Source: Microbacter margulisiae
GTDB taxonomy: Bacteria; Bacteroidota; Bacteroidia; Bacteroidales; Paludibacteraceae
Length of the DNA stretch: 64,000 nt
NCBI RefSeq assembly: GCF_014192515.1
Contig: NZ_JACHYB010000001.1
Coordinates: 1,302,001-1,366,000 of the forward strand
Direction of reading: 5' to 3'
The notes under the pieces: model-generated
What the model was told of the DNA's origin: nothing
The model's database searches: none
What the model saw: only the letters and a program-made list of their open reading frames with translations
In this document: in pieces, positions 1 to 64,000 of the stretch
Position numbering within the stretch: position 1 is the first letter of the stretch
Layout of the letters: each line of letters opens with the position of its first letter
Program-made: the position numbers and the translations under genes

Positions 1-1
1 T

Positions 2-772
2 ATTCCGGCTGGAAGTCACCTCACACTGGGAGCAATCGATGTGAGCCTAAAATCCTTTACGGTTCCCTGTAAGTTAGATCTGGAGGTCGCTTTACAAGGA
101 ACATCAATCAAAAACAATTGGAATTTTTGGGTCTATCCCGATACCCTCACCATTGACACAACCCATATTTATGTCTGTCACACCTTGAACCAAAAAGCCG
201 AAAGGATACTCAATGAAGGAGGAAAAGTCTTGCTTCTGGCTGCAGGCCATGTTGAATATGGCAAAGATATTATTCAATATTATCAGCCTGTATTTTGGAA
301 TACATCCTGGTTTAAAATGAGACCTCCTCATACGACAGGAGTCTATATCAACAATCATCATCCTATTTTTCAAAACTTTGTAACTGGTTATTGGGGAAAC
401 TTACAATGGTGGGAGTTGCTCAACCACGCACAAGTCATGCAATTGACAGACTTTCCTAAAGGATTTCATCCTTTGGTACAGCCTATTGACACATGGTTTC
501 TGAGTCGAAAATTAGGAATGTTGTTCGAAGCACAAGTTGGCAAAGGAAGAATTGTAGTTACCAGTATCGATTTAGAACATCATTTAAATCAACGTCCGGT
601 TGCCAGGCAATTATTGTATTCTATTACGCAATATATGAATTCATCCCGATTCTATCCCCAGTATTCGGTAAGCATACAAACCATCAAAGAGTTATTCACA
701 AAATCATCCCGGCAATTCAAAACATACACCCATGATGCACCTGATGAGCTCAAGAAAGGGCAACAGAAATAA
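2..772 (+). CDS. C-terminal part of a GH2-type glycosidase (gene enters from the left)
   Basis: The reading frame is open from base 2, so the GTG at 41 is probably internal and the gene begins outside the window. The visible 256 residues contain a glutamine-amidotransferase-like fold (RILNEGGKVLLLAAG) followed by a jelly-roll-like segment with WELL, DTWF and KLGMLFEAQVGKGRIVV. This arrangement is known at the C terminus of large periplasmic GH2 proteins in Bacteroidetes pectin loci. No catalytic residue is visible, so the sugar specificity (beta-galactosidase or beta-glucuronidase are the usual options) cannot be called. The next gene starts 13 bp downstream, so both are probably co-transcribed. 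A non-GH2 glycosidase with the same accessory domain is possible. Confidence 0.6.
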   Translation: MPAGSHLTLGAIDVSLKSFTVPCKLDLEVALQGTSIKNNWNFWVYPDTLTIDTTHIYVCHTLNQKAERILNEGGKVLLLAAGHVEYGKDIIQYYQPVFWNTSWFKMRPPHTTGVYINNHHPIFQNFVTGYWGNLQWWELLNHAQVMQLTDFPKGFHPLVQPIDTWFLSRKLGMLFEAQVGKGRIVVTSIDLEHHLNQRPVARQLLYSITQYMNSSRFYPQYSVSIQTIKELFTKSSRQFKTYTHDAPDELKKGQQK

Positions 773-785
773 CTAATACACGAAA

Positions 786-2722
786 ATGAAAATACGCTGG
801 AGCAGATTCGTATTGCTATGTCTACTTTTTCCGGCTATACTTGTAGCTCAAACAAAGACACATAATGCAGTTACAGTAGCAGAACTAGCACGACATTTCC
901 AGTCACCTCCTCCTGAATATGGTCCCACGGTAACATGGGGTTGGAATGGAGATATTGATAGTACTATAATCAATCGGAATTTAGATGAGATTAAACATCA
1001 TGGGTTCAGGATGGTAACTATCGAGGCCGGATATAATCTTCCTTATAAGTATTTATCTGCTGGTTATTTTCAATTAATTAAATACGCAGTATATGCAGCA
1101 AAAAAACGCGGAATACGAATCTGGTTCATTGACGAAAGTAAATATCCGAGTGGTTTTGCAGGAGGTCGTTTTAGTCGTGAATGTCCGAATTTACGCATGC
1201 AAGCACTTATCCCTATAATGTCTTTCAAAGTGAAGGCGGGACAAACCATTAATCGAAAAATCCCTCCTTCTATTGTAAGTGCCATTGCCTATCACGCTTC
1301 GTCTAATATATTTATTCCAATAAATATGGGAGAAATACATTGGACAGCTCCTAAAGAGGTGGGAGAATGGACTCTGTTATTAGTTGGACATGCATTTAAA
1401 ACTTCACCAACCAGATCATCCAGCAATCTTACCAAAGCTAAAGACACCTCAAATTCATTATGTGACTATCTGAATCCCAATGCTACATTACAATTTATTC
1501 GATTCACGCATGAACAATATAAAAAATACATTGGCGACGAATTTTGGAAAACCGTAGTGGGATTTCGAAGTGATGAGCCTTCCTTTTCATATACTCCATG
1601 GACTCCGGATATGTTGAAAGAGTTTCAACAACAAAAACAATATAACATAAAACCATATCTTGCCTCTTTTTTCATTTCCCATCCAACAAAACAAGAAAAA
1701 TTAGCCAAAGCTGATTATTGGGAGGTGTTTTCTAATCTGTATCGTGATCATTTCTTCAAAGTTATTTCCGACTGGTGTTTAAAAAATCACCTTGAATATG
1801 AAGATCATATTGACCATGATGGGCCTGAAGATGTGAAAACCATGATGGCACTGGCTCGTTGTGAAGGAGATTATTTTAAAGACATGCGATATTTGCAAAT
1901 TCCTGGCATTGACGTTATTTGGAATCAAATATGGCCCGGGGATGCAGCTAATTTTCCAAAATTAGCTTCTTCTGCGGCTCATCTGTATGGGCGATCACAA
2001 GTATTTAGTGAAAGCTTTGCCGCCTTTCATCCTCAACCAAATATACAACAACTGCAATGGGTGCTTAATGAACAATTGGCGAGAGGCATCAATTTGTTTG
2101 AGATTATGTACTACCCGTCGTCAACAAGAAAAATACCCGGATATAATTTCATGGCATCCGATTCTTTTCCGAATGTGATGCGTACTCTTAGCAGAGAATC
2201 TTATGTATTGGCTCAGGGACAACCAACAGCTAAAATCGGTTTATATTTTCCCACATCAAGTCTTTGGTTGGGAGATACATTAGCCGCAAAGAGCGTATGG
2301 AGTATCGCTACAACATTGTTAGATAAGCAAGAAGACTTTGATTTTGTCGATCAGCAATCCATTGACTCGATCATGTCACTTGATAACGGATGCTTTACAA
2401 ACCAGAGTGGACAATCTTACAACACAATCATCATTCCGTCCATTAAAGTTATTTCGGAGGCGGAACTTCGACGATTACAAACATTTGCAGAAGAAGGAGG
2501 TAAGGTGATCTTTATGGGAACTCCTATATTCATCGAAACAACATCATTCCTGAAAGCAGTAGATTTCACATCTGTCAATTGGGCAATCAAAGAATCTTCA
2601 GGGAAATTTACCCAGCAAGTTTTAAATGCTTTACCTCCTCAAGATGTAGCATTCAATAAGCCATGTCCTAACATTAAATATATTCATAGACATCTCGAAA
2701 ACGGAGATCTCTATTTCTTTTT
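786..2722 (+). pseudogene. GH106-like glycoside hydrolase, 5' fragment, split by an IS
   Basis: The fragment starts with a signal peptide (MKIRWSRFVLLCLLFPAILVA) and continues as an alpha-L-rhamnosidase-like TIM barrel. The N-terminal PPPEYGPTVTWGWNGDI resembles the GH106 entry motif (tryptophan-rich, then NG), and GFRSDEPSF and the HLEYEDHIDHDGP region fit the same fold. Residues about 530-600 form an amidotransferase-like domain (AELRRLQTFAEEGGKVIFMG). The gene is cut at 2722 by an IS4-type element. Joining 786-2722 to 4048-4237 gives one continuous 708-residue frame, so the gene was intact before insertion. It is shorter than the 932-residue GH106 downstream and lacks that protein's C-terminal GH2-like jelly roll. 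The exact family is uncertain. The fragment can still produce a 664-residue protein that reads into the IS. Confidence 0.72.
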
Positions 2723-4038
2723 CACTAGTGTCCCATTAAAATTGGGGCGAATTAAAAATCAAATAAACTTGGCACATTAAGCCTAAAACGATCTTTGTCA
2801 TTTTGGAATTTAGTTCTCTCGAAGAGGTCCCGAAGATGAGTTTTATCAGTTAATGACATACTCAATATCTGCAAAATCTCATATGTACTACTGTCAAGTT
2901 GCATGTCCTTTTGGATTATTGCCACCAGACAATATGTGCATATAGCTACGTAGATTTGAATCCGAACAGCGTTTTCAGTTGTACCCCAAAATTTCTTTAT
3001 TTTCAGATGTTGTTTCAACCATTTGAAGAACAGCTCAACTTGCCAGCGGTTCTTGTAAAGTTCGGCAACATGAAGAGCTGAAATATGCATCGCATTGGTT
3101 AAGAAAACAAACTCACGTTCTTGTTCTTCATCCCAGTATCTGACCAAACGAAGAGTTCCCGGATAGTATTGACTTGGATAAAATCCCGTCAATTCAATCA
3201 TCACATCTGAAAGCACATTCTCAGGTAACCTGCGTCTCCATTTGATGGATTTGTATTGCAGGTTCTTCTTGGCTCTAACAACAAAGAAAGCTTCTATCTG
3301 ATGAATCTTATACAGCATTTTGAAGCTGTTGTACGCTCTGTCAAATATATAATATGATCCTGATTCATACGGAATTTCTTTCATTGCCTTTGAGTCATGT
3401 ACTGACGCTTCAGTGATATGGAAAAATGCTGGTATCTGTGTTTCTACATCGTATAATGTATGTACTTTGATCCCACCTTTCTTCTTACGGAACTTCACCC
3501 ACCAGAAGGCTGAAAGACATAAGTCAATCGTTGTTGAATCGAAAGCGTAGACATTACCACCAAGTTTGAAAATGTCAGAAACTCGTTTCTCTCTCGCGTC
3601 GTTTATCAGGTAGTAAGCATACTCTTCAAAAATGTGATAATCTCTGTCTTGATTGGCTCTTGCCAGAGATGATTTTGAAACATTTTTGCCCAAACCCAAA
3701 TGGTAAGATTTGGAGTGATGAGCATCAAGTGCGACAATCAAATCTCATAAACTTTCTCGGTTGGACAGTTGTCCGAACATCAGAGCAAGTAATTGATTCC
3801 AGCATTTAAAATGCGTTACATATTTGTCGCCATCGAACTTGCGAACAATGTAGTTGAACTTATTCCGATCCAAGAAAGAGGCTAACTGAGCGAAAACGTA
3901 TTTTTCCTTATGCATTTACAAATCTGTTTAAGTATTGCAAAAGTGCAAATTGAAATCCGTTTAATCGAAAAAACCCAGTAATGAACTAAATTTCAAATAT
4001 TTCAAAGAGCTTCCTTAGATTTTAATGGGACAGCAATG
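2723..4038 (-). mobile_element. IS4-family insertion sequence, copy 1 (degenerate)
   Basis: A 1316-bp element with imperfect terminal inverted repeats: left end CACTAGTGTCCCATTAAAA, right end (reverse complement) CATTGCTGTCCCATTAAAA. It is flanked by a 9-bp direct duplication, TTTCTTTTT, at 2714-2722 and 4039-4047. One transposase gene on the - strand fills the element. It is a diverged relative of the two later copies (54193 and 59213), with the same ends, length class and duplication size. The transposase carries an in-frame stop. Confidence 0.93.
2752..3915 (-). pseudogene. IS4-family transposase with an in-frame stop
   Basis: Read from the ATG at 3915 the gene has the same 387-codon length as the intact transposases at 54230 and 59250. 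A TGA at 3745-3747 replaces the arginine of their RRSLRDLA segment (here ESL-stop-DLIVAL). The remaining 329 codons are open from a TTG at 3741. The N-terminal DUF4372-like segment (MHKEKYVFAQLASFLD) is separated from the DDE core, which keeps FDSTTIDLCL, YIFDRAYN and the Y-x2-R-x3-E-x6-K signature (YKNRWQVELFFKWLK). Without readthrough this copy should make no full transposase. Intact copies elsewhere could still move it in trans. Confidence 0.9.
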
Positions 4039-4237
4039 TTTCTTTTTTAATGAAAGCAATAAACGTATCAGAAGATCAGTATCACTAAGTAGTTGTGGAA
4101 AAATGCACATATGGAATCCTACGAATGGAGATATTCAACTTGTCAATAGAACATGTATAAATAAGAAATATACAAAAACCTCATTGAATATGATGCCTTT
4201 TGAAACAAAAATAATCGTCTTAAAATCTCATCAATAA
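4039..4237 (+). pseudogene. GH106-like glycoside hydrolase, 3' fragment
   Basis: This is the last 63 codons of the gene that begins at 786, plus the right-hand copy of the target duplication (4039-4047). After removal of the IS and one duplication, the frame runs through DLYFFF into NESNKRIRRS with no gap, then MHIWNPTNGDI and a C-terminal PFETKIIVL. This kind of beta-strand closing domain ends many GH106-type and GH2-type enzymes. The fragment has no start region or signal peptide of its own and is probably not expressed as a useful protein. Confidence 0.85.
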
Positions 4238-4400
4238 CTTATTTATAGATGGTGCGTTGTGCATTTATTCATAAGAAATAGTAATTATCTACCATATTTA
4301 ATTGAAGAGAGTAGCAGAGCCGCATATTCAGCGTTCGTTGATAGAATATTGATTTACAAGACAAGCTGGCATTTAACAAATTTCTAACAATAAATTACGT

Positions 4401-6392
4401 ATGAGACATCATCAAGTATTCGGTATTATTTTGGCAATGTGGTTCATGCAGATGCATGTATTTGGGCGCTCATCTGCAACCTTAACCCTGCAATTAGACC
4501 AACCCGGCGTTAGAGTCAGTCCGAGCCTGTATGGTTTAATGACAGAAGAAATCAATCACTCCTACGATGGAGGATTATATGCAGAATTGATTCAAAACCG
4601 GATTTTTAAAGATAATCCAAAAATTCCGGTTCATTGGAATTTGATACAGGAAGGTGAAGCTCAAGGATCAATCTCATTAGATCATAAGCAGGAAATTAAC
4701 AAAGCATTAACGGTATGTTTACGGGTTGACATTGAAAATTGTGGCAATCAAATTGGCATTTCCAATGATGGCTATTGGGGAATACCCGTAAAGCCGTACA
4801 CAACCTATAAAGGAAGTTTTTATGCTAAATCATCAGGATCGGGGAATAAAACAGTAACCGTAGGCATAGAAAGCGCTGACGGAAAGACTGTTTATGCAAG
4901 TGCAAAAGTATCAGGGGTTAGTGACAAATGGCAGGAATATCATTTTACCTTCACTACACCTGCAGGTATTCAACCCACGGCAGATACAAAATTTGTCATT
5001 TTAGCCCATGAGAAAGGCAGTTATTGGTTTAATCTGGTATCCCTCTTCCCACCTACCTATGATAACACGCCGAACGGGAATCGTGCCGACATCATGAAGA
5101 TGCTGTCTGCCATGAAACCGGCTTTTTTACGCTTTCCCGGAGGAAACTATTTGGAAGGAGATATGTTTTCATCACGCTTTGAGTGGGAAAAAACCATTGG
5201 CAACATAGCCGGTCGTCCGGGACATATGAGCCCCTGGGGCTATCGCTCTACCGACGGCATGGGTCTGTTGGAGTTTCTGGAATGGTGCGAAGATTTGAAG
5301 ATGCAACCCGTGTTGGCCGTTTTTGCCGGATATACACTAAACAGAGACCATTTAGATTCGGGTGCATTCCTGAAACCATTCGTAGATGACGCTCTTAACG
5401 AGATTCAATATGTAACGGGAGATGTAACAACAAAATGGGGGGCAGAACGGGCTAAAGACGGACATCCGCAACCCTTTCCTCTGAATTATGTGGAAATAGG
5501 CAATGAAGATGGCTTTGATCTTTCGGGTAGCTATGCGCAACGCTACCTTCAGTTCTATGATGCTATTAAAGCGAAATATCCCCATTTGCATATCATTTCA
5601 ACCGTTGGAGGTAAAGATCCTTTAGGACGTAGAGTCCCGGCACCTTCCCGCGACCTGAACATCGTAGATGAACATTATTACCGTTCCGCTTTTCAGATGG
5701 AAGAAAATGCATCCCAATTTGACAGTTATAGCCGTAATGGCCCGAAAGTATTTGTGGGAGAGTGGGCAACAAGGGAAGGTTCACCCACCACAAACATGAA
5801 TGCCGCATTGGGAGATGCAGCCTGGATGACCGGCATGGAACGCAATTCCGACTTAGTCATCATGGCAAGCTATGCCCCCCTGTTTGTCAATGTAAACCCC
5901 GGAGGGATGGAATGGAGATCAGATCTAATTGGATATAATGCATTGACAAGCTACGGATCGCCGTCGTATTATGCCCAGACAATGTTCAGTAATAACCTTG
6001 GAAATAAAGTAGTGCCCATAACAGGAGATAACATCCCTAGGCAACTGCAGAAACTATCAGCAAAAGATTCTGTTGCCGGTGTTCAACCTAAAAGGATTCC
6101 AGCTCTTTTTTATGTAGCTACACGCGATACATCTTCGGGAATGATCTATTTGAAAATGGTCAACACATTGGGGACTCCACAAAAAGTAATGATTGATTTT
6201 GCAGGAAAGACCAGGATAATTCCAACGGGGGAAGCTATTGTACTCTATGCGAATCATCCTGAAGAGACCAATTCAATCAATAATCCCGATAATATAGTAC
6301 CGCATTCGATGATCATAAAAGGTATTTCCAGAAAGTTTACCCACATATTTCCAGCCTATTCGATCACTGTGCTGCGGATTAAGACAAAATAG
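4401..6392 (+). CDS. GH51 alpha-L-arabinofuranosidase
   Basis: Releases alpha-linked arabinofuranose from arabinan or arabinogalactan side chains, probably in the periplasm. The 663-residue protein has a signal peptide (about 1-22), an N-terminal strand region with GLMTEEINHSYDGGLYAEL typical of GH51, a CBM4/9-like insert (about 90-215), a TIM barrel starting near AFLRFPGGNYLEGD, and a C-terminal alpha-L-arabinofuranosidase beta-domain. The acid/base is probably E369 in NYVEIGNEDG and the nucleophile E454 in FVGEWATREG. The start ATG follows AATAAATTACGT, which resembles the end of the leader repeat described at 6476 and 9273. It is separated by 163 bp from the broken gene upstream, so it may have its own promoter, although none could be identified. 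Confidence 0.93.
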   Translation: MRHHQVFGIILAMWFMQMHVFGRSSATLTLQLDQPGVRVSPSLYGLMTEEINHSYDGGLYAELIQNRIFKDNPKIPVHWNLIQEGEAQGSISLDHKQEINKALTVCLRVDIENCGNQIGISNDGYWGIPVKPYTTYKGSFYAKSSGSGNKTVTVGIESADGKTVYASAKVSGVSDKWQEYHFTFTTPAGIQPTADTKFVILAHEKGSYWFNLVSLFPPTYDNTPNGNRADIMKMLSAMKPAFLRFPGGNYLEGDMFSSRFEWEKTIGNIAGRPGHMSPWGYRSTDGMGLLEFLEWCEDLKMQPVLAVFAGYTLNRDHLDSGAFLKPFVDDALNEIQYVTGDVTTKWGAERAKDGHPQPFPLNYVEIGNEDGFDLSGSYAQRYLQFYDAIKAKYPHLHIISTVGGKDPLGRRVPAPSRDLNIVDEHYYRSAFQMEENASQFDSYSRNGPKVFVGEWATREGSPTTNMNAALGDAAWMTGMERNSDLVIMASYAPLFVNVNPGGMEWRSDLIGYNALTSYGSPSYYAQTMFSNNLGNKVVPITGDNIPRQLQKLSAKDSVAGVQPKRIPALFYVATRDTSSGMIYLKMVNTLGTPQKVMIDFAGKTRIIPTGEAIVLYANHPEETNSINNPDNIVPHSMIIKGISRKFTHIFPAYSITVLRIKTK

Positions 6393-6433
6393 ATTAGTTC
6401 TGGATTGATTTATTGTCGAGATATGAAACGAAC

Positions 6434-6450
6434 ATGTAAATTACTTACAT
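6434..6450. promoter_or_regulatory. Palindrome ATGTAA-N5-TTACAT, candidate operator
   Basis: The 6-bp arms ATGTAA and TTACAT are separated by ATTAC. The same arms with the same 5-nt spacing recur at 17830-17845 (part of 17828-17846) upstream of another glycosidase gene. It lies in the 275-bp gap between GH51 and GH2, 25 bp before the leader repeat at 6476. A regulator-binding site is an inference from the recurrence. An RNA hairpin is the alternative. Confidence 0.45.
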
Positions 6451-6475
6451 CCAAGATTATGAGAATAGTTGACAT

Positions 6476-6520
6476 GTGAGTTCCATACGACCTTTAAAAA
6501 TAAATTATTCACGTATGAAA
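6476..6520 (+). repeat. 45-bp leader repeat, copy A (not joined to a long gene)
   Basis: Runs from GTGAGTTC to CGTATGAAA and matches copy B at 9273-9317 at 44 of 45 positions. In copy B the closing ATGAAA is the start of a real gene. Here it opens only a 7-codon frame (MKNFRKL, stop at 6535), and the next gene starts at 6668. Copy A therefore looks like an orphaned 5' leader, left behind by a lost gene or serving as an upstream leader of the GH2 mRNA. A TAATTTTG promoter-like -7 match lies at 6536-6543, without a clear -33 partner. Confidence 0.7.
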
Positions 6521-6667
6521 AATTTTCGTAAGCTCTAATTTTGTATGTATAAATTACCAAATTACAATTGTTTGTCTGAATTGACTTTATGAGACTCCCA
6601 ATATGAGTAACATAACCAATTTAGTTATTATCTGTTTAAGAGATATACGGAAGAAATATACTTTATC

Positions 6668-9100
6668 ATGAAACAAACATCTTATCTCAAGTTTTTGCTA
6701 TTAATCCCAATTTTCTTTGGATGGAATAATAATCATTGTGTTGCACAATTTACAGGTCATGTTCAACGCTATACGATGGATTATGATTGGGAATTCATAT
6801 TGGGGGATATTCCGAATGCAGAAAGCGCACGGTTTAATGACACTGCATGGGAACATCTTGATGTGCCGCATGACTGGAGCATTGGCGAAAAATGGAATAA
6901 AGACAATCCATCGGGAGAAGCCGGAGGTTATGCAACAATAGGCATTGGATGGTATCGAAAAACGTTCGTGGTTCCCGACAGCTTAAAAGGGAAACAAGTA
7001 TTTCTTACTTTCGACGGGGTGATGAATCATGCAGATGTGTGGTTAAATGGGCAAAAAGTGGGACATAAGGACTATGGCTATATCGGCTTTCAATGTGATT
7101 TGACACCATGGATCAGAGCCGGCAAAAAAAACACAATAGCGGTGCGCGTCGATAATTTAAAACAAGCAAGCCGTTGGTACACAGGTAGCGGAATTTATCG
7201 GCACGTTTGGTTGACAGTCATGGGACAAATCCATGTAGAACATTCGGGCACATTTTTCACCACATTGAACATATCAAGCAACAAAGCCCTTGTAAAAGGA
7301 GAAACCACGCTTCATAACAGCAACGATCAGGCAAAGAAAGCCATGCTTGATACTAGACTTATTGATCCGTCAGGAAAAACAGTTGCCGAAAAAATATCAC
7401 AAATAACCATTCCCGCACATAGTTCATCGACAATAAATCAATTTTTCAATGTGCACTCTCCTCAACTTTGGTCACAACAAACCCCTTCTTTATACAAAGC
7501 TATCAGTACGGTAATTTCCGATCAGCAAACGGAAGATAAATATCAAACACTCCTGGGGATTCGCAGCATTAAATGGGATGTACGGCATGGATTTCAATTA
7601 AACGGCAAACGAATCGTTATTAAAGGAGTCTGTTTGCATCACGATCTGGGAGCTTTGGGTGCTGCGGCTTACGATGAAGCTATTAAGCACCGGTTATTGA
7701 TATTAAAAAGCATGGATATTAATGCCGTTCGACTAAGTCACAATCCATATTCACCCGAAATGTTGCAAATGTGCGATAGTCTTGGCATTCTCGTTTTCGA
7801 TGAGTGTTTCGACAAATGGTATGGCTTCGAACCAAATGGAACAGGCTGGAAAGAAGACCTAACATCGTTTGTGAAACGTGATAGAAATCATCCAAGCGTC
7901 ATTATCTGGAGCGTAGGAAATGAAATGGTTCCACACATGTATTCGCATTGGGGCGCCCGCATCTTCGAATCCATGAAGGCAACCGTGCATTCACTCGACA
8001 TGACCCGTCCGGTAACAGCAGCGTTGCATCCGGTACGGACAAGCGATGGAAAAAGAGATGCACCGCTGGCTGAAATTGCTCAATACATGGATGTGATCAG
8101 TATGAACTACCAAACAAAATTCTATCCGCGTGATCACGAACAACATCCGAATCAGGTTTTATTAGGAAGCGAAACACATGTACATCAACTCAATCTGAAT
8201 GAAAGCAATCAGCCAAATGATGGAACAGGGAATCAATGGTTCGGGACACGTAACTATGTTACAAACAAATACTATAATTATGTCGGAGGACAATTTATCT
8301 GGGCAGGATTCGATTATTTGGGCGAAGCAGGAGCATGGCCAAGCAAAGGGAATAGAAAAAATCTGATAGAAACCACAGGTTTCAGAAAACCTTTCTCCTA
8401 TTATATACAAAGTTTGTACACCGATAGTTCATTGGTGAGAATTGCTGTTGCTAATCCGGCGTTCGCAAGCGACAAAAGAAAGTATGACAACTTCGATTGG
8501 CTGGCGTTGAATTCAGATTGGAACTGGGCACCTCAAAATGACAGCCTTCGCGTTTATACATTCACCAACGCGCCGGAAGTGGAACTGTCGCTCAACGGAA
8601 AAACATTAGGAAAAAAGAAATTAATCGATTATCCTAATCGGATTATTACGTGGGAAGTCCCTAATATACCAGGCGCTTTGAAAGCAATTGCTTTCAAAGG
8701 CACAAAACAAGTAGCAGCAAACGAATTGAAAACAACCGGAGTAGCTACGAGGCTACAACTCATTGCCGACAGAACAACATTGAGCGCAAATGGCGAAGAT
8801 GTATCGTTCATTGAAGTGAAAGCCGTTGATTCAAATGGCAACCGCGTTCCTGAAAATGGACAACTAATACGATTTAGCATTGAAGGAGCCGGCATCATTG
8901 CAGGCGTTGATAACGGCGATTTAGACAGCCGCGAAGCATTTCAATCAAACCATCGGGAGTTGAGAGATGGACGCTGTTTAGTTATAGTTCGCTCTAACCG
9001 GAAAGCAGGTAAAATCATATTAACCGCCACTGCCGAAGGATTAACCCAAGCTTCCGTCGAACTGAATGCGCAGCAAAACAAAACGATTCCAACTTTATGA
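6668..9100 (+). CDS. GH2 beta-galactosidase-type glycosidase
   Basis: Probably an exo-beta-galactosidase acting on pectic galactan or arabinogalactan oligosaccharides in the periplasm. The 810-residue protein has a signal peptide (about 1-26), a GH2 sugar-binding jelly roll (about 35-190, VPHDWS and GIGWYRKTF), an immunoglobulin-like domain, a TIM barrel (about 300-590), a DUF4982-like domain and a C-terminal Ig-like domain (about 700-800). The acid/base is E419 in WSVGNEM and the nucleophile E502 in LLGSETH, so the active site is complete. Beta-galactosidase is the commonest activity for this domain order. Beta-glucuronidase or another GH2 activity cannot be excluded. Confidence 0.88.
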   Translation: MKQTSYLKFLLLIPIFFGWNNNHCVAQFTGHVQRYTMDYDWEFILGDIPNAESARFNDTAWEHLDVPHDWSIGEKWNKDNPSGEAGGYATIGIGWYRKTFVVPDSLKGKQVFLTFDGVMNHADVWLNGQKVGHKDYGYIGFQCDLTPWIRAGKKNTIAVRVDNLKQASRWYTGSGIYRHVWLTVMGQIHVEHSGTFFTTLNISSNKALVKGETTLHNSNDQAKKAMLDTRLIDPSGKTVAEKISQITIPAHSSSTINQFFNVHSPQLWSQQTPSLYKAISTVISDQQTEDKYQTLLGIRSIKWDVRHGFQLNGKRIVIKGVCLHHDLGALGAAAYDEAIKHRLLILKSMDINAVRLSHNPYSPEMLQMCDSLGILVFDECFDKWYGFEPNGTGWKEDLTSFVKRDRNHPSVIIWSVGNEMVPHMYSHWGARIFESMKATVHSLDMTRPVTAALHPVRTSDGKRDAPLAEIAQYMDVISMNYQTKFYPRDHEQHPNQVLLGSETHVHQLNLNESNQPNDGTGNQWFGTRNYVTNKYYNYVGGQFIWAGFDYLGEAGAWPSKGNRKNLIETTGFRKPFSYYIQSLYTDSSLVRIAVANPAFASDKRKYDNFDWLALNSDWNWAPQNDSLRVYTFTNAPEVELSLNGKTLGKKKLIDYPNRIITWEVPNIPGALKAIAFKGTKQVAANELKTTGVATRLQLIADRTTLSANGEDVSFIEVKAVDSNGNRVPENGQLIRFSIEGAGIIAGVDNGDLDSREAFQSNHRELRDGRCLVIVRSNRKAGKIILTATAEGLTQASVELNAQQNKTIPTL

Positions 9101-9272
9101 TAATTATTTACACAAGCATAAAAATATATGACTTGAAATTAAGACCAGAAAGGAGTTATAGAAAATAAAACAGCTAAACAGGTTATTAAACAGAGTACAA
9201 ACACAAATAAAACACTCATAAGATGAAACGAACACGACAAGCAAAACTTGACATACAAGGGAATGCTTATGC

Positions 9273-9317
9273 GTGAGTTACATACGACCTTTAAAAATAA
9301 ATTATTCACGTATGAAA
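9273..9317 (+). repeat. 45-bp leader repeat, copy B (overlaps the CE12-GH28 start)
   Basis: Differs from copy A (6476-6520) only at the eighth base (A instead of C). It ends in the ATGAAA that starts the CE12-GH28 gene. In both copies an upstream ATGAAACGAACA opens a short frame that ends at the TGA inside GTGAGTT: MKRT plus 14 codons for A, MKRT plus 13 codons for B. Weaker relatives lie before the genes at 17911 and 49925. The conservation suggests a shared 5' leader, but its role is unknown. Confidence 0.7.
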
Positions 9318-11273
9318 ATTAAATTGATTTCGCTGCTGACAATAGGATTTACGTTGTTGGTAATTATGGCCTTCAAAACTAATCACAAGCCCACCCTTTA
9401 CATTATCGGCGATTCAACCATAGCTAAAGATGGAGGCCTAATAGAAGGTTGGGGAGTTCCAATAGCGACATTCTTTGATACGGCAAAAATCGTTGTAGAA
9501 AACGACGCACGAGGAGGACGCAGCAGTCGATCATTCCGATATGAAGGATTATGGCAGAAAGTGGTCAATAAGTTACAACCTGGCGATTATGTTTTAATGC
9601 AATTCGGTCATAATGATGGAGGAAAAATAGATGGAGACAAATATCGTGCATCCTTAAAAGGTATCGGAGATGAAGAACAAGAAATCACCCGTCCGGATGG
9701 GAGTAAAGAAATGGTACATACATATGGATGGTATATGCGGAAATACATTGACGAAGCAAAAGCCAAAGGCGCTATTCCCATTGTATGTTCGCCGATACCG
9801 CGAAATGAATGGAAAGATGGCAAAGTGATCCGTAATAAAACCAATTACGGTGGATGGGCAAGAGAAGTCGCCCATACGGAAGGTGCTTATTTTATTGATC
9901 TTAATACGTTAATAGCCAATAAATATGATCAGATGGGAGCTGAGGTCGTAAAACAATTGTTCCCTCAGGATCACACACATACTTCTCCTACAGGAGCGAC
10001 GCTAAACGCCAGAATGGTTGTCAAAGGCATTCGGCATTTAAAAGATTGCCCGTTAAAACAATTTTTGCGAAAGGAGGATTCATCTTTTCTAATCACCAAT
10101 TATGGTGCTGTAGGAGATGGAACAACACTCAACACAAAAGCAATACAAAACACAATCGATTGGTGTGCAGCAGAAGGTGGAGGGACGGTAATCGTCCCAT
10201 CCGGAATTTTTCTAAGCGGAGCCATTTTTCTAAAGCAAGGCGTCAATCTGATGGTTGAAAAAAACGGGGTGCTCAAGGGCACTACAAATCTGGCAGATTA
10301 TCCTTTAGTAGCAACCCGTTGGGAAGGAACAGAATGTCAATGGACTTCTGCTTTTATCAATGTATTCAATATGACAGGATTTCACCTGAGCGGGGAAGGA
10401 ACTATTGACGGGTCGGGTGAAGCCTGGGTACAGAATGGGATCATTGCTTCAAAACAACCCGGATACAGCAAGTTAAGCGACAGGGAACGTTATGGAAGAC
10501 CACGCCTTATTGCCATTCAGGATTGCAAAAATGTCACCATCTCAGGATTGCATTTGCACAATGAAGCCTGCTGGTGTCTGTTTATTCTCTATTCTCAAAA
10601 CATTACCGTGCAAAATCTGACCATTCACGCCGAACACAACATCCCCATGTCCGACGGCATTGATATTGACTCAAGCAAAAAGATACATGTCAATAATTGC
10701 GACATTGATGACGACGATGATTGCATTTCTATTAAATCAGGGAAAGATGCAGAAGGAAGACGTATCGGGAGAGCATCACAAGATATTCTTATCGAGAAAT
10801 GTACATTTCGTTATGGCGGCGGCGGCGTGGCGATGGGAAGTGAAATGTCAGGAGGAATCAAAAATGTAGAAATTCACGATTGCGTCGCAGAAGACGGTAA
10901 CTGGGCACCAATCCGATTCAAGTCACAACCCAGCCGGGGAGGTGTTGTAGAAAACATAACCTATCGCAACATTATCTTGAAAAACACCCGTAATGCATTC
11001 GACTTCAACATGGCATGGCGGATGGTTCATCCTAAGCCGGCATCAAATCCATTGCCCGTAATACGCAACATCCATATCATCAATGTATCCGGAACGGTTC
11101 AATCGGTAGGCGACATGCACGGCCTGGCAGGAAGTCCGATAAGCAATGTGGAATTTAAAAACTGTAACATTACCGCTCAAACAGGATTTATTTTAGATCA
11201 CGTAAAGAATATAAATCTCTCAGGACTCACGTTGAAAGTAGCCAAAGGAGAATCCATAATCCGTAAAAATTAA
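9312..11273 (+). CDS. Bifunctional CE12 rhamnogalacturonan acetylesterase - GH28 glycosidase
   Basis: Predicted to remove acetyl groups from galacturonic acid and cut the adjacent galacturonide linkage. I prefer the ATG at 9312 (653 residues) over the GTG at 9273 because it gives a normal N-terminal hydrophobic segment (KLISLLTIGFTLLVIMAF). Residues about 25-245 form an SGNH esterase: GDST with S35, MQFGHND and D220-x2-H223 in QDHTHTS. Residues about 255-650 form a right-handed beta-helix GH28 with SDGIDIDSS, DDDDDCISIKSG and PIRFKSQ. The usual GH28 motif GHG before the IGSE strand is GGGGVAMGSE here, so the conserved histidine is missing. The next gene follows after 8 bp. Confidence 0.88.
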   Translation: MKIKLISLLTIGFTLLVIMAFKTNHKPTLYIIGDSTIAKDGGLIEGWGVPIATFFDTAKIVVENDARGGRSSRSFRYEGLWQKVVNKLQPGDYVLMQFGHNDGGKIDGDKYRASLKGIGDEEQEITRPDGSKEMVHTYGWYMRKYIDEAKAKGAIPIVCSPIPRNEWKDGKVIRNKTNYGGWAREVAHTEGAYFIDLNTLIANKYDQMGAEVVKQLFPQDHTHTSPTGATLNARMVVKGIRHLKDCPLKQFLRKEDSSFLITNYGAVGDGTTLNTKAIQNTIDWCAAEGGGTVIVPSGIFLSGAIFLKQGVNLMVEKNGVLKGTTNLADYPLVATRWEGTECQWTSAFINVFNMTGFHLSGEGTIDGSGEAWVQNGIIASKQPGYSKLSDRERYGRPRLIAIQDCKNVTISGLHLHNEACWCLFILYSQNITVQNLTIHAEHNIPMSDGIDIDSSKKIHVNNCDIDDDDDCISIKSGKDAEGRRIGRASQDILIEKCTFRYGGGGVAMGSEMSGGIKNVEIHDCVAEDGNWAPIRFKSQPSRGGVVENITYRNIILKNTRNAFDFNMAWRMVHPKPASNPLPVIRNIHIINVSGTVQSVGDMHGLAGSPISNVEFKNCNITAQTGFILDHVKNINLSGLTLKVAKGESIIRKN

Positions 11274-11281
11274 AAATTGAC

Positions 11282-12832
11282 ATGAAGAGGAAGTTATTTA
11301 TTAGTCTAATCATTCTGTTTATAACAAGTGGAATGACATTTGCCAAAATCACACTGCCCGATGTTTTGAATAGCGGAATGGTACTACAACAAAAGCAAAA
11401 AGATCCCATCTGGGGAACCGCCAATCCGGGAGAGAAAATAACAGTTGAGTTTGCAGGACAGCATAAAAGCACAATCGCTAACACGACTGGACATTGGAAA
11501 ATATGGCTTGAACCGATGCAAGCAAGCAGTACCCCTCGTACAATGAAAATATCAGGAACAACAAACACTATCGTTTTGCATGACATCCTAATAGGAGAAG
11601 TATGGCTATGTTCAGGACAATCAAATATGCAATTGATATTGGAAAGTACAAATAAAGGAGATTCGGTGATCGCCTCTGCAAACTATCCCATGCTACGGCT
11701 ATTTAATGTCAGCCGAGCTGTTGCATTCAAACACCAGAGCGGACCACTAGCGATTTGGGAAAAATGCACGCCGGCCTCTGTAAAAGATTTCTCAGCAGCC
11801 GCTTATTATTTTGGACTGCTACTACAAAAGAAACTGAACGTTCCCGTAGGAATTATCAATGCTTCTTTTGGAGGATCTCAAGCAGAAGCATGGACTCCAA
11901 TTGAATATTTGCATACCCCGGATTTGCAACCCTGCATCGATCGTGAAAAAATATGGGATGCAGAACGACCTCAGGTTAGGAAAGAATATGCAGCAGCATT
12001 GGAAAAATGGAGAGAATACGCCGCCAAAGAACGAGCAGCAGGGAGAGAACCGAAAGAAGCTCCACACCCACCCGATGCTTTACGGGAATATCGCATTGCA
12101 GCGTCAATTTACAACGGCATGATTAAGCCACTAATCCCCTTCCGAATGAAAGGAGTAATCTGGTATCAGGGAGAAAATAATGAAGGGCGGGCAGAACAAT
12201 ATGGGATTTTATTGCCAACGATGATCAGAGCCTGGAGAGCCAAATGGCAACAAGGGAATTTTCCTTTTGGAATCGTACAATTGCCAAACTACCGGGATCA
12301 TAAGACTCAACCCGTTGAAGATGCATGGAGTGATTTACGCGATGCTCAACGATGGACGGCAGACACGGTTAAGAATACCGGATTGATTGTTACCATTAAT
12401 ATTGGAGAAGCTCATAATATTCATTCTAAAGATAAACTTGACGTAGGAAAACGAATGTATTTATGGGCGCTGGATTTCGTCTATCACTATCCGGTGCTTG
12501 GTTCGGGGCCTTTTTTTCAAAATGCAATAGCGAAAGGGAAATACATCATTGTAAAATTTAAAGAAGCCGGTACAGGATTAAAAACGAAAGACGGAGAAGC
12601 ATTGCATGAATTTGCTCTTGCCGGAGCAAGCAGACAATGGCATTGGGCACAGGCAAAAATTATAGGGAAAAATCTTGTAAAAGTATGGTCGAAAGCAGTA
12701 CCAAAACCCGTAGCCGTACGCTATGCCTTCAACAGCAACCCACGCGATCCCAATCTCACGAATAATAGCGGACTCCCGGCATCACCCTTCCGTTCCGACA
12801 ACTGGCCAGGCCCTACTGCCGGGAAACGATAA
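11282..12832 (+). CDS. Sialate O-acetylesterase-type carbohydrate esterase (CE20/CE6-like)
   Basis: A 516-residue secreted esterase, expected to deacetylate sugars in oligosaccharides made by the neighbouring enzymes. After a signal peptide (about 1-21) comes the characteristic LPDVLNSGMVLQQ opening and a beta-domain. The catalytic domain then begins with CSGQSNM (nucleophile serine) and contains GVIWYQGENN, both hallmarks of the SASA family. The family is annotated as sialate 9-O-acetylesterase, but Bacteroidetes pectin and xylan loci often carry members that act on other acetylated sugars, so sialic acid is not implied. It follows the CE12-GH28 gene after 8 bp and ends just before a hairpin at 12849, so it is likely the last gene of this transcript. 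Confidence 0.85.
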   Translation: MKRKLFISLIILFITSGMTFAKITLPDVLNSGMVLQQKQKDPIWGTANPGEKITVEFAGQHKSTIANTTGHWKIWLEPMQASSTPRTMKISGTTNTIVLHDILIGEVWLCSGQSNMQLILESTNKGDSVIASANYPMLRLFNVSRAVAFKHQSGPLAIWEKCTPASVKDFSAAAYYFGLLLQKKLNVPVGIINASFGGSQAEAWTPIEYLHTPDLQPCIDREKIWDAERPQVRKEYAAALEKWREYAAKERAAGREPKEAPHPPDALREYRIAASIYNGMIKPLIPFRMKGVIWYQGENNEGRAEQYGILLPTMIRAWRAKWQQGNFPFGIVQLPNYRDHKTQPVEDAWSDLRDAQRWTADTVKNTGLIVTINIGEAHNIHSKDKLDVGKRMYLWALDFVYHYPVLGSGPFFQNAIAKGKYIIVKFKEAGTGLKTKDGEALHEFALAGASRQWHWAQAKIIGKNLVKVWSKAVPKPVAVRYAFNSNPRDPNLTNNSGLPASPFRSDNWPGPTAGKR

Positions 12833-12848
12833 CAACAAGTATATCTCA

Positions 12849-12875
12849 CACGGGTTGACTTCAAATCAACCCGTG
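12849..12875 (+). terminator. Hairpin after the esterase gene
   Basis: A perfect 10-bp stem (CACGGGTTGA / TCAACCCGTG) with a 7-nt loop lies 16 bp after the esterase stop codon and 55 bp before the GH115 gene. No long T tract follows, so termination efficiency is uncertain. It may instead act as an mRNA-stabilising 3' end. Confidence 0.6.
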
Positions 12876-12930
12876 AATGTAAGATTTACACAAATAGATT
12901 AAACAGAATGAGGTAAAAACATTTCCTGAG

Positions 12931-15597
12931 ATGATAATAAAAACGCAATCTGAAAAATGGAATTTTAGAATGTCATATCCACGTTGTGTAACAAATCTAA
13001 TCGGGAGTTGTTTGGCTGTTCTTTTTACGCAGTTCTGCTACGGAGCCACTCCTGTAAAAATTGATTTTTCCGGATTGAAATCTTCCGGGGTAGTTCTTGC
13101 CGGCAATGGACATGCCTCGCCTATTCTGGTAGAGTCCACTAATAATGAAGCTGTATTGCGTGCCGCCCATGATCTTGCAAACGATTTTTACCATGTCACC
13201 GGATGTAAGCCAAAGCTGATACATGGACTCCCTGATAGAGTAAAAAATATTGTGATTGCAGGCACGCTCGGAAGCAGTCCCACCATTGACCGGCTAGCAG
13301 CAAAAGGAATACTTAAGACAACCGGCATCAAAGGAAAGTGGGAATCTTTTGTATGGCAGATTATCAAAAATCCATTACCCGGCATTTCCCATGCGCTGGT
13401 CATTGCCGGTAGCGACCGGCGCGGGACAATTTACGGCATTTATGAATTATCGCAACGAATCGGCGTATCACCCTGGTATTGGTGGGCTGACGTGCCTGTC
13501 AGGAAACAAAGATTTATTAGAGCCTGTGGGGAGCGTTTTGTAGTAGGTCCGCCTGCCGTAAAATACCGGGGCATTTTTTTGAATGATGAAGACTGGGGAT
13601 TACGTCCGTGGGCATCGAAAACCTTTGACCCGAAAATCGGCAATATCGGGCCAAAGACCTATGCCAGGATTTTTGAACTGCTACTCCGGCTTCGGGCAAA
13701 TTATCTCTGGCCGGCCATGCACCCTGGCACGACAGCATTTAATGCTTTCCCTCAGGATGCAAAATTAGCTGATGAGTATGGCATTGTTATGGGTTCATCC
13801 CACTGTGAACAAATGTTGCGGAATAATATCAGTGAATGGAACGAAAAAGAATATGGCGCATATAACTTCGTCACAAACGCTCAGGGTGTCCTGAAATATT
13901 GGGAACAGCGCATCCGTGAAAATGGAAAATATGAAAACATATATACACTTGGAATGCGCGGCATAAGCGATTCCGGTATGCCGGGCGGAGGTACACTCCT
14001 TCAAAAAGCTCAAAGACTACATACCATCATCTCAGATCAACGCAAGATGCTGGCCCGCTGGGTAAATCCAAATGTAAGAAAAGTACCCCAAATTTTTTGT
14101 CCCTATAAAGAGGTATTGCCGCTTTACCATCTCATGCCCAAGTTACCGGACGATATAACCTTGATGTGGCCGGATGATAATTACGGATATATTCGCGAAT
14201 TTTCGAATGCCCAAGAACGCAAGCGCCATGGCGGAGCTGGCGTTTATTATCATGTTTCCTACTGGGGGCGTCCGCATGATTATTTATGGCTCTGTTCCAC
14301 ATCTCCTGGATTGATTGCCGAAGAAATGACCAAAGCCTGTGATTATGGAGCAAATAAAGTCTGGATCCTCAATGTAGGAGATTTAAAACCGGCAGAACTC
14401 GACATTGAATACTTTCTCCATCTGGCATGGAATCCGCATGCATGGAATGGCATGAATACCTACGATTTGCTGGAGAAACAATTTACCCGCGATTTCGGTG
14501 CGGCTTATGCGCCAAAACTGACCTCCATCATGTCCAAATACTATCGCCTGAATTTCCAGCGTAAGCCCGAACATATGCTGGTAAATTTGACTAACACATT
14601 TTCCACGACGCTCAACGGAGATGAAGCCGAACAACGCATAGAAGCTTGGCAAAAATTATCAACGCAAGCAGTAGCTGTCGGGAAGACTTTGCCTGTCCAA
14701 TGGCATGATGCTTTCTTTGAGCTTGTCGGTTATCCTGTTGAAGCAGCGGCTGCAATGAATGAAAAATGCCTGGCACTGGATGAATATTATACTGGGATAC
14801 ACCAGAACCGTATCGACCGGTTGACTGAAGCAAGAGAGGCGCAAGCTCAAATTCATCGGCTCACAGACATTTACAACAACCAAATCGCCGGAGGAAAATG
14901 GCGTTATATGATGTCGGACAATCCGCGTGGGCAGCTTACATTAAATATTCCACAGCTACCCCAAAATGACACAAATGATGTTGTCAGGCATCAAAACATC
15001 CCTACAGCCATTAAGCCATCTCCTGTCTCATCTTGTTCCATGCCAGGAGCCGATTTCGTTGAAAAGGGCCATCATGTGATTATGGAAGCTGAACATGCAT
15101 CCGCATTTATTCCAGGGAAAAAAGGGGTGTGTTGGAGAAAGATTGCAGGCGTGGGCTACAATGGCGAGGCCGTAACGGTGTTCCCTAGATTGATTCCTGT
15201 GCTTGATCAACCAAAAATGATTTTGAAAGACTCGCCTTGCCTTGAATATAAAGTCTGTCTAAAAGACACAGGTATATGGAAAGTGACTGTCCGGGCACTG
15301 CCCACGTTTTCCGTGCAAGCCGGAAAACCACAACGTTATGCCATTGCCTTTGACAACGCCTCTCCAAAAATCATTTCCTTACCTTACAGCACCAGTGAAT
15401 ACGACCGACAGTGGCAACAGGACGTTCTGCGTAACGCAGCATTAACCACCAGCCTGCATGCCATTCATACTGCCGGGTTGCATATCCTGAAGATATGGAT
15501 GGTGGATCCTGGCATTGTCATTGATGCGATTGAAGCCGAAAGCGGAAATCATCACTCCCCGTTGGGATATGTATGGCCCTCTGAAACAAAAAATTAA
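12931..15597 (+). CDS. GH115 alpha-glucuronidase
   Basis: Removes alpha-linked glucuronic acid or 4-O-methyl-glucuronic acid from polysaccharides such as glucuronoxylan or arabinogalactan. The protein has 888 residues from 12931. The in-frame ATG at 12970 gives a cleaner signal peptide (MSYPRCVTNLIGSCLAVLF) and may be the true start. Family landmarks are the N-terminal GH20-like domain (VIAGSDRRGTIYGIYELSQ, SPWYWWADVPVR), the barrel start KYRGIFLNDEDWGLRPWA, ANYLWPAMHPGTTAFN and MGSSHCEQMLRNN, followed by a helical region and a C-terminal beta-domain (about 700-880, HVIMEAEHAS). Length and domain order are normal for GH115. In a pectin cluster the likely target is glucuronic acid on arabinogalactan side chains. 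Confidence 0.92.
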   Translation: MIIKTQSEKWNFRMSYPRCVTNLIGSCLAVLFTQFCYGATPVKIDFSGLKSSGVVLAGNGHASPILVESTNNEAVLRAAHDLANDFYHVTGCKPKLIHGLPDRVKNIVIAGTLGSSPTIDRLAAKGILKTTGIKGKWESFVWQIIKNPLPGISHALVIAGSDRRGTIYGIYELSQRIGVSPWYWWADVPVRKQRFIRACGERFVVGPPAVKYRGIFLNDEDWGLRPWASKTFDPKIGNIGPKTYARIFELLLRLRANYLWPAMHPGTTAFNAFPQDAKLADEYGIVMGSSHCEQMLRNNISEWNEKEYGAYNFVTNAQGVLKYWEQRIRENGKYENIYTLGMRGISDSGMPGGGTLLQKAQRLHTIISDQRKMLARWVNPNVRKVPQIFCPYKEVLPLYHLMPKLPDDITLMWPDDNYGYIREFSNAQERKRHGGAGVYYHVSYWGRPHDYLWLCSTSPGLIAEEMTKACDYGANKVWILNVGDLKPAELDIEYFLHLAWNPHAWNGMNTYDLLEKQFTRDFGAAYAPKLTSIMSKYYRLNFQRKPEHMLVNLTNTFSTTLNGDEAEQRIEAWQKLSTQAVAVGKTLPVQWHDAFFELVGYPVEAAAAMNEKCLALDEYYTGIHQNRIDRLTEAREAQAQIHRLTDIYNNQIAGGKWRYMMSDNPRGQLTLNIPQLPQNDTNDVVRHQNIPTAIKPSPVSSCSMPGADFVEKGHHVIMEAEHASAFIPGKKGVCWRKIAGVGYNGEAVTVFPRLIPVLDQPKMILKDSPCLEYKVCLKDTGIWKVTVRALPTFSVQAGKPQRYAIAFDNASPKIISLPYSTSEYDRQWQQDVLRNAALTTSLHAIHTAGLHILKIWMVDPGIVIDAIEAESGNHHSPLGYVWPSETKN

Positions 15598-15836
15598 ATT
15601 ATTTGAAGAAGAAAATGACTACCAAGTAGATCACAGAAATCCGAAGTCAAGAAAATTCAGAAATCGAAAAGTTCAAACAATCAATAGAATAAAAATAAAT
15701 TTTTCGAATTACAATGTCCAAATAAGACACACAAGTCAACATCTAGTTGATCAAGTATCACAAAACAGCAACAGACTTGAGCAATACCTTCACTACAGGA
15801 TCAAGAAAACCCTAATATCAACAATAAATTAAACAC

Positions 15837-17360
15837 ATGAAATACTTTTTTGTTTTTTCGACATTCTTACTGAGCATCCATATCTTTGCTATTCCAGAAT
15901 CACCTTTACATCTGATCATTGCTCCAGGAACATTAGCTGCTACGTCGGTAACAATAGTTTGGGATAAGCCACAACATTACAGCAATATTAGCTGTTACCA
16001 CCTTTCCCTCAATAATAAGTGTATTGGGACTTCAATGAAATGTAATTATCGAATAGAAGGATTGAGACCTGCTACCCTTTACACGGTATCAATTAAGACA
16101 GAAGATCAAACAGGCAAACTATCTCGAGCAACTCCTTCCATAGAATTTACCACACAGATTCAAGGAAAGATTATTAATGTGAATAATTTTGGGGCTAAAG
16201 GAGATGGCGTCACTGACAATACAAAAGCTATTCAGCAAGCGATAAATGCCTGCCCTAAATTCGGGACTGTATTGATTCCGAAGGGTACATTCCTTAGTGG
16301 TGCCCTGTTTCTGAAAAGCAATATGACCTTAGAGATTACCAAAGGAGGTGTACTGAAAGGTAGCAGTAACATCGATGATTACTTGCCAATGATTAATAAT
16401 CGGTTTGAAGGTTGGGAATTAAAATCCTATGCCAGTTTAATCAACGCTGGCATCATAAATCATAAAGGTGGTTTTTCAATTAAAAACCTTTCCATCAAAG
16501 GGGAAGGCACAATCAGCGGCGGAGGCGGCAAGCTAGGTAACTCTATGCAAGAAAAAAGTGGTGCCAGAAGTCGTGCCAGGCTTATATTGTTAATGAACTG
16601 CAAAAACATTGAAATACATGGACTGCATATCGAAAATTCACCTTGTTGGACCATTCAATATGTTTACAGTAAATGTGTTAGCATACACGACCTGGATATC
16701 GTAAGCACTGCACGCAACGGTGACGGAATTGATCCTGACTCTTCAGATTCCAGCTATATCTTTAACTGTACTTTTTCAACCGGAGATGATTGTATTGCTA
16801 TTAAATCCGGTAAAAATCCAGACGGTTACTACATCGGAAAACCAACCCGATACGTCAGAATCACAGATTGTAATTTTCTAAGAGGACACGGCATAGCTAT
16901 CGGAAGCGAAATGTCAGGTGGGGTGAGCGACGTACTGATACGTGATTGTAAGGCAGGGCCATTGCTGTATGGCATGCAAATTAAAGCCACTAAAGACCGT
17001 GGTGGTTATGTAAAAAATGTGACGGTAATGGATTGCAAACTACAAAAAATCACTATTTCGTCTTCTCTACCGTATAATAATGATGGGGAGCCTGCACCTC
17101 AAGTTCCGACATTTGACAATTTCGTTTTTAAAAACATCGATCTTAGCACTGCTCAAACAAAAGGAGCGGTGATTGATATACACGGCTTTAAAGATAAAAA
17201 TCATAAACTGAATCATGTAAAATTTAGTAACATCGTTTTACCTAAAGATGCCGAGGTGTCAGTAAGCAATGCAAAAAATGTCCAATTCTTTAATGTTAGA
17301 ACAACAACAGGAAATAAACCCACTTTCAAAATTCTAAATAGTACTAATATCAATTATTAG
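15837..17360 (+). CDS. GH28 polygalacturonase-type enzyme with an N-terminal fibronectin III domain
   Basis: Hydrolyses alpha-galacturonide linkages in homogalacturonan or RG-I fragments. The 507-residue protein has a signal peptide (about 1-18), a fibronectin type III domain (about 20-105; TSVTIVWDKP to YTVSIKTEDQTG) and a GH28 beta-helix (about 115-505). All usual active-site motifs are present: NGDGIDPDSSDS, STGDDCIAIKSG, RGHGIAIGSEMSGG (with histidine) and MQIKATKDRGG. It is the most canonical GH28 in the window, and the FN3-GH28 layout is common in exo-acting members. It is 239 bp downstream of GH115 and may be monocistronic, since a promoter-rich gap follows it. Confidence 0.92.
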   Translation: MKYFFVFSTFLLSIHIFAIPESPLHLIIAPGTLAATSVTIVWDKPQHYSNISCYHLSLNNKCIGTSMKCNYRIEGLRPATLYTVSIKTEDQTGKLSRATPSIEFTTQIQGKIINVNNFGAKGDGVTDNTKAIQQAINACPKFGTVLIPKGTFLSGALFLKSNMTLEITKGGVLKGSSNIDDYLPMINNRFEGWELKSYASLINAGIINHKGGFSIKNLSIKGEGTISGGGGKLGNSMQEKSGARSRARLILLMNCKNIEIHGLHIENSPCWTIQYVYSKCVSIHDLDIVSTARNGDGIDPDSSDSSYIFNCTFSTGDDCIAIKSGKNPDGYYIGKPTRYVRITDCNFLRGHGIAIGSEMSGGVSDVLIRDCKAGPLLYGMQIKATKDRGGYVKNVTVMDCKLQKITISSSLPYNNDGEPAPQVPTFDNFVFKNIDLSTAQTKGAVIDIHGFKDKNHKLNHVKFSNIVLPKDAEVSVSNAKNVQFFNVRTTTGNKPTFKILNSTNINY

Positions 17361-17648
17361 AGATACATCTTTACATGTGAGATTTCAAGAATGTTAGCTA
17401 CTAAACATTTATATCACGTTACACTGATTTCGATTATAATTTATTGGCAAAGTAACACTAAAATATAATAGTTGACAGCTCTACGGTTGAATGCCTTATA
17501 AAGATAAACTTGGAACAGAGAAGTAAGTAGAATCCTAAAATAGCATATACAATTGACCAAAAGACGTTTACAAAAAAGCGACAATAGATCTTGCGAATAT
17601 GGAAAATTTATCATCACGATTTCACATTATCAGTCATATTTTCATACA

Positions 17649-17696
17649 TTCATATATATAAATAGTTATATATATGAACATTACTACAAATAGTAA
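17649..17696. repeat. Two adjacent AT-rich inverted repeats
   Basis: The first has perfect 13-bp arms (TTCATATATATAA / TTATATATATGAA) around ATAG at 17649-17678. The second has 6-bp arms (TTACTA / TAGTAA) around CAAA at 17681-17696. They lie 82 bp upstream of the predicted -33 element. They could be the terminator of the GH28 gene upstream, a cruciform, or a protein site. No T tract follows. Confidence 0.6.
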
Positions 17697-17777
17697 TATA
17701 GTTATAACAATAATTTGGCCAAACATGATCCAAAAATTTGTGTCAAAAAACGAATATAAAGTATCAAATTGTTCAAT

Positions 17778-17806
17778 TTTGATTAGGATATGCTCTCTTA
17801 CCTTTG
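17778..17806 (+). promoter_or_regulatory. Candidate Bacteroidetes promoter for the gene at 17911
   Basis: TTTG at 17778-17781 (-33 type) is followed after 17 bp by TACCTTTG at 17799-17806, matching the -7 consensus TAnnTTTG. Transcription would start near 17813, giving a leader of about 100 nt containing the palindrome at 17828. Confidence 0.55.
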
Positions 17807-17827
17807 TAATAGAAATTATAAAATGAA

Positions 17828-17846
17828 GATGTAAATAATTTACATC
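17828..17846. promoter_or_regulatory. Perfect palindrome GATGTAAAT-A-ATTTACATC, candidate operator
   Basis: It has 9-bp arms around one central base. Its core, ATGTAA-N5-TTACAT, matches the element at 6434-6450 in arms and spacing. It sits just downstream of the predicted transcription start, a position suited to a repressor site or a small 5' hairpin. No regulator gene is in the window to pair with it. Confidence 0.55.
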
Positions 17847-17910
17847 AAAAGATGTGAGCATAGTGATATGCGACTCTTCGTAGAACCCTTAAAATCAAAA
17901 TTCCTATCGT

Positions 17911-20049
17911 ATGAAAACATGCGTTTACATTTTGGCTGTAGGACTGGTATCATTATCCGGTACGATGAGTTGCTATGGCTCAAGAATTAATCGCAAAGCG
18001 CTGGTAAAAAGGCATGAACCTATCATTCGTCAAATAGATTCCTTATCATCATTATCGGTAGGAAACGGCCATTTTGCCTTTACTGTTGACCCAACAGGAT
18101 TACAAACATTTCCCACATTTTATAAAAATGGAGTTCCATTAGGAACCGAATCCGATTGGGGTTGGCATAGTTTTCCGAACCCTCACAAATACACTTTTTC
18201 CGAAACATTACGGAATTATGACTTTCGTGGATGGAAAGAGCCTTACTCCGTTCAATTTAATGAAAAAGGACGCCAACAGGATGCAGCCAACTGGTTTCGG
18301 ATTAATCCACATCGATTAAACTTAGGCAATGTCGGGTTTGATTTCACGAATTCCAAGGGAGAAGCACTAACGATAAATGACATACATCATATTCATCAAA
18401 AACTGCATTTGTGGGATGGTTACATTCAGAGCGATTATGTCATCAACGGCAAACCAGTAGATGTTCAAACCGTATGTAATCCTTATAAAGATATCATCTC
18501 CGCTCGGATCACTTCTCCTTCATTACATTCACAATCGATCAAAATCCATTTTCGGTTTGCCTATCCAAGCGGTAATTCTTTTGACGACGGATGTAGTTGG
18601 AATGAACCGAATAAACACATCACTTTAATTATAGCACAAGGGGCACACTTTGCTATTTTTAAGCGGCAATTAGACAGCACGACTTATTATGTTGCCATTC
18701 AATGGAAAGGTAAGGCAACACTATCCAAAAAAGCGGCTCATTTTTTTATTCTCATGCCTGACAGCAGGGCAGATTCGTTTTCATTTTCGTGTTCGTTCAC
18801 GAATTATTATTCAAAACTGCCTTTATCAACATTTTATGCAAACAAAATGGCGGCTAAAAAATATTGGAACCAGTTTTGGAAGAAAGGAGCCGCAGTTGAT
18901 TTCAGAAAATGTAAAGACTTAAGAGCAAGAGAATTAGAAAGAAGAGTAGTGCTCTCCCAATACCTAACAGCCATACAATGCGCCGGCAACACGCCGCCTC
19001 AGGAAATAGGGTTAACGTACAACAGTTGGTATGGTAAATTCCATTTGGAAATGTATTGGTGGCACGAAGTCCATTTTGCATTATGGAACCGGATTAATTT
19101 GCTAAAACGCAGTTTTGACTGGTACAATACAGCCTATACAAATGCCAAAAGAATTGCCGAAAGGCAAGGATTCAAAGGCGTCAGATGGATGAAAATGACA
19201 GATCCGTCCGCCCGTGAATCTCCGTCAAATGTTGGATCTTTTTTAGTTTGGCAGCAACCCCATGTCATTTACGTAGCCGAATTAATCTATCGGGACCATC
19301 CTTCATTAGCCATCTTAAACCGTTACAAAAAATTGGTATTTGCAACTGCCGACTTCATGGCATCATTTGCAACTTTCAATAAAAAGACAGGATATTATGA
19401 TTTAAAAGGGCTTATTCCTGCACAAGAGACACTGAAAGCAAGCACAACGGTTGATCCGCCCTTAGAATTATCCTATTGGTATTATGCGCTAAACACGGCA
19501 CAAAAATGGAGAGAGCGATGCGGTATGCCACGGAATCCGGAATGGGATAAGGTCTTACAACATTTACCTCCTTTGGCATATAAAGACAGTTTATATCTTG
19601 CTGCAGCATCTGCCGCACAAACATACAGCGATCCACGATTTACATCAGACCATCCGGCTGTTTTGGGAGCATTGGGCATGTTACCTCTTTCGCCTTTAGT
19701 GCAACCGGCAATCATGCGAAAAACATTAGACTGGGTCATGACACATTGGCTTTGGGCTACCACATGGGGTTGGGATTACCCTTTAATAGCGATGACGGCA
19801 ACACGCTTGGGAGAACCTGAAAAAGCGATAGACGCTTTACTAATGAATCAACAAAAAAATAGATATCTTATTAATGGTCATAACTATCAGGATCAACGGC
19901 TTCGTATCTATTTGCCCGGGAATGGGGGGTTACTTACGGCAATTGCCATGATGTGTGCCGGCTGGGATGGCTGTACACAAAAAAATCCCGGATTCCCTAA
20001 AAATGGCAAATGGGATGTACAATGGGAAGGATTAAAAAAGATACCATAG
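17911..20049 (+). CDS. Probable (alpha/alpha)6-barrel glycosidase, family uncertain
   Basis: A 712-residue secreted protein with a signal peptide (about 1-24). The N-terminal beta-rich half contains LSVGNGHFAFTVDPTGLQTFP, an opening seen in clan GH-L-type proteins related to GH65 and GH95. The C-terminal half (about 330-700) looks like an alpha/alpha toroid and has GLTYNSWYGKFHLEMYWWHE and WVMTHWLWATTWGWDYP, rich in aromatic and acidic residues like a sugar-binding cleft. A glutamate or aspartate in FHLEMYWWHE could be catalytic, but this is inference. I cannot assign a CAZy family or substrate. The gene has its own apparent control region and lies just before the double susC/susD block, which supports a role on an RG-I or arabinogalactan sugar. 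Confidence 0.6.
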   Translation: MKTCVYILAVGLVSLSGTMSCYGSRINRKALVKRHEPIIRQIDSLSSLSVGNGHFAFTVDPTGLQTFPTFYKNGVPLGTESDWGWHSFPNPHKYTFSETLRNYDFRGWKEPYSVQFNEKGRQQDAANWFRINPHRLNLGNVGFDFTNSKGEALTINDIHHIHQKLHLWDGYIQSDYVINGKPVDVQTVCNPYKDIISARITSPSLHSQSIKIHFRFAYPSGNSFDDGCSWNEPNKHITLIIAQGAHFAIFKRQLDSTTYYVAIQWKGKATLSKKAAHFFILMPDSRADSFSFSCSFTNYYSKLPLSTFYANKMAAKKYWNQFWKKGAAVDFRKCKDLRARELERRVVLSQYLTAIQCAGNTPPQEIGLTYNSWYGKFHLEMYWWHEVHFALWNRINLLKRSFDWYNTAYTNAKRIAERQGFKGVRWMKMTDPSARESPSNVGSFLVWQQPHVIYVAELIYRDHPSLAILNRYKKLVFATADFMASFATFNKKTGYYDLKGLIPAQETLKASTTVDPPLELSYWYYALNTAQKWRERCGMPRNPEWDKVLQHLPPLAYKDSLYLAAASAAQTYSDPRFTSDHPAVLGALGMLPLSPLVQPAIMRKTLDWVMTHWLWATTWGWDYPLIAMTATRLGEPEKAIDALLMNQQKNRYLINGHNYQDQRLRIYLPGNGGLLTAIAMMCAGWDGCTQKNPGFPKNGKWDVQWEGLKKIP

Positions 20050-20458
20050 AAATACACCACTACAACATACACGCAGAATCGTATTCCATATTACATAATG
20101 TTCCCTGAATTCAGCAGGAAATAGCCAATCCTAATGAGTCAGACTTAACTCCTAAGTTTAATTTAATATTCATAAGGCAAAAGACAATTACACATTTATC
20201 CAAACAATAAAAACATCAACCAGAGGCCTAAAACCACAAAAGACAAATTCTAATTATTTCACTGAGCTTATTATTAATCTGATTATGAAAACATCAATCC
20301 TACTTTTTCCCCTTTTATGGGAATGGTATCTCAAAAAAACAATTAACAAATCAACTATTATCGAATTCACTCTAAGATTATTTCAAGATTAAAGCATCGT
20401 TGTTTTGACATGCCAGACAAAGCTATCAATTATCTAAAATAAATAATTAACGTTAAAT
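20050..20458. other. 409-bp gap before the first susC
   Basis: AT-rich DNA with no clear gene. A 35-codon frame at 20285-20392 (MKTSILLFPLLWEW) starts like a signal peptide but has no recognisable continuation, so I do not call it. TTGTTTTG near 20400 is one mismatch from the -7 consensus, with no clear -33 element. The promoter of the susC/susD block must lie here or upstream. Confidence 0.4.
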
Positions 20459-23400
20459 ATGATAATACTACTCTTAAAACAAAAATTTTTAAGAAGCACT
20501 CGCTTGCTTCTATTTTGCTCCGTAATTTTTTACCCCCTAATGGGTATCTCTGCAAAAGCAACACTTCAGCAACAGAAAAGAAATACCGTAACTGGAATTA
20601 TTGTTGACAATCAAGATGTTCCAATTATTGGTGCCAACATAAAAACAATGAATGGTAAAGTCGGGACGGTTACTGATCTTGACGGTAAATTTACATTAAA
20701 CGTTCCTGTTGGTACTAAACTAACAATATCCTATATTGGATATAATTCAAAAACAGTAACAACTCAGGGTGGCGTTATGAAAATCACCATGGACGAAAGC
20801 TCAGTTAATTTAAAAGATGTAGAAATTGTCGCATACGGTTCTCAGAAAAAAGTAACCATAACCGGCGCGATTTCGAGCATAAAGGGTGACATGTTATTAA
20901 AAACACCAACCGGATCTGTTTCCAATATGTTATCTGGTGAGTTAACAGGTATTACTACAGTACAATACTCAGGAGAACCAGGCTCTGACGCTGCCAGTAT
21001 TTTTGTACGAGGCCAAGCTACTTGGAATAATTCTGCTCCCTTAATAGAAGTAGATGGTGTGGAAAGAAGCTTTAACGATATTGATCCAAACGACATAGCA
21101 AGCATTACTGTGTTGAAAGATGCATCCGCTACAGCTGTATTTGGGGTGCGAGGTGCTAACGGAGTAATCCTGATCACAACCAAACGTGGTGTTGAAGGAA
21201 AACCCAAAATAACGTTTTCGACTTCGAACAGCGTAATAGTACCTACAGCAACCATTAAACAAGCTAACGCCTACCAATACGCCACTTTTTATAACCAAAT
21301 GCAACTGAACGATGATCCGACGGCGACTCCAATGTTTTCCGATGCCATCATTCAAAAATTCAAGGATCATTCCAGTCCTATTCTTTTTCCGGATGTCAAC
21401 TGGGTGAATTATTGTTTGAAGAAAGCTACCATTCAAACAGAACACAACATTAGTATTACGGGCGGAACTAAAACAGCACGTTATTTTGTCTCAGCAGGCG
21501 CTTTTACACAAGGAGGATTGTTCAAGGAATTTGGCTTGCCATACGACCTCGATTATCGTTACAACAGATTTAACTATCGCTCCAATCTGGATATTGATGT
21601 CACAAAAAGCACCACTCTATCTTTAAACCTGGCTGGAATTGTGGATGATTCACACAAACCATACACAGGGCAAGGTAGCTCTGGAATGCTGAAAAACATG
21701 TACTGGGCGACTCCATTTTCTAGTCCGGGATTAGTTAACGGCAAAATGATTTACACCAGTACAGAATATGGACTACCTTTCACCGGAGGAGCAGGTATGG
21801 CTTATTATGGAGGTGGATTTATGGAAACCAGAAATAATACCCTAAACGTCGATGTTAGTTTAGCTCAGAAATTAGGATTCATAACCAAAGGTCTTTCGGC
21901 AAGAATTAAAGGTTCTATGAACAGTGGTTATACAATGTATGACCAAGCCTCCGCCTCTATTGCCACCTACACCCCAGTACCTCAATCTGATGGAACAATT
22001 GCTTACAAAATAAATGGACAAAACTCTCAACTAGCCTATACCGAAACCGAGGGTAAATCTTATAACTGGTATATGGAGGCCGGGTTTAATTATGATCGCA
22101 CATTTGGTTATAATCATGTGACAGGTTTATTACTTTATAATGAATCCAAGACATATTATCCGTCAACGTATTCTGATCTGCCGAGCGGATATGTAGGTTT
22201 GGTAGGACGGGCCACTTACGATTGGAAAAGCAAATATCTGGCAGAATTTGATTTAGGCTATAATGGCTCTGAAAATTTCGCTCCCGGTAAACGATTTGGC
22301 ACTTTTCCCGCCGGTTCAGTTGGATGGATCGTAAGCGAAGAACGATTTTGGAAACCTATCAAGCCTATTATTAATTACCTTAAATTCCGTGCATCGATGG
22401 GGCTTGTTGGCAATGATAAGGTAGGAGGAAGTCGGTTTATGTACACTGCAGATCCGTATCAAATAAACAATACTACAGCGCCCAATCGTTTGGGATACGG
22501 TTATTTCTTTGGTATTAATAACGGGACGATTACCCCTGGGGCACATGAACTAGCAAAAAACAATCCGAACGTAACATGGGAACATTCCTTGAAACAAGAC
22601 TATGGGATGGATTTTTATACGCTGAATCAACGCTTACAAGTTAGCGCAGATTATTACAAAGAACGCCGTACAGATATTTTGCTACAGGATCAAACTGCTC
22701 CGGGCATATTAGGATTCGTATTGCCATATGCCAACCTTGGCCGTGTGAACAGCTGGGGATGGGAACTCGCATTGAAATGGAATGACATGATTGGACAGAA
22801 ATTCAGATACTCTCTGGGATTGAACCTTTCATACAATCAAAATAAGATTATTGAAGATAAAGAAGCACCCCTGAATAGCGCCTACCAATATGCACAAGGG
22901 CATCGCATCGGAGCTCGTAGTATGTACCAATTCTTTGAATTTTATAATTCAAAAACAACACCTGCACATTACATGAAAGTATTTGGAGAACCTTTTCCCA
23001 CACAATTGCAAACCTTACAAGATGGTGATTGTGTATATGTGGACTTAAACCATGATGGGAAGATCGATCCTAATGACATGACACGCGGTTTAGGTCATAC
23101 AGACGATCCGGAGTACATTGCCGGGATTAACATGGGCTTCAGTTGGAACAACTTTGATGTATCCCTTCTATGGACTGCAGATTGGGGAGTAAGTCGTTTG
23201 TTATCAGATGTTTTTCGTCAACCTTTTGTCAGTGGCAGTTCGGTTAACCAAGGAGGTTTACTGGTTTATCAGGTAGATCATACATGGACGACTCAAAATC
23301 CATCTCAAAGCTCCGACTACCCGCGTGCAACCTGGGTTAATGCAACAAACAACTATGCTACTTCTACCCTTTATGAAAAAGATGCCAGTTATCTGCGCTT

Positions 23401-23602
23401 GAAAAGTATACAAGTTGCATACAATTTTCATCTCCCCTTTATGAACCAACTAAAATTGAACACTTTCCAATTGGGATTCACCGGCTATAATATTTTAACT
23501 TTCACAAAATATATTTGGGGTGATCCTGAATCGACTGCTTCTGGTTCGCCCACTTATCCTCTGACAAAAACGTATTCTCTGAATTTGAGACTTGGCTTTT
23601 AA
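20459..23602 (+). CDS. SusC-like TonB-dependent oligosaccharide transporter (pair 1)
   Basis: Outer-membrane beta-barrel that imports glycans using TonB energy. The 1047-residue protein has a signal region (about 1-36), a carboxypeptidase-regulatory-like beta-sandwich (about 40-120, NTVTGIIVDNQDVPIIGANI), a TonB-box region (DVEIVAYGSQKK), a plug domain (about 130-255 with ITVLKDASATAVFGVRGANG) and a 22-strand-type barrel to the terminal LNLRLGF, which ends in phenylalanine. The susD partner starts 19 bp downstream. A second pair follows immediately, so the two transporters are probably co-expressed. Confidence 0.96.
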   Translation: MIILLLKQKFLRSTRLLLFCSVIFYPLMGISAKATLQQQKRNTVTGIIVDNQDVPIIGANIKTMNGKVGTVTDLDGKFTLNVPVGTKLTISYIGYNSKTVTTQGGVMKITMDESSVNLKDVEIVAYGSQKKVTITGAISSIKGDMLLKTPTGSVSNMLSGELTGITTVQYSGEPGSDAASIFVRGQATWNNSAPLIEVDGVERSFNDIDPNDIASITVLKDASATAVFGVRGANGVILITTKRGVEGKPKITFSTSNSVIVPTATIKQANAYQYATFYNQMQLNDDPTATPMFSDAIIQKFKDHSSPILFPDVNWVNYCLKKATIQTEHNISITGGTKTARYFVSAGAFTQGGLFKEFGLPYDLDYRYNRFNYRSNLDIDVTKSTTLSLNLAGIVDDSHKPYTGQGSSGMLKNMYWATPFSSPGLVNGKMIYTSTEYGLPFTGGAGMAYYGGGFMETRNNTLNVDVSLAQKLGFITKGLSARIKGSMNSGYTMYDQASASIATYTPVPQSDGTIAYKINGQNSQLAYTETEGKSYNWYMEAGFNYDRTFGYNHVTGLLLYNESKTYYPSTYSDLPSGYVGLVGRATYDWKSKYLAEFDLGYNGSENFAPGKRFGTFPAGSVGWIVSEERFWKPIKPIINYLKFRASMGLVGNDKVGGSRFMYTADPYQINNTTAPNRLGYGYFFGINNGTITPGAHELAKNNPNVTWEHSLKQDYGMDFYTLNQRLQVSADYYKERRTDILLQDQTAPGILGFVLPYANLGRVNSWGWELALKWNDMIGQKFRYSLGLNLSYNQNKIIEDKEAPLNSAYQYAQGHRIGARSMYQFFEFYNSKTTPAHYMKVFGEPFPTQLQTLQDGDCVYVDLNHDGKIDPNDMTRGLGHTDDPEYIAGINMGFSWNNFDVSLLWTADWGVSRLLSDVFRQPFVSGSSVNQGGLLVYQVDHTWTTQNPSQSSDYPRATWVNATNNYATSTLYEKDASYLRLKSIQVAYNFHLPFMNQLKLNTFQLGFTGYNILTFTKYIWGDPESTASGSPTYPLTKTYSLNLRLGF

Positions 23603-23621
23603 TATATTAAATCAAAATACA

Positions 23622-25598
23622 ATGCAAATAAAAAATAACAAATGGATACTTGTCGCCGCAGGAATCATGTTAGTCCTGGTTGTTTCTTGTGTGGATCCTG
23701 TCAACTTTGGCAATAATTTTCTTTCAAAGGCTCCTGGTGGAAACGTAACTGAAGATACTGTGTTCGATAATGCAACATATACTCAGCAGTTCCTAACCTC
23801 TCTCTATTCATATCAATACTACGGATTACCCTATTATAACGGTTCCGGAGACTTTCCCGAATGTGATAATCCGTATGTTGGCAAAGTTGACTTACTTTCA
23901 GACTGCTGGCAAACCAATTGGTCAGGATGTGCAATATATTCCCAATATTACAATGGATCGCACACTGCAGAATATGGAGTACGTTCCGACAAATGGAGCT
24001 TCCTAAATAACAGAGTTTGGCAGGCTGTTCGTGCAGCATGGTTATTGATAGAGAATATACACAGGACTTCTGGCTTAACGGATGATCAAAAAGCAGAAAT
24101 GAAGGCTGAAGCCGAATGTATTATTGCTGCCCGTTATTATGACACTTTCCGTAATTATGGAGGACTCCCTATCATCAGATCCTCTTTTAGTGGGACAAGT
24201 TCAAGCTATAATATTCCTCGCGCCAGTGTGGCAGAAACGGTCAATTTCATGGACAGTTTGTTGGATAATGCTATCGCAACTTCAAGTTTTCCGTGGAGCT
24301 TTAGCGCTGCCGACATTAGTAACATGAATGGACACTGGACAAAAGCAGCTGCTATGGCATTGAAATGTAAAATTTTACTTTTTGCCGCTTCTCCGTTATT
24401 TAATGATACCCAACCTTATTATCCCGGAGCTACAAACAACCCGGCTATTTGGTATGGCGGTTACAAACCCGAACTCTGGCAACAATGTCTTACTGCTTGC
24501 ACCGACTTCTTCAATGCACTATCTCAAAATGGCTATTATCACCTTGTGCAAGCTAAAGGAACACGTCCTCAGGATTACCGCCTTGCCTATCGTACTGGAT
24601 ACGCTTCAGAAGCAAGTCCAGAAATTTTACTTTTCACCACTGTAACAACCACAGATGCCTTTAAATCAGGATATTATTGCTGGCATTCCTGGGGAGATCC
24701 TCTCATGACTGTTCAACGACTCAGTTATTGCCCTACTCAGGAATATGTAGACATGTTCCCCTGGGCAGACGGGACACCCTTTAATTGGGACCAAACACAA
24801 GCTGCAGGTAAACTGGATCAGATGTTTGTCACCGGAACAGTTGCCCAAAATAATGTTACACTGACTCGCGACCCAAGGTTGTATGAAGAAGCGATTGTCA
24901 ACGGACAGCAACAATCATTAGACTGGACCACAGGAAACATGAGTGGTACCACTTATGAAAGCTGGGTAGGAGGTACCAATGCATTATTACAGCCATTAAC
25001 CCAAAGTGGAGATTTTGCAACCGGATATGCCCCAATTAAATTCCTGATGGGTAACGATATGCTTCGTCAATATTGTGAATGGCCTTACCTTCGCCTTTCA
25101 GATATTTACCTTACCTATGCGGAAGCGTTGTGTCAAACCGGCGATCTACAGGATGCTATTAACCAGGTTGACATAGTTCGGGCTCGTGTAGGATTAAAAG
25201 GTCTGGTCGCCTGTAACCCTACAGAAAATCTCACCACTGACAAGAATGCACTTCTTCAGGAAATTCTTCGTGAACGTGCTTGCGAATTGGGAATGGAAGA
25301 TAGCCGTTTCTTCGATTTAGTTCGTTACAAAAGAGCAGATCTTTTTCAAGAACAATTGCACGGGCTTCGGATATACCGACTTGATGCATCTGGGAATAAG
25401 ATAGAAACTGCATGGTATAATGGTGACAGAAAAACGGGAGCTCTTCAACCGACTCATTTTGATTACGAAATTTTCCCTATTACCAGTCCTACCCGCTATT
25501 GGTGGACAAACGGTTTTGATCCGAAATGGTATCTATCACCTTTCCCTCAAACTGAAGTAAACAAAGGTTACGGACTTGTCCAAAACCCCGGATGGTAA
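23622..25598 (+). CDS. SusD-like glycan-binding lipoprotein (pair 1)
   Basis: Surface lipoprotein that covers its SusC partner and captures glycan. I choose the ATG at 23622 because it gives a lipoprotein signal with lipobox VVSC (MQIKNNKWILVAAGIMLVLV). The longer frame from 23592 overlaps susC and lacks such a signal. The 658-residue protein shows the RagB/SusD TPR-like core (AECIIAARYYDTFRNYGGLP, WTKAAAMALKCKILLFAASP) and the C-terminal SusD signature (ILRERACELGMEDSRFFDLV). It ends with a NPGW motif seen in many SusD proteins. It is about 100 residues longer than pair 2. Confidence 0.95.
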   Translation: MQIKNNKWILVAAGIMLVLVVSCVDPVNFGNNFLSKAPGGNVTEDTVFDNATYTQQFLTSLYSYQYYGLPYYNGSGDFPECDNPYVGKVDLLSDCWQTNWSGCAIYSQYYNGSHTAEYGVRSDKWSFLNNRVWQAVRAAWLLIENIHRTSGLTDDQKAEMKAEAECIIAARYYDTFRNYGGLPIIRSSFSGTSSSYNIPRASVAETVNFMDSLLDNAIATSSFPWSFSAADISNMNGHWTKAAAMALKCKILLFAASPLFNDTQPYYPGATNNPAIWYGGYKPELWQQCLTACTDFFNALSQNGYYHLVQAKGTRPQDYRLAYRTGYASEASPEILLFTTVTTTDAFKSGYYCWHSWGDPLMTVQRLSYCPTQEYVDMFPWADGTPFNWDQTQAAGKLDQMFVTGTVAQNNVTLTRDPRLYEEAIVNGQQQSLDWTTGNMSGTTYESWVGGTNALLQPLTQSGDFATGYAPIKFLMGNDMLRQYCEWPYLRLSDIYLTYAEALCQTGDLQDAINQVDIVRARVGLKGLVACNPTENLTTDKNALLQEILRERACELGMEDSRFFDLVRYKRADLFQEQLHGLRIYRLDASGNKIETAWYNGDRKTGALQPTHFDYEIFPITSPTRYWWTNGFDPKWYLSPFPQTEVNKGYGLVQNPGW

Positions 25599-25630
25599 AA
25601 ACACATATGTCAACTGAAATATAATCAATT

Positions 25631-28438
25631 ATGAAAATAAATAAAATAATAATTTCAGCTTTTCTTGTTTGCGTTGGTCTGCACGGATTTGCACAGAAAG
25701 CTAATGACAATGACAAGTCTCAGAGTTATGCCGACCAAACTGTTAACATTGGCTACGACATCAATCAACCGTTGGAAGAATCAACCTCTTCTGTATCTAT
25801 TATAAAAGGAGAAGATCTTACAAAACGTAGTGCAAAAGACGTATCTAATTCGTTGTTTGGATATGGATTGGGCCTTATGACATTAGAAAATTCAGGCACT
25901 TATGCTTCGCAAGAACCCACGTTCTATATCCGCGGATTGCAAAGCAGTTCTGACAATAAGCCACTTATCCTGGTAGATGGCATTGAACGTGATATGAGTT
26001 TTATAACGCCGGAAGAAGTGAAATCGGTAACCATATTGAAAGATGCTGCCGCCGTAGCTCTTTACGGGTATAAAGGTGTTAACGGAGCTATCAACGTAGT
26101 AACAAAACGAGGAAAATACAATAGCAAGGAAATCCAGTTTTCTTACGATCAATCCTTTAACTGGCAGGAACGCCTTCCAAAATTTGTGAATGCATATACG
26201 TATGCCAATGCTATCAACGAGGCTCTCACCAACGATGGTTCATCTATCCGTTATTCTGCTGATGAACTGAATGCTTTCAAAACCGAGCAATATCCCTATT
26301 TGTATCCAAATGTAAACTGGATAAATAGCACATTCCGAGATTTATGTCAATCAAACAGGTACAATATAATCTTTCGTGGGGGAGGTTCAAAATTACGTTA
26401 CTTTACATTGTTCAATCTTACTTCCAGCGATGAATTTATCGCTCATCCCAATATGAACAGCGGATACTCTACACAAGATAAATATTCGAAAGCAAATCTG
26501 AGAATCAATTTGGATATTGATTTAACAGACAAAACATCGTTAGTATGTGATGTATTGGGAACTCTTAACGAAAGTAGTACTCCGGGTGATAACGCCAACC
26601 TATGGAATATGATTTATACAATTCCGGCTGCGGCTTTTCCTGTAAAATTACAGGATAACACATGGGGAGGTAATGCCACTTGGCCAGGAACCAGTAATCC
26701 TGTTGCCATGTCTGAAGCTGCAGCTTACGCTAAAGCACGTACCTATTCAAATTTCACAGACTTGATTTTGAAACAAGATCTATCTCCCATTCTAAAAGGA
26801 TTACAAGGCAACATACGTATGTCATACGACAACATTTCCAATCTTTGGGAAGACCATTCTAAAACCTTTGTGTATGGGAGCGATGCTGTTACAAGTTGGT
26901 TAAATGGAACACCGGCTACGACACAACGCTATACTGGCGGTACTACCAGCGGAATGAATACTTCTGCAGGAATTACAGGGTGGACACGTGCTTTTAATTT
27001 ATCCGGCGCATTTGATTATAGCCGTACATTCAACGTTCATAAAATTTACAGTCAGTTAAAATGGGATTATGAATACAGAAACTCAATAGGTGTGAACAAC
27101 ACCTGGTATCGCCAGAACGTATCTATGTATACTCACTATGGATATAAAGACCGTTATTTTGGCGATGTGACAATGATTGCTTCTGAATCAAGCCAACTTG
27201 CTCCCGAACACAAATGGGCATTTTCACCGACTGTTTCAGCCGCCTGGATACTCTCCAAAGAAAACTTTTTAAAAGACATCTCTTGGGTGAATTTCCTGAA
27301 ATTAAGAGCATCTTTGGGTATTATAAATTCCGACAGAATTCCCTATGATGGATATTGGCAACAAGCTTATGTAGGTGGATCTTACTATCCGTTCGACACT
27401 AATTATTCTGTCGGAACCACCAGTTGGACTTTAGGTCAATTGGCTTCTCTCAATTCCACGCACGAAAAGTCTTATAAATATGATGTAGGTATTGACGCGA
27501 CACTATTGCATGGATTAGATATGACCATTGACGCCTATTATCAACGAAAAAAAGACATTTGGGTAGCTTCGAACGGAAAGTATTCTACTATCCTTGGATT
27601 TACTCCTCCATACGAAAACGGAGGTATAGTTGACGACCGTGGTATTGAAGTAGGTGCTAATTATTCTGCAAAAGCAGGCGATGTAACATTAAATATAGGA
27701 GCAAACTTTACTTGGTCAAAAAACAAAATTGTGAACATGCTGGAACAACCTCAAATGTATCCCAATTTAGTACAAACAGGCTCTTCTATTGGTCAGGTGT
27801 TCGGACTTAAAGCAATTGGGTTCTTTAAAGATCAGGCTGATATTAACAACAGTCCGACACAATCGTTTGGCACAGTTCAACCGGGCGATATCAAATATAA
27901 GGATGTAAACGGCGATGGGAAAATTGATGGGAATGATAAAACTTTTATAGGATACAGTACGCTAGCTCCTGAGATTTACTATTCATTCCATCTGGGAGCA
28001 GAATGGAAAGGATTAGGTTTTGACGCCATGTTCCAGGGAACAGGAAATTATTCAGCCGTATTAAATACCCAAAGTGTTTATTGGCCATTGATTAACAATA
28101 CGAATATTTCGCAGTATTACTATGACAATCGTTGGACACCGACTCATCAGAATGCTAAGTTTCCACGTCTAAGCGCTCAAAGTAACACGAATAATTATCA
28201 AACGAGTTCTCTCTGGGTTGCTGACCGTTCGTTTCTGAAGTTACGTACAGTGGAGTTATATTACAAACTTCCGAAGGCATTATTGAAAAACACGAAAGTT
28301 ATCAACAATATCAAGCTATACATCAGAGGTATCGATTTGCTTTGCTTTGATCACATCAAAATTGCAGATCCGGAATCGTATGGAGCAACCAATCCGCTAA
28401 TGCGTAGTGCTGTAGCCGGAATAAACTTAGATTTTTAA
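25631..28438 (+). CDS. SusC-like TonB-dependent transporter lacking the N-terminal beta-sandwich (pair 2)
   Basis: A 935-residue outer-membrane transporter. After a signal peptide (about 1-22, ending GFAQ) there is only a short stretch to the plug (about 60-170; PLILVDGIERD, VTILKDAAAVALYGYKGVNG). The carboxypeptidase-like domain present in the SusC proteins at 20459 and 56660 is absent. The barrel ends in AGINLDF. Reduced N termini occur in some SusC homologues. The gene starts 32 bp after pair-1 susD, consistent with one four-gene transcript. The two pairs may take up different pectin fragments. Confidence 0.94.
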   Translation: MKINKIIISAFLVCVGLHGFAQKANDNDKSQSYADQTVNIGYDINQPLEESTSSVSIIKGEDLTKRSAKDVSNSLFGYGLGLMTLENSGTYASQEPTFYIRGLQSSSDNKPLILVDGIERDMSFITPEEVKSVTILKDAAAVALYGYKGVNGAINVVTKRGKYNSKEIQFSYDQSFNWQERLPKFVNAYTYANAINEALTNDGSSIRYSADELNAFKTEQYPYLYPNVNWINSTFRDLCQSNRYNIIFRGGGSKLRYFTLFNLTSSDEFIAHPNMNSGYSTQDKYSKANLRINLDIDLTDKTSLVCDVLGTLNESSTPGDNANLWNMIYTIPAAAFPVKLQDNTWGGNATWPGTSNPVAMSEAAAYAKARTYSNFTDLILKQDLSPILKGLQGNIRMSYDNISNLWEDHSKTFVYGSDAVTSWLNGTPATTQRYTGGTTSGMNTSAGITGWTRAFNLSGAFDYSRTFNVHKIYSQLKWDYEYRNSIGVNNTWYRQNVSMYTHYGYKDRYFGDVTMIASESSQLAPEHKWAFSPTVSAAWILSKENFLKDISWVNFLKLRASLGIINSDRIPYDGYWQQAYVGGSYYPFDTNYSVGTTSWTLGQLASLNSTHEKSYKYDVGIDATLLHGLDMTIDAYYQRKKDIWVASNGKYSTILGFTPPYENGGIVDDRGIEVGANYSAKAGDVTLNIGANFTWSKNKIVNMLEQPQMYPNLVQTGSSIGQVFGLKAIGFFKDQADINNSPTQSFGTVQPGDIKYKDVNGDGKIDGNDKTFIGYSTLAPEIYYSFHLGAEWKGLGFDAMFQGTGNYSAVLNTQSVYWPLINNTNISQYYYDNRWTPTHQNAKFPRLSAQSNTNNYQTSSLWVADRSFLKLRTVELYYKLPKALLKNTKVINNIKLYIRGIDLLCFDHIKIADPESYGATNPLMRSAVAGINLDF

Positions 28439-28460
28439 TTCAAAAAACATTTTAATTTGA

Positions 28461-30176
28461 ATGAGTATGAAATTGAAAACAATAATAAGTGGAATAGCTT
28501 TTACACTAGCCCTTGCTTCATGTAGTGATATGAACTATCATGAATATTCCCTTTATCAAAAAGATTATGTTGATGCCACTTACGACAATGTGACCGGATT
28601 GGTGACAAATATTTACACTAAATTGGATTATGATTTCGGACAAAATTATTCGGGAGGCATGCTGGCTTCAGCATGTGATGAAGCAGAATATGCCTACCCA
28701 TCAAATTCCATTTGCGATTTTTATAACGGATCATGGAGTCCGTCTAATCCATTAGATGGTACTTGGACTAATAGCTATGCCGCTATTCAGATGTGCAATC
28801 TTTATCTGGATGACTTTCAAGGACTAACTTTCCCTGATTTAGCATTAAATCAAGATTATGAGGCTAAGATGTTCCGTTACCACAACAATGCTTACGAAGT
28901 ACGCTTTCTTAGAGCCTATTTCTATTTCAATTTGGTTCGACAATACGGTGCTGTTCCTTTAATTAAACATTTAGTTACTACAGCAACAGTAAATACCTTG
29001 AAACGCACTCCCGCTGATTCCATTTTCGCATTTATCAATACTGAATGCGATAGTATTGTTGATAAAATCCCTGCGGATTATACCAATTTAGGAATTTACG
29101 CTCTTCCCAGTAGCTCGGCTGAAACTGGGCGTGCCAACCGGTTAGCTGTTCTTGCATTGAAAGCTCGTGCGGCTCTTTATCATGCAAGTCCGCTGTTCAA
29201 TCCAAATAATAACATAGAACTTTGGCATCAAGCAGCTTTGGCAAATAAAGCAGTTTTGGATTCATGTGCAAAATATGGATATGTGTTAGGTAAATATGCC
29301 GATCTGTGGGGGCAAAATAACTGGTCCAATAAGGAAATGATCTTTATGCGTCGCATGTATCCTGACGCTACCAATACCTTGGAAAGTTATAACTTCCCAG
29401 TTGGAGTGGAAGGTGGTCATTCTGGCAATTGTCCGACTCAAACATTGGTAGACGCTTATGAAATGAAAGCAACCGGAAAATTATGGAATGAAGCCGGAAG
29501 TGGCTACGACCCAACAAATCCATATGTAGGACGTGATCCCCGATTTGCTCTTACTATTGTAAAAAACGGAGATACAAAATGGCCTGCATACAACACACTT
29601 CCGATTGAAACTTATTATGGTGGAGCTAATGGAGACCCCATTTCGGGGGCTACACCTACGGGATATTACTTAAAAAAATATTGCGATGTTTCCGTCAATC
29701 TAACAGCTACTAGCATAAATACTAAACGCCATTCCTGGATTATATTTCGCTTAGGCGAATTTTATCTGAATTATGCCGAGGCAGTTTTCAAATATCTGGG
29801 ATCTCCTGATGCTACTTCAGCGGAGTTCCCGCTTTCTGCCACTGCCGCTGTGAATATTATCCGCAACCGCTCGGATGTCAAAATGCCACCATATCCAACA
29901 GGACTCTCAAACACTGATTTTTGGAACAAATACGAAGACGAACGTATGGTAGAACTGGCTTTCGAAGACCATCGCTTCTGGGATTTGAGAAGATGGAAAG
30001 AAGGCTCTAAGTTGAGCAGTATTGAGGAAATGAAGATAACCCAAAACGCAGACGGAACCTACACATACACCCGTGTGAATGTAGCTCGTACATGGGATGA
30101 CAAAATGTACCTCTTCCCTATTCCACAATCAGAAATCATGAAGAATCCAAATTTAACACAAAATCCAGGTTGGTAA
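28461..30176 (+). CDS. SusD-like glycan-binding lipoprotein (pair 2)
   Basis: A 571-residue surface lipoprotein with lipobox LASC near residue 22 (IISGIAFTLALASC). The core RagB/SusD helices are visible (AYEVRFLRAYFYFNLVRQYG, ALKARAALYHASPLFNP), as is the C-terminal YEDERMVELAFEDHRFWDLR motif ending in LTQNPGW. It starts 22 bp after the pair-2 SusC and is followed by a strong hairpin at 30283, so it is probably the last gene of the susCDCD operon. Confidence 0.95.
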   Translation: MSMKLKTIISGIAFTLALASCSDMNYHEYSLYQKDYVDATYDNVTGLVTNIYTKLDYDFGQNYSGGMLASACDEAEYAYPSNSICDFYNGSWSPSNPLDGTWTNSYAAIQMCNLYLDDFQGLTFPDLALNQDYEAKMFRYHNNAYEVRFLRAYFYFNLVRQYGAVPLIKHLVTTATVNTLKRTPADSIFAFINTECDSIVDKIPADYTNLGIYALPSSSAETGRANRLAVLALKARAALYHASPLFNPNNNIELWHQAALANKAVLDSCAKYGYVLGKYADLWGQNNWSNKEMIFMRRMYPDATNTLESYNFPVGVEGGHSGNCPTQTLVDAYEMKATGKLWNEAGSGYDPTNPYVGRDPRFALTIVKNGDTKWPAYNTLPIETYYGGANGDPISGATPTGYYLKKYCDVSVNLTATSINTKRHSWIIFRLGEFYLNYAEAVFKYLGSPDATSAEFPLSATAAVNIIRNRSDVKMPPYPTGLSNTDFWNKYEDERMVELAFEDHRFWDLRRWKEGSKLSSIEEMKITQNADGTYTYTRVNVARTWDDKMYLFPIPQSEIMKNPNLTQNPGW

Positions 30177-30282
30177 GTTTACCCTGACATCCAACAGCAA
30201 CAAACATACAAAATGAGTATCTGATATTTTATCTAATTTACTACTGGCTAATTCCAGGGATTAACCTTGATAAGTAAGCCAA

Positions 30283-30380
30283 ACGCAAGCACGGAAACGG
30301 ATAGAATCGTCCTTATTTGAAGCTCCCGACTTCAGGAGAAAACAAGTTTGGACGATTCCCGTTTGCAAGCGTCAGTTTTT
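30283..30380 (+). terminator. Long imperfect hairpin with a T tract after the susCDCD block
   Basis: The main stem pairs GAATCGTCC (30304-30312) with GGACGATTC (30350-30358). It is extended by AAACGG (30295-30300) with CCGTTT (30359-30364) across an ATA bulge, and by ACGC (30283-30286) with GCGT (30369-30372). The loop holds an inner hairpin (TGAAG / CTTCA). TTTTT follows at 30376-30380. It fits an intrinsic terminator, or an attenuator controlling the PL9 operon that starts 29 bp later. Confidence 0.75.
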
Positions 30381-30409
30381 AAAAGAACAGTTTAAATTTT
30401 AACAAACAG

Positions 30410-32023
30410 ATGAAAAAGCTTTTACTTCTTATTTCCATCGTATTTTTAATGTCATTCCCAATTCCTGCAACCAATTATTTCGTTGCTCCTGATGGCAATG
30501 ATACGACCGGAACGGGAACAATTGATGCTCCTTATGCAACAGTCATGAAAGCCAACCAATATGTCTTGCCGGGGGACACTGTATTTCTTCGTGGTGGAAT
30601 TTATAAAATGACAGACGCTCAGATTAATCGTTATTATAGTATTTGGGCATATATGAACTATATGGATAAGAGCGGAACTTCATCCAAATATATTTGTTAC
30701 TGTGCTTATCGCAACGAACAACCAATCATTGACATGTCGGCAGTAAAGCCTGTCGGTTATCGTATCATTGTTTTTTATGTGAAAGGCTCGTACCTGCATT
30801 TCAAAGGGCTTCAGATTATCGGTACGCAGGTAACCATTACCACTCACACACAATCGGAATGTTTCCGCAATGAAGGGGGAAACTATAACATTTACGAACA
30901 ATGCTCCATGCATGATGGAATGGCAATCGGTTTTTACCTGACCAGAGGAATGCATAACCTTGTCCTCAATTGCGATGCTTATAACAACTGGGACAATGTA
31001 TCGGAAGATAAAAAAGGCGGAAATGTCGACGGTTTTGGTTGTCACCCGGTAAGCAGTGGAAGCGTAGGGAATATTTTCAGGGGATGCCGTGCGTGGTTCA
31101 ACAGTGATGATGGTTACGATTGTATCAATGCTTATGCACCTGTGGTTTTTGATCATTGTTGGGCATTCTATAATGGATATTCCACTTCATTTGAAAGCCT
31201 TGGAGACGGCAATGGATTCAAAGCAGGTGGTTATGGACAGGCACCTGTTGTCTCTAATCTTCCCAATCCAATTCCATCTCATACTGTCGAATTTTGTCTG
31301 GCCTACAGGAATAAAGCCAATGGAATTTATGCCAACCATCATGTACAGACAGGAGATCATTTCTATAACAACACATCCTATCACAATGGAATCAACTACA
31401 ATATGTTGAGCCAGAAAATTACCATAAGCCCAATAACAGGAGATGACACTACGCTTGATTGCCCAGGCTTTAGTCATGTGTTGCACAATAATCTCTCTTT
31501 CAGATATGGCACACAGACCGAAGTTGTCAATATGGGAACCTGCGTGAATACCTACAATTCTTTTTCTCCTAATTCCGGAGTGACTGTAACTACTGATGAT
31601 TTTTTAAGTGTGGACGCATCTTCATTGACTGCACCACGTCAGGCCGATGGTAGCCTACCCGATATCAACTTTCTAAAACTGAAAGAAGGTAGCGATCTAA
31701 TTGATAAAGGCATGGATTTGGGATTTCCTTACAATGGAACTACTCCCGATCTTGGCGCTTTCGAATCAGATTATAGTACCACGGCAGTTCCCAAAATAAT
31801 TTCCCAAAAATCATTATTCTTTCCAAATCCGGTTCTTGACATGCTAAACTTCCGTTCGGAAATGAAACAAGTGCAAGTTTACAGCATGACAGGCGAATTA
31901 ATACTGACAGCAAAAAATACAAATCAAATGAATGTTTCGAATCTACAAGAAGGTATTTATCTGATGCAATATGCGCAGCTAGACGCAAAAGATGGTACGA
32001 TTAAATTTGTCAAAACGAAATAG
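30410..32023 (+). CDS. PL9 pectate/rhamnogalacturonan lyase with a T9SS sorting domain
   Basis: Cleaves galacturonide linkages by beta-elimination, probably as the first extracellular cut of the RG-I or pectate backbone. The 537-residue protein has a signal peptide (about 1-21), the FVAPDGNDTTGTGTIDAPY opening, and a right-handed beta-helix with GGNVDGFGCHP and GDGNGFKAGGYG. The lysine in NGFKAGG corresponds to the PL9 catalytic base. The last 75 residues (LFFPNPVLDMLNF, VQVYSMTGELI, LQEGIYLMQY) form a type A Por/T9SS C-terminal sorting domain, so the enzyme is predicted to be exported by type IX secretion and anchored or released at the surface. It is the only such domain seen in this window. 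Confidence 0.9.
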   Translation: MKKLLLLISIVFLMSFPIPATNYFVAPDGNDTTGTGTIDAPYATVMKANQYVLPGDTVFLRGGIYKMTDAQINRYYSIWAYMNYMDKSGTSSKYICYCAYRNEQPIIDMSAVKPVGYRIIVFYVKGSYLHFKGLQIIGTQVTITTHTQSECFRNEGGNYNIYEQCSMHDGMAIGFYLTRGMHNLVLNCDAYNNWDNVSEDKKGGNVDGFGCHPVSSGSVGNIFRGCRAWFNSDDGYDCINAYAPVVFDHCWAFYNGYSTSFESLGDGNGFKAGGYGQAPVVSNLPNPIPSHTVEFCLAYRNKANGIYANHHVQTGDHFYNNTSYHNGINYNMLSQKITISPITGDDTTLDCPGFSHVLHNNLSFRYGTQTEVVNMGTCVNTYNSFSPNSGVTVTTDDFLSVDASSLTAPRQADGSLPDINFLKLKEGSDLIDKGMDLGFPYNGTTPDLGAFESDYSTTAVPKIISQKSLFFPNPVLDMLNFRSEMKQVQVYSMTGELILTAKNTNQMNVSNLQEGIYLMQYAQLDAKDGTIKFVKTK

Positions 32024-32054
32024 TAGGTATAATACCACATAATCATATTAACCA

Positions 32055-34733
32055 ATGGAGAAAAAGAAATACATAGCTCTACTCTTTTTAATTAGCGTCA
32101 TTTTTGTACTTAAGACAGAGAACTCAACAGCCTCAAATTTAGGGGCTACAACAAGAATTATATACCATCCCCCCATTTCTCCGCGGACAATTTATAACTT
32201 TAACCCGGGTTGGAAATTTGCCTTTGGCGATTCTGCCGACGCCAGTCAACCACAATTCAATGATTCTGCATGGAGCGACGTCAACCTCCCCCATACATGG
32301 AACGATATCGATACGTATCGATCATTCATCAGCCATAGTGGTGGCGACCAAGGAGAAAAGCGGTTTGGAATAGGCTGGTATCGAAAACATTTCAAATTGC
32401 CCCAAAGCGCAACGGGTCGAAAAATTTTTCTTGAATTTGACGGTATGCGGCAAGCAGGTCAATTTTTTCTTAATGGGAAGTTAATTGGTAATTATGAGAA
32501 TGGGATCACCGCTGTAGGATTTGACATTACAAACACTGTCAAGTTTGGAGGTCAGGATAATATTTTAGCCGTCAAGGTAGATAACAGTCAAAATTATAAA
32601 GAAAAAGCTACGGGCACTCCATTTGAATGGAATGTAAAAGATTTTAATCCTAATTTCGGAGGGCTTAATCGAGATGCCAAACTAATTATAACAAGTAAGA
32701 TCTATCAAACTCTCCCTCTTTACGAAGATCTAAAAACATCAGGAATTTACATTTATCCATCGAATTTTAACATCCATCATAAAACCTGTGATGTAAATAT
32801 CGAATCACAGGTACGCAATGAATCAGGCGATCAGCAATCCATTACATTGTCAGCCATAATTGTTAATCGTGAAGGAGTCGTATGTGCCAGATTGCAAGGT
32901 AACACATCCGATTTGGTAGATGGTGAAACAGAAATATTTACCGCAAGCGGACAATTATCAAATGCAAAATTTTGGAGTCCCCAATCACCAAATCTTTACG
33001 ATGTATATTGCATTCTCACTGTGGATAACAAGATTGTTGATGTACAGAGAATTAAAACAGGATTTCGCGAAACCCAATTTAAAGGAGGTGTTGGCACCGG
33101 AGGAGTCTATCTCAACGGAAAGTTCATTTGGCTTACCGGTTATGCACAACGGGCGGCTAATGGTTGGCCGGGACTGGGAGGAGCCTATCCTGACTGGATG
33201 CATGATTTTACCATGTCACTCGTACGCAAAAGCAATGGCAACTTTATTCGTTGGATGCACGTTGCCCCCCAACGGGCAGACGTAGCAGCATGTGATAAAT
33301 ATGGTATAGTCGAAATATGTCCTGCCGGCGATAAGGAAAGGGATGCGCAGGGACGGCAATGGGATCAACGGGTTGAGGTCATGCGTGCCACAATGATTTT
33401 TTACCGTAACAATCCAAGCATATTCTTTTGGGAAGCAGGGAACACCATTGTAACACCGCAACAGATGGAACAGATGGTATCCCTCAGAAAACAATGGGAT
33501 CCCCACGGAGGACGTGTCATTGGGACACGCGACAATGACCTCTCAGAGGCCAACAAAGCTTTAACTCCCATATGTGAATGGTATGGGGTCATGATAGGTC
33601 AAGCACCTCAAACCGACAAAATCACAGGGGATGAAATTTTCCGCGGCTATAGTATTGCCCGTCGCAACAGGGCGCCTCTGATAGAGGAAGAAGATTTTCG
33701 CGATGAAGCCGGTCGTAATATTTGGGATGCCTATTCTCCTCCACATTTTGGATTCAAACCCCGTGAAGGAGACACATATCATTGGAACTCCGAAACATTT
33801 TGTCTGGCGGCTGCCGCGCGATATGAGCGTTACATGCTTAACCGGATAGACAATCCCGACCCTGCTCATTCAAAATGGTCAGGCTATGCTTCCATTTATT
33901 TCACAGATGCGGATGCCGACGGACGCCAGGATAGCAGTTATGTGCTGCGGGTTAGTGGCAAGGTTGACGGTGTGCGCCTGCCGAAATCGTTGTTCTATGT
34001 TTCGCGGGTGATGCAAAATCCACAGCCTGACATCCATATAATAGGGCATTGGACTTACCCGCCCAATACTGTAAAAACTATCTATACAGCCGCAAATCAT
34101 TGTGATTCGATGGAATTATTCGTTAATGGGAAATTAGTAGGCGTGGCCAATAAACCGTATGATTTTACAGATCGCTTTAATGGGAACAATAAGAATCTTG
34201 GCAACACAGGGTATATCTATGCTTTCCCATCCGTTCAATATAAAATCGGTACTATTAAAGCAATAGGTATAACCAACGGTAAAATTGTTGTCCGGGATGA
34301 AATCGAAACTGCAGGAAAACCAGAAGCTGTCAGGCTTACCGTTCATACAGGAGCAAAAGGATTGCAAGCAGACGGAAGTGACATTGCTTTAATCGACTTC
34401 GAGGTTGTGGATGCAAAAGGAAGACGCTGTCCAACGGATGAATCAAGGGTTGATTTTCAAATCACAGGACCGGCTATCTGGAGGGGAGGATTTAATGCTT
34501 CAAGGCTCAATAGCACCAATAATCTTTATCTTTATACGGAATGTGGCATTAATCGGGTAGCCATTCGTTCAACTCTCACACCAGGTATCATTACAATAAC
34601 GGCCAAACGAAAAGGACTTGTCAGTGCTACCGTAAAAATTGAATCGAACCCTGTAAAAATCGTCAGCGGGCTCTCCCTGTCTACGCCACAAAGATTAGAT
34701 GCTTCAAATAAAATCACCTTAGCCTCTGAATAA
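32055..34733 (+). CDS. GH2-family glycosidase with an atypical acid/base motif
   Basis: An 892-residue periplasmic GH2 protein, expected to act on beta-galactosides or beta-glucuronides of pectin side chains. It has a signal peptide (about 1-26), a sugar-binding jelly roll (about 50-215; NLPHTWNDID, GIGWYRKHF), an Ig-like domain, a TIM barrel (about 345-600) and C-terminal DUF4982/Big-like domains (about 680-870). In GH2 the acid/base normally sits in W-x2-G-N-E. Here the motif is WEAGNT (residues 459-464), so the glutamate is replaced by T464, with a glutamate at 460 instead. The nucleophile probably lies in PLIEEEDF (E544-E546). Activity may rely on E460 or be altered. It starts 31 bp after PL9. 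Confidence 0.82.
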   Translation: MEKKKYIALLFLISVIFVLKTENSTASNLGATTRIIYHPPISPRTIYNFNPGWKFAFGDSADASQPQFNDSAWSDVNLPHTWNDIDTYRSFISHSGGDQGEKRFGIGWYRKHFKLPQSATGRKIFLEFDGMRQAGQFFLNGKLIGNYENGITAVGFDITNTVKFGGQDNILAVKVDNSQNYKEKATGTPFEWNVKDFNPNFGGLNRDAKLIITSKIYQTLPLYEDLKTSGIYIYPSNFNIHHKTCDVNIESQVRNESGDQQSITLSAIIVNREGVVCARLQGNTSDLVDGETEIFTASGQLSNAKFWSPQSPNLYDVYCILTVDNKIVDVQRIKTGFRETQFKGGVGTGGVYLNGKFIWLTGYAQRAANGWPGLGGAYPDWMHDFTMSLVRKSNGNFIRWMHVAPQRADVAACDKYGIVEICPAGDKERDAQGRQWDQRVEVMRATMIFYRNNPSIFFWEAGNTIVTPQQMEQMVSLRKQWDPHGGRVIGTRDNDLSEANKALTPICEWYGVMIGQAPQTDKITGDEIFRGYSIARRNRAPLIEEEDFRDEAGRNIWDAYSPPHFGFKPREGDTYHWNSETFCLAAAARYERYMLNRIDNPDPAHSKWSGYASIYFTDADADGRQDSSYVLRVSGKVDGVRLPKSLFYVSRVMQNPQPDIHIIGHWTYPPNTVKTIYTAANHCDSMELFVNGKLVGVANKPYDFTDRFNGNNKNLGNTGYIYAFPSVQYKIGTIKAIGITNGKIVVRDEIETAGKPEAVRLTVHTGAKGLQADGSDIALIDFEVVDAKGRRCPTDESRVDFQITGPAIWRGGFNASRLNSTNNLYLYTECGINRVAIRSTLTPGIITITAKRKGLVSATVKIESNPVKIVSGLSLSTPQRLDASNKITLASE

Positions 34734-34777
34734 AGATGTAACAATAAATCAAGATACAAACATTACAAAAACGAACT

Positions 34778-36103
34778 ATGATGAAAACAAAATTATGCCT
34801 GATACTATTCTTAGTAAGTGCATTTGGCATTCTTCATGCAGAAAAGAAGACGTGGAAATTTGAATTTGGTCATACGGACATTCAAAAAGGATTCGTAGGC
34901 GTTGATGCTTCAACAGCCTATACCGATCAATCAGGTTACGGTTTTGATTTGGGAACGCATCCGCAAGATTTTTCATTTCAGGGTTCCTCCCCATTCCACG
35001 GAGATGGAGTAAAAGACACTACTTCTTTCTTTTTTTCAGTAGCTTTGCCGGAAGGAAACTATACGGTAAAAATATGGTTTGCAGGTACGCAAAAGCCTTC
35101 CAATACCACTATCAAGGTGGAATCCAGACGGCTCATATTCCTAAACGTCAAAACTCCTGCCGAAACACTTTCAACAAGAACATTCTCAGTTAATATACGG
35201 AATAGCAAAATAAGCAACACATTATCGGTAAAATTAAAACCACGTGAAATAGGGAAATTAGATTGGGATAATAAGTTAACATTAGAATTCGGGGGAAAAC
35301 ATCCGGCGATCGTGGCTATCGAAATAACAAAAAATGATCAAATGCCTACTGCATTTATCTTTGGAGATTCAACCGTGACAGATCAACAAATGGAGCCATG
35401 GACCGGATGGGGACAAATGCTTCCCTTCTTTTTCAACCAGGGAATTGCCTTTGCAAACTACGCAGCATCGGGAGAAGCAGGCAATACTTTCATTGCCGCC
35501 CGAAGATTAGCCAAAGCCCTCACACAAATGAAAAAAGGAGATTATGTCTTTATACAGTTCGGGCATAACGACCAAAAACAGCATTTTCCGGGATCAGGGC
35601 CCTTTGGTTCCTATAAGAAATCGCTTATCGAGATTATCCAGGCTGTACGTGAAAAAGGAGCAAGCCCTATTCTTGTAACCCCTATGAATCGAAGATTTTT
35701 CGACTCAAAGGGAAAAGTCATCAATACCTTAGGAGAATTCCCGGAAGCTGTTCGAATCACGGCAAAAGAAGAACATGTGCCTCTAATCGACCTAAATGCC
35801 ATGAGCAAAATATTATATGAAGCATGGGGACCTGACGGTTCTACCAAGGCTTTCGTTCATTATCCCGCAGGAACGTTTCCGGGCCAAACAGTGGCTTTAG
35901 CCGACAACTCACATTTTAATGAATATGGGGCTTATGAACTTGCCAAATGCATTATAAAAGGTTGCATTCAGCAAAAACTAGGACTTATTAAGTTTCTTCG
36001 GCATAATTATAAACCATTTGATCCTGCGCAACCGGATTCCTGGAATACCTTTGTAGTACCTATGAGTCCTTTCATCACCCTTATAAAACCGTTAGGAAGT
36101 TAA
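34778..36103 (+). CDS. CE12 rhamnogalacturonan acetylesterase with an N-terminal beta-domain
   Basis: Removes acetyl groups from RG-I galacturonic acid so that lyases and hydrolases can act. The 441-residue protein has a signal peptide (about 1-21) and a beta-sandwich (about 25-190; WKFEFGHTDIQKGFVGVDAS, ALPEGNYTVKIWFAG), as in YesT/YesY-type two-domain esterases. The SGNH catalytic domain follows (GDSTVTDQQMEPWTGWGQM, AASGEAGNTF, IQFGHNDQ and a final D-x2-H in ADNSHFNEYG). All four SGNH blocks are present. It is the second CE12 module in the window, after the CE12-GH28 fusion, and lies 12 bp before a GH28 gene in a tight operon. Confidence 0.92.
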   Translation: MMKTKLCLILFLVSAFGILHAEKKTWKFEFGHTDIQKGFVGVDASTAYTDQSGYGFDLGTHPQDFSFQGSSPFHGDGVKDTTSFFFSVALPEGNYTVKIWFAGTQKPSNTTIKVESRRLIFLNVKTPAETLSTRTFSVNIRNSKISNTLSVKLKPREIGKLDWDNKLTLEFGGKHPAIVAIEITKNDQMPTAFIFGDSTVTDQQMEPWTGWGQMLPFFFNQGIAFANYAASGEAGNTFIAARRLAKALTQMKKGDYVFIQFGHNDQKQHFPGSGPFGSYKKSLIEIIQAVREKGASPILVTPMNRRFFDSKGKVINTLGEFPEAVRITAKEEHVPLIDLNAMSKILYEAWGPDGSTKAFVHYPAGTFPGQTVALADNSHFNEYGAYELAKCIIKGCIQQKLGLIKFLRHNYKPFDPAQPDSWNTFVVPMSPFITLIKPLGS

Positions 36104-36115
36104 ATATTCAGCCAT

Positions 36116-37576
36116 ATGATACGATATAATTTTCAAAAAACAGAAAGATATACTATTGCATTGTATATATGCATTATAGTTAGTTGCTTATTTACAGACA
36201 GTATTCAGGCAATCAACAGGTTTCATCCGTCATGGGAAAACGAAGCAGGAGCAAAAACGACATTTGCATCCAACCACATGTTCAATGCTAATGCGTATGG
36301 AGCAAAAGGAGATAGCGTCACCTTGAACTCAAAATATATTCAAGCAGCTATTGATGCCTGTGCAGCTAAGGGAGGAGGCATTGTCACTTTTAAACCGGGG
36401 AATTATGTAACAGGATCCATCTTTCTGAAAAGTGGCGTCACATTACGGTTAGATTCCGAAGTAGTACTCTTAGGCTCTCAAAACATCAAGGATTATCCCC
36501 TGATTCAGACCCGGATTGCCGGGATTGAAATGAAATGGCCAGCAGCTATTGTCAATGTATTAAACGCACAAAATGTTGCTATCAAGGGAAAAGGAATAAT
36601 TGACGGACGGGGTAAAAAGTTTTGGGATTTATACTGGTCAATGCGCAAAGTCTATGAAGCCGAAGGATTGCGTTGGGTGGTAGATCATGAATGCCATAGG
36701 CCCCGCATGATACTGATATCAAAATCACAAAACATACTTCTTCAGGGGTTACAATTGCATCGATCCGGTTTTTGGACCGTACAACTACTCTATTCAAAAA
36801 ACATTACAGTAGATGGCATTACCATTCGCAATAATATCGGAGGACATGGCCCCAGTACGGATGGGATCGATGTAGACTCATCCACCCGGATTTTAATCGA
36901 GCATTGCAATATTGACTGCAATGATGACGACATCTGTCTGAAAGCAGGGCGGGGAGTGGATGGAGCGCGCGTGGATAAACCTACGGAATATGTAGTCATA
37001 CGCAATTGTGAATCAGGCTTAGGAGGCGGATTAATCGTATTTGGGAGCGAGACTGCCGGAAGTATTCGTCACGTATTAGCGTATAATCTGACTGCTCATG
37101 GCACATCTGCAGCTTTGCGATTTAAATCGGCCATTATAAATCGGGGAAGTACGGTAGAAGACGTAACGGCTTATCACATCAATGCGATCGGTACAAAGGC
37201 TGTTGTTGTCGCATCATTAAGCTGGAATCCAGCCTATAGTTATCCAAAATTACCGCCGGCATATGCCGGAAAGCCCATCCCCGCCTACTGGAAAGTAATG
37301 CTTAAAAAGATTCCGGATAGTGTACCCTTACCTAAATTCAGAAATATATATATTGAAGGGCTGACAGCTACGAATGCCATTGTGGGTATCGATGCTTCAG
37401 GGATGGATCAATCCACATTGGATAATTTCACTTTCAAAAATTGTACTTTCAACGTACAAAAAGCAGGCGAAATCGCATATGCAAAAAACTGGCTATTCCG
37501 GAACGTAGTATTTCATGCGGTTCAAGGCAATTCGTTATCCATTTCACATAGTCAAAACGTTCAATTTATCAAATAA
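36116..37576 (+). CDS. GH28-family glycosidase, RG-I type, lacking the usual histidine
   Basis: A 486-residue GH28 beta-helix protein, predicted to cut galacturonide linkages in RG-I oligosaccharides. It has a signal segment (about 15-32), the GH28 entry motif NAYGAKGDSVTLNSKYIQAA, and the aspartate motifs STDGIDVDSST and CNDDDICLKAGRG. The normally conserved GHG is replaced by GLGGGLIVFGSE, with no histidine, while RFKSAIINRG retains the substrate-binding R-x-K. The histidine is therefore missing here and in the fusion at 9312. This may mark a rhamnogalacturonan-specific subgroup, though that is inference. It is one base away from the next gene, so the two are probably translationally coupled. 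Confidence 0.87.
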   Translation: MIRYNFQKTERYTIALYICIIVSCLFTDSIQAINRFHPSWENEAGAKTTFASNHMFNANAYGAKGDSVTLNSKYIQAAIDACAAKGGGIVTFKPGNYVTGSIFLKSGVTLRLDSEVVLLGSQNIKDYPLIQTRIAGIEMKWPAAIVNVLNAQNVAIKGKGIIDGRGKKFWDLYWSMRKVYEAEGLRWVVDHECHRPRMILISKSQNILLQGLQLHRSGFWTVQLLYSKNITVDGITIRNNIGGHGPSTDGIDVDSSTRILIEHCNIDCNDDDICLKAGRGVDGARVDKPTEYVVIRNCESGLGGGLIVFGSETAGSIRHVLAYNLTAHGTSAALRFKSAIINRGSTVEDVTAYHINAIGTKAVVVASLSWNPAYSYPKLPPAYAGKPIPAYWKVMLKKIPDSVPLPKFRNIYIEGLTATNAIVGIDASGMDQSTLDNFTFKNCTFNVQKAGEIAYAKNWLFRNVVFHAVQGNSLSISHSQNVQFIK

Positions 37577-37577
37577 A

Positions 37578-38339
37578 ATGAAAACGCGTAAGCTGTATAT
37601 GATATTATTTGTTTGGGCTTGTGTAGCATTGAATGGAAAAGCACAAAACAACCGATATCCCTACAACTTGAATACAAGAACCTACTCATCATGTATCAAA
37701 GGAGCAAGTTCTCCGGACTTGTCGTTTTATATTCCCGGGTTAGCCGGGAATATAAAATTCGGGTTGATTCAAGGAAAGGCCAGCATGTGGTTATCAGATA
37801 TGAAGACCATTTGTATGAGTAATAAAAATGAGCTGCATTATTCCGTTACAGGAGGCTTGCTAAAGCAGGGAGCATTATCATTTACCATATATGCTTTATT
37901 GCAAACAGATGGAATCATCATGCAAATAGAAGGGTGTCAGCTTCCTGACAGCATTCAATTATTTTGGGCATTCGGCGGCGCATCGGGGAAAACGATACAA
38001 CAATCACCTCCGGGTCTTAATGCAGATGATTGTCTCAATAATGTATTCATCATAGAACGTAATTCAGAATTTCTTTACTATCCTACCCTGCCGAAATTTG
38101 GAGTAATCCATGCCCTGTTTCCTATTCAAACGACAGCCCGGATTGCCGACGCAAGAGAGCAAACCACTCCTTTACTATTTTTTAATTCAGGGGGGGGAAC
38201 AAAATATCAGGCTTTAACAGGGACATTTGTACTAAAAACAGGATGCAAGTATTACATTGCTTTATATCGACCTTCACCATCCTTTGACGTGAATTATTAC
38301 ATGTTACCCTCCATATTCAGCAAACTCGAAGCACAGTAA
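37578..38339 (+). CDS. Stand-alone N-terminal domain of a DUF4450-like protein
   Basis: A secreted 253-residue protein of unknown function. I choose the ATG at 37578 because it gives a signal peptide (KLYMILFVWACVALNGKAQ). The longer frame from 37515 would overlap the GH28 gene. The sequence matches the first 270-290 residues of the full-length protein at 43016: NRYPYNLNTRTYSSCIKG/YHPDGSDFVI, DLSFYIPGLAGNIKFGLIQG/FGLYLPNMGGNLHFGLWC and WAFGGASGK/TVFGGASNR. It stops where the long protein enters its helical barrel. It may be a truncated remnant, or a domain that works alone as a binding partner. Spacing is 1 bp from GH28 and 20 bp to GH106, with normal codon use and no frameshift seen. Confidence 0.72.
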   Translation: MKTRKLYMILFVWACVALNGKAQNNRYPYNLNTRTYSSCIKGASSPDLSFYIPGLAGNIKFGLIQGKASMWLSDMKTICMSNKNELHYSVTGGLLKQGALSFTIYALLQTDGIIMQIEGCQLPDSIQLFWAFGGASGKTIQQSPPGLNADDCLNNVFIIERNSEFLYYPTLPKFGVIHALFPIQTTARIADAREQTTPLLFFNSGGGTKYQALTGTFVLKTGCKYYIALYRPSPSFDVNYYMLPSIFSKLEAQ

Positions 38340-38359
38340 TAAAAACAAATTATAAACAC

Positions 38360-41158
38360 ATGAAGACCAGAGTTACATTATTCGTAATATTTTTATTATT
38401 TCTGACATCAAGCATAGATGCCCAATCAACCGCATGGCCAAAAATGACAACCGAGACAAAACCATGGTCGCGTTGGTGGTGGATGGGAAGCGCTGTGGAC
38501 ACCGCCAATCTGGCTTGCAATATGGAGGCATACAGTAAAAAAGGACTTGGAGGCTTGGAAATTACGCCCATCTATGGCGTTCAGGGAAATGATGCCAATG
38601 ACATATCCTACCTGTCGCCTAAATGGATGCAAATGCTACGTTTTACAGAAGAAAAAGCCAAGCAATTAGGCATGAAGATTGATATGGTTACCGGTACCGG
38701 ATGGCCTTTCGGAGGACCTCAAATCACCATTGCCAATGCAGCAGATAAGGTAATCTTTCAGGATTATTCGTTAACCGGAGGAGAACATCTATCGCAACCC
38801 ATTGTAATGAACAACGTAAAGCAAAGACCTTATGGGACTCTATTGTGTTTAATGGCATTCTCGCCAACAGGAGAGAAACTAAATCTAACCGATAAGATAG
38901 ATAACAAAGGAGACTTACAATGGACTGCTCCGGCAGGAACATGGAAATTAATGGCGGTTTTCAATGGGAAAACCCTTCAGAAGGTGAAACGGGCGGCACC
39001 CGGAGGAGAAGGATGGGTAATGAATCATTTTTCCAAAAAAGCGGTTGATACCTATCTGGCACGTTTTGATCATGCTTTTGCCACAAGCCATGTCCCCTAT
39101 CCCAATGCATTTTTTAATGATTCCTACGAAGTATTTGGAGCTAATTGGACACCTGATTTTTTTACACAATTTGCCAAACGTCGCGGGTATCGGTTAGAAA
39201 ATTATTTAAGAGAATTCCGCGGAGAAGGAAACGCCGATACCATTGCTCGTGTGGTTAGCGACTACAGAGAAACCTTAGCGGAGTTGTTATTGGAAAACTT
39301 TACAGAAAACTGGACGGCATGGGCTCACCGCCATGGAAGCATCACCAGAAATCAAGCGCATGGCTCTCCCGGTAATTTAATTGATCTTTATAGCGCTGCT
39401 GACATCCCCGAATGTGAAACATTTGGAGGCATGCCTGATTTCAATATCAAGGGATTACGGAAAGACAGTCTCAGCACTACCAATGAAGCTGATTTGACCA
39501 CCATGAAATATGCATCGTCAGCCGCTCATATAAACGGGAAAAAATATGCCTCTTCCGAAACGTTTACCTGGTTAACCGAACACTTCAGAACCTCTCTTTC
39601 AGAATGCAAACCGGTGCTGGATATGTTGTATTCAGCCGGAATTAACCATGTCTTTTTTCATGGAACACCTTATTCCCCAAAAAATGCTGCATGGCCCGGA
39701 TGGTTATTTTATGCTTCTATTGATATGTCTCCAACTGATCCGATGTGGCACGATGCAGCTCCCTTTTTCAGCTATATCAGGCGTTGCCAGTCATTTCTCC
39801 AATACGGAAAACCGAACAATGACGTTCTGATTTATTTACCTGTTTATGATTTTTGGTATGAAAACAGAGGGACACCTTACCTGGCATTTGATATTCATTC
39901 TATGCCTCAACATACACCTCATTTTATTAAAGCCGTAAATAGTATACTTAACGACGGTTACGATGCCGATTATATCTCCGATCGTTATATAGCAACAACA
40001 TCGGCTGAAAACGGATTGCTGAAAACAGCCGGAGGCACTACTTACAAAGCGCTTGTTATTCCATCGGTAACCATGATGCAGCCGGGAACGCTGCAAAAAT
40101 TAATTATGTTAGCCAAAAATGGAGCTACGATCATTTTTGTAGGTCATTATCCTGAAGATGTTCCGGGATTAGGATCTTTACAATCACGGCGCGTAGTCTT
40201 TAAGCATGCAATAAGTGAACTACCTGATTCCCAAACATTTCAGACACCTAAACGTTACGCTTTTGGGAAAGGCTATATCATTACTGCCAAAGATTATAAA
40301 TCAGCATTATCCCTATGTAACATTCCAAAAGAAGAAATAAGAACCGTGTGGGGAGGCTCTTATATCCGTCGTAAGAATCCGACGGGATATCATTATTTTA
40401 TTGCTTCTTTACAGCATAAAGGCATCAATGGATGGGTTACCCTGGGAGTAAGAGCCAAATCAGCCATGCTTTTTGATCCTTTAACAGGCCATTCGGGGAA
40501 AGCCGCTCTCAGGCAACATAATGGACATACCCAAATCTATTTACAATTACAATCCGGACAATCTATTATTGTCAAAACATTTACCAACAACAATGTACAA
40601 GTTAAACCTTGGTGCTACTATCAGGCATTGCCTGATACGTTGACATTAGCTGACGGATGGTCAATGCAATTCATCAAAAGCGAACCGGCTATTAAAAGAA
40701 CCTTCAACATACATCATTTGGAGTCATGGACCAATATGAACATCCCAAATGCAAAAATAAACATGGGGATAGCCCGATATACGATCAAATTTAATCTTCC
40801 CAAATCAAAGGCAACCGATTGGATATTAAATTTGGGAGATGTCCGCGAAAGCGCCCGTGTATATATCAATGGGGAAAAAGTAGAAACGCTTTGGTCAGTT
40901 CCTTATGAAACGAATGTTGGCCAATACCTGCATCCGGGAAGTAACACGCTGCAAGTTGAAGTAACCAATCTTCCGGCAAACCGCATCTCGGATTATGACC
41001 GCCGGGGAGTAAAATGGAGAATATTCAATGAAATCAACATGGTTGATGTTCATTATCAAAAGAGCTCCTATGCTTCATGGAAACCTGTTCCTTCCGGACT
41101 GCTTGGCCCGGTTGAATTAATACCTGTAGTTAGCCAACCGAAGAATATCAACCAGTAG
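38360..41158 (+). CDS. GH106 alpha-L-rhamnosidase
   Basis: Releases alpha-L-rhamnose, here most likely from the non-reducing end of RG-I fragments. The 932-residue protein has a signal peptide (about 1-21) and the GH106 entry motif (PWSRWWWMGSAVDTANLACN). The barrel contains GLGGLEITPIYGVQG, GMKIDMVTGTGWPFGGPQ, FFNDSYEVFGANWTPDFF and ECETFGGMPDF. An amidotransferase-like domain follows (about 540-620) and a C-terminal GH2-like jelly roll (about 760-910; WILNLGDVRESARVYINGE). Full family length. It closes the tight operon that starts at 30410. The broken gene at 786 is a shorter relative. Confidence 0.92.
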   Translation: MKTRVTLFVIFLLFLTSSIDAQSTAWPKMTTETKPWSRWWWMGSAVDTANLACNMEAYSKKGLGGLEITPIYGVQGNDANDISYLSPKWMQMLRFTEEKAKQLGMKIDMVTGTGWPFGGPQITIANAADKVIFQDYSLTGGEHLSQPIVMNNVKQRPYGTLLCLMAFSPTGEKLNLTDKIDNKGDLQWTAPAGTWKLMAVFNGKTLQKVKRAAPGGEGWVMNHFSKKAVDTYLARFDHAFATSHVPYPNAFFNDSYEVFGANWTPDFFTQFAKRRGYRLENYLREFRGEGNADTIARVVSDYRETLAELLLENFTENWTAWAHRHGSITRNQAHGSPGNLIDLYSAADIPECETFGGMPDFNIKGLRKDSLSTTNEADLTTMKYASSAAHINGKKYASSETFTWLTEHFRTSLSECKPVLDMLYSAGINHVFFHGTPYSPKNAAWPGWLFYASIDMSPTDPMWHDAAPFFSYIRRCQSFLQYGKPNNDVLIYLPVYDFWYENRGTPYLAFDIHSMPQHTPHFIKAVNSILNDGYDADYISDRYIATTSAENGLLKTAGGTTYKALVIPSVTMMQPGTLQKLIMLAKNGATIIFVGHYPEDVPGLGSLQSRRVVFKHAISELPDSQTFQTPKRYAFGKGYIITAKDYKSALSLCNIPKEEIRTVWGGSYIRRKNPTGYHYFIASLQHKGINGWVTLGVRAKSAMLFDPLTGHSGKAALRQHNGHTQIYLQLQSGQSIIVKTFTNNNVQVKPWCYYQALPDTLTLADGWSMQFIKSEPAIKRTFNIHHLESWTNMNIPNAKINMGIARYTIKFNLPKSKATDWILNLGDVRESARVYINGEKVETLWSVPYETNVGQYLHPGSNTLQVEVTNLPANRISDYDRRGVKWRIFNEINMVDVHYQKSSYASWKPVPSGLLGPVELIPVVSQPKNINQ

Positions 41159-41190
41159 ACAAGCAATCGAATGACTGAATAACCGATTCA

Positions 41191-41340
41191 ATTGACAATG
41201 GACAGTTGACAGTTGACAATGAAAATCTGGAAGTTAAAGAAGATGACAACCTCAAAGTAGTTTAGTAGCTAGTAGACGGTAGTATAGTAGAAATCTGGAA
41301 ATCTGAAGTTAAGAAGATACAGGAAGGTCGGAAGTTAAAG
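41191..41340. repeat. Tract with a 7-nt period, tract 1
   Basis: Successive 7-mers repeat with drift: ATTGACA, ATGGACA, GTTGACA, GTTGACA from 41191, then units of the type NNGTAGN and AAATCTG. The same unit types recur at 46743-46881. It lies between GH106 and the IS3 element and has no coding capacity that I can recognise. The function of such Bacteroidetes intergenic tracts is unknown. Confidence 0.7.
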
Positions 41341-41451
41341 AAGAACTGGAAAACTGGCAATCCTGTTAATCCAAATTTCCCATAACAGTGTCCATGCCTG
41401 AAATAAGTTGACCACTTTAGAGTAACAAAAACAACTAAAAAGTGAAACAAC

Positions 41452-41865
41452 ATGGCACGACCAGATCAATTAAAAATGAGTACAGCCGAACGTCGTCGGC
41501 GTAAATTCAGTGACAATTTCAAGATTCAAAAAGTTCGGGAAATTGAAACGGGACAAACCAAAGTATCAGAGATTTGTTCTCAGTATCAGGTTGCTTATAA
41601 AAATGTCTATCTTTGGATAGATAAATTTGGCAGCATGAAAAAGGACAAAGGAGAACGTATGATTGTCGAAACCCAGAGTGACACCCGTCAACTTATTGAA
41701 CTCAAGAAACGGATATCTGAACTTGAACGCATCATTGGTCAAAAGCAAATACTCATTGATTTTCAGGATAAGATGATAGAGTTAGCAGAAGAAACCTATG
41801 GAGTGGATATTAAAAAAAAATTCTTTTCCACACCATCCAGTACTTCTGGGCAAACCGGAAAGTGA
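41452..41865 (+). CDS. IS3-family transposase OrfA
   Basis: A 137-residue DNA-binding subunit with an N-terminal helix-turn-helix (RRRKFSDNFKIQKVREIETG to VAYKNVYLWIDKFG) and a leucine-zipper-like coiled coil (about 75-115; LIELKKRISELERIIGQKQ) used for dimerisation in this family. The last codons run through an A9 tract (41812-41820) suited to -1 slippage into orfB. The coding region overlaps orfB by 4 bp. Confidence 0.92.
   Translation: MARPDQLKMSTAERRRRKFSDNFKIQKVREIETGQTKVSEICSQYQVAYKNVYLWIDKFGSMKKDKGERMIVETQSDTRQLIELKKRISELERIIGQKQILIDFQDKMIELAEETYGVDIKKKFFSTPSSTSGQTGK
41812..41820 (+). promoter_or_regulatory. A9 slippery site for -1 frameshift (OrfAB)
   Basis: Nine consecutive A bases near the end of orfA. 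After a -1 shift the orfB frame is open from here to the annotated start of orfB (reading ILFHTIQYFWANRK before MAYSLNKLYQ). This is the arrangement by which IS3 elements make the fused OrfAB transposase. The shift itself is inferred. Confidence 0.75.
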
Positions 41866-42734
41866 TGGCTTACAGCTTAAACAAACTCTATCAAAGTATC
41901 GGAGTAAGCAAACAGGCTTTTCATCAGCGCATGGACAGATACCTGCAAGAACGCTCTATTGAAGAACAAATTCTAATGTTAGTATATCGTGTCCGTGAGG
42001 ATCATCCTACGATGGGATTACGCGATATGTATTTCAAAATAGCTCCCATTGATATGGGCAGGGATCGTTTTGAAATACTTTGTAAGGAATCCGGCTTAAT
42101 GGTGGAGCGCACACATAACTTGCGAAAAACCACCGATAGTTCGGGTGTAATCCGGTTTGATAATCTGCTGATCGGATTGGTTATTAATAAACCCAATCAG
42201 GTTTGGCAAAGTGATATTACTTACTTTGATCTCAACGGAAAGTTTTATTACATAACCTTTATCATGGACGCTTTCTCCAGAGTAATTGTGGGTCATGCCA
42301 TTTCACAACGATTAAAGACCGAACAAACTACTTTGCCTGCTTTACAAAAAGCAATCAAATCCCGCATGGATTTGAATATATGTATTCATGCGCTTATTTT
42401 TCATTCTGACGGAGGTGGGCAGTATTATGATAAAGATTTCCTGAAACTGACTGAAAAATACAAAATCAGAAACAGTATGTGTCAATATCCCTGGGAGAAT
42501 GGAAAAGCTGAACGCATTAACGGCATTATTAAAAACAACTATCTAATTCATAGAGTTATCAATTCTTTCGAACAATTACAGATAGAGGTTGACCGAAGTG
42601 TGTTTCTTTACAATACCCAAAAACCGCATAGTAAGTTACAACGAAAAAGTCCAAAGCAGTTCGAAAATGAATATTTTTGTATGGCTAATTATACTGAACA
42701 TGTAAACACTGACTCTAAGGAGTCAAATTGTTGA
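41862..42734 (+). CDS. IS3-family transposase OrfB (integrase catalytic subunit)
   Basis: A 290-residue catalytic subunit with an HTH_21-like region (about 45-95) and an rve DDE core. Catalytic acids are seen in VWQSDITYFD, IFHSDGGGQYY and ENGKAERINGIIK. The frame opens with GTG-ATG at 41862 but is probably translated mainly as an OrfAB fusion through the A9 site. No frameshift or stop is seen, so the element may be active. Confidence 0.93.
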   Translation: MMAYSLNKLYQSIGVSKQAFHQRMDRYLQERSIEEQILMLVYRVREDHPTMGLRDMYFKIAPIDMGRDRFEILCKESGLMVERTHNLRKTTDSSGVIRFDNLLIGLVINKPNQVWQSDITYFDLNGKFYYITFIMDAFSRVIVGHAISQRLKTEQTTLPALQKAIKSRMDLNICIHALIFHSDGGGQYYDKDFLKLTEKYKIRNSMCQYPWENGKAERINGIIKNNYLIHRVINSFEQLQIEVDRSVFLYNTQKPHSKLQRKSPKQFENEYFCMANYTEHVNTDSKESNC

Positions 42735-42790
42735 TAACGAGAATAACTTTCTTGACGCTTCGCTAAAAGTTATTGCCCATTATCAACAAT
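42727..42790 (+). terminator. Two-part hairpin at the end of orfB in the IS3 element
   Basis: The outer stem ATTGTTGATAA / TTATCAACAAT (11 bp) and inner stem AATAACTTT / AAAGTTATT (9 bp) are both perfect, with 4- and 5-nt internal bulges and a 15-nt loop. The left arm covers the orfB stop codon. There is no T tract, so it may end transcription weakly, protect the mRNA or block incoming transcription. Confidence 0.65.
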
Positions 42791-42876
42791 AGTTGCATTA
42801 TCATCATTTTGTTCTGAAAGTATAGATGAAAAAAATAGGTAACAAAACGGTCAACGATATTCAGGCATGGACACAG

Positions 42877-42983
42877 ATTGACTTTAGACCTTTGACTCTT
42901 GTTTGTTGTTTCTCTATAAACCTTACACTTTTAACTTTACACCTGTTGTTCACTTTCAACCGTAGTTCTCTTTAGACTTTAGC
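42877..42983. repeat. Tract with a 7-nt period, tract 2
   Basis: Units such as ATTGACT, TTAGACC, TTTGACT, then CACTTTT and AACTTTA follow at 7-nt spacing between the IS3 right end and the DUF4450-like gene. Together with tract 1 on the other side of the IS3 it was probably one tract before insertion. Confidence 0.6.
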
Positions 42984-43015
42984 GCATGACTACAATAAAG
43001 ATAAATGACAAACAC

Positions 43016-46000
43016 ATGAAGAAAGCTATTTGTATAGTATACATATTTCTTTTTACATCTATATCATATGCCAATGCTCAATACTGGCATAATCAGAAGC
43101 GCACCCTGCGTTACCATCCGGACGGAAGCGACTTCGTCATTACCCATGGTAACCTTAAATACAATAGGGCATTATACAGCAGGCTCCATACAGGATTTCG
43201 AATCGAAACCGGCGATTTACCTGAATTTGGGCTTTATCTACCCAATATGGGAGGTAACCTGCATTTTGGCCTATGGTGTAAAAAACAGACGAAATGGTTA
43301 AACAACGCACAATTCATCGAGGCGAGGTATAGAGCCGGATCCCGGATTTATATCATCCGGGATTCTTTGTTAGGCAAAGGAACAGTAAGGATGACCATAC
43401 TTCCTTTGTCTGACAAAGACGGAATGATACTGCAATTCACCTTTCATCATACTCCTAAAGGGCTGCATTTGTTGACAGTATTCGGAGGCGCCTCTAATCG
43501 CCGATTCCTACGTGACGGAGATCTGGGAGTAGATCCAAAAAATTCATTCGACCTTCATGCCATAAATTGTAAAGACAACAAATTTACGATTCAACAAAAC
43601 AGGTTTCAATTGCTATTGCCTCCTTCAAAACAAGGAGATAACACCTTTTTATATGGCATTTTCCCTAAAAACAGTCTTTTGAAAATAGGACGATTTTCCA
43701 AAGAAGCAACTCCCTTTCAGCTTTGGCATAAGAAGGGCATTGCCAAAGATTCAGTCTTGTTATCCCAAATAGCTCCGAAAGCAAATAAAACGTATTACTT
43801 TCTTATTCAAAAAGGGAGAGCTGTTGTATCCAATGATTGCTCATTAAAACAACGATTCAAAGCAGCGGAAAATAGTCGCCAACAACTGGCTTCCCGCATA
43901 CGTATTGCCACGCCAGATCCGTATATCAATACCTTAGGAGGAACATTGTCCATAGCTGCTGATGCTATTTGGGGAAACAGAGCTTATTTGCATGGCGCAG
44001 TAGGTTGGAGGATGCCTTTGCCAGGTTGGAGAGGTCCCTACGCGGGAGACGTATTAGGTTGGCATAATCGCGCCCGTACTCATTTTAATTCATATGCCGC
44101 CTCGCAAGTAGTTGACATACCACCTTCCCTCCCCTCACCTGCGTTAGATTCGGCGATGCATCTTTCCAGGGGAGTCGAAAAATGGGGAACCCCCATCTAT
44201 AGTAACGGATATATTTGCCGAAATCCGGACAATAATCATCAAATGAACCATTATGATATGAATCTGTGTTACATGGACGAATTATTATGGCATTTCAATT
44301 GGACGGGCAATTGGTCATATGTCAAGAAAATGTGGCCTGTAATACGATTAAGTTTAGCCTGGGAGAAACGTAATTTTGATCCTCAAAACAATGGCTTATA
44401 TGATGCTTATGCAGCAATTTGGGCTAGTGACGGATTGCAATATAACAGCGGCGGAGTGACGCATGCGATGGCTTACAACTACAGGGCAAATGTAATAGCT
44501 GCAGAAATTGCAAAAGGAACAGGCAAAAATCCTGTTCCTTATCAAAAGGAAGCGGATAAAATAAAACAGGCATTATCAACTCAATTGTGGCTTTCAAAAA
44601 AAGGATGGTGGGCTGAATATAAAGACTATATGGGATATAAAAGGTTACATACGGAACCCGCAGTATGGACCATCTATCAGGCGATAGACGATCAGGCAGG
44701 CACTCCCTTTCAATTTTATCAGGCAACACGATACCTTGACACGAAGATTCCCCACATACCCGTCCTTGCCACAGGATTACACAGCCACCGGTATTCAACC
44801 ATTGCCACATCGGATTGGATGCCCTATGACTGGTCTATCAATAATGTAGCACACGCGGAAGTGATGAACACTGCGCTTGCCTATTGGGAAAGCGGGAGAA
44901 ACAATAGCGCCTTTAATTTATTCAAGAGTGATATATTAGATGAGATGTATCTCGGAGCCAGTCCGGGCAACTTTGGTCAAATCAGTTTCTATGACGCAGC
45001 ACGCGGCGAATGTTATCGCGATTTTGCCGATAATATTGGCATCACTTCAAGAGCTATTATTCAGGGATTGTTTGGTATTTGGCCTGATGCATTAAATCAT
45101 AAAGCAATACTTAAACCGGGATTTCCCGATACATGGAAATTTACCTCATTAAATACACCCGATATTTCCCTCTCTTTTAAACAAAATCACGACACGACAA
45201 AGTATGTCATCAAACAGCATTTCCCTGAAAAATTAAATATACAATTACATCTTCGGGCTTGTGCTGATTCCATACTATCGGTTACCATCAACGGAGTTCC
45301 AACAATCTGGCAAGCTGATACCGCTACTGTCGGCGTTCCTTGCGTGAATCTGCTTTGCGGTAATGATTCACTGCTGAATATTCACATCATATGGGGAAAA
45401 AATCATTTTAGGCCTATGGAATATACCAATGAAGCAGCCTATGGGGATATCTGGTATTTAAAAACCCGTCAACACATCGATAAAATATATGATCCTCAGG
45501 GTATATTCTCCCAACTGCAATATAACACACATCTTTTACGCGGAAAAATAATCGGAATTACAGGTTTCCATACATTTTTCGTAAAACTTTCTCAAGGTGA
45601 GATGACCTGGTGGCAACCCGTAAATATTGAAATCAAACAACCCGTTGAAGTTGTTCCTGTGAATACTGACCGTTTAAAGCTTCGGTTTTTTATTGTTAAT
45701 AATCGAAATATGCCAACAAAAGGCAGGATCAGCATAAATCACAATAATCAATATATGATCCCATTTTCATTGCAACCGCACAGCAAATCCGGATTAATCG
45801 TTATTCCCGATTCGATTGCCCTATGCGGGACAAATGAAATAGACATAACTACGGATCAGGGTATCGCATACCCTATGTCAATGATTAATTGGGACATCAA
45901 AAATAGACCTGTCCGTGTCTACCAACCGGTCAACATGGATGCCATCATGAACGACAAAGTAACTCAAATCTTTCGTAACCACTATTTATCGCCCCGTTCG

Positions 46001-46702
46001 CCTTATACTACACTTCAATTACCCTGGCAGGGAATGGGAGAATGGTGTCATCCATTAGATTCGGCAATGATTGATGATTCCGGACTGCGTAAGGCTGTTG
46101 TACATAATCTTTTCCATACTTCATTGGGGATTTCTTTCCGTACATTTGCAAACCCGGCAAAAAACAATATCGCCTTTACATCATTATGGAACAACTATCC
46201 TGACCAAATTACCGTTCCATTGCATGGGAAAGCCAGTCATGCTTATTTTCTGATGGCAGGTTCGACCAACTATATGCAAAGTCATTTTGTCAATGGAATC
46301 ATAAGAATCACCTATACCGACGGGACAAAAGATTCATTGTTACTCTCTAATCCGGATAGTTGGTGCCCTATTGAGCAAGACTATTATACAGACGGTTATG
46401 CTTTCAAATTAAATCAACCACGACCTTATCGGGTGTATCTTAAAACCGGAATAATAAGCCGGCAATTGATAAGACAAGATATAAAAAACATGAAGTATGA
46501 CACCAAGCTGTCTAAAAAGAAAAATGGCGGCGATTATATTGAGACACCTCCGACTGAAGTCTCTAACCGTAGAATTGACGGCGGGGCAGCCGTCATTCTT
46601 GATATGCCGCTCAATCAACATAAAGCACTAAAATCATTAACGCTTCAAACAGTGGCCAATGATGTTGTAATCGGACTAATGGGGATTACGTTAATGCAAT
46701 AA
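43016..46702 (+). CDS. DUF4450-like large secreted protein, probable (alpha/alpha)6 glycosidase
   Basis: A 1228-residue protein from the ATG at 43016, chosen for its signal peptide (AICIVYIFLFTSISYANA). The frame also contains an earlier ATG at 42986. The N-terminal beta-sandwich (about 25-290) is shared with the short protein at 37578. The central part (about 310-700) resembles an alpha/alpha barrel: GAVGWRMPLPGWRGPYAGD, AYAAIWASDGLQYNSGGVTH, TSDWMPYDWSINNVAHAEVM. The C-terminal third has beta-domains and a jelly roll. No catalytic residues can be assigned with certainty; acidic and aromatic clusters at WASDG and TSDWMPYDWS are candidates. It lies among GH106, GH28 and GH105 genes, so a role on an RG-I product is likely. 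Confidence 0.68.
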   Translation: MKKAICIVYIFLFTSISYANAQYWHNQKRTLRYHPDGSDFVITHGNLKYNRALYSRLHTGFRIETGDLPEFGLYLPNMGGNLHFGLWCKKQTKWLNNAQFIEARYRAGSRIYIIRDSLLGKGTVRMTILPLSDKDGMILQFTFHHTPKGLHLLTVFGGASNRRFLRDGDLGVDPKNSFDLHAINCKDNKFTIQQNRFQLLLPPSKQGDNTFLYGIFPKNSLLKIGRFSKEATPFQLWHKKGIAKDSVLLSQIAPKANKTYYFLIQKGRAVVSNDCSLKQRFKAAENSRQQLASRIRIATPDPYINTLGGTLSIAADAIWGNRAYLHGAVGWRMPLPGWRGPYAGDVLGWHNRARTHFNSYAASQVVDIPPSLPSPALDSAMHLSRGVEKWGTPIYSNGYICRNPDNNHQMNHYDMNLCYMDELLWHFNWTGNWSYVKKMWPVIRLSLAWEKRNFDPQNNGLYDAYAAIWASDGLQYNSGGVTHAMAYNYRANVIAAEIAKGTGKNPVPYQKEADKIKQALSTQLWLSKKGWWAEYKDYMGYKRLHTEPAVWTIYQAIDDQAGTPFQFYQATRYLDTKIPHIPVLATGLHSHRYSTIATSDWMPYDWSINNVAHAEVMNTALAYWESGRNNSAFNLFKSDILDEMYLGASPGNFGQISFYDAARGECYRDFADNIGITSRAIIQGLFGIWPDALNHKAILKPGFPDTWKFTSLNTPDISLSFKQNHDTTKYVIKQHFPEKLNIQLHLRACADSILSVTINGVPTIWQADTATVGVPCVNLLCGNDSLLNIHIIWGKNHFRPMEYTNEAAYGDIWYLKTRQHIDKIYDPQGIFSQLQYNTHLLRGKIIGITGFHTFFVKLSQGEMTWWQPVNIEIKQPVEVVPVNTDRLKLRFFIVNNRNMPTKGRISINHNNQYMIPFSLQPHSKSGLIVIPDSIALCGTNEIDITTDQGIAYPMSMINWDIKNRPVRVYQPVNMDAIMNDKVTQIFRNHYLSPRSPYTTLQLPWQGMGEWCHPLDSAMIDDSGLRKAVVHNLFHTSLGISFRTFANPAKNNIAFTSLWNNYPDQITVPLHGKASHAYFLMAGSTNYMQSHFVNGIIRITYTDGTKDSLLLSNPDSWCPIEQDYYTDGYAFKLNQPRPYRVYLKTGIISRQLIRQDIKNMKYDTKLSKKKNGGDYIETPPTEVSNRRIDGGAAVILDMPLNQHKALKSLTLQTVANDVVIGLMGITLMQ

Positions 46703-46742
46703 ACAGAAGAAGAAAATTCTGAAGTTAAGGAAGAACATCAAC

Positions 46743-46881
46743 CAGTAGACAGTAGTTGGTAGACGGTAGATAGTAGGAATCTAAGAATCTGAATATTAGA
46801 AGATGGGAAGTTAAAGAAGATGTCAACTGCAAGGTAGTTTAGTAGATGGTAGTATAGTAGAAATCTGAAAATCTGAAATTT
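46743..46881. repeat. Tract with a 7-nt period, tract 3
   Basis: From 46743 successive units read CAGTAGA, CAGTAGT, TGGTAGA, CGGTAGA, TAGTAGG, with a second run from 46833. Units AAATCTG and GGAAGTT are shared with tract 1. It fills the first part of the 405-bp gap before the GH28 gene at 47108. A short hairpin (TCCCT / AGGGA, 46890-46901) follows it and is followed by CTTTT. Confidence 0.7.
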
Positions 46882-46947
46882 ACCCTAAATCCCTAAAGGG
46901 ACTTTTAAACAGCAAATGGTTGAAGAAGAAGTTACGGAAGTTGAAAC

Positions 46948-47019
46948 CTTCAATCCATCAATCCTTCGATCCTTCAATCTAAGGGAAGTTAGAACCCTCA
47001 ATCCTTCGATCCTTCAATC
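46948..47019. repeat. Tandem 8-bp repeats
   Basis: Two blocks of CTTCAATC-type octamers: four units at 46948-46979 (second CATCAATC, third CTTCGATC) and three at 46996-47019. The two blocks are separated by 16 bp containing AAGGGAAGTT. Each block is followed by TAAGGG or TAAAGGG. The unit count suggests a locus that can change by slippage. Confidence 0.75.
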
Positions 47020-47058
47020 TAAAGGGAAGAGAGCATTTGTAAATTTTGAGTATAACTC

Positions 47059-47083
47059 AGCGGGTGACTTAAAGTCATCTGCT
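47059..47083 (+). promoter_or_regulatory. Hairpin upstream of the GH28 gene at 47108
   Basis: AGCGGGTGACTT pairs with AGTCATCTGCT using two G-T pairs and a very short loop. It lies 25 bp before the start codon, so it would be in the 5' leader and could affect translation, or it may be the 3' end signal of the upstream gene. Confidence 0.45.
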
Positions 47084-47107
47084 TAATCTCAGTAAAATTA
47101 TAATCAC

Positions 47108-48628
47108 ATGAAAACAAGAATGTTTATTTTTGTATGTTGTTTATTGTTATCCGTTATGACACAAGCGAACAATTGGTATAACGTAAAAGATTTTGGTGCT
47201 GTTGGCGATGGAAAAACGATTGATTCCCCTGCCATCAACAAAGCCATCGATGTTGCAGCACAAGCCGGGGGCGGAACGGTTTTTCTCCCTGCCGGGGTAT
47301 ATGCTTCCTATTCTATTCGTCTACAAAACAACATCACCCTAAGGTTAGGAGCAGGAGCTACGCTCAAAGCGGCCTATCCTACTCAAAATACCGGATATGA
47401 CTCCATCGAACCCAATCCATTCAGCCAATACCAGGACTTTGGGCATAGTTATTGGCGAAATAGCCTGATTTGGGGAATCGGACTACATAATATTACCATT
47501 TGCGGCGAAGGAATAATTGACGGACAAGGTTTGACCCGGGAAGATAGCCATATCACAGGTGTCGGGAATAAGGCTATCAGCCTGAAACTATGCCGCAATG
47601 TACTCCTAAAAGACATCCGGATGGAACGTTGCGGCCATTTTGCACTCTTAGCTACAGGGCTGGACAATATGACGATTGAAAACCTGTTGATTGACACCAA
47701 TAGGGATGGGATGGATATTGACGCATGCCGTAACGTCCGGATCTCAAATTGCACGGTCAACTCCCCTTACGATGATGCCATTGTGCTCAAAGCCACCTAT
47801 GCATTGGGATTCTTCCGCAATACGGAGAATGTGACCATTTCAGACTGTTTTGTGAGCGGATATGATCTTGGAACCGTCATGAACGGCACCTTTCAACATT
47901 ATCAAAATCAGGCTCCCGATCAATCGTTCTCATGCGGCAGAATCAAACTGGGGACAGAATCAAGCGGAGGCTTTAACAATATAACCATTACCAATTGCGT
48001 GTTTGACCATTGTCGCGGTTTAGCCCTTGAAACCGTAGATGGCGGGGACTTGCATAATATTACGGTATCCAATATTGTGATGAAGGATATGAATTCTTCT
48101 CCGATTTTTATCCGGTTAGGATCGAGAATGAGAAGCCCCAAAGGAACCTCCATCGGGCAATTACATGATATCTCGATAAACAATATAAGGGTATACCATG
48201 CCGACTCCCGTTATGTTTGCTCATTCAGCGGCATACCGGGACATCCCATCGAAGACATTAGCCTAAGTAATATAGCCATTTACTATCAGGGAGGAGGAAC
48301 GAAAGCCCAAGCTGCATTGATTGTTCCTGAAAAAGAAGCAGCTTATCCTGAGCCTACCATGTTTGGCGATTTACCGGCGGCGGCATTTTATATCCGCCAT
48401 GCCCGGAATATACAAATGAATCATATTGCTGTCTATTATGCACACCCCGATTTCAGGCCTTCCGTTGTACTCAGCGATGTGCATGATATTACCTTTGATG
48501 ACCTTCGGCTCCCGAAAGAGAGGCTTGTCCCATTTTTCTCGTTACACCATGTGAGCGATTTTAATACATTTCATTGTTCTGGAATAAAAGACATAGCCCT
48601 ACCCGAAGCAGAACACAGCACCTATTAA
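47108..48628 (+). CDS. GH28-family glycosidase, divergent
   Basis: A 506-residue secreted GH28 protein. It has a signal peptide (about 1-20), the entry motif NVKDFGAVGDGKTIDSPAIN, a beta-helix with DTNRDGMDIDACRNVR and VNSPYDDAIVLKATYA, and a late LALETVDGG where typical members have R-x-K. The GHG histidine is absent (CGRIKLGTESSGG), and the R-x-K motif is also missing. Aspartates for catalysis remain. It may have a substrate other than homogalacturonan. The gene starts a run with GH105 (28 bp downstream) and follows a repeat-rich gap. Confidence 0.85.
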   Translation: MKTRMFIFVCCLLLSVMTQANNWYNVKDFGAVGDGKTIDSPAINKAIDVAAQAGGGTVFLPAGVYASYSIRLQNNITLRLGAGATLKAAYPTQNTGYDSIEPNPFSQYQDFGHSYWRNSLIWGIGLHNITICGEGIIDGQGLTREDSHITGVGNKAISLKLCRNVLLKDIRMERCGHFALLATGLDNMTIENLLIDTNRDGMDIDACRNVRISNCTVNSPYDDAIVLKATYALGFFRNTENVTISDCFVSGYDLGTVMNGTFQHYQNQAPDQSFSCGRIKLGTESSGGFNNITITNCVFDHCRGLALETVDGGDLHNITVSNIVMKDMNSSPIFIRLGSRMRSPKGTSIGQLHDISINNIRVYHADSRYVCSFSGIPGHPIEDISLSNIAIYYQGGGTKAQAALIVPEKEAAYPEPTMFGDLPAAAFYIRHARNIQMNHIAVYYAHPDFRPSVVLSDVHDITFDDLRLPKERLVPFFSLHHVSDFNTFHCSGIKDIALPEAEHSTY

Positions 48629-48656
48629 CATAAACCAAAACATAAATTACCGACAC

Positions 48657-49796
48657 ATGAATCAGAAGAAATACGCAGGGCTGTGCATTGCAATCGCAAT
48701 CTGCCAGCTTGTATTTACACAAACATTACCGGACAAACATCGCGTTCTACAACAGATGGAACTTGCCAACAAATATTTCATGGTCAAATATCCTGATCCG
48801 GGGCTTCCTATCACGACAGACAAAACGCGGCCCAGTAACATTTGGACACGCAGTGTGTACTATGAAGGATTAATGGCCTTATACCACCTGAGTCCTAAAC
48901 ACAAGTTCTTAAAATATGCAGACCGATGGGGAGACAGCCATCAGTGGAATTTACCGGGCGGGCCTGCGACGCGTAGTGCAGACAATCAATGTTGCGGACA
49001 AACTTATATTGATCTTTATACGTTACAACACCAAAAGAAACAAATCGGCAATATAAAAGAATCTATCGATAACATGCTGCAAAGTAACAAAATCGATGAC
49101 TGGTGGTGGATTGATGCATTACAAATGGGCATGCCGGTATTTGCCAAGTTAGGAGTGTTATATCACGATAACCGATACTTTCAACGTATGTATGAGATGT
49201 ATATGCATACCAAAACGGAGGAGGGAGGAGGACTCTACAATTCAAAAGACAGTTTGTGGTGGCGCGATAAATCATTTGTATCACCCTACAAAGAACCCAA
49301 CGGGAAAAATTGTTACTGGTCGCGGGGAAACGGATGGGTTATCGCGGCATTGGTAAGAGTATTACAGATAATGCCCGAATCGGCTATAGGATATCAGGAA
49401 TATAAGCACACTTTTATGGAAATGATGCAAAAAATAGCCTCCCTGCAACGTTCCGACGGTTTTTGGAATGTCAGCCTTCTAGATCCTGATTATTTTGGAG
49501 GCAAAGAGACATCAGGAACCTCCTTATTCGTTTATGGAATGGCATGGGGAATTCATAAAAGATGGCTTAATCGGGAAATATATTTACCAATCGTTGAAAA
49601 AGCCTGGCATGGCTTGACAACATATGCCCTTCATCCCGATGGCATGCTCGGATATGTACAAGGAACGGGCAAAGAACCGAAAGACGGTCAACCTGTTACA
49701 TACAATCATGTTCCCGACTTCGAGGATTATGGATTAGGTTGTTTCTTACTGGCTGGCAGTGAAATATATCAACTGGCACCGGATCGAAACAAATAA
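48657..49796 (+). CDS. GH105 unsaturated rhamnogalacturonyl hydrolase
   Basis: Removes the 4,5-unsaturated uronic acid left on oligosaccharides by pectin lyases, completing PL9 action. The 379-residue protein has a short signal segment (about 1-21) and an alpha/alpha barrel. W-rich DDWWWIDALQMG contains D153, which corresponds to the catalytic aspartate of YteR-type enzymes. SRGNGWVIAALVR and GTSLFVYGMAWGIHKRW are also typical. Length is normal. It supports lyase-first degradation of RG-I. A non-pectin unsaturated uronide is less likely here. Confidence 0.94.
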   Translation: MNQKKYAGLCIAIAICQLVFTQTLPDKHRVLQQMELANKYFMVKYPDPGLPITTDKTRPSNIWTRSVYYEGLMALYHLSPKHKFLKYADRWGDSHQWNLPGGPATRSADNQCCGQTYIDLYTLQHQKKQIGNIKESIDNMLQSNKIDDWWWIDALQMGMPVFAKLGVLYHDNRYFQRMYEMYMHTKTEEGGGLYNSKDSLWWRDKSFVSPYKEPNGKNCYWSRGNGWVIAALVRVLQIMPESAIGYQEYKHTFMEMMQKIASLQRSDGFWNVSLLDPDYFGGKETSGTSLFVYGMAWGIHKRWLNREIYLPIVEKAWHGLTTYALHPDGMLGYVQGTGKEPKDGQPVTYNHVPDFEDYGLGCFLLAGSEIYQLAPDRNK

Positions 49797-49924
49797 AATC
49801 AATCAAAAACTATAAGGCATCTCACAAAGGAACAGTATATATGAAACGAGCCTAAAATAACTCATGTTCAAGTAGATGATTGTTTTGGCGAGTTTCATAC
49901 ATCCATAGTGTAAAAAATAAACAT

Positions 49925-50896
49925 ATGAAATCACAGTCGACAGACACAAAATTTATATGGATCTGCTTATTTGCATTTGTCCTCTCCCTGCCTTTGGCAT
50001 CTGCCAAAAGAAAAGGCAAAACGGCCTATTTGTTTTCCTATTTTAGTGGCAATGGAGAAGACGGGTTACATTTAGCCTATAGTTATGACGGATTAAAATG
50101 GCTTCCGCTTAATCATGGGAAATCCTTTTTGAAACCACTGGTTGGAAAGGACAGCCTGATACGTGATCCCAGTTTATTATTAGGCAGGGATGGCATATTT
50201 CATGTAGTCTGGACAACAGGATGGTGGGACAAAGGATTTGGCCATGCATCGTCCAAAGATTTGATTCATTGGTCGAAAGAGCAGTATCTTCCTGTAATGT
50301 ACTATAAACCTTTAGCTAAAAATACGTGGGCACCGGAACTCTTTTATGATCATAAATCAAAAACATATTACATCTTCTGGGCATCTACTGTGCCGGGGTT
50401 ACATCCGGAAACGCCTGACTCGGCCACTGAGAAAGGCTTAAACCACCGGTTATATTTTACCACCACAAAAGATTTTATCCATTATAGTCCTACAAAACTA
50501 TTCTTCAACCCTGCATTTAGCGTCATCGACGGCGCTATGCTTTATTGGAAAGGAAAATACTGGTTATTCATAAAGAATGAAATGCTCAGGCCTGTGCAAA
50601 AAAATATCCGGGTCACTTGTACAAGATCCCTGAACAAAGGGTTCCCGATAAACGTTTCGCCTCCTATCACCGGCCATTATTGGGCAGAAGGCCCTTCTCC
50701 CCTATTAATAGGGAAATACGTATATGTCTATTTTGATAAATACCGGGAACATACCTACGGCGCAGTACGCTCAACCGATGGAATACACTGGCAAAACGTT
50801 TCTTCATTTGTATCTTTCCCGGCAGGAACACGGCACGGAACAGCGCTACGTGTGCCGGTTACAGTGTTAAACCGCCTAATCTCATTGACTAGGTAA
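49925..50896 (+). CDS. GH43-family glycosidase (arabinosidase, galactosidase or xylosidase type)
   Basis: A 323-residue secreted five-bladed beta-propeller enzyme. The ATG at 49925 gives a signal peptide (FIWICLFAFVLSLPLASA). The frame from 49880 contains a leader-like stretch similar to the repeats at 6476 and 9273. The three acids of the family are seen as D in SLIRDPSLLL (base), D in SVIDGAMLY and E in YWAEGPSPLL (acid). WAPELFYD is a further GH43 hallmark. Its activity cannot be narrowed beyond alpha-arabinofuranose, beta-galactose or beta-xylose side chains. Confidence 0.87.
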   Translation: MKSQSTDTKFIWICLFAFVLSLPLASAKRKGKTAYLFSYFSGNGEDGLHLAYSYDGLKWLPLNHGKSFLKPLVGKDSLIRDPSLLLGRDGIFHVVWTTGWWDKGFGHASSKDLIHWSKEQYLPVMYYKPLAKNTWAPELFYDHKSKTYYIFWASTVPGLHPETPDSATEKGLNHRLYFTTTKDFIHYSPTKLFFNPAFSVIDGAMLYWKGKYWLFIKNEMLRPVQKNIRVTCTRSLNKGFPINVSPPITGHYWAEGPSPLLIGKYVYVYFDKYREHTYGAVRSTDGIHWQNVSSFVSFPAGTRHGTALRVPVTVLNRLISLTR

Positions 50897-50994
50897 AACT
50901 CCACAGTCGAACGAACAACTAGGGTTCTTAACCTGTCATAATCACTACACCAAAAACAACGATCATTTCCTTTAATAATAGACATTGAAGCGTT

Positions 50995-53829
50995 ATGAAT
51001 AAAAAAATCATTCTACTGTTCATTTTAGTGTACGTCGGAACCATGACCATGCCGGAGGCCTTTGCACAACACTATTTCATTGATACCCGCAATGCGTCAA
51101 GCCCATTGATAAAAGGACAATTATGTATGGGGAACCCCGGCCCTTCAGGTAAAGCGCTTCTCATCAACAATCAATACATGACTATTGGTGGAAAACCCGT
51201 CATACCTGTCATGGGAGAGATCCATTTTTCACGTTACCCGAGAAACGAATGGGAAGATGTATTGCTCAAAATGAAAGCCTGTGGCATTACTATTATTTCC
51301 ACCTATGTATTCTGGATTTACCATGAAGAGATAGAAGGACAATATGACTGGCACGGGAATAAAGACCTGCGTTATTTCTTAGCATTATGTAAAAAGCTGC
51401 ATCTAATGGCTGTTGTACGCATAGGTCCCTGGTGCCATGGCGAAGTGCGTAACGGAGGGCTTCCGGATTGGATTTTACAAAAAAGATACATTCATCTCCG
51501 CAGCAATGATCCGGAATACCAATACTATGTACAGCAATGGTATAATCAGGTTGCCGCTCAGTTGAAAGGATTGCTGTATAAAGACAACGGGCCGGTAATA
51601 GGGGTTCAATTGGAAAATGAATACCGGCATGGCAAACAGGGAGAAGCGCACATTGAATGGCTAAAACAAACTGCCATAAAAGCAGGCATCGATGTGCCTA
51701 TGTATACCGTCACCGGATGGGGGAATGCATCGGTTCCTAAAAATCAGGTTATCCCTTTGTTTGGAGGATACCCCGGGGCTCCATGGAATACGAATCTGGA
51801 TAAAATTGCCAATAACACCAACTACATTTTTACTACGGTAAGGAACGAAGAAGGTATCGGCAACGAGATGAAATTAGCGGATACCATCCATTATGAAACC
51901 TATCACCGCTATCCTTATTTTACCTGTGAATTAGGTGTCGGCAACGAGGTGACCTATCATCGCCGTCCCGTCTTCAGTGATATCGATGGGTTAGCCATAG
52001 CGACAGCCAAATTAGGTTCGGGCAGTAATTTGATTGGCTATTATATGTTTGCCGGGGGAACCAATGAGAAAGGGCAATTGACCTCCCTAGAAGAAAATCA
52101 AGATGAAACCGGCTACCCGAATCGATATCCGAAGATTTCATACGATTTCCAGGCAGCGGTGAAAGAATCGGGAGAGCTTTCACCTGCTTATTTTCAATTA
52201 AAAAAGTTTCATTATTTTCTCAATGAATTCGGAAGCCGCCTTGCCCTCATGACTCCGGTCATCAAACCTTCTCCCGATGTGTATACGAAATTACAATATG
52301 CTGTAAGAGCGGAAAAGGATACAGGCTATGTGTTCGGAATCAATTATTATCGTGGTTATCGCAAACCGATACAAAAACAGGTTCAGTTTACCCTGCAGCT
52401 TCAGGCGAAACAGCTTACCTTTCCGCATAAACCAGTAGATATCACAGATAGCTGCATCTTTATATGGCCTTACAATTTTAGGATGAACGACGTAATATTA
52501 CAATATGCAACTGCTACCCCGCTTTGTGTCATCAAACAACCGGATGCAACCGACTGGTTTTTCACGCAAACCAAAAACATAATGCCTGAATTATCTTTTG
52601 ACACTACGGCTATCCAATCGATCGAATCCAATAGCGGTCATATAGAAAAGGAAAGGGATCATTATCTGCTGACCGGCTTTACACCGGGGATCGCCCACCA
52701 TATTACAATCAAGGACAGGAAGAATAACATCAAACACCTGTTTATATTATCTTACAAAGAGAGCCTGCATGTATGGTTGTTTCATAGGTATCATCAAAAA
52801 ATAGGGTTCCTCTCAAATGCGAACCTATATTTGCAACACAATTCCTTACATGTGTACAGTTCGTCGCCTCATGTCCGGCTTATTGCCCTCAATAACCCAT
52901 ATCATTTGACCCTACCCGGGGATTTGTCCATGCAATCAAAGAAAGAAGGATTCTTTACCACCTATGATTTGCACTTCAAGAGGGATACATTAAATTACCA
53001 ATTAGTGCCCAAAACAGTTTTATTACAGGCCCAATGGTTAAGTACAGCTATTCCGGTCATCAATGCAGGCAATACATTATACCATAAATTCTTTATAAAG
53101 GAATTCAGTGTTTCACACGCCTCGGAAATCAAGAGCGCCACATTGTATCTTTCCACCGGACTCCCCTGTTCATTGGCCATCGATCACAAATGGCTGAACC
53201 AGCCTGTATCTGCTGAAACATTGAACGAACTCGACTTAACCGGCTATCTGAAGAATGGGGATAATACATTAATGATTGATTTTCCATTTGTAAAGAATGA
53301 CACAGCTTTTGCAGCACGAATAAAAATCGATTATTACAATACAGACCAGATCAATTTCTACAGTGACACTTCCTGGCTGACAACGGTGGCTTATGTTCCT
53401 CCAGCTCCCTGGGAATCGTTTAAAAACCTAAAACCGGCCATAGTAAAGCATGCTAATCTTTCATCTTATTCTCAAAAGAAGATTTTTCCCATTCACTATT
53501 GGGAATTGTTTGTGCCACATCATTTTTCAAACAGCATGGATAATGGCTATTTACATTTGAAATACACGGGGAATCGTGCTACCTGCAGGCTGGATGACAA
53601 ACTAATCGATGACAGCTTTAACAACGGCTCATACTGGAATCTTTCCTTGAAACGATATGGGGAAGCATTGAAAAACGTTCCTTTGTTATTTCATATCTAC
53701 GCATTCAAACCGAATGACAAGATTTATTTCGACAGCCCTATGCAAAACGATAATTGCAATCAAGTAAATATGAATAAGATAATCTTGAATCCCGAATACT
53801 ACGCTAACATCTTAGTCAACTATAAATAA
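50995..53829 (+). CDS. GH35 beta-galactosidase
   Basis: Removes terminal beta-galactose, probably from galactan or arabinogalactan side chains. The 944-residue protein has a signal peptide (about 1-24) and a GH35 barrel (about 45-400) starting with PVIPVMGEIHFSRYPRNEWE. The acid/base is E209 in GVQLENEYRHG and the nucleophile E312 in YFTCELGVGNE. The remaining C-terminal half consists of beta-domains. It is longer than typical bacterial GH35 (about 600-800). It is the last gene before the IS4-type element and lies 98 bp after GH43. Confidence 0.92.
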   Translation: MNKKIILLFILVYVGTMTMPEAFAQHYFIDTRNASSPLIKGQLCMGNPGPSGKALLINNQYMTIGGKPVIPVMGEIHFSRYPRNEWEDVLLKMKACGITIISTYVFWIYHEEIEGQYDWHGNKDLRYFLALCKKLHLMAVVRIGPWCHGEVRNGGLPDWILQKRYIHLRSNDPEYQYYVQQWYNQVAAQLKGLLYKDNGPVIGVQLENEYRHGKQGEAHIEWLKQTAIKAGIDVPMYTVTGWGNASVPKNQVIPLFGGYPGAPWNTNLDKIANNTNYIFTTVRNEEGIGNEMKLADTIHYETYHRYPYFTCELGVGNEVTYHRRPVFSDIDGLAIATAKLGSGSNLIGYYMFAGGTNEKGQLTSLEENQDETGYPNRYPKISYDFQAAVKESGELSPAYFQLKKFHYFLNEFGSRLALMTPVIKPSPDVYTKLQYAVRAEKDTGYVFGINYYRGYRKPIQKQVQFTLQLQAKQLTFPHKPVDITDSCIFIWPYNFRMNDVILQYATATPLCVIKQPDATDWFFTQTKNIMPELSFDTTAIQSIESNSGHIEKERDHYLLTGFTPGIAHHITIKDRKNNIKHLFILSYKESLHVWLFHRYHQKIGFLSNANLYLQHNSLHVYSSSPHVRLIALNNPYHLTLPGDLSMQSKKEGFFTTYDLHFKRDTLNYQLVPKTVLLQAQWLSTAIPVINAGNTLYHKFFIKEFSVSHASEIKSATLYLSTGLPCSLAIDHKWLNQPVSAETLNELDLTGYLKNGDNTLMIDFPFVKNDTAFAARIKIDYYNTDQINFYSDTSWLTTVAYVPPAPWESFKNLKPAIVKHANLSSYSQKKIFPIHYWELFVPHHFSNSMDNGYLHLKYTGNRATCRLDDKLIDDSFNNGSYWNLSLKRYGEALKNVPLLFHIYAFKPNDKIYFDSPMQNDNCNQVNMNKIILNPEYYANILVNYK

Positions 53830-54192
53830 CTTGTATTCAACATCAACTCAAGTCTAAGATGATCATATTTGCATCAGCACCAATTCAATTATCATAAAAT
53901 CAACAAATTATACACATAGTCATATATACAGACTAACCTTGAATGATTCAACAATGATCCGGTTGATACATATGCCGGATAATCTATCTTTTCGATAAAA
54001 AAGAGCATCACATCAATTCAATCTGTATCTATTAAATCCATTGGCAACAGAGCAATCCAAATACAGAAAAATAAAATTACAGGAATCATTTGTATACAAG
54101 AATCTTGCTCATCTTACCGGACAAATACCTGATAATATGCACTATGACAATATAGAAAAGAAATAAGCACAAGACAAATATGAAAATTAGAT
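53830..54192. other. 363-bp gap between GH35 and an IS copy
   Basis: AT-rich DNA with no gene or strong hairpin that I can identify. It ends at the 9-bp target duplication AAATTAGAT (54184-54192). An ATG at 54180 opens a frame, MKIR, that was cut by the IS; rejoining it with the right flank gives only 9 codons. Confidence 0.5.
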
Positions 54193-55511
54193 CACTAGTG
54201 TCCACTAAAAAAACGGCACTGTATAAATATTAAAAAGCAAATAAACTTGGTTCACTTGAACCGCATCGTTCATTGAAATTGTTGAAGTTAGATTTGTTGA
54301 GCAAATCATTTATGTTGGCTTTGTCCGTTAGTGACATGCTGAGAATCTGAAGCATTTCGTAGATGGAGCATTCCATCTTCAAGTCATGATGCACAATAGC
54401 TACCAAGCAGTAGGCGGTAATAGCCGAGTAAATCTGGATCCTGACAGCATTCTCAGTTACGCCCCAAAACTTTTGGATATTGAGGTGTTGCTTCATCCAC
54501 TTGAAAAACAGCTCGATCTGCCATCTGTTCTTGTAAAGCAGCACGACTTGCAAAGCATCAAGACTAAAAGCATTGGTTAGGAATGTAAACACTCGGTCTT
54601 GCTCTTCGTCGTAGAAGACAATTCTTCGTATGGGCTTCGGATAATGCCTTTCGCTCATGTAACCAGTGAATGTCACCACGGAATCTGAGAGGATGTTTTT
54701 CGGCATCCTTCTCTTCCATCTGACTGCCTTGCACTGTAGATTGTTCTTGGCTCTGACCACAAATAATGACCTGATTTCGTTGATTCTAAACAATCGTTTG
54801 AAATCGTTGTACCCGCGGTCAAACACATAAAAAGATCCTGGTTCATAGGGAATCACATCCATCGCGTTTACGTCATTTACCGCAGCAGGAGTGATATGGA
54901 AGAACATTGGGATCTGAGTTTCCAGGTCAAACAGGGTATGGATTTTAACTCCACCTTTTGTCTTTCTGAAACGAGCCCATTGATAAATGTTCATACATAA
55001 GTCAATGGTCGTTGAATCAAAGGCATAGACTTTACCTCCAAGCTTGAAGATGTTGTCCATACGTTTTGATTGAGCTTTGCCAACCATGTAATAGGCAAAC
55101 TCTTCAAAAATGCGATAGTCCCGATTGGTATTTGCCTTGGAAAGATTGCTTAGCTTGACATCACTGCCAAAACCCAGATGATATCCTTTACCCCTATGCG
55201 CACCGATAGCCATCGCCAAATCTCTCAGACTCCTTCTGTTGCAAAGTTGTCCGAACATGAGAACAAGCAGCTGATTCCAACAGGTAAAAGACTTGATATA
55301 GCGGTTTCCTTGGTGCTTGTCTACAATGTGCCTGAATTTATCGGCATTAAGAAACTCGACTAATTGGGCGAAAACGAACTTCTCTTTATGCATATCGTAT
55401 TGAATATCAATACAAAGATAAATTGAAATCGTCGCACCCTTTAAAGCGCTGTAACTATCTAACTTTCAATATTTTCAAAGATCTTTTGCAATTTTTTAGT
55501 GGACACTAGTG
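54193..55511 (-). mobile_element. IS4-family insertion sequence, copy 2 (intact)
   Basis: A 1319-bp element with a perfect terminal inverted repeat (CACTAGTGTCCACTAAAA at both ends) and a 9-bp duplication AAATTAGAT at 54184-54192 and 55512-55520. It encodes one transposase on the - strand, identical in protein sequence to copy 3. Its right end reads ACACTAGTG, while copies 1 and 3 end in AATG. It lies in an intergenic region and disrupts no gene that I can see. Confidence 0.95.
54230..55393 (-). CDS. IS4-family transposase
   Basis: A 387-residue DDE transposase with an N-terminal DUF4372-like domain (MHKEKFVFAQLVEFLNADKF) and an RNase-H-like core. Key features are FDSTTIDLCM (first D), YVFDRGYNDF (second D) and the YREK signature Y-x2-R-x3-E-x6-K (YKNRWQIELFFKWMK) that defines IS4 transposases. 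No stop or frameshift is seen, and it is identical to the copy at 59250, so it is probably active. Confidence 0.95.
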   Translation of the reverse strand: MHKEKFVFAQLVEFLNADKFRHIVDKHQGNRYIKSFTCWNQLLVLMFGQLCNRRSLRDLAMAIGAHRGKGYHLGFGSDVKLSNLSKANTNRDYRIFEEFAYYMVGKAQSKRMDNIFKLGGKVYAFDSTTIDLCMNIYQWARFRKTKGGVKIHTLFDLETQIPMFFHITPAAVNDVNAMDVIPYEPGSFYVFDRGYNDFKRLFRINEIRSLFVVRAKNNLQCKAVRWKRRMPKNILSDSVVTFTGYMSERHYPKPIRRIVFYDEEQDRVFTFLTNAFSLDALQVVLLYKNRWQIELFFKWMKQHLNIQKFWGVTENAVRIQIYSAITAYCLVAIVHHDLKMECSIYEMLQILSMSLTDKANINDLLNKSNFNNFNERCGSSEPSLFAF

Positions 55512-55796
55512 AAATTAGATCAAAAGACAAAGGTTAAAGATCAAATTTCTCAACAATATATGAATAGGATATTTCTAGTTTTATCCGTCGATATTAGAAT
55601 ATAAATAGCAAGTAGTGTTATATGCATTTCCCTTTTCACTAACAAATAAATTAATAATACGATAAGTGAAGATTTGTTTTATATAATATAACACATGTTG
55701 ACGTATACTGGATACAATATCACACAATTAAAATCACCCTATCAATTTTGAAAAGAAAAATTCAATAGACGGATAGACTAAATTTATATTAAAAAT

Positions 55797-55810
55797 TGCA
55801 CACGTGTGCA
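55797..55810. promoter_or_regulatory. Perfect palindrome TGCACACGTGTGCA
   Basis: A 14-bp perfectly symmetrical site with a central CG, a shape common in LacI-type operators. It lies about 390 bp upstream of the predicted promoter. Its distance from the gene and its single occurrence leave its role open. Confidence 0.4.
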
Positions 55811-56182
55811 TAAATTCCAATAAAAAATAAAGAGGCATAATCATCAAGATTGCCATAACTAAAATGCATTAGGTGATTTTTCACAACAAATCCACGACTT
55901 TTTTTATTTATCAAGATCGGCATAGCAAGCTATAGAACAAAAAAACGAAAGAAAAATTAGTAGAATTCCAATATATAGATTCGAAAAAGGAATCAATACA
56001 AATAAGGAATTCTTTTTGAATAGAAGATTGTCTAAAACAAAAATTCTTTTACATCTTCGATAGCGAAAGCAAATGAATATAAAAGAAAAATGTTATTATA
56101 ATATTATTTATCAGCATACTATACATTATCAATCTTATTATTTTTCAGAAAACACTTATTTTGAATATTTATCATTATCTTC

Positions 56183-56213
56183 TTTGTGTTTCGATTATTT
56201 ACTATTACATTTG
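56183..56213 (+). promoter_or_regulatory. Candidate Bacteroidetes promoter for the third susC
   Basis: TTTG at 56183-56186 is followed after 19 bp by TACATTTG at 56206-56213, an exact match to TTTG-N19-TAnnTTTG. It is the best promoter match in the window. Transcription from about 56220 would give a 5' leader of about 440 nt before the susC start. Confidence 0.62.
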
Positions 56214-56349
56214 CATCGACAGACAAACAAAAACAAAAGATAATACCAAATAAAATCGTAATTACAAACTGAGCTCTTCTCAATATAGCCTGAAAATTAG
56301 AAAGTAACACTCAATTATTTACGACTCAACCTTAATCAATAAACATTAT

Positions 56350-56487
56350 ATGAGCACACACTCCTTTCTCAGCAAAAAGACTACATTATGTTCTGTCGCT
56401 GCCACTACACTGAAGTCTTGTCAGGATATAAACTATAATCCCAACAATAAGGGCTTGTCCGTGCGCCAAATAACATCCGACAAATAG
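56350..56487 (+). CDS. Small 45-codon reading frame in the susC leader (doubtful)
   Basis: The frame reads MSTHSFLSKKTTLCSV and continues with TTLKSCQDINYNP, which resembles a degraded lipoprotein signal (LKSCQD) of the kind at SusD N termini. It could be a remnant of a lost lipoprotein gene, a leader peptide or chance. No ribosome signal or homologue is visible. Confidence 0.25.
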   Translation: MSTHSFLSKKTTLCSVAATTLKSCQDINYNPNNKGLSVRQITSDK

Positions 56488-56659
56488 CTCACCTGAGAAT
56501 TTCTATCAGGTAAAACTATAGAGATACGAATAAATAACCATCGATGTACATATACATATAGAATCTTATCGTAAATCTTACACACAAAATATAGTTAATC
56601 TTCATAGTTTCACAACCACACAATTCATCTCAATTTATTAATTATTAATTTTACTTTTC

Positions 56660-59212
56660 ATGAAACGACTACACAAAGAATCGTTTAGGCAAAAGTTGCA
56701 ACACATTGTGCTTTTGCCAGGTACCAAATGGGTTTGTTGTTTTTTAATAACATTCCTGTTAGGAGGACAGCTACTGACGGCTGCACCAAGCAATGCAACC
56801 CAAAGTCAATCTCAGCAATCTGAAGGATCAAGAATTTCAGGTAAGGTGACCGATGACCAGGGAGAACCTTTAATTGGGGTTACTATCGCCTGTAAAGGAA
56901 CTTCCCGGGGAACTATTACTGATGTTAATGGAAAATACAGTTTAGAAGTTCGTCCTTCAGACGTATTAGTGGTATCATATGTCGGATATAAAAGACAAAT
57001 AATACCTTACACAGGACAGTTAGAGTTAAACATTAAGATGCTTCCGGACATAAAATCATTAAATGAAGTAGTGGTAGTTGGTTATGGTACTCAAAAAGCC
57101 AAAAACATTACAGGTTCTATTGCTACGGTTAACATGCAAAAAGCAACAGAGCTACCTGTTGGCAATCTTACAGAAGCATTAAGCGGACAAATTGCTGGTC
57201 TATCAGTAAATGATGGAAGTTCTCGCCCAGGCGATAACACATCGACCATGCAAATTCGCCAAGTCTTTAATTTTTCAAAAAACCAAGGCACGCCTCTTCC
57301 CTTAGTTGTTATTGATGGGGTAATTCAAATTGATCCAACAAGTGGATTACCCACATTAGATCAGTTTAATATGCTTGATCCTTCTGAAATTCAAAGTATT
57401 TCAATATTGCGCGATGCAAGTGCTGCTATTTATGGTGCACGTGGGACACAAGGGGTTATTATTGTCACAACAAAGCATGGCCAAATAGGTGCTCCTAAAA
57501 TTTCTTACTCGGCAAAATTCGAAATAGATAATGCTGTAAGTTTTGAAAAAACATTGAATGCGTATCAATACGGAGTCTTTGCCAATAGTTTCTTGCAAGC
57601 AAGCGGGGTAACTAATCCAACCAATCTTTATTCAACAGATGAGTTGAATCAAATGAAAACATTGAATTATAACTGGCTCAAGGAAGCTTGGAAACCTGCC
57701 GGGCTTATGCAACATTCGATCAATGTAAGCGGTGGTAGCCAAAAAGCAACTTATTTTGTAGGAGCATCTTATTATACACAAGGAGCTAATCTGGAAAACC
57801 AAAATTATAACAGATATACTTTCAGAGCAGGGACAGATGCTGAAATCGCTTCTAATTTACATTTGAACGGATCTGTATCCGCCAATAGCGGCAAACAAAC
57901 TCAATCATTCACGAAGGTCGTTAGCGCAATAAATGATGGTAGTTATGGGTCTTACGCAGGAGGGGAACAAGCTGACTATGGTTATTTGCTTCACATGCCA
58001 CAATATATTCCCTGGTCTTATAATGTGAATGGGACAACCCAATATGTGTCTCCCGCCCTGAGCCCTGCCAAAGTATCAGGCAATGCAACATCAGCAAATG
58101 CAATTGCAGACTGGAACTATTTTGCCATATTAAATAGCGGATCAGCTCAAACAAACACATCCAATAGCTACACAGCTAATTTCACATTACGTTACGATAT
58201 TCCTTATGTAAAAGGATTATCAGTATCAGGACAATATGCCCGCACTTATGAAACCGATAATAACGAACAAGACGCCATGCCGTTTACGTTAGCATTGGCT
58301 ACAAACACCAATACACTGGATAATCACTTATACACATCCAGCACAACCTGGAAAGTAGCTCAAAACAATAAAAATTCACGCGTCGTTTATAGCAACCAAT
58401 TGAGCGAAAACGAACAAATGAACTTCTTTATCAACTATGCAGGTTCGTTTGGGAAAAACAACATTTCCGCCATGGCAGCGGCTGAACGTTCAACCCAAAG
58501 TGTCCAAAACAACTACTACGAATATGATAATCCTTTAGCAGGTGCCTATAATGGAGCCAGCTCTTCTGCAGGCACACTGGATGTTTCTAATAGTTATACA
58601 ACAAAAACTTCCTTAGGAACGCTCTCTTATTTTGGACGTGTCAACTATAACTATGCAGATAAGTATTTAGCTCAATTTATTTTACGTGCCGATGCTTCCA
58701 CAAAATTTGCCCCGGCAAACTATTGGGGGCTCTTCCCGACACTTTCGTTAGGATGGATTGCATCGGAAGAACCCTGGTTCAGAAAAGAATTCGGATGGGT
58801 GGATTACTTCAAGGTACGTGCATCGGTTGGAGAAACCGGGAAAGATAACATTACAGCATACGAGTGGGAACAGTTGTACACTTATAATGCAAATAAAGGG
58901 TTAGGCTTTGGGTCAAACGGGGGTTCGCTAGTAAGCGGCTTAACAACCAATGTAACCCCTACACCAAACTTACGTTGGGACTCAACCGTAAAATATGATT
59001 TAGGATTTGATGGGAACGTATTAAACAACAGATTATCATTTTCTTTAGACGGATATTTTGATCGTAACACCAATCTGTTAACCCAAATGGCAAGCGCAGC
59101 AAATGTTCCTATTACAGCCGGTGGTGCTTATGCAGAACAAAACTATGCTAATCTTAATGACTGGGGAGCAGAAATATCAATCAACTGGAAAGATAAAATC
59201 GGTAAAGTAAAT
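56660..59212 (+). pseudogene. Third SusC-like transporter, N-terminal part, split by IS copy 3
   Basis: The first 851 codons of a SusC protein: a long N-terminal signal region (about 1-42, CCFLITFLLGGQLLTAAP), a carboxypeptidase-like beta-sandwich (about 57-135, GKVTDDQGEPLIGVTIACKG), a TonB box region (NEVVVVGYGTQ), a plug (SILRDASAAIYGARGTQG) and most of the barrel. The element at 59213 sits after INWKDKIGKVN. Without the IS the frame continues into 60541 for a total of 1138 residues. As it stands the product adds one histidine from the IS and stops, so the barrel cannot close and import through this pair should fail. The rest of the sequence is intact, so the loss looks recent. Confidence 0.95.
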
Positions 59213-60531
59213 CACTAGTGTCCACTAAAAAAACGGCACTGTATAAATATTAAAAAGCAAATAAACTTGGTTCACTTGAACCGCATCGTTCATTGAAATT
59301 GTTGAAGTTAGATTTGTTGAGCAAATCATTTATGTTGGCTTTGTCCGTTAGTGACATGCTGAGAATCTGAAGCATTTCGTAGATGGAGCATTCCATCTTC
59401 AAGTCATGATGCACAATAGCTACCAAGCAGTAGGCGGTAATAGCCGAGTAAATCTGGATCCTGACAGCATTCTCAGTTACGCCCCAAAACTTTTGGATAT
59501 TGAGGTGTTGCTTCATCCACTTGAAAAACAGCTCGATCTGCCATCTGTTCTTGTAAAGCAGCACGACTTGCAAAGCATCAAGACTAAAAGCATTGGTTAG
59601 GAATGTAAACACTCGGTCTTGCTCTTCGTCGTAGAAGACAATTCTTCGTATGGGCTTCGGATAATGCCTTTCGCTCATGTAACCAGTGAATGTCACCACG
59701 GAATCTGAGAGGATGTTTTTCGGCATCCTTCTCTTCCATCTGACTGCCTTGCACTGTAGATTGTTCTTGGCTCTGACCACAAATAATGACCTGATTTCGT
59801 TGATTCTAAACAATCGTTTGAAATCGTTGTACCCGCGGTCAAACACATAAAAAGATCCTGGTTCATAGGGAATCACATCCATCGCGTTTACGTCATTTAC
59901 CGCAGCAGGAGTGATATGGAAGAACATTGGGATCTGAGTTTCCAGGTCAAACAGGGTATGGATTTTAACTCCACCTTTTGTCTTTCTGAAACGAGCCCAT
60001 TGATAAATGTTCATACATAAGTCAATGGTCGTTGAATCAAAGGCATAGACTTTACCTCCAAGCTTGAAGATGTTGTCCATACGTTTTGATTGAGCTTTGC
60101 CAACCATGTAATAGGCAAACTCTTCAAAAATGCGATAGTCCCGATTGGTATTTGCCTTGGAAAGATTGCTTAGCTTGACATCACTGCCAAAACCCAGATG
60201 ATATCCTTTACCCCTATGCGCACCGATAGCCATCGCCAAATCTCTCAGACTCCTTCTGTTGCAAAGTTGTCCGAACATGAGAACAAGCAGCTGATTCCAA
60301 CAGGTAAAAGACTTGATATAGCGGTTTCCTTGGTGCTTGTCTACAATGTGCCTGAATTTATCGGCATTAAGAAACTCGACTAATTGGGCGAAAACGAACT
60401 TCTCTTTATGCATATCGTATTGAATATCAATACAAAGATAAATTGAAATCGTCGCACCCTTTAAAGCGCTGTAACTATCTAACTTTCAATATTTTCAAAG
60501 ATCTTTTGCAATTTTTTAGTGGACACCAATG
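59213..60531 (-). mobile_element. IS4-family insertion sequence, copy 3 (inside susC)
   Basis: 1319 bp, same orientation as copy 2 and matching it except for the right terminal bases (CACCAATG instead of CACTAGTG). The 9-bp target duplication AAAGTAAAT lies at 59204-59212 and 60532-60540. Because its duplication differs from that of copy 2, the two copies inserted independently and are not the ends of one composite transposon move. The right end supplies an ATG (60529) in frame with the rest of susC. Confidence 0.96.
59250..60413 (-). CDS. IS4-family transposase
   Basis: 387 residues, identical in protein sequence to the transposase at 54230, with DUF4372-like N terminus, DDE core and YREK signature intact. 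Two identical copies 5 kb apart indicate recent transposition. They also provide direct repeats for deletion of the intervening susC control region and N-terminal part. Confidence 0.95.
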   Translation of the reverse strand: MHKEKFVFAQLVEFLNADKFRHIVDKHQGNRYIKSFTCWNQLLVLMFGQLCNRRSLRDLAMAIGAHRGKGYHLGFGSDVKLSNLSKANTNRDYRIFEEFAYYMVGKAQSKRMDNIFKLGGKVYAFDSTTIDLCMNIYQWARFRKTKGGVKIHTLFDLETQIPMFFHITPAAVNDVNAMDVIPYEPGSFYVFDRGYNDFKRLFRINEIRSLFVVRAKNNLQCKAVRWKRRMPKNILSDSVVTFTGYMSERHYPKPIRRIVFYDEEQDRVFTFLTNAFSLDALQVVLLYKNRWQIELFFKWMKQHLNIQKFWGVTENAVRIQIYSAITAYCLVAIVHHDLKMECSIYEMLQILSMSLTDKANINDLLNKSNFNNFNERCGSSEPSLFAF

Positions 60532-60540
60532 AAAGTAAAT

Positions 60541-61404
60541 TACAACATAGGTGTAATCACAGGTTTCAGTGGAAACAAGGTAACCAAATATCCTGCATCG
60601 GCAGTTACATATCCTTCAACAAACAATGTGATTGTGGGAAGATCAATGATTATGCCAACATGGGGATTCAAAGTATGGAAAGGGAATGCCGGGCATGATG
60701 GAGTGCTTCGTTCACAATCTGATATTGACGCTTATTGGGCATACCTGACCAAACTGGCTTCTGCTGCAGGTGATTCTCCTTCCTATATGGGAATAACCAG
60801 TGAATCAGGTTTATCAACCGGAATGCTGGCTTATCAGGATCTTCATGGAGCAATACAATCAAACGGATCATTTGCAATACCTAACGGAGAAATCAATGCG
60901 AATGAAGACTACGCGAAACTAGCAAGTGGCTATACTTACGGATTTACAACTAACCTTGGCCTTAACTGGAATGGATTTAGTTGGTTTGCCCAAATTGCAA
61001 CCGGATGGGGTGGATATGCTTCTCTTGACTATATTAAACAAAGCACATCTTCAAGTAATATCTTGTGGTCACACGAATCGTATTTGTCAAATATGTACGA
61101 CGCCACCAATAACGTAAACGGGAAATATCCGAATGCTTATTATTCTCAGAATTACTATAATTCTGATTTCTGGCAAGTTCCTGCATTCCGTAGCTATATC
61201 AAGAATATGGGAATCGGATATACTCTGCCTGCTAATTTGCTAAAGAAATTCGCTGTTGAAAGTGCAACGATCAGTTTAGTTGGAAATAACTTATGGGATT
61301 TCTATAACCCATATCCTGACCATTATCGCAACATGTACGATAACTCTAAAGTATCTTATCCTACATTAAGAACATATTCTTTAGGTATCAATCTAACATT
61401 CTAA
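60541..61404 (+). pseudogene. Third SusC-like transporter, C-terminal barrel part
   Basis: The last 287 residues of the transporter started at 56660, in frame across the IS after removal of one target duplication. Barrel strands are visible (YGFTTNLGLNWNGFSWFAQI, FRSYIKNMGIGYTLPANLL) and it ends with SLGINLTF, a normal SusC C terminus. An ATG from the IS end (60529) could start a 291-residue product, but it would have no signal peptide. The susD gene downstream may still be transcribed if the IS is not polar. Confidence 0.93.
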
Positions 61405-61446
61405 AATATAACTCTTAGGATATAAAACAATTTAATTGCATATATC

Positions 61447-63411
61447 ATGAATAATAAAATATTATATTTGTTCTTATCCCTGGCTATGTTACTGGTAACT
61501 AGCTGTAGTGATAAGTTTTTGGAAAACATGAAAAGTTACAATAATTATGATGCTTCCTTATTCACCAATCAAACCGAAACGGGCTGGTTTCTGGATAATA
61601 TCTATTATAACTATTTCAGTGGATATAACTCCCCTATTAAAACAGTAGTCGGACTTTATAGCAATGATCAAACTTATATGACAGAGGAAATTGGAGGGAC
61701 AATCAATAATCTGATTAACCCGACAATGACGCTTAATACTGCTGCATCCTGTTCAACTTACTTCGGGTCAGCACTTACTTCCTCTGTAAACAATAATCCA
61801 TATACACGTATTCGTAACTGTAACTTTCTTATAGATACAATCAATTATATGGGAAGTAACCTCCCTGAAACATTTCGGCAAGAAGTCAGAGGCCAAGCCT
61901 TTTTCTTAAGGGCTCTCCAATATTTTGATCTTGTCCGTACATACGGAGGTGTACCGCTTGTGCTTCATTTAATAAGTCCATCAGCTACAAATACAAGCAT
62001 CCGTTATCCCAGAGCGACTACTTCGGAATGCGTTACTCAAATTGTTAACGATTTAGATTCAGCAGCGAATTTGTTGCCTACATCCTGGTCTTCTTCTACA
62101 GATTATGGGCGTTTTACCAAAGGAGCGGCATTAGCTGAAATAAGCCGCGTGTTATTAACTTATGCCAGCCCTCTGTTTAACACAGACTGGGATAACACAT
62201 CTGATTCCCGTTGGCAGGCTGCACTTGCTGCAGGGCTTGCTGCTGAAAAAGAATGTAGTGCTGATGGCTATGGCTTATATGGTAGTTCAGCAAAAGACTG
62301 GGCAAATATGTTTGTATCGAGTGCGGGTTACAAAAAAGAAGGCATCATTGTATTTCAATGTTCTTCATCCAGTACTCCAAGTGCAGAAATCAATAACCAG
62401 TGGGAAAACTCCATTCGCTTAAAGAGCCAGGGTGGCAGCGGTGGCATAGCTGTTCCAAAAGAAATGATTGATTTATTCCCTATGGCAAATGGAACCCGTC
62501 CTACAGTAGCCGACGGATATAACGATTCTTTGTTCTTCTTAAACCGGGATCCACGTTTCTATCGTACATTTGCTTTTAGTGGTTGTAAATGGGCAAACAA
62601 AGCAAACGCCAATTCGGTGGTATGGGCATATCGCTATGTTAACTCAAAAGGCGCGTATACATATCATGGCAACAACCAGCTAAAGAGTCCGTGTTTTGTC
62701 CGTAAAATGTCTGATCCTTCTGCCGATAGTACTGCATTCAGCTACTCAGGAACTCCTATTATGGAATATCGTTATGCAGAATTGATACTGAACATAGCTG
62801 AATGTTATGCAGCAACGGGAGATCTATCCGATTGTTTAACTTATCTGGAAAGAATTCGTGCACGGGTTGGTATACCTTCAGCAAACAATTATGGTTTAGG
62901 AACATTCACTGATAAGTATCAAGCCATAGCTGCATGTCTGTATGAACGTCAGGTAGAACTGGCATATGAAGGCAAACGGTTCTGGGATATCCAACGGTGG
63001 ATGCTCTTCAATGATGATGCTTCAAGTGGCAATAATACCTGTGCCAAATTGGGATTAACCCCGCTTGATCAAACTACTCGTGTCGGCGATTACTGGCAGG
63101 CTAAAACCGTTAGCAATACTGATCCTGTAGCATCTGCAATAAATACTATTTCCATTGATCCGGATGCTTCGAACTTTACCCAGGAACTAAATTCTTTAGC
63201 AACATTATATAACACCTATTTTGTTCGTGTTGCTGCAAGTCCTGCCATGGATACATATAACAATCAAACCCTGACACAATTTGGCTGGCAACAAAACTAT
63301 TATATCCAGGGATTGCCTACTACGGTTTTGACCAATAACCCATGGCTATTACAAACCAAAGGATGGTATGACGCTTATGGCTCTCAGGGAACATTTGATT
63401 ATCAACAATAA
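61447..63411 (+). CDS. SusD-like glycan-binding lipoprotein (pair 3)
   Basis: A 654-residue surface lipoprotein with lipobox VTSC at about residue 20 (ILYLFLSLAMLLVTSC). RagB/SusD features are the RQEVRGQAFFLRALQYFDLV helix, FTKGAALAEISRVLLTYASP and the C-terminal YERQVELAYEGKRFWDIQRW. It is intact although its SusC partner is split, and starts 42 bp after susC. Expression may be reduced by the IS upstream. A hairpin at 63461 ends the unit. Confidence 0.95.
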   Translation: MNNKILYLFLSLAMLLVTSCSDKFLENMKSYNNYDASLFTNQTETGWFLDNIYYNYFSGYNSPIKTVVGLYSNDQTYMTEEIGGTINNLINPTMTLNTAASCSTYFGSALTSSVNNNPYTRIRNCNFLIDTINYMGSNLPETFRQEVRGQAFFLRALQYFDLVRTYGGVPLVLHLISPSATNTSIRYPRATTSECVTQIVNDLDSAANLLPTSWSSSTDYGRFTKGAALAEISRVLLTYASPLFNTDWDNTSDSRWQAALAAGLAAEKECSADGYGLYGSSAKDWANMFVSSAGYKKEGIIVFQCSSSSTPSAEINNQWENSIRLKSQGGSGGIAVPKEMIDLFPMANGTRPTVADGYNDSLFFLNRDPRFYRTFAFSGCKWANKANANSVVWAYRYVNSKGAYTYHGNNQLKSPCFVRKMSDPSADSTAFSYSGTPIMEYRYAELILNIAECYAATGDLSDCLTYLERIRARVGIPSANNYGLGTFTDKYQAIAACLYERQVELAYEGKRFWDIQRWMLFNDDASSGNNTCAKLGLTPLDQTTRVGDYWQAKTVSNTDPVASAINTISIDPDASNFTQELNSLATLYNTYFVRVAASPAMDTYNNQTLTQFGWQQNYYIQGLPTTVLTNNPWLLQTKGWYDAYGSQGTFDYQQ

Positions 63412-63460
63412 TTAGGGTTAGTAGACTGAATAAAAGATTGTGTAGTTATAACAAAAAAAC

Positions 63461-63487
63461 AAGAGGGTGCCCTTTGGACACCCTCTT
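63461..63487 (+). terminator. Intrinsic terminator after the third susD
   Basis: A perfect 9-bp stem AAGAGGGTG / CACCCTCTT closes a 9-nt loop and ends in CTCTTT, 49 bp after the susD stop. An A7 run precedes it (63452-63458). It separates the susCD pair from the PL1 gene. Confidence 0.8.
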
Positions 63488-63560
63488 TAACCCTGGTATT
63501 AACAATTTAATCAGAATAGATAAACAACCCAGTTCATATCAATAAATTAAATTAGTCAAA

Positions 63561-64000
63561 ATGAGAAAATTTGTTTTTTTAAGTTTAATCGCTCTTGCTT
63601 TTGTATCACTACAAACAGCTAAAGCACAGTACCCACAGGTACCTGACAGCATTCGCATAAAAGATGCAAAAATGATGCAGGCCTGTTACGCACACTCTGA
63701 CTCGGCATGGCAAGTCGCACTTCCTATTGTAAAAGAGCAGGCCATGCATGGTAAACCGTACATACCATGGGCTCATCGTCCATCAGATTTACCTCAGGCC
63801 AGCATTCCTGCATTTCCGGGGGCTATGGGAGGAGGAGAATATTCATTTGGTGGCCGTGGCGGAAAAGTATATACTGTAACCAATCTGAATGACAGCGGAC
63901 CCGGCTCTTTCCGCTGGGCTTGCGAACAAGGAGGCGCACGTATCATCGTATTTAACGTATCCGGGATTATTCATTTACATACACCTGTCATCATCAGAGC
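63561..64000 (+). CDS. PL1 pectate lyase, N-terminal part (runs off the right edge)
   Basis: Cuts polygalacturonate by calcium-dependent beta-elimination. Only the first 146 codons are in the window. A signal peptide (about 1-22, FVFLSLIALAFVSLQTAKA) is followed by a stretch of about 60 residues, then the family opening AFPGAMGGGEYSFGGRGG, VYTVTNLNDSGPGSFRWA and IIVFNVSGIIHL, which begin the beta-helix of Bacteroidetes PL1 enzymes. Catalytic residues lie beyond the edge. It shows that the pectin cluster continues to the right. Confidence 0.9.
   Translation, partial: MRKFVFLSLIALAFVSLQTAKAQYPQVPDSIRIKDAKMMQACYAHSDSAWQVALPIVKEQAMHGKPYIPWAHRPSDLPQASIPAFPGAMGGGEYSFGGRGGKVYTVTNLNDSGPGSFRWACEQGGARIIVFNVSGIIHLHTPVIIR

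Follow-up and report, generated by a model that had tools for sequence, protein, structure and literature searches.

The 45-bp sequence that occurs twice in the window (the whole stretch of 64,000 nucleotides analyzed here, from Microbacter margulisiae) is the 3' half (right half) of an element of about 90 bp, which occurs in many bacteria related to Paludibacter. We consider it probable that the element is non-autonomous, site-specific and mobile, usually 85-100 bp long, and that its insertions into ATGAA|A all have the same orientation. Where this target is the ATGAAA with which a gene begins, the sequences show that insertion leaves both start codon and protein unchanged. Copies A to D and the associated features are summarized in Table 1.

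Table 1. Element copies and neighboring features in the window
Feature	Positions	Strand	Remarks
Element copy A	6423..6520	+	Left ATGAAA to right ATGAAA; R2 E 1.2e-14, in R2 training set
Copy A 3' tail (45-bp repeat)	6476..6520	+	Hairpin 3' foot, guide-like CATACG, AT-rich loop, CGTATGAAA
GH2 gene between copies A and B	6668..9100	+	Pfam; own ATG start, not element-borne
Element copy B	9223..9317	+	R2 E 1.7e-11, in training set
Copy B left ATGAAA	9223..9228	+	Target contributed by the host (original gene start), from comparison with L030/L031 and left/right asymmetry elsewhere
Copy B right ATGAAA	9312..9317	+	Present start codon, supplied by element end
Gene behind copy B	9312..11273	+	GDSL esterase + GH28 (pectin-type) protein; Pfam, relatives
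Diverged copy C	17818..17916	+	R2 E 1.5e-5, outside training set; ends at start codon of gene at 17911
Copy D	49841..49930	+	R2 E 1.6e-9, in training set; ends at start codon of gene at 49925

The preliminary description of this DNA had reported that positions 6476-6520 and 9273-9317 are identical at 44 of 45 bases, which was confirmed, as was the 7-codon frame behind copy A. When both strands of the window were scanned without gaps using copy B, no place elsewhere reached 27 matches, and a 42-base motif with up to three mismatches had no occurrence in the 3.56-Mb genome besides these two, with zero matches for a reversed-pattern control. The upstream segment ATGAAACGAAC, noticed earlier in both flanks, is real and represents the left end of the same element at 6423 and 9223, while the relatives proposed to precede the genes at 17911 and 49925 were recovered by the covariance model as copies C and D. 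That description had overlooked that both ends carry ATGAAA with a hairpin in between, that the family extends over the genome and that copy B is a mosaic. Copy A is intergenic, with 147 bases to the GH2 gene and only the 7-codon frame following it; the gene at 9312 has copy B inserted precisely at its start codon. The gene behind copy D is GH43-like according to Pfam, and a Pfam search with the gene behind copy C gave no match.

Copy B is a mosaic, with a hairpin 94% identical to that of copy L048 and a tail 98% identical to that of copy A, which is why the tails of A and B match while their hairpins differ. A tail exchange or conversion between these two copies, 2.8 kb apart, has likely taken place on top of mobility. 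A recent event restricted to A and B, either local duplication or gene conversion, would agree with tails that are near-identical while the hairpin of B is closest to another copy, but it leaves unexplained the copies at tens of other loci, those in other genomes and the exact site lacking B. As the whole explanation it is refuted by these copies and by this site, and we find it scarcely credible.

The suggestion that the repeat is mobile is supported by element-free sites, by near-identical bursts in single genomes and by tandem copies. For copy B, the empty site is seen in the orthologues L030 and L031, which carry CATAAG|ATGAAAATTAAATTG; the junction of copy B and the orthologous site are 81% identical over 233 nt. 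In genome G055, the filled locus L272 could be compared with an uninterrupted paralogue in L273, the target lying out of phase within a 63-codon frame, and the young copy L044 likewise has an element-free repeat relative, L081. The two ends differ in origin, the left hexamer being host-derived and the right ATGAA element-derived. Among 43 copies in G055, the left end is ATGAAA in 36, AAGAAA in four and TTGAAA, CTGAAA and TAGAAA in one each, while the right end is ATGAAA in 43/43; among 36 copies in G013, the left end reads ATGAAA in 35 and AAGAAA in one, and the right end ATGAAA in 34 and ATGAAT in two. As the left hexamer comes from the host and the right ATGAA from the element, insertion at an ATGAAA gene start regenerates the start codon, and since the gene receives a fresh ATGAAA start, the element can settle before genes without breaking them. 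Only GAA is common to both junctions, and it is invariant in the 79 copies read from G013 and G055; a fixed short target adjoins the insertion, and the constant 3-bp GAA overlap is indistinguishable from a 3-bp duplication. The ends, AC-GAGC and CNN-ATGAA, do not form an inverted repeat, and neither such ends nor an invariant GAA fit a DDE MITE, which has terminal inverted repeats and a variable target duplication. In the two young bursts, a T precedes the left hexamer in 31/36 (G013) and 32/43 (G055) copies, against a baseline of 21% of 772 ATGAAA sites in 20 stretches of G055 (p 9e-14 for G055). This trend is absent from G060 (7/23), which counts against the explanation proposed here. At another step of the analysis, one G060 copy without a right ATG was dropped.

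Covariance model R1 served only the first scan of this genome (G000), giving 69 matches of which 65 were read, and was superseded by R2. As input to R2, 41 of the first 47 copies were chosen (L041, L059, L061, L062, L074 and L082 excluded), and with L060, L067 and L081 also excluded the alignment comprised 38 copies; because both models were trained on copies from this genome, scores within it are partly by construction. Because the model rewards ATGAAA ends, it misses some of the decayed copies that lie away from gene starts, and their count is too low. With E<=0.001, 46 copies were found in this genome, and covariance model matches show a patchy distribution over 76 of 393 genomes of the order. 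In the family sample 13/61 genomes were positive at E<=0.001, own genome counted, and the same element is present in further orders of the class. G055 has at least 67 matches (at most 68 candidates scored) and its genus-mate G028 five, while G013 has 37 and its genus-mate G043 none. The copies of the G055 burst are 97-100% identical at the 40 places scored out of 105 first-look places, and tandem copies overlapping by the common 6 bp were observed in G000, G060, G202, G354, G435 and G706. In the viral collection, an exact long pattern gave no matches and a short pattern gave 62 stretches, one of which (L458) was matched by the covariance model; similarity searches of plasmids and phages with one window copy each found none. 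No larger, gene-carrying version was found with left- and right-end patterns in G000, where loci were read for part of the matches, or by whole-element search in G055 (40 of the 105 first-look places scored), G028 and G038. Recurrent matches to ATGAAACCAGCTTGT proved to be one repeated coding sequence (six copies read), unrelated to the element, and the frames between three close copy pairs, read by eye, contained no obvious recombinase.

Two covarying helices in the element use one common CAT. In an alignment of 43 copies (A3), built from 40 of 50 candidate loci and three window copies, with more than one row each from G001, G033 and G034, both-side changes occurred in 79 cells, compared with 25.4 (sd 5.0) in shuffled columns and 4-13 when the pairing was slid; L167-L170, L176, L178, L179, L185, L319 (a duplicate of L173) and L339 (longer) were excluded. 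The joined ends fold as one continuous hairpin, with z-scores of -5.5 (top strand) and -7.2 (bottom strand) in G055 and -1.9 and -3.4, respectively, in G013. A strand-distinguishing A.C / G.T position is found in 39/43 copies.

The repeat had been suggested to be a mobile or selected 5' leader module shared by pectin genes. The leader part stands where the element is inserted at a gene start, as for 38/49 assessed copies in this genome (the first 51 of 65, with L055 and L060 dropped for lack of a right ATG). The link to pectin is too narrow, as the genes behind the element include tatC and the diaminopimelate epimerase gene dapF; in addition, ribose isomerase, cupin, phosphoglycerate mutase, carbon-nitrogen hydrolase, POR and, by a weak match, enolase were found (Pfam was run on 11 loci chosen for a housekeeping look). 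A selected cis-regulatory RNA leader, present at several genes through copying and acting as a riboswitch or by sequestering the start codon, would use the common CAT to choose between freeing and hiding the AUG. In agreement with this, the two helices compete for one CAT, G.U pairs exceed A.C pairs (32 vs 20) in diverged copies outside column 4, and the 38/49 copies at gene starts (60-codon rule) compare with 66/188 non-coding ATGAAA sites in this genome (50-codon rule; p 1e-7). The young G013 burst is also enriched at gene starts (24/36, p 5e-5 vs the G055 baseline), which counts against our own reading as well, since insertion at any tolerated site predicts no enrichment. In G055, however, the gene-start share of 18/43 does not differ from that of available sites (89/267, p 0.30), the L272 insertion lies within an open frame, and no common function was seen among the downstream genes examined. 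Moreover, the start-codon helix of diverged copies is paired in 83/113 cells vs 82.4 with shuffled columns; selection of the structure as a leader is thus not supported, and we argue that the structure serves mobility instead. In an excerpt of PMC6847099, initiation in Bacteroidetes is described as disfavored by a C at -3 and by pairing of the AUG, which is likewise unfavorable to a leader switch. Searches against Rfam gave no gathering matches in the window, and a relaxed scan of seven loci gave 12 matches, all in L188 and none on its element. On the basis of Rfam, downstream functions and pairing decay, a riboswitch or leader was rejected as the main reading, and we regard it as very unlikely.

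For the mobile element favored here, host sequence through GAA remains on the left, followed by an element beginning with AC-GAGC and ending with CNN-ATGAA; the last base of the host target and the downstream sequence become joined to the element-borne ATGAA, and at a gene start the old start codon is separated from them and an identical one takes its place. Covariation shows that the internal stretch GTTCCATNNG pairs with the left junction ATG-AAC and with the right end CNNATG, and the ends may be recognized through this pairing. We envisage an excised circle in which the right end CNNATGAA is directly followed by ACGAGC, a fusion that appears as a hairpin on folding, and transposition as a folded single strand with the enzyme acting in trans. 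Copies landing at gene starts would be kept as 5' leaders and decay slowly. A HUH/Y1-type reaction like that of IS200/IS605 is the mechanism we rate highest, at somewhat less than even confidence, while a tyrosine recombinase acting on the folded hairpin is rated second and seems possible rather than probable. More speculatively, there may be a class-wide group of folded-strand elements without a transposase of their own kind, integrated into ATGAAA by a host enzyme (e.g., chromosome-dimer recombinases), with target and right end matched to the commonest gene beginning and the start codon rebuilt at gene-start insertions; such a selfish element would avoid harm by delivering 5' leaders, a conjecture that we hold as doubtful.

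Profile searches for Y1, integrase and reverse transcriptase in the sampled genomes did not find a mobilizing enzyme. Y1_Tnp is present in 24/26 genomes, unrelated to copy number. Among 30 Y1 loci fetched, a single G000 locus accounted for the two strong element matches, and five further matches were weak (E 0.68-8.3); the six loci read by eye have other palindromes alongside. No link between Y1/RAYT and the element was found in these genomes and loci. With leading and lagging strands deduced from GC skew of sampled stretches, 36 copies in G000 lie with and 20 against the leading strand, nine being ambiguous (p 0.04), as compared with 9-11 and 17-19, respectively, in G055; these trends are weak and of opposite sign, and the lagging-strand bias expected of IS200/IS605 is inconsistent. 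Retro insertion, in which leader RNA is reverse-transcribed into ATGAAA sites, would suit the sense-strand position in leaders, the lack of target duplication past GAA and a tandem-GA motif in the element, such as is known from structured RNA. Reverse transcriptases are found in G000, G033, G060, G013, G028, G411, G141 and G244, but PF00078 is absent in 12/22 genomes (three of the 12 without elements), among them G055, the genome with the most young copies seen, and the element-rich G062, G202, G117, G314, G417, G437 and G158. Retro insertion thus appears highly improbable.

If insertion of a mobile element at ATGAAA is right, many of these bacteria owe start codons and 5' leaders to such an element, which has taken the place of the original ones while the protein stayed the same; this bears on start-site annotation, leader-based regulation and promoter mapping. 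The insertion reaction would be compact and site-specific, its end code being base-paired (CNN/NNG), and the element would show how a selfish sequence can do almost no harm in a genome densely packed with genes.

No description of the element was found in Rfam or in the literature searched for it. With IS200/IS605 it shares a fixed target left intact beside the element, the lack of classical target duplication, a single orientation, an element end mimicking the target, and a hairpin with guide-like pairing to both ends. It differs in its length of ~90 bp, the use of one hairpin for both ends, a target (ATGAAA) exceeding a tetranucleotide, the inconsistent replication-strand bias, and the failure of our searches to find a linked tnpA. 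In an excerpt of PMC6006769, IS200/IS605 elements have subterminal hairpins at both ends and a guide 5' of each foot, whereas the present element has one main hairpin and one common guide. On the top strand this guide follows the hairpin on its 3' side, in contrast to IS608; it would lie 5' of the foot only with the bottom strand as the active strand.

The element may also be compared with integron attC sites, and could be a minimal attC-type cassette, with a tyrosine recombinase recombining its folded strand into secondary sites. The hairpin has the attC architecture of R box, spacer, L box and variable tip, its parts being an R box ATGAAAC (compared with the attC R-box consensus letters), an unpaired spacer GA, L box, variable end, L box, GA and GTTCCAT. 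The joined ends forming a continuous hairpin, the strand-distinguishing position and a recombination point within the outer arm are further likenesses, and IntI-like recombinases score best in G000, G034, G411, G062, G024, G043 and G202. Integron crossover requires an AAC triplet in the partner site, whereas the host sites ATGAA|A lack the C of the AAC box and have no GTT/AAC triplet. As far as an excerpt of PMC2727003 describes attC, the order of parts is the same, with AAC then G on one arm and GTT on the other, at the inner edge of the outer arms, and crossover takes place between C and A of the AAC box, unlike at ATGAA|A. None of 30 genomes has an integron integrase above the TIGR02249 cut-off, the top matches in G013, G055 and G060, where the bursts occur, fall with E about 1e-22 outside the higher-scoring group (E 1e-27 to 1e-39), and the element carries no cargo; we consider such a cassette unlikely.

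Like REP/REPIN sequences mobilized by RAYT (TnpA-REP), the element is small, non-coding and present in high copy, with a mismatched hairpin, genome-specific bursts and a presumed trans-acting enzyme. Unlike them, it shows strict orientation, a precise target and regenerated start codons, the consensus of the 43 aligned copies has no conserved GTAG-type tag 5' of the hairpin, and RAYTs in these genomes adjoin other repeats. MITEs and small intergenic repeats in bacteria such as Correia, RUP, ERIC and Rickettsia palindromic elements are likewise non-autonomous and miniature, and can, according to an excerpt of PMC2229807, enter transcripts and gene fusions. The present element differs from MITEs in having neither terminal inverted repeats nor a variable target duplication, and in re-creating the start codon.

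The preliminary description had reported a 45-bp leader before two unrelated genes, and the identity of 44/45 between the two copies held; at that level they are the only two in the 3.56-Mb M. margulisiae genome. With a less strict pattern of 15 bases, 27 places were hit; on reading, roughly half proved to carry a ATGAAACGA(G/A)C-like stretch some 50 bases 5' together with a right-end ATGAAA, and the remainder resemble chance matches. A first covariance model, in which one helix arm was misplaced, gave 69 matches in the genome (E<=10), and the corrected model gave 46 (E<=0.001). The corrected model also recovered, besides copies A and B, the diverged relatives described before the genes at 17911 and 49925 (copies C and D), the former of which was not among its training sequences.

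Five observations indicate that the element moves, three of them element-free sites. The gene behind copy B, whose nearest relatives include a Paludibacter MAG (82% identity), is present in loci L030 and L031 with an uninterrupted ...CATAAG ATGAAAATTAAATTG... upstream, where the window has 89 bases more. In G055, one of three burst genomes (with G013 and G060), a sequence split by a copy in L272 is intact in its paralogue in L273; this target lies out of phase within a 63-codon frame and is therefore not a start codon. In M. margulisiae, a young copy (L044) lies immediately 5' of an old one within a repeat; the relative L081 lacks the young copy and reads ...TTATTAC ATGAAA..., and L060, L068, L088, and L094 align similarly. 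The repeat itself exceeds 300 bp (L044, L060, L068, L081, L088, and L094) and carries TTCCCTTATT/AATAAGGGAA near the borders of the old copy; a similar AATAAGG palindrome adjoins the RAYT gene of G060 (L246).

Copies are patchily distributed across genomes and occur in bursts, with 97-100% identity among 40 scored copies in G055. The family sample of 61 genomes had matches in 13 (E<=0.001), the order sample in at least 76 of 393 (E<=1e-4), and the class sample in at least 25 of 395 (E<=1e-5), other orders among them; in the order and class scans up to ten candidates per genome were scored, so that copy numbers there are minimum values and some positive genomes may have escaped detection. A miniature copy lies on a viral contig (L458) among frames that by eye resemble tailed-phage structural genes, and this contig is a possible vehicle for the element. 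Further repeats in the window are listed in the table. The two 387-aa frames and their relative may be transposase copies, and six near-identical coding sequences in M. margulisiae (L107, L108, L112, L113, L120, and L123) also look like a transposase.

Coordinates of the recombinase gene, the miniature element, and repeats
Feature	Location	Strand	Remark
IntI-like tyrosine recombinase (L349)	G000:C1:1882706-1883506		long frame, ~577 codons
Miniature element, IMG/VR contig L458	6976-7037	-	62 nt; immediately before Phage_cement_2 gene
387-aa frame, 3' part	window 54176-54475	-	98% identical to next over 300 nt
387-aa frame, 3' part	window 59196-59495	-	
Related frame near 3500	window 3517-3642		
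Intergenic repeat	window 41229-41310		GTAGTATAGTAG type, common to both
Intergenic repeat	window 46764-46880		

The layout of a copy is ATGAAAC-GA-GC...(variable)...GC-GA-GTTCCAT-NNG-ACC-(about 20, A/T-rich)-CNN-ATGAAA. The 65 M. margulisiae matches read span 49-100 bases after deduction of the shared six. Shorter copies (L295, 69 nt; L308, 74 nt), besides that of L458, and longer ones (L339, 138 nt; L482, 122 nt) were also observed. In helix P1, ATG.AAC is paired with GTT.CAT and GC.. with ..GC, with GA facing GA in between, while helix P2 pairs CATNNG with CNNATG, one CAT being common to both. In a MAFFT alignment of 43 copies, found by a structure-containing model but aligned with no structure imposed, the first free P2 position is AT in 12, CG in 18, GC in 10, and TA in 1 copy, and the second is CG in 21, TA in 18, and AT in 2, with 2/43 non-Watson-Crick at each; 35/43 copies have Watson-Crick pairs throughout P2 (six of six). 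Over the whole structure, both-side changes amount to 79 cells, against 25.4 (sd 5.0) in shuffled and 4-13 in slid alignments, in agreement with the own-genome alignment (52 against 22.8, sd 3.1, shuffled; 7-18 slid).

Whether this pairing serves the host was judged from the own-genome alignment. In its 19 better-scoring rows P2 is paired in 105/114 cells. The 19 lower-scoring, diverged rows show no excess over shuffles for P2 (83/113 vs 82.4), outer P1 (43/56 vs 43.6), or middle P1 (47/54 vs 46.7); the inner P1 arm alone lies above them (52/57 vs 43.9), which several hairpin types can explain. Initiation in Bacteroidetes prefers A at -3 and low structure (PMC6847099), whereas all 43 aligned copies have C at -3, within P2. 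We therefore place the structural constraint on mobility. Column 4/64 is A.C in 39/43 copies, which is G.T on the opposite strand, and the joined-end hairpin, 18 bp in G055, is unbroken at this position. Together these hint that the bottom strand is the active one; wobble counts outside column 4/64 do not discriminate between the strands.

The two ends differ. The left hexamer in G055 (n=43) is ATGAAA in 36, AAGAAA in 4, and TTGAAA, CTGAAA, and TAGAAA in one each, and the right is ATGAAA in 43/43. G013 (n=36) has ATGAAA in 35 and AAGAAA in 1 on the left, and ATGAAA in 34 and ATGAAT in 2 on the right. G060 (n=23) has ATGAAA in 20 and TTGAAA, ATGAAT, and ATGCAA in one each on the left, and ATGAAA in 18, ATGAAT in 4, and ACGAAT in 1 on the right. 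The left hexamer is preceded by T in 31/36 (G013), 32/43 (G055), and only 7/23 (G060) copies, against a baseline of 21% of 772 ATGAAA sites in 20 G055 stretches. The left end is therefore host sequence and the right end belongs to the element through GAA; the last base of the right hexamer is probably host-derived. An insertion at the ATGAAA of a gene start thus regenerates the start codon. In L265 (G055, left AAGAAA) the element lies four codons into a lipoprotein-like frame, which could start at GTG (VSLTKKRLFKK...) and is restarted by the element ATG as MKRLFKK....

The right ATG opens a frame of >=60 codons, or one still open beyond 40, in 38/49 copies in M. margulisiae, 12/20 in G013, and 9/21 in G055. 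Under a 50-codon rule applied to all fetched copies, the shares are 24/36 (G013), 18/43 (G055), and 17/22 (G060), and non-coding ATGAAA sites open such a frame in 89/267 (G055) and 66/188 (M. margulisiae stretches), a baseline resting on crude gene calls, with 505 and 485 further sites, respectively, within predicted genes. G055 does not differ from its own baseline (p 0.30); M. margulisiae does (p 1e-7), as do G060 from the M. margulisiae baseline (p 3e-4) and G013 from that of G055 (p 5e-5). Our interpretation is that the element inserts at sites that tolerate it, and that copies at gene starts then survive better and are also detected more readily. This alone does not account for the enrichment in G013, where the burst is young.

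The hairpins of copies A and B are of different types (70% alike) and their tails are 98% alike; the B hairpin is 94% like that of L048, whose tail is just 76% like the B tail. The identical tails on unlike neighbours thus mark a mosaic, which would stem from tail exchange or conversion between elements. Several hairpin types with swappable tails, as in modular recombination among elements, were also seen in L038, L042, L048, and other M. margulisiae loci.

The element was not found in Rfam or in searches of the openly accessible literature. Y1_Tnp was identified in 24/26 genomes, including one each in G013, G055, and G060, adjoining other palindromes. No integron integrase scored above cut-off in 30 genomes. 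A higher-scoring IntI-like group occurs in some element genomes, and in G024 and G043, which gave no element matches in the family scan (E<=0.001); it was not found in the three burst genomes. The recombinase of L349 has counterparts in G034, G411, G062, G024, and G202. Reverse transcriptase was detected in 10/22 genomes, M. margulisiae, G013, and G060 included, and in none of the other 12, among them G055. Replication-strand bias is weak, with opposite sign in M. margulisiae and G055. The sequences thus directly show a repeat family with covariation and patchy bursts, its element-free sites, its target with unequal ends, and the regeneration of start codons. By inference, the element would be excised as a circle and transferred as a single strand, the mobilising enzyme being supplied in trans; for comparison we refer to the rules for IS200/IS605 elements (PMC6006769) and for attC sites (PMC2727003).
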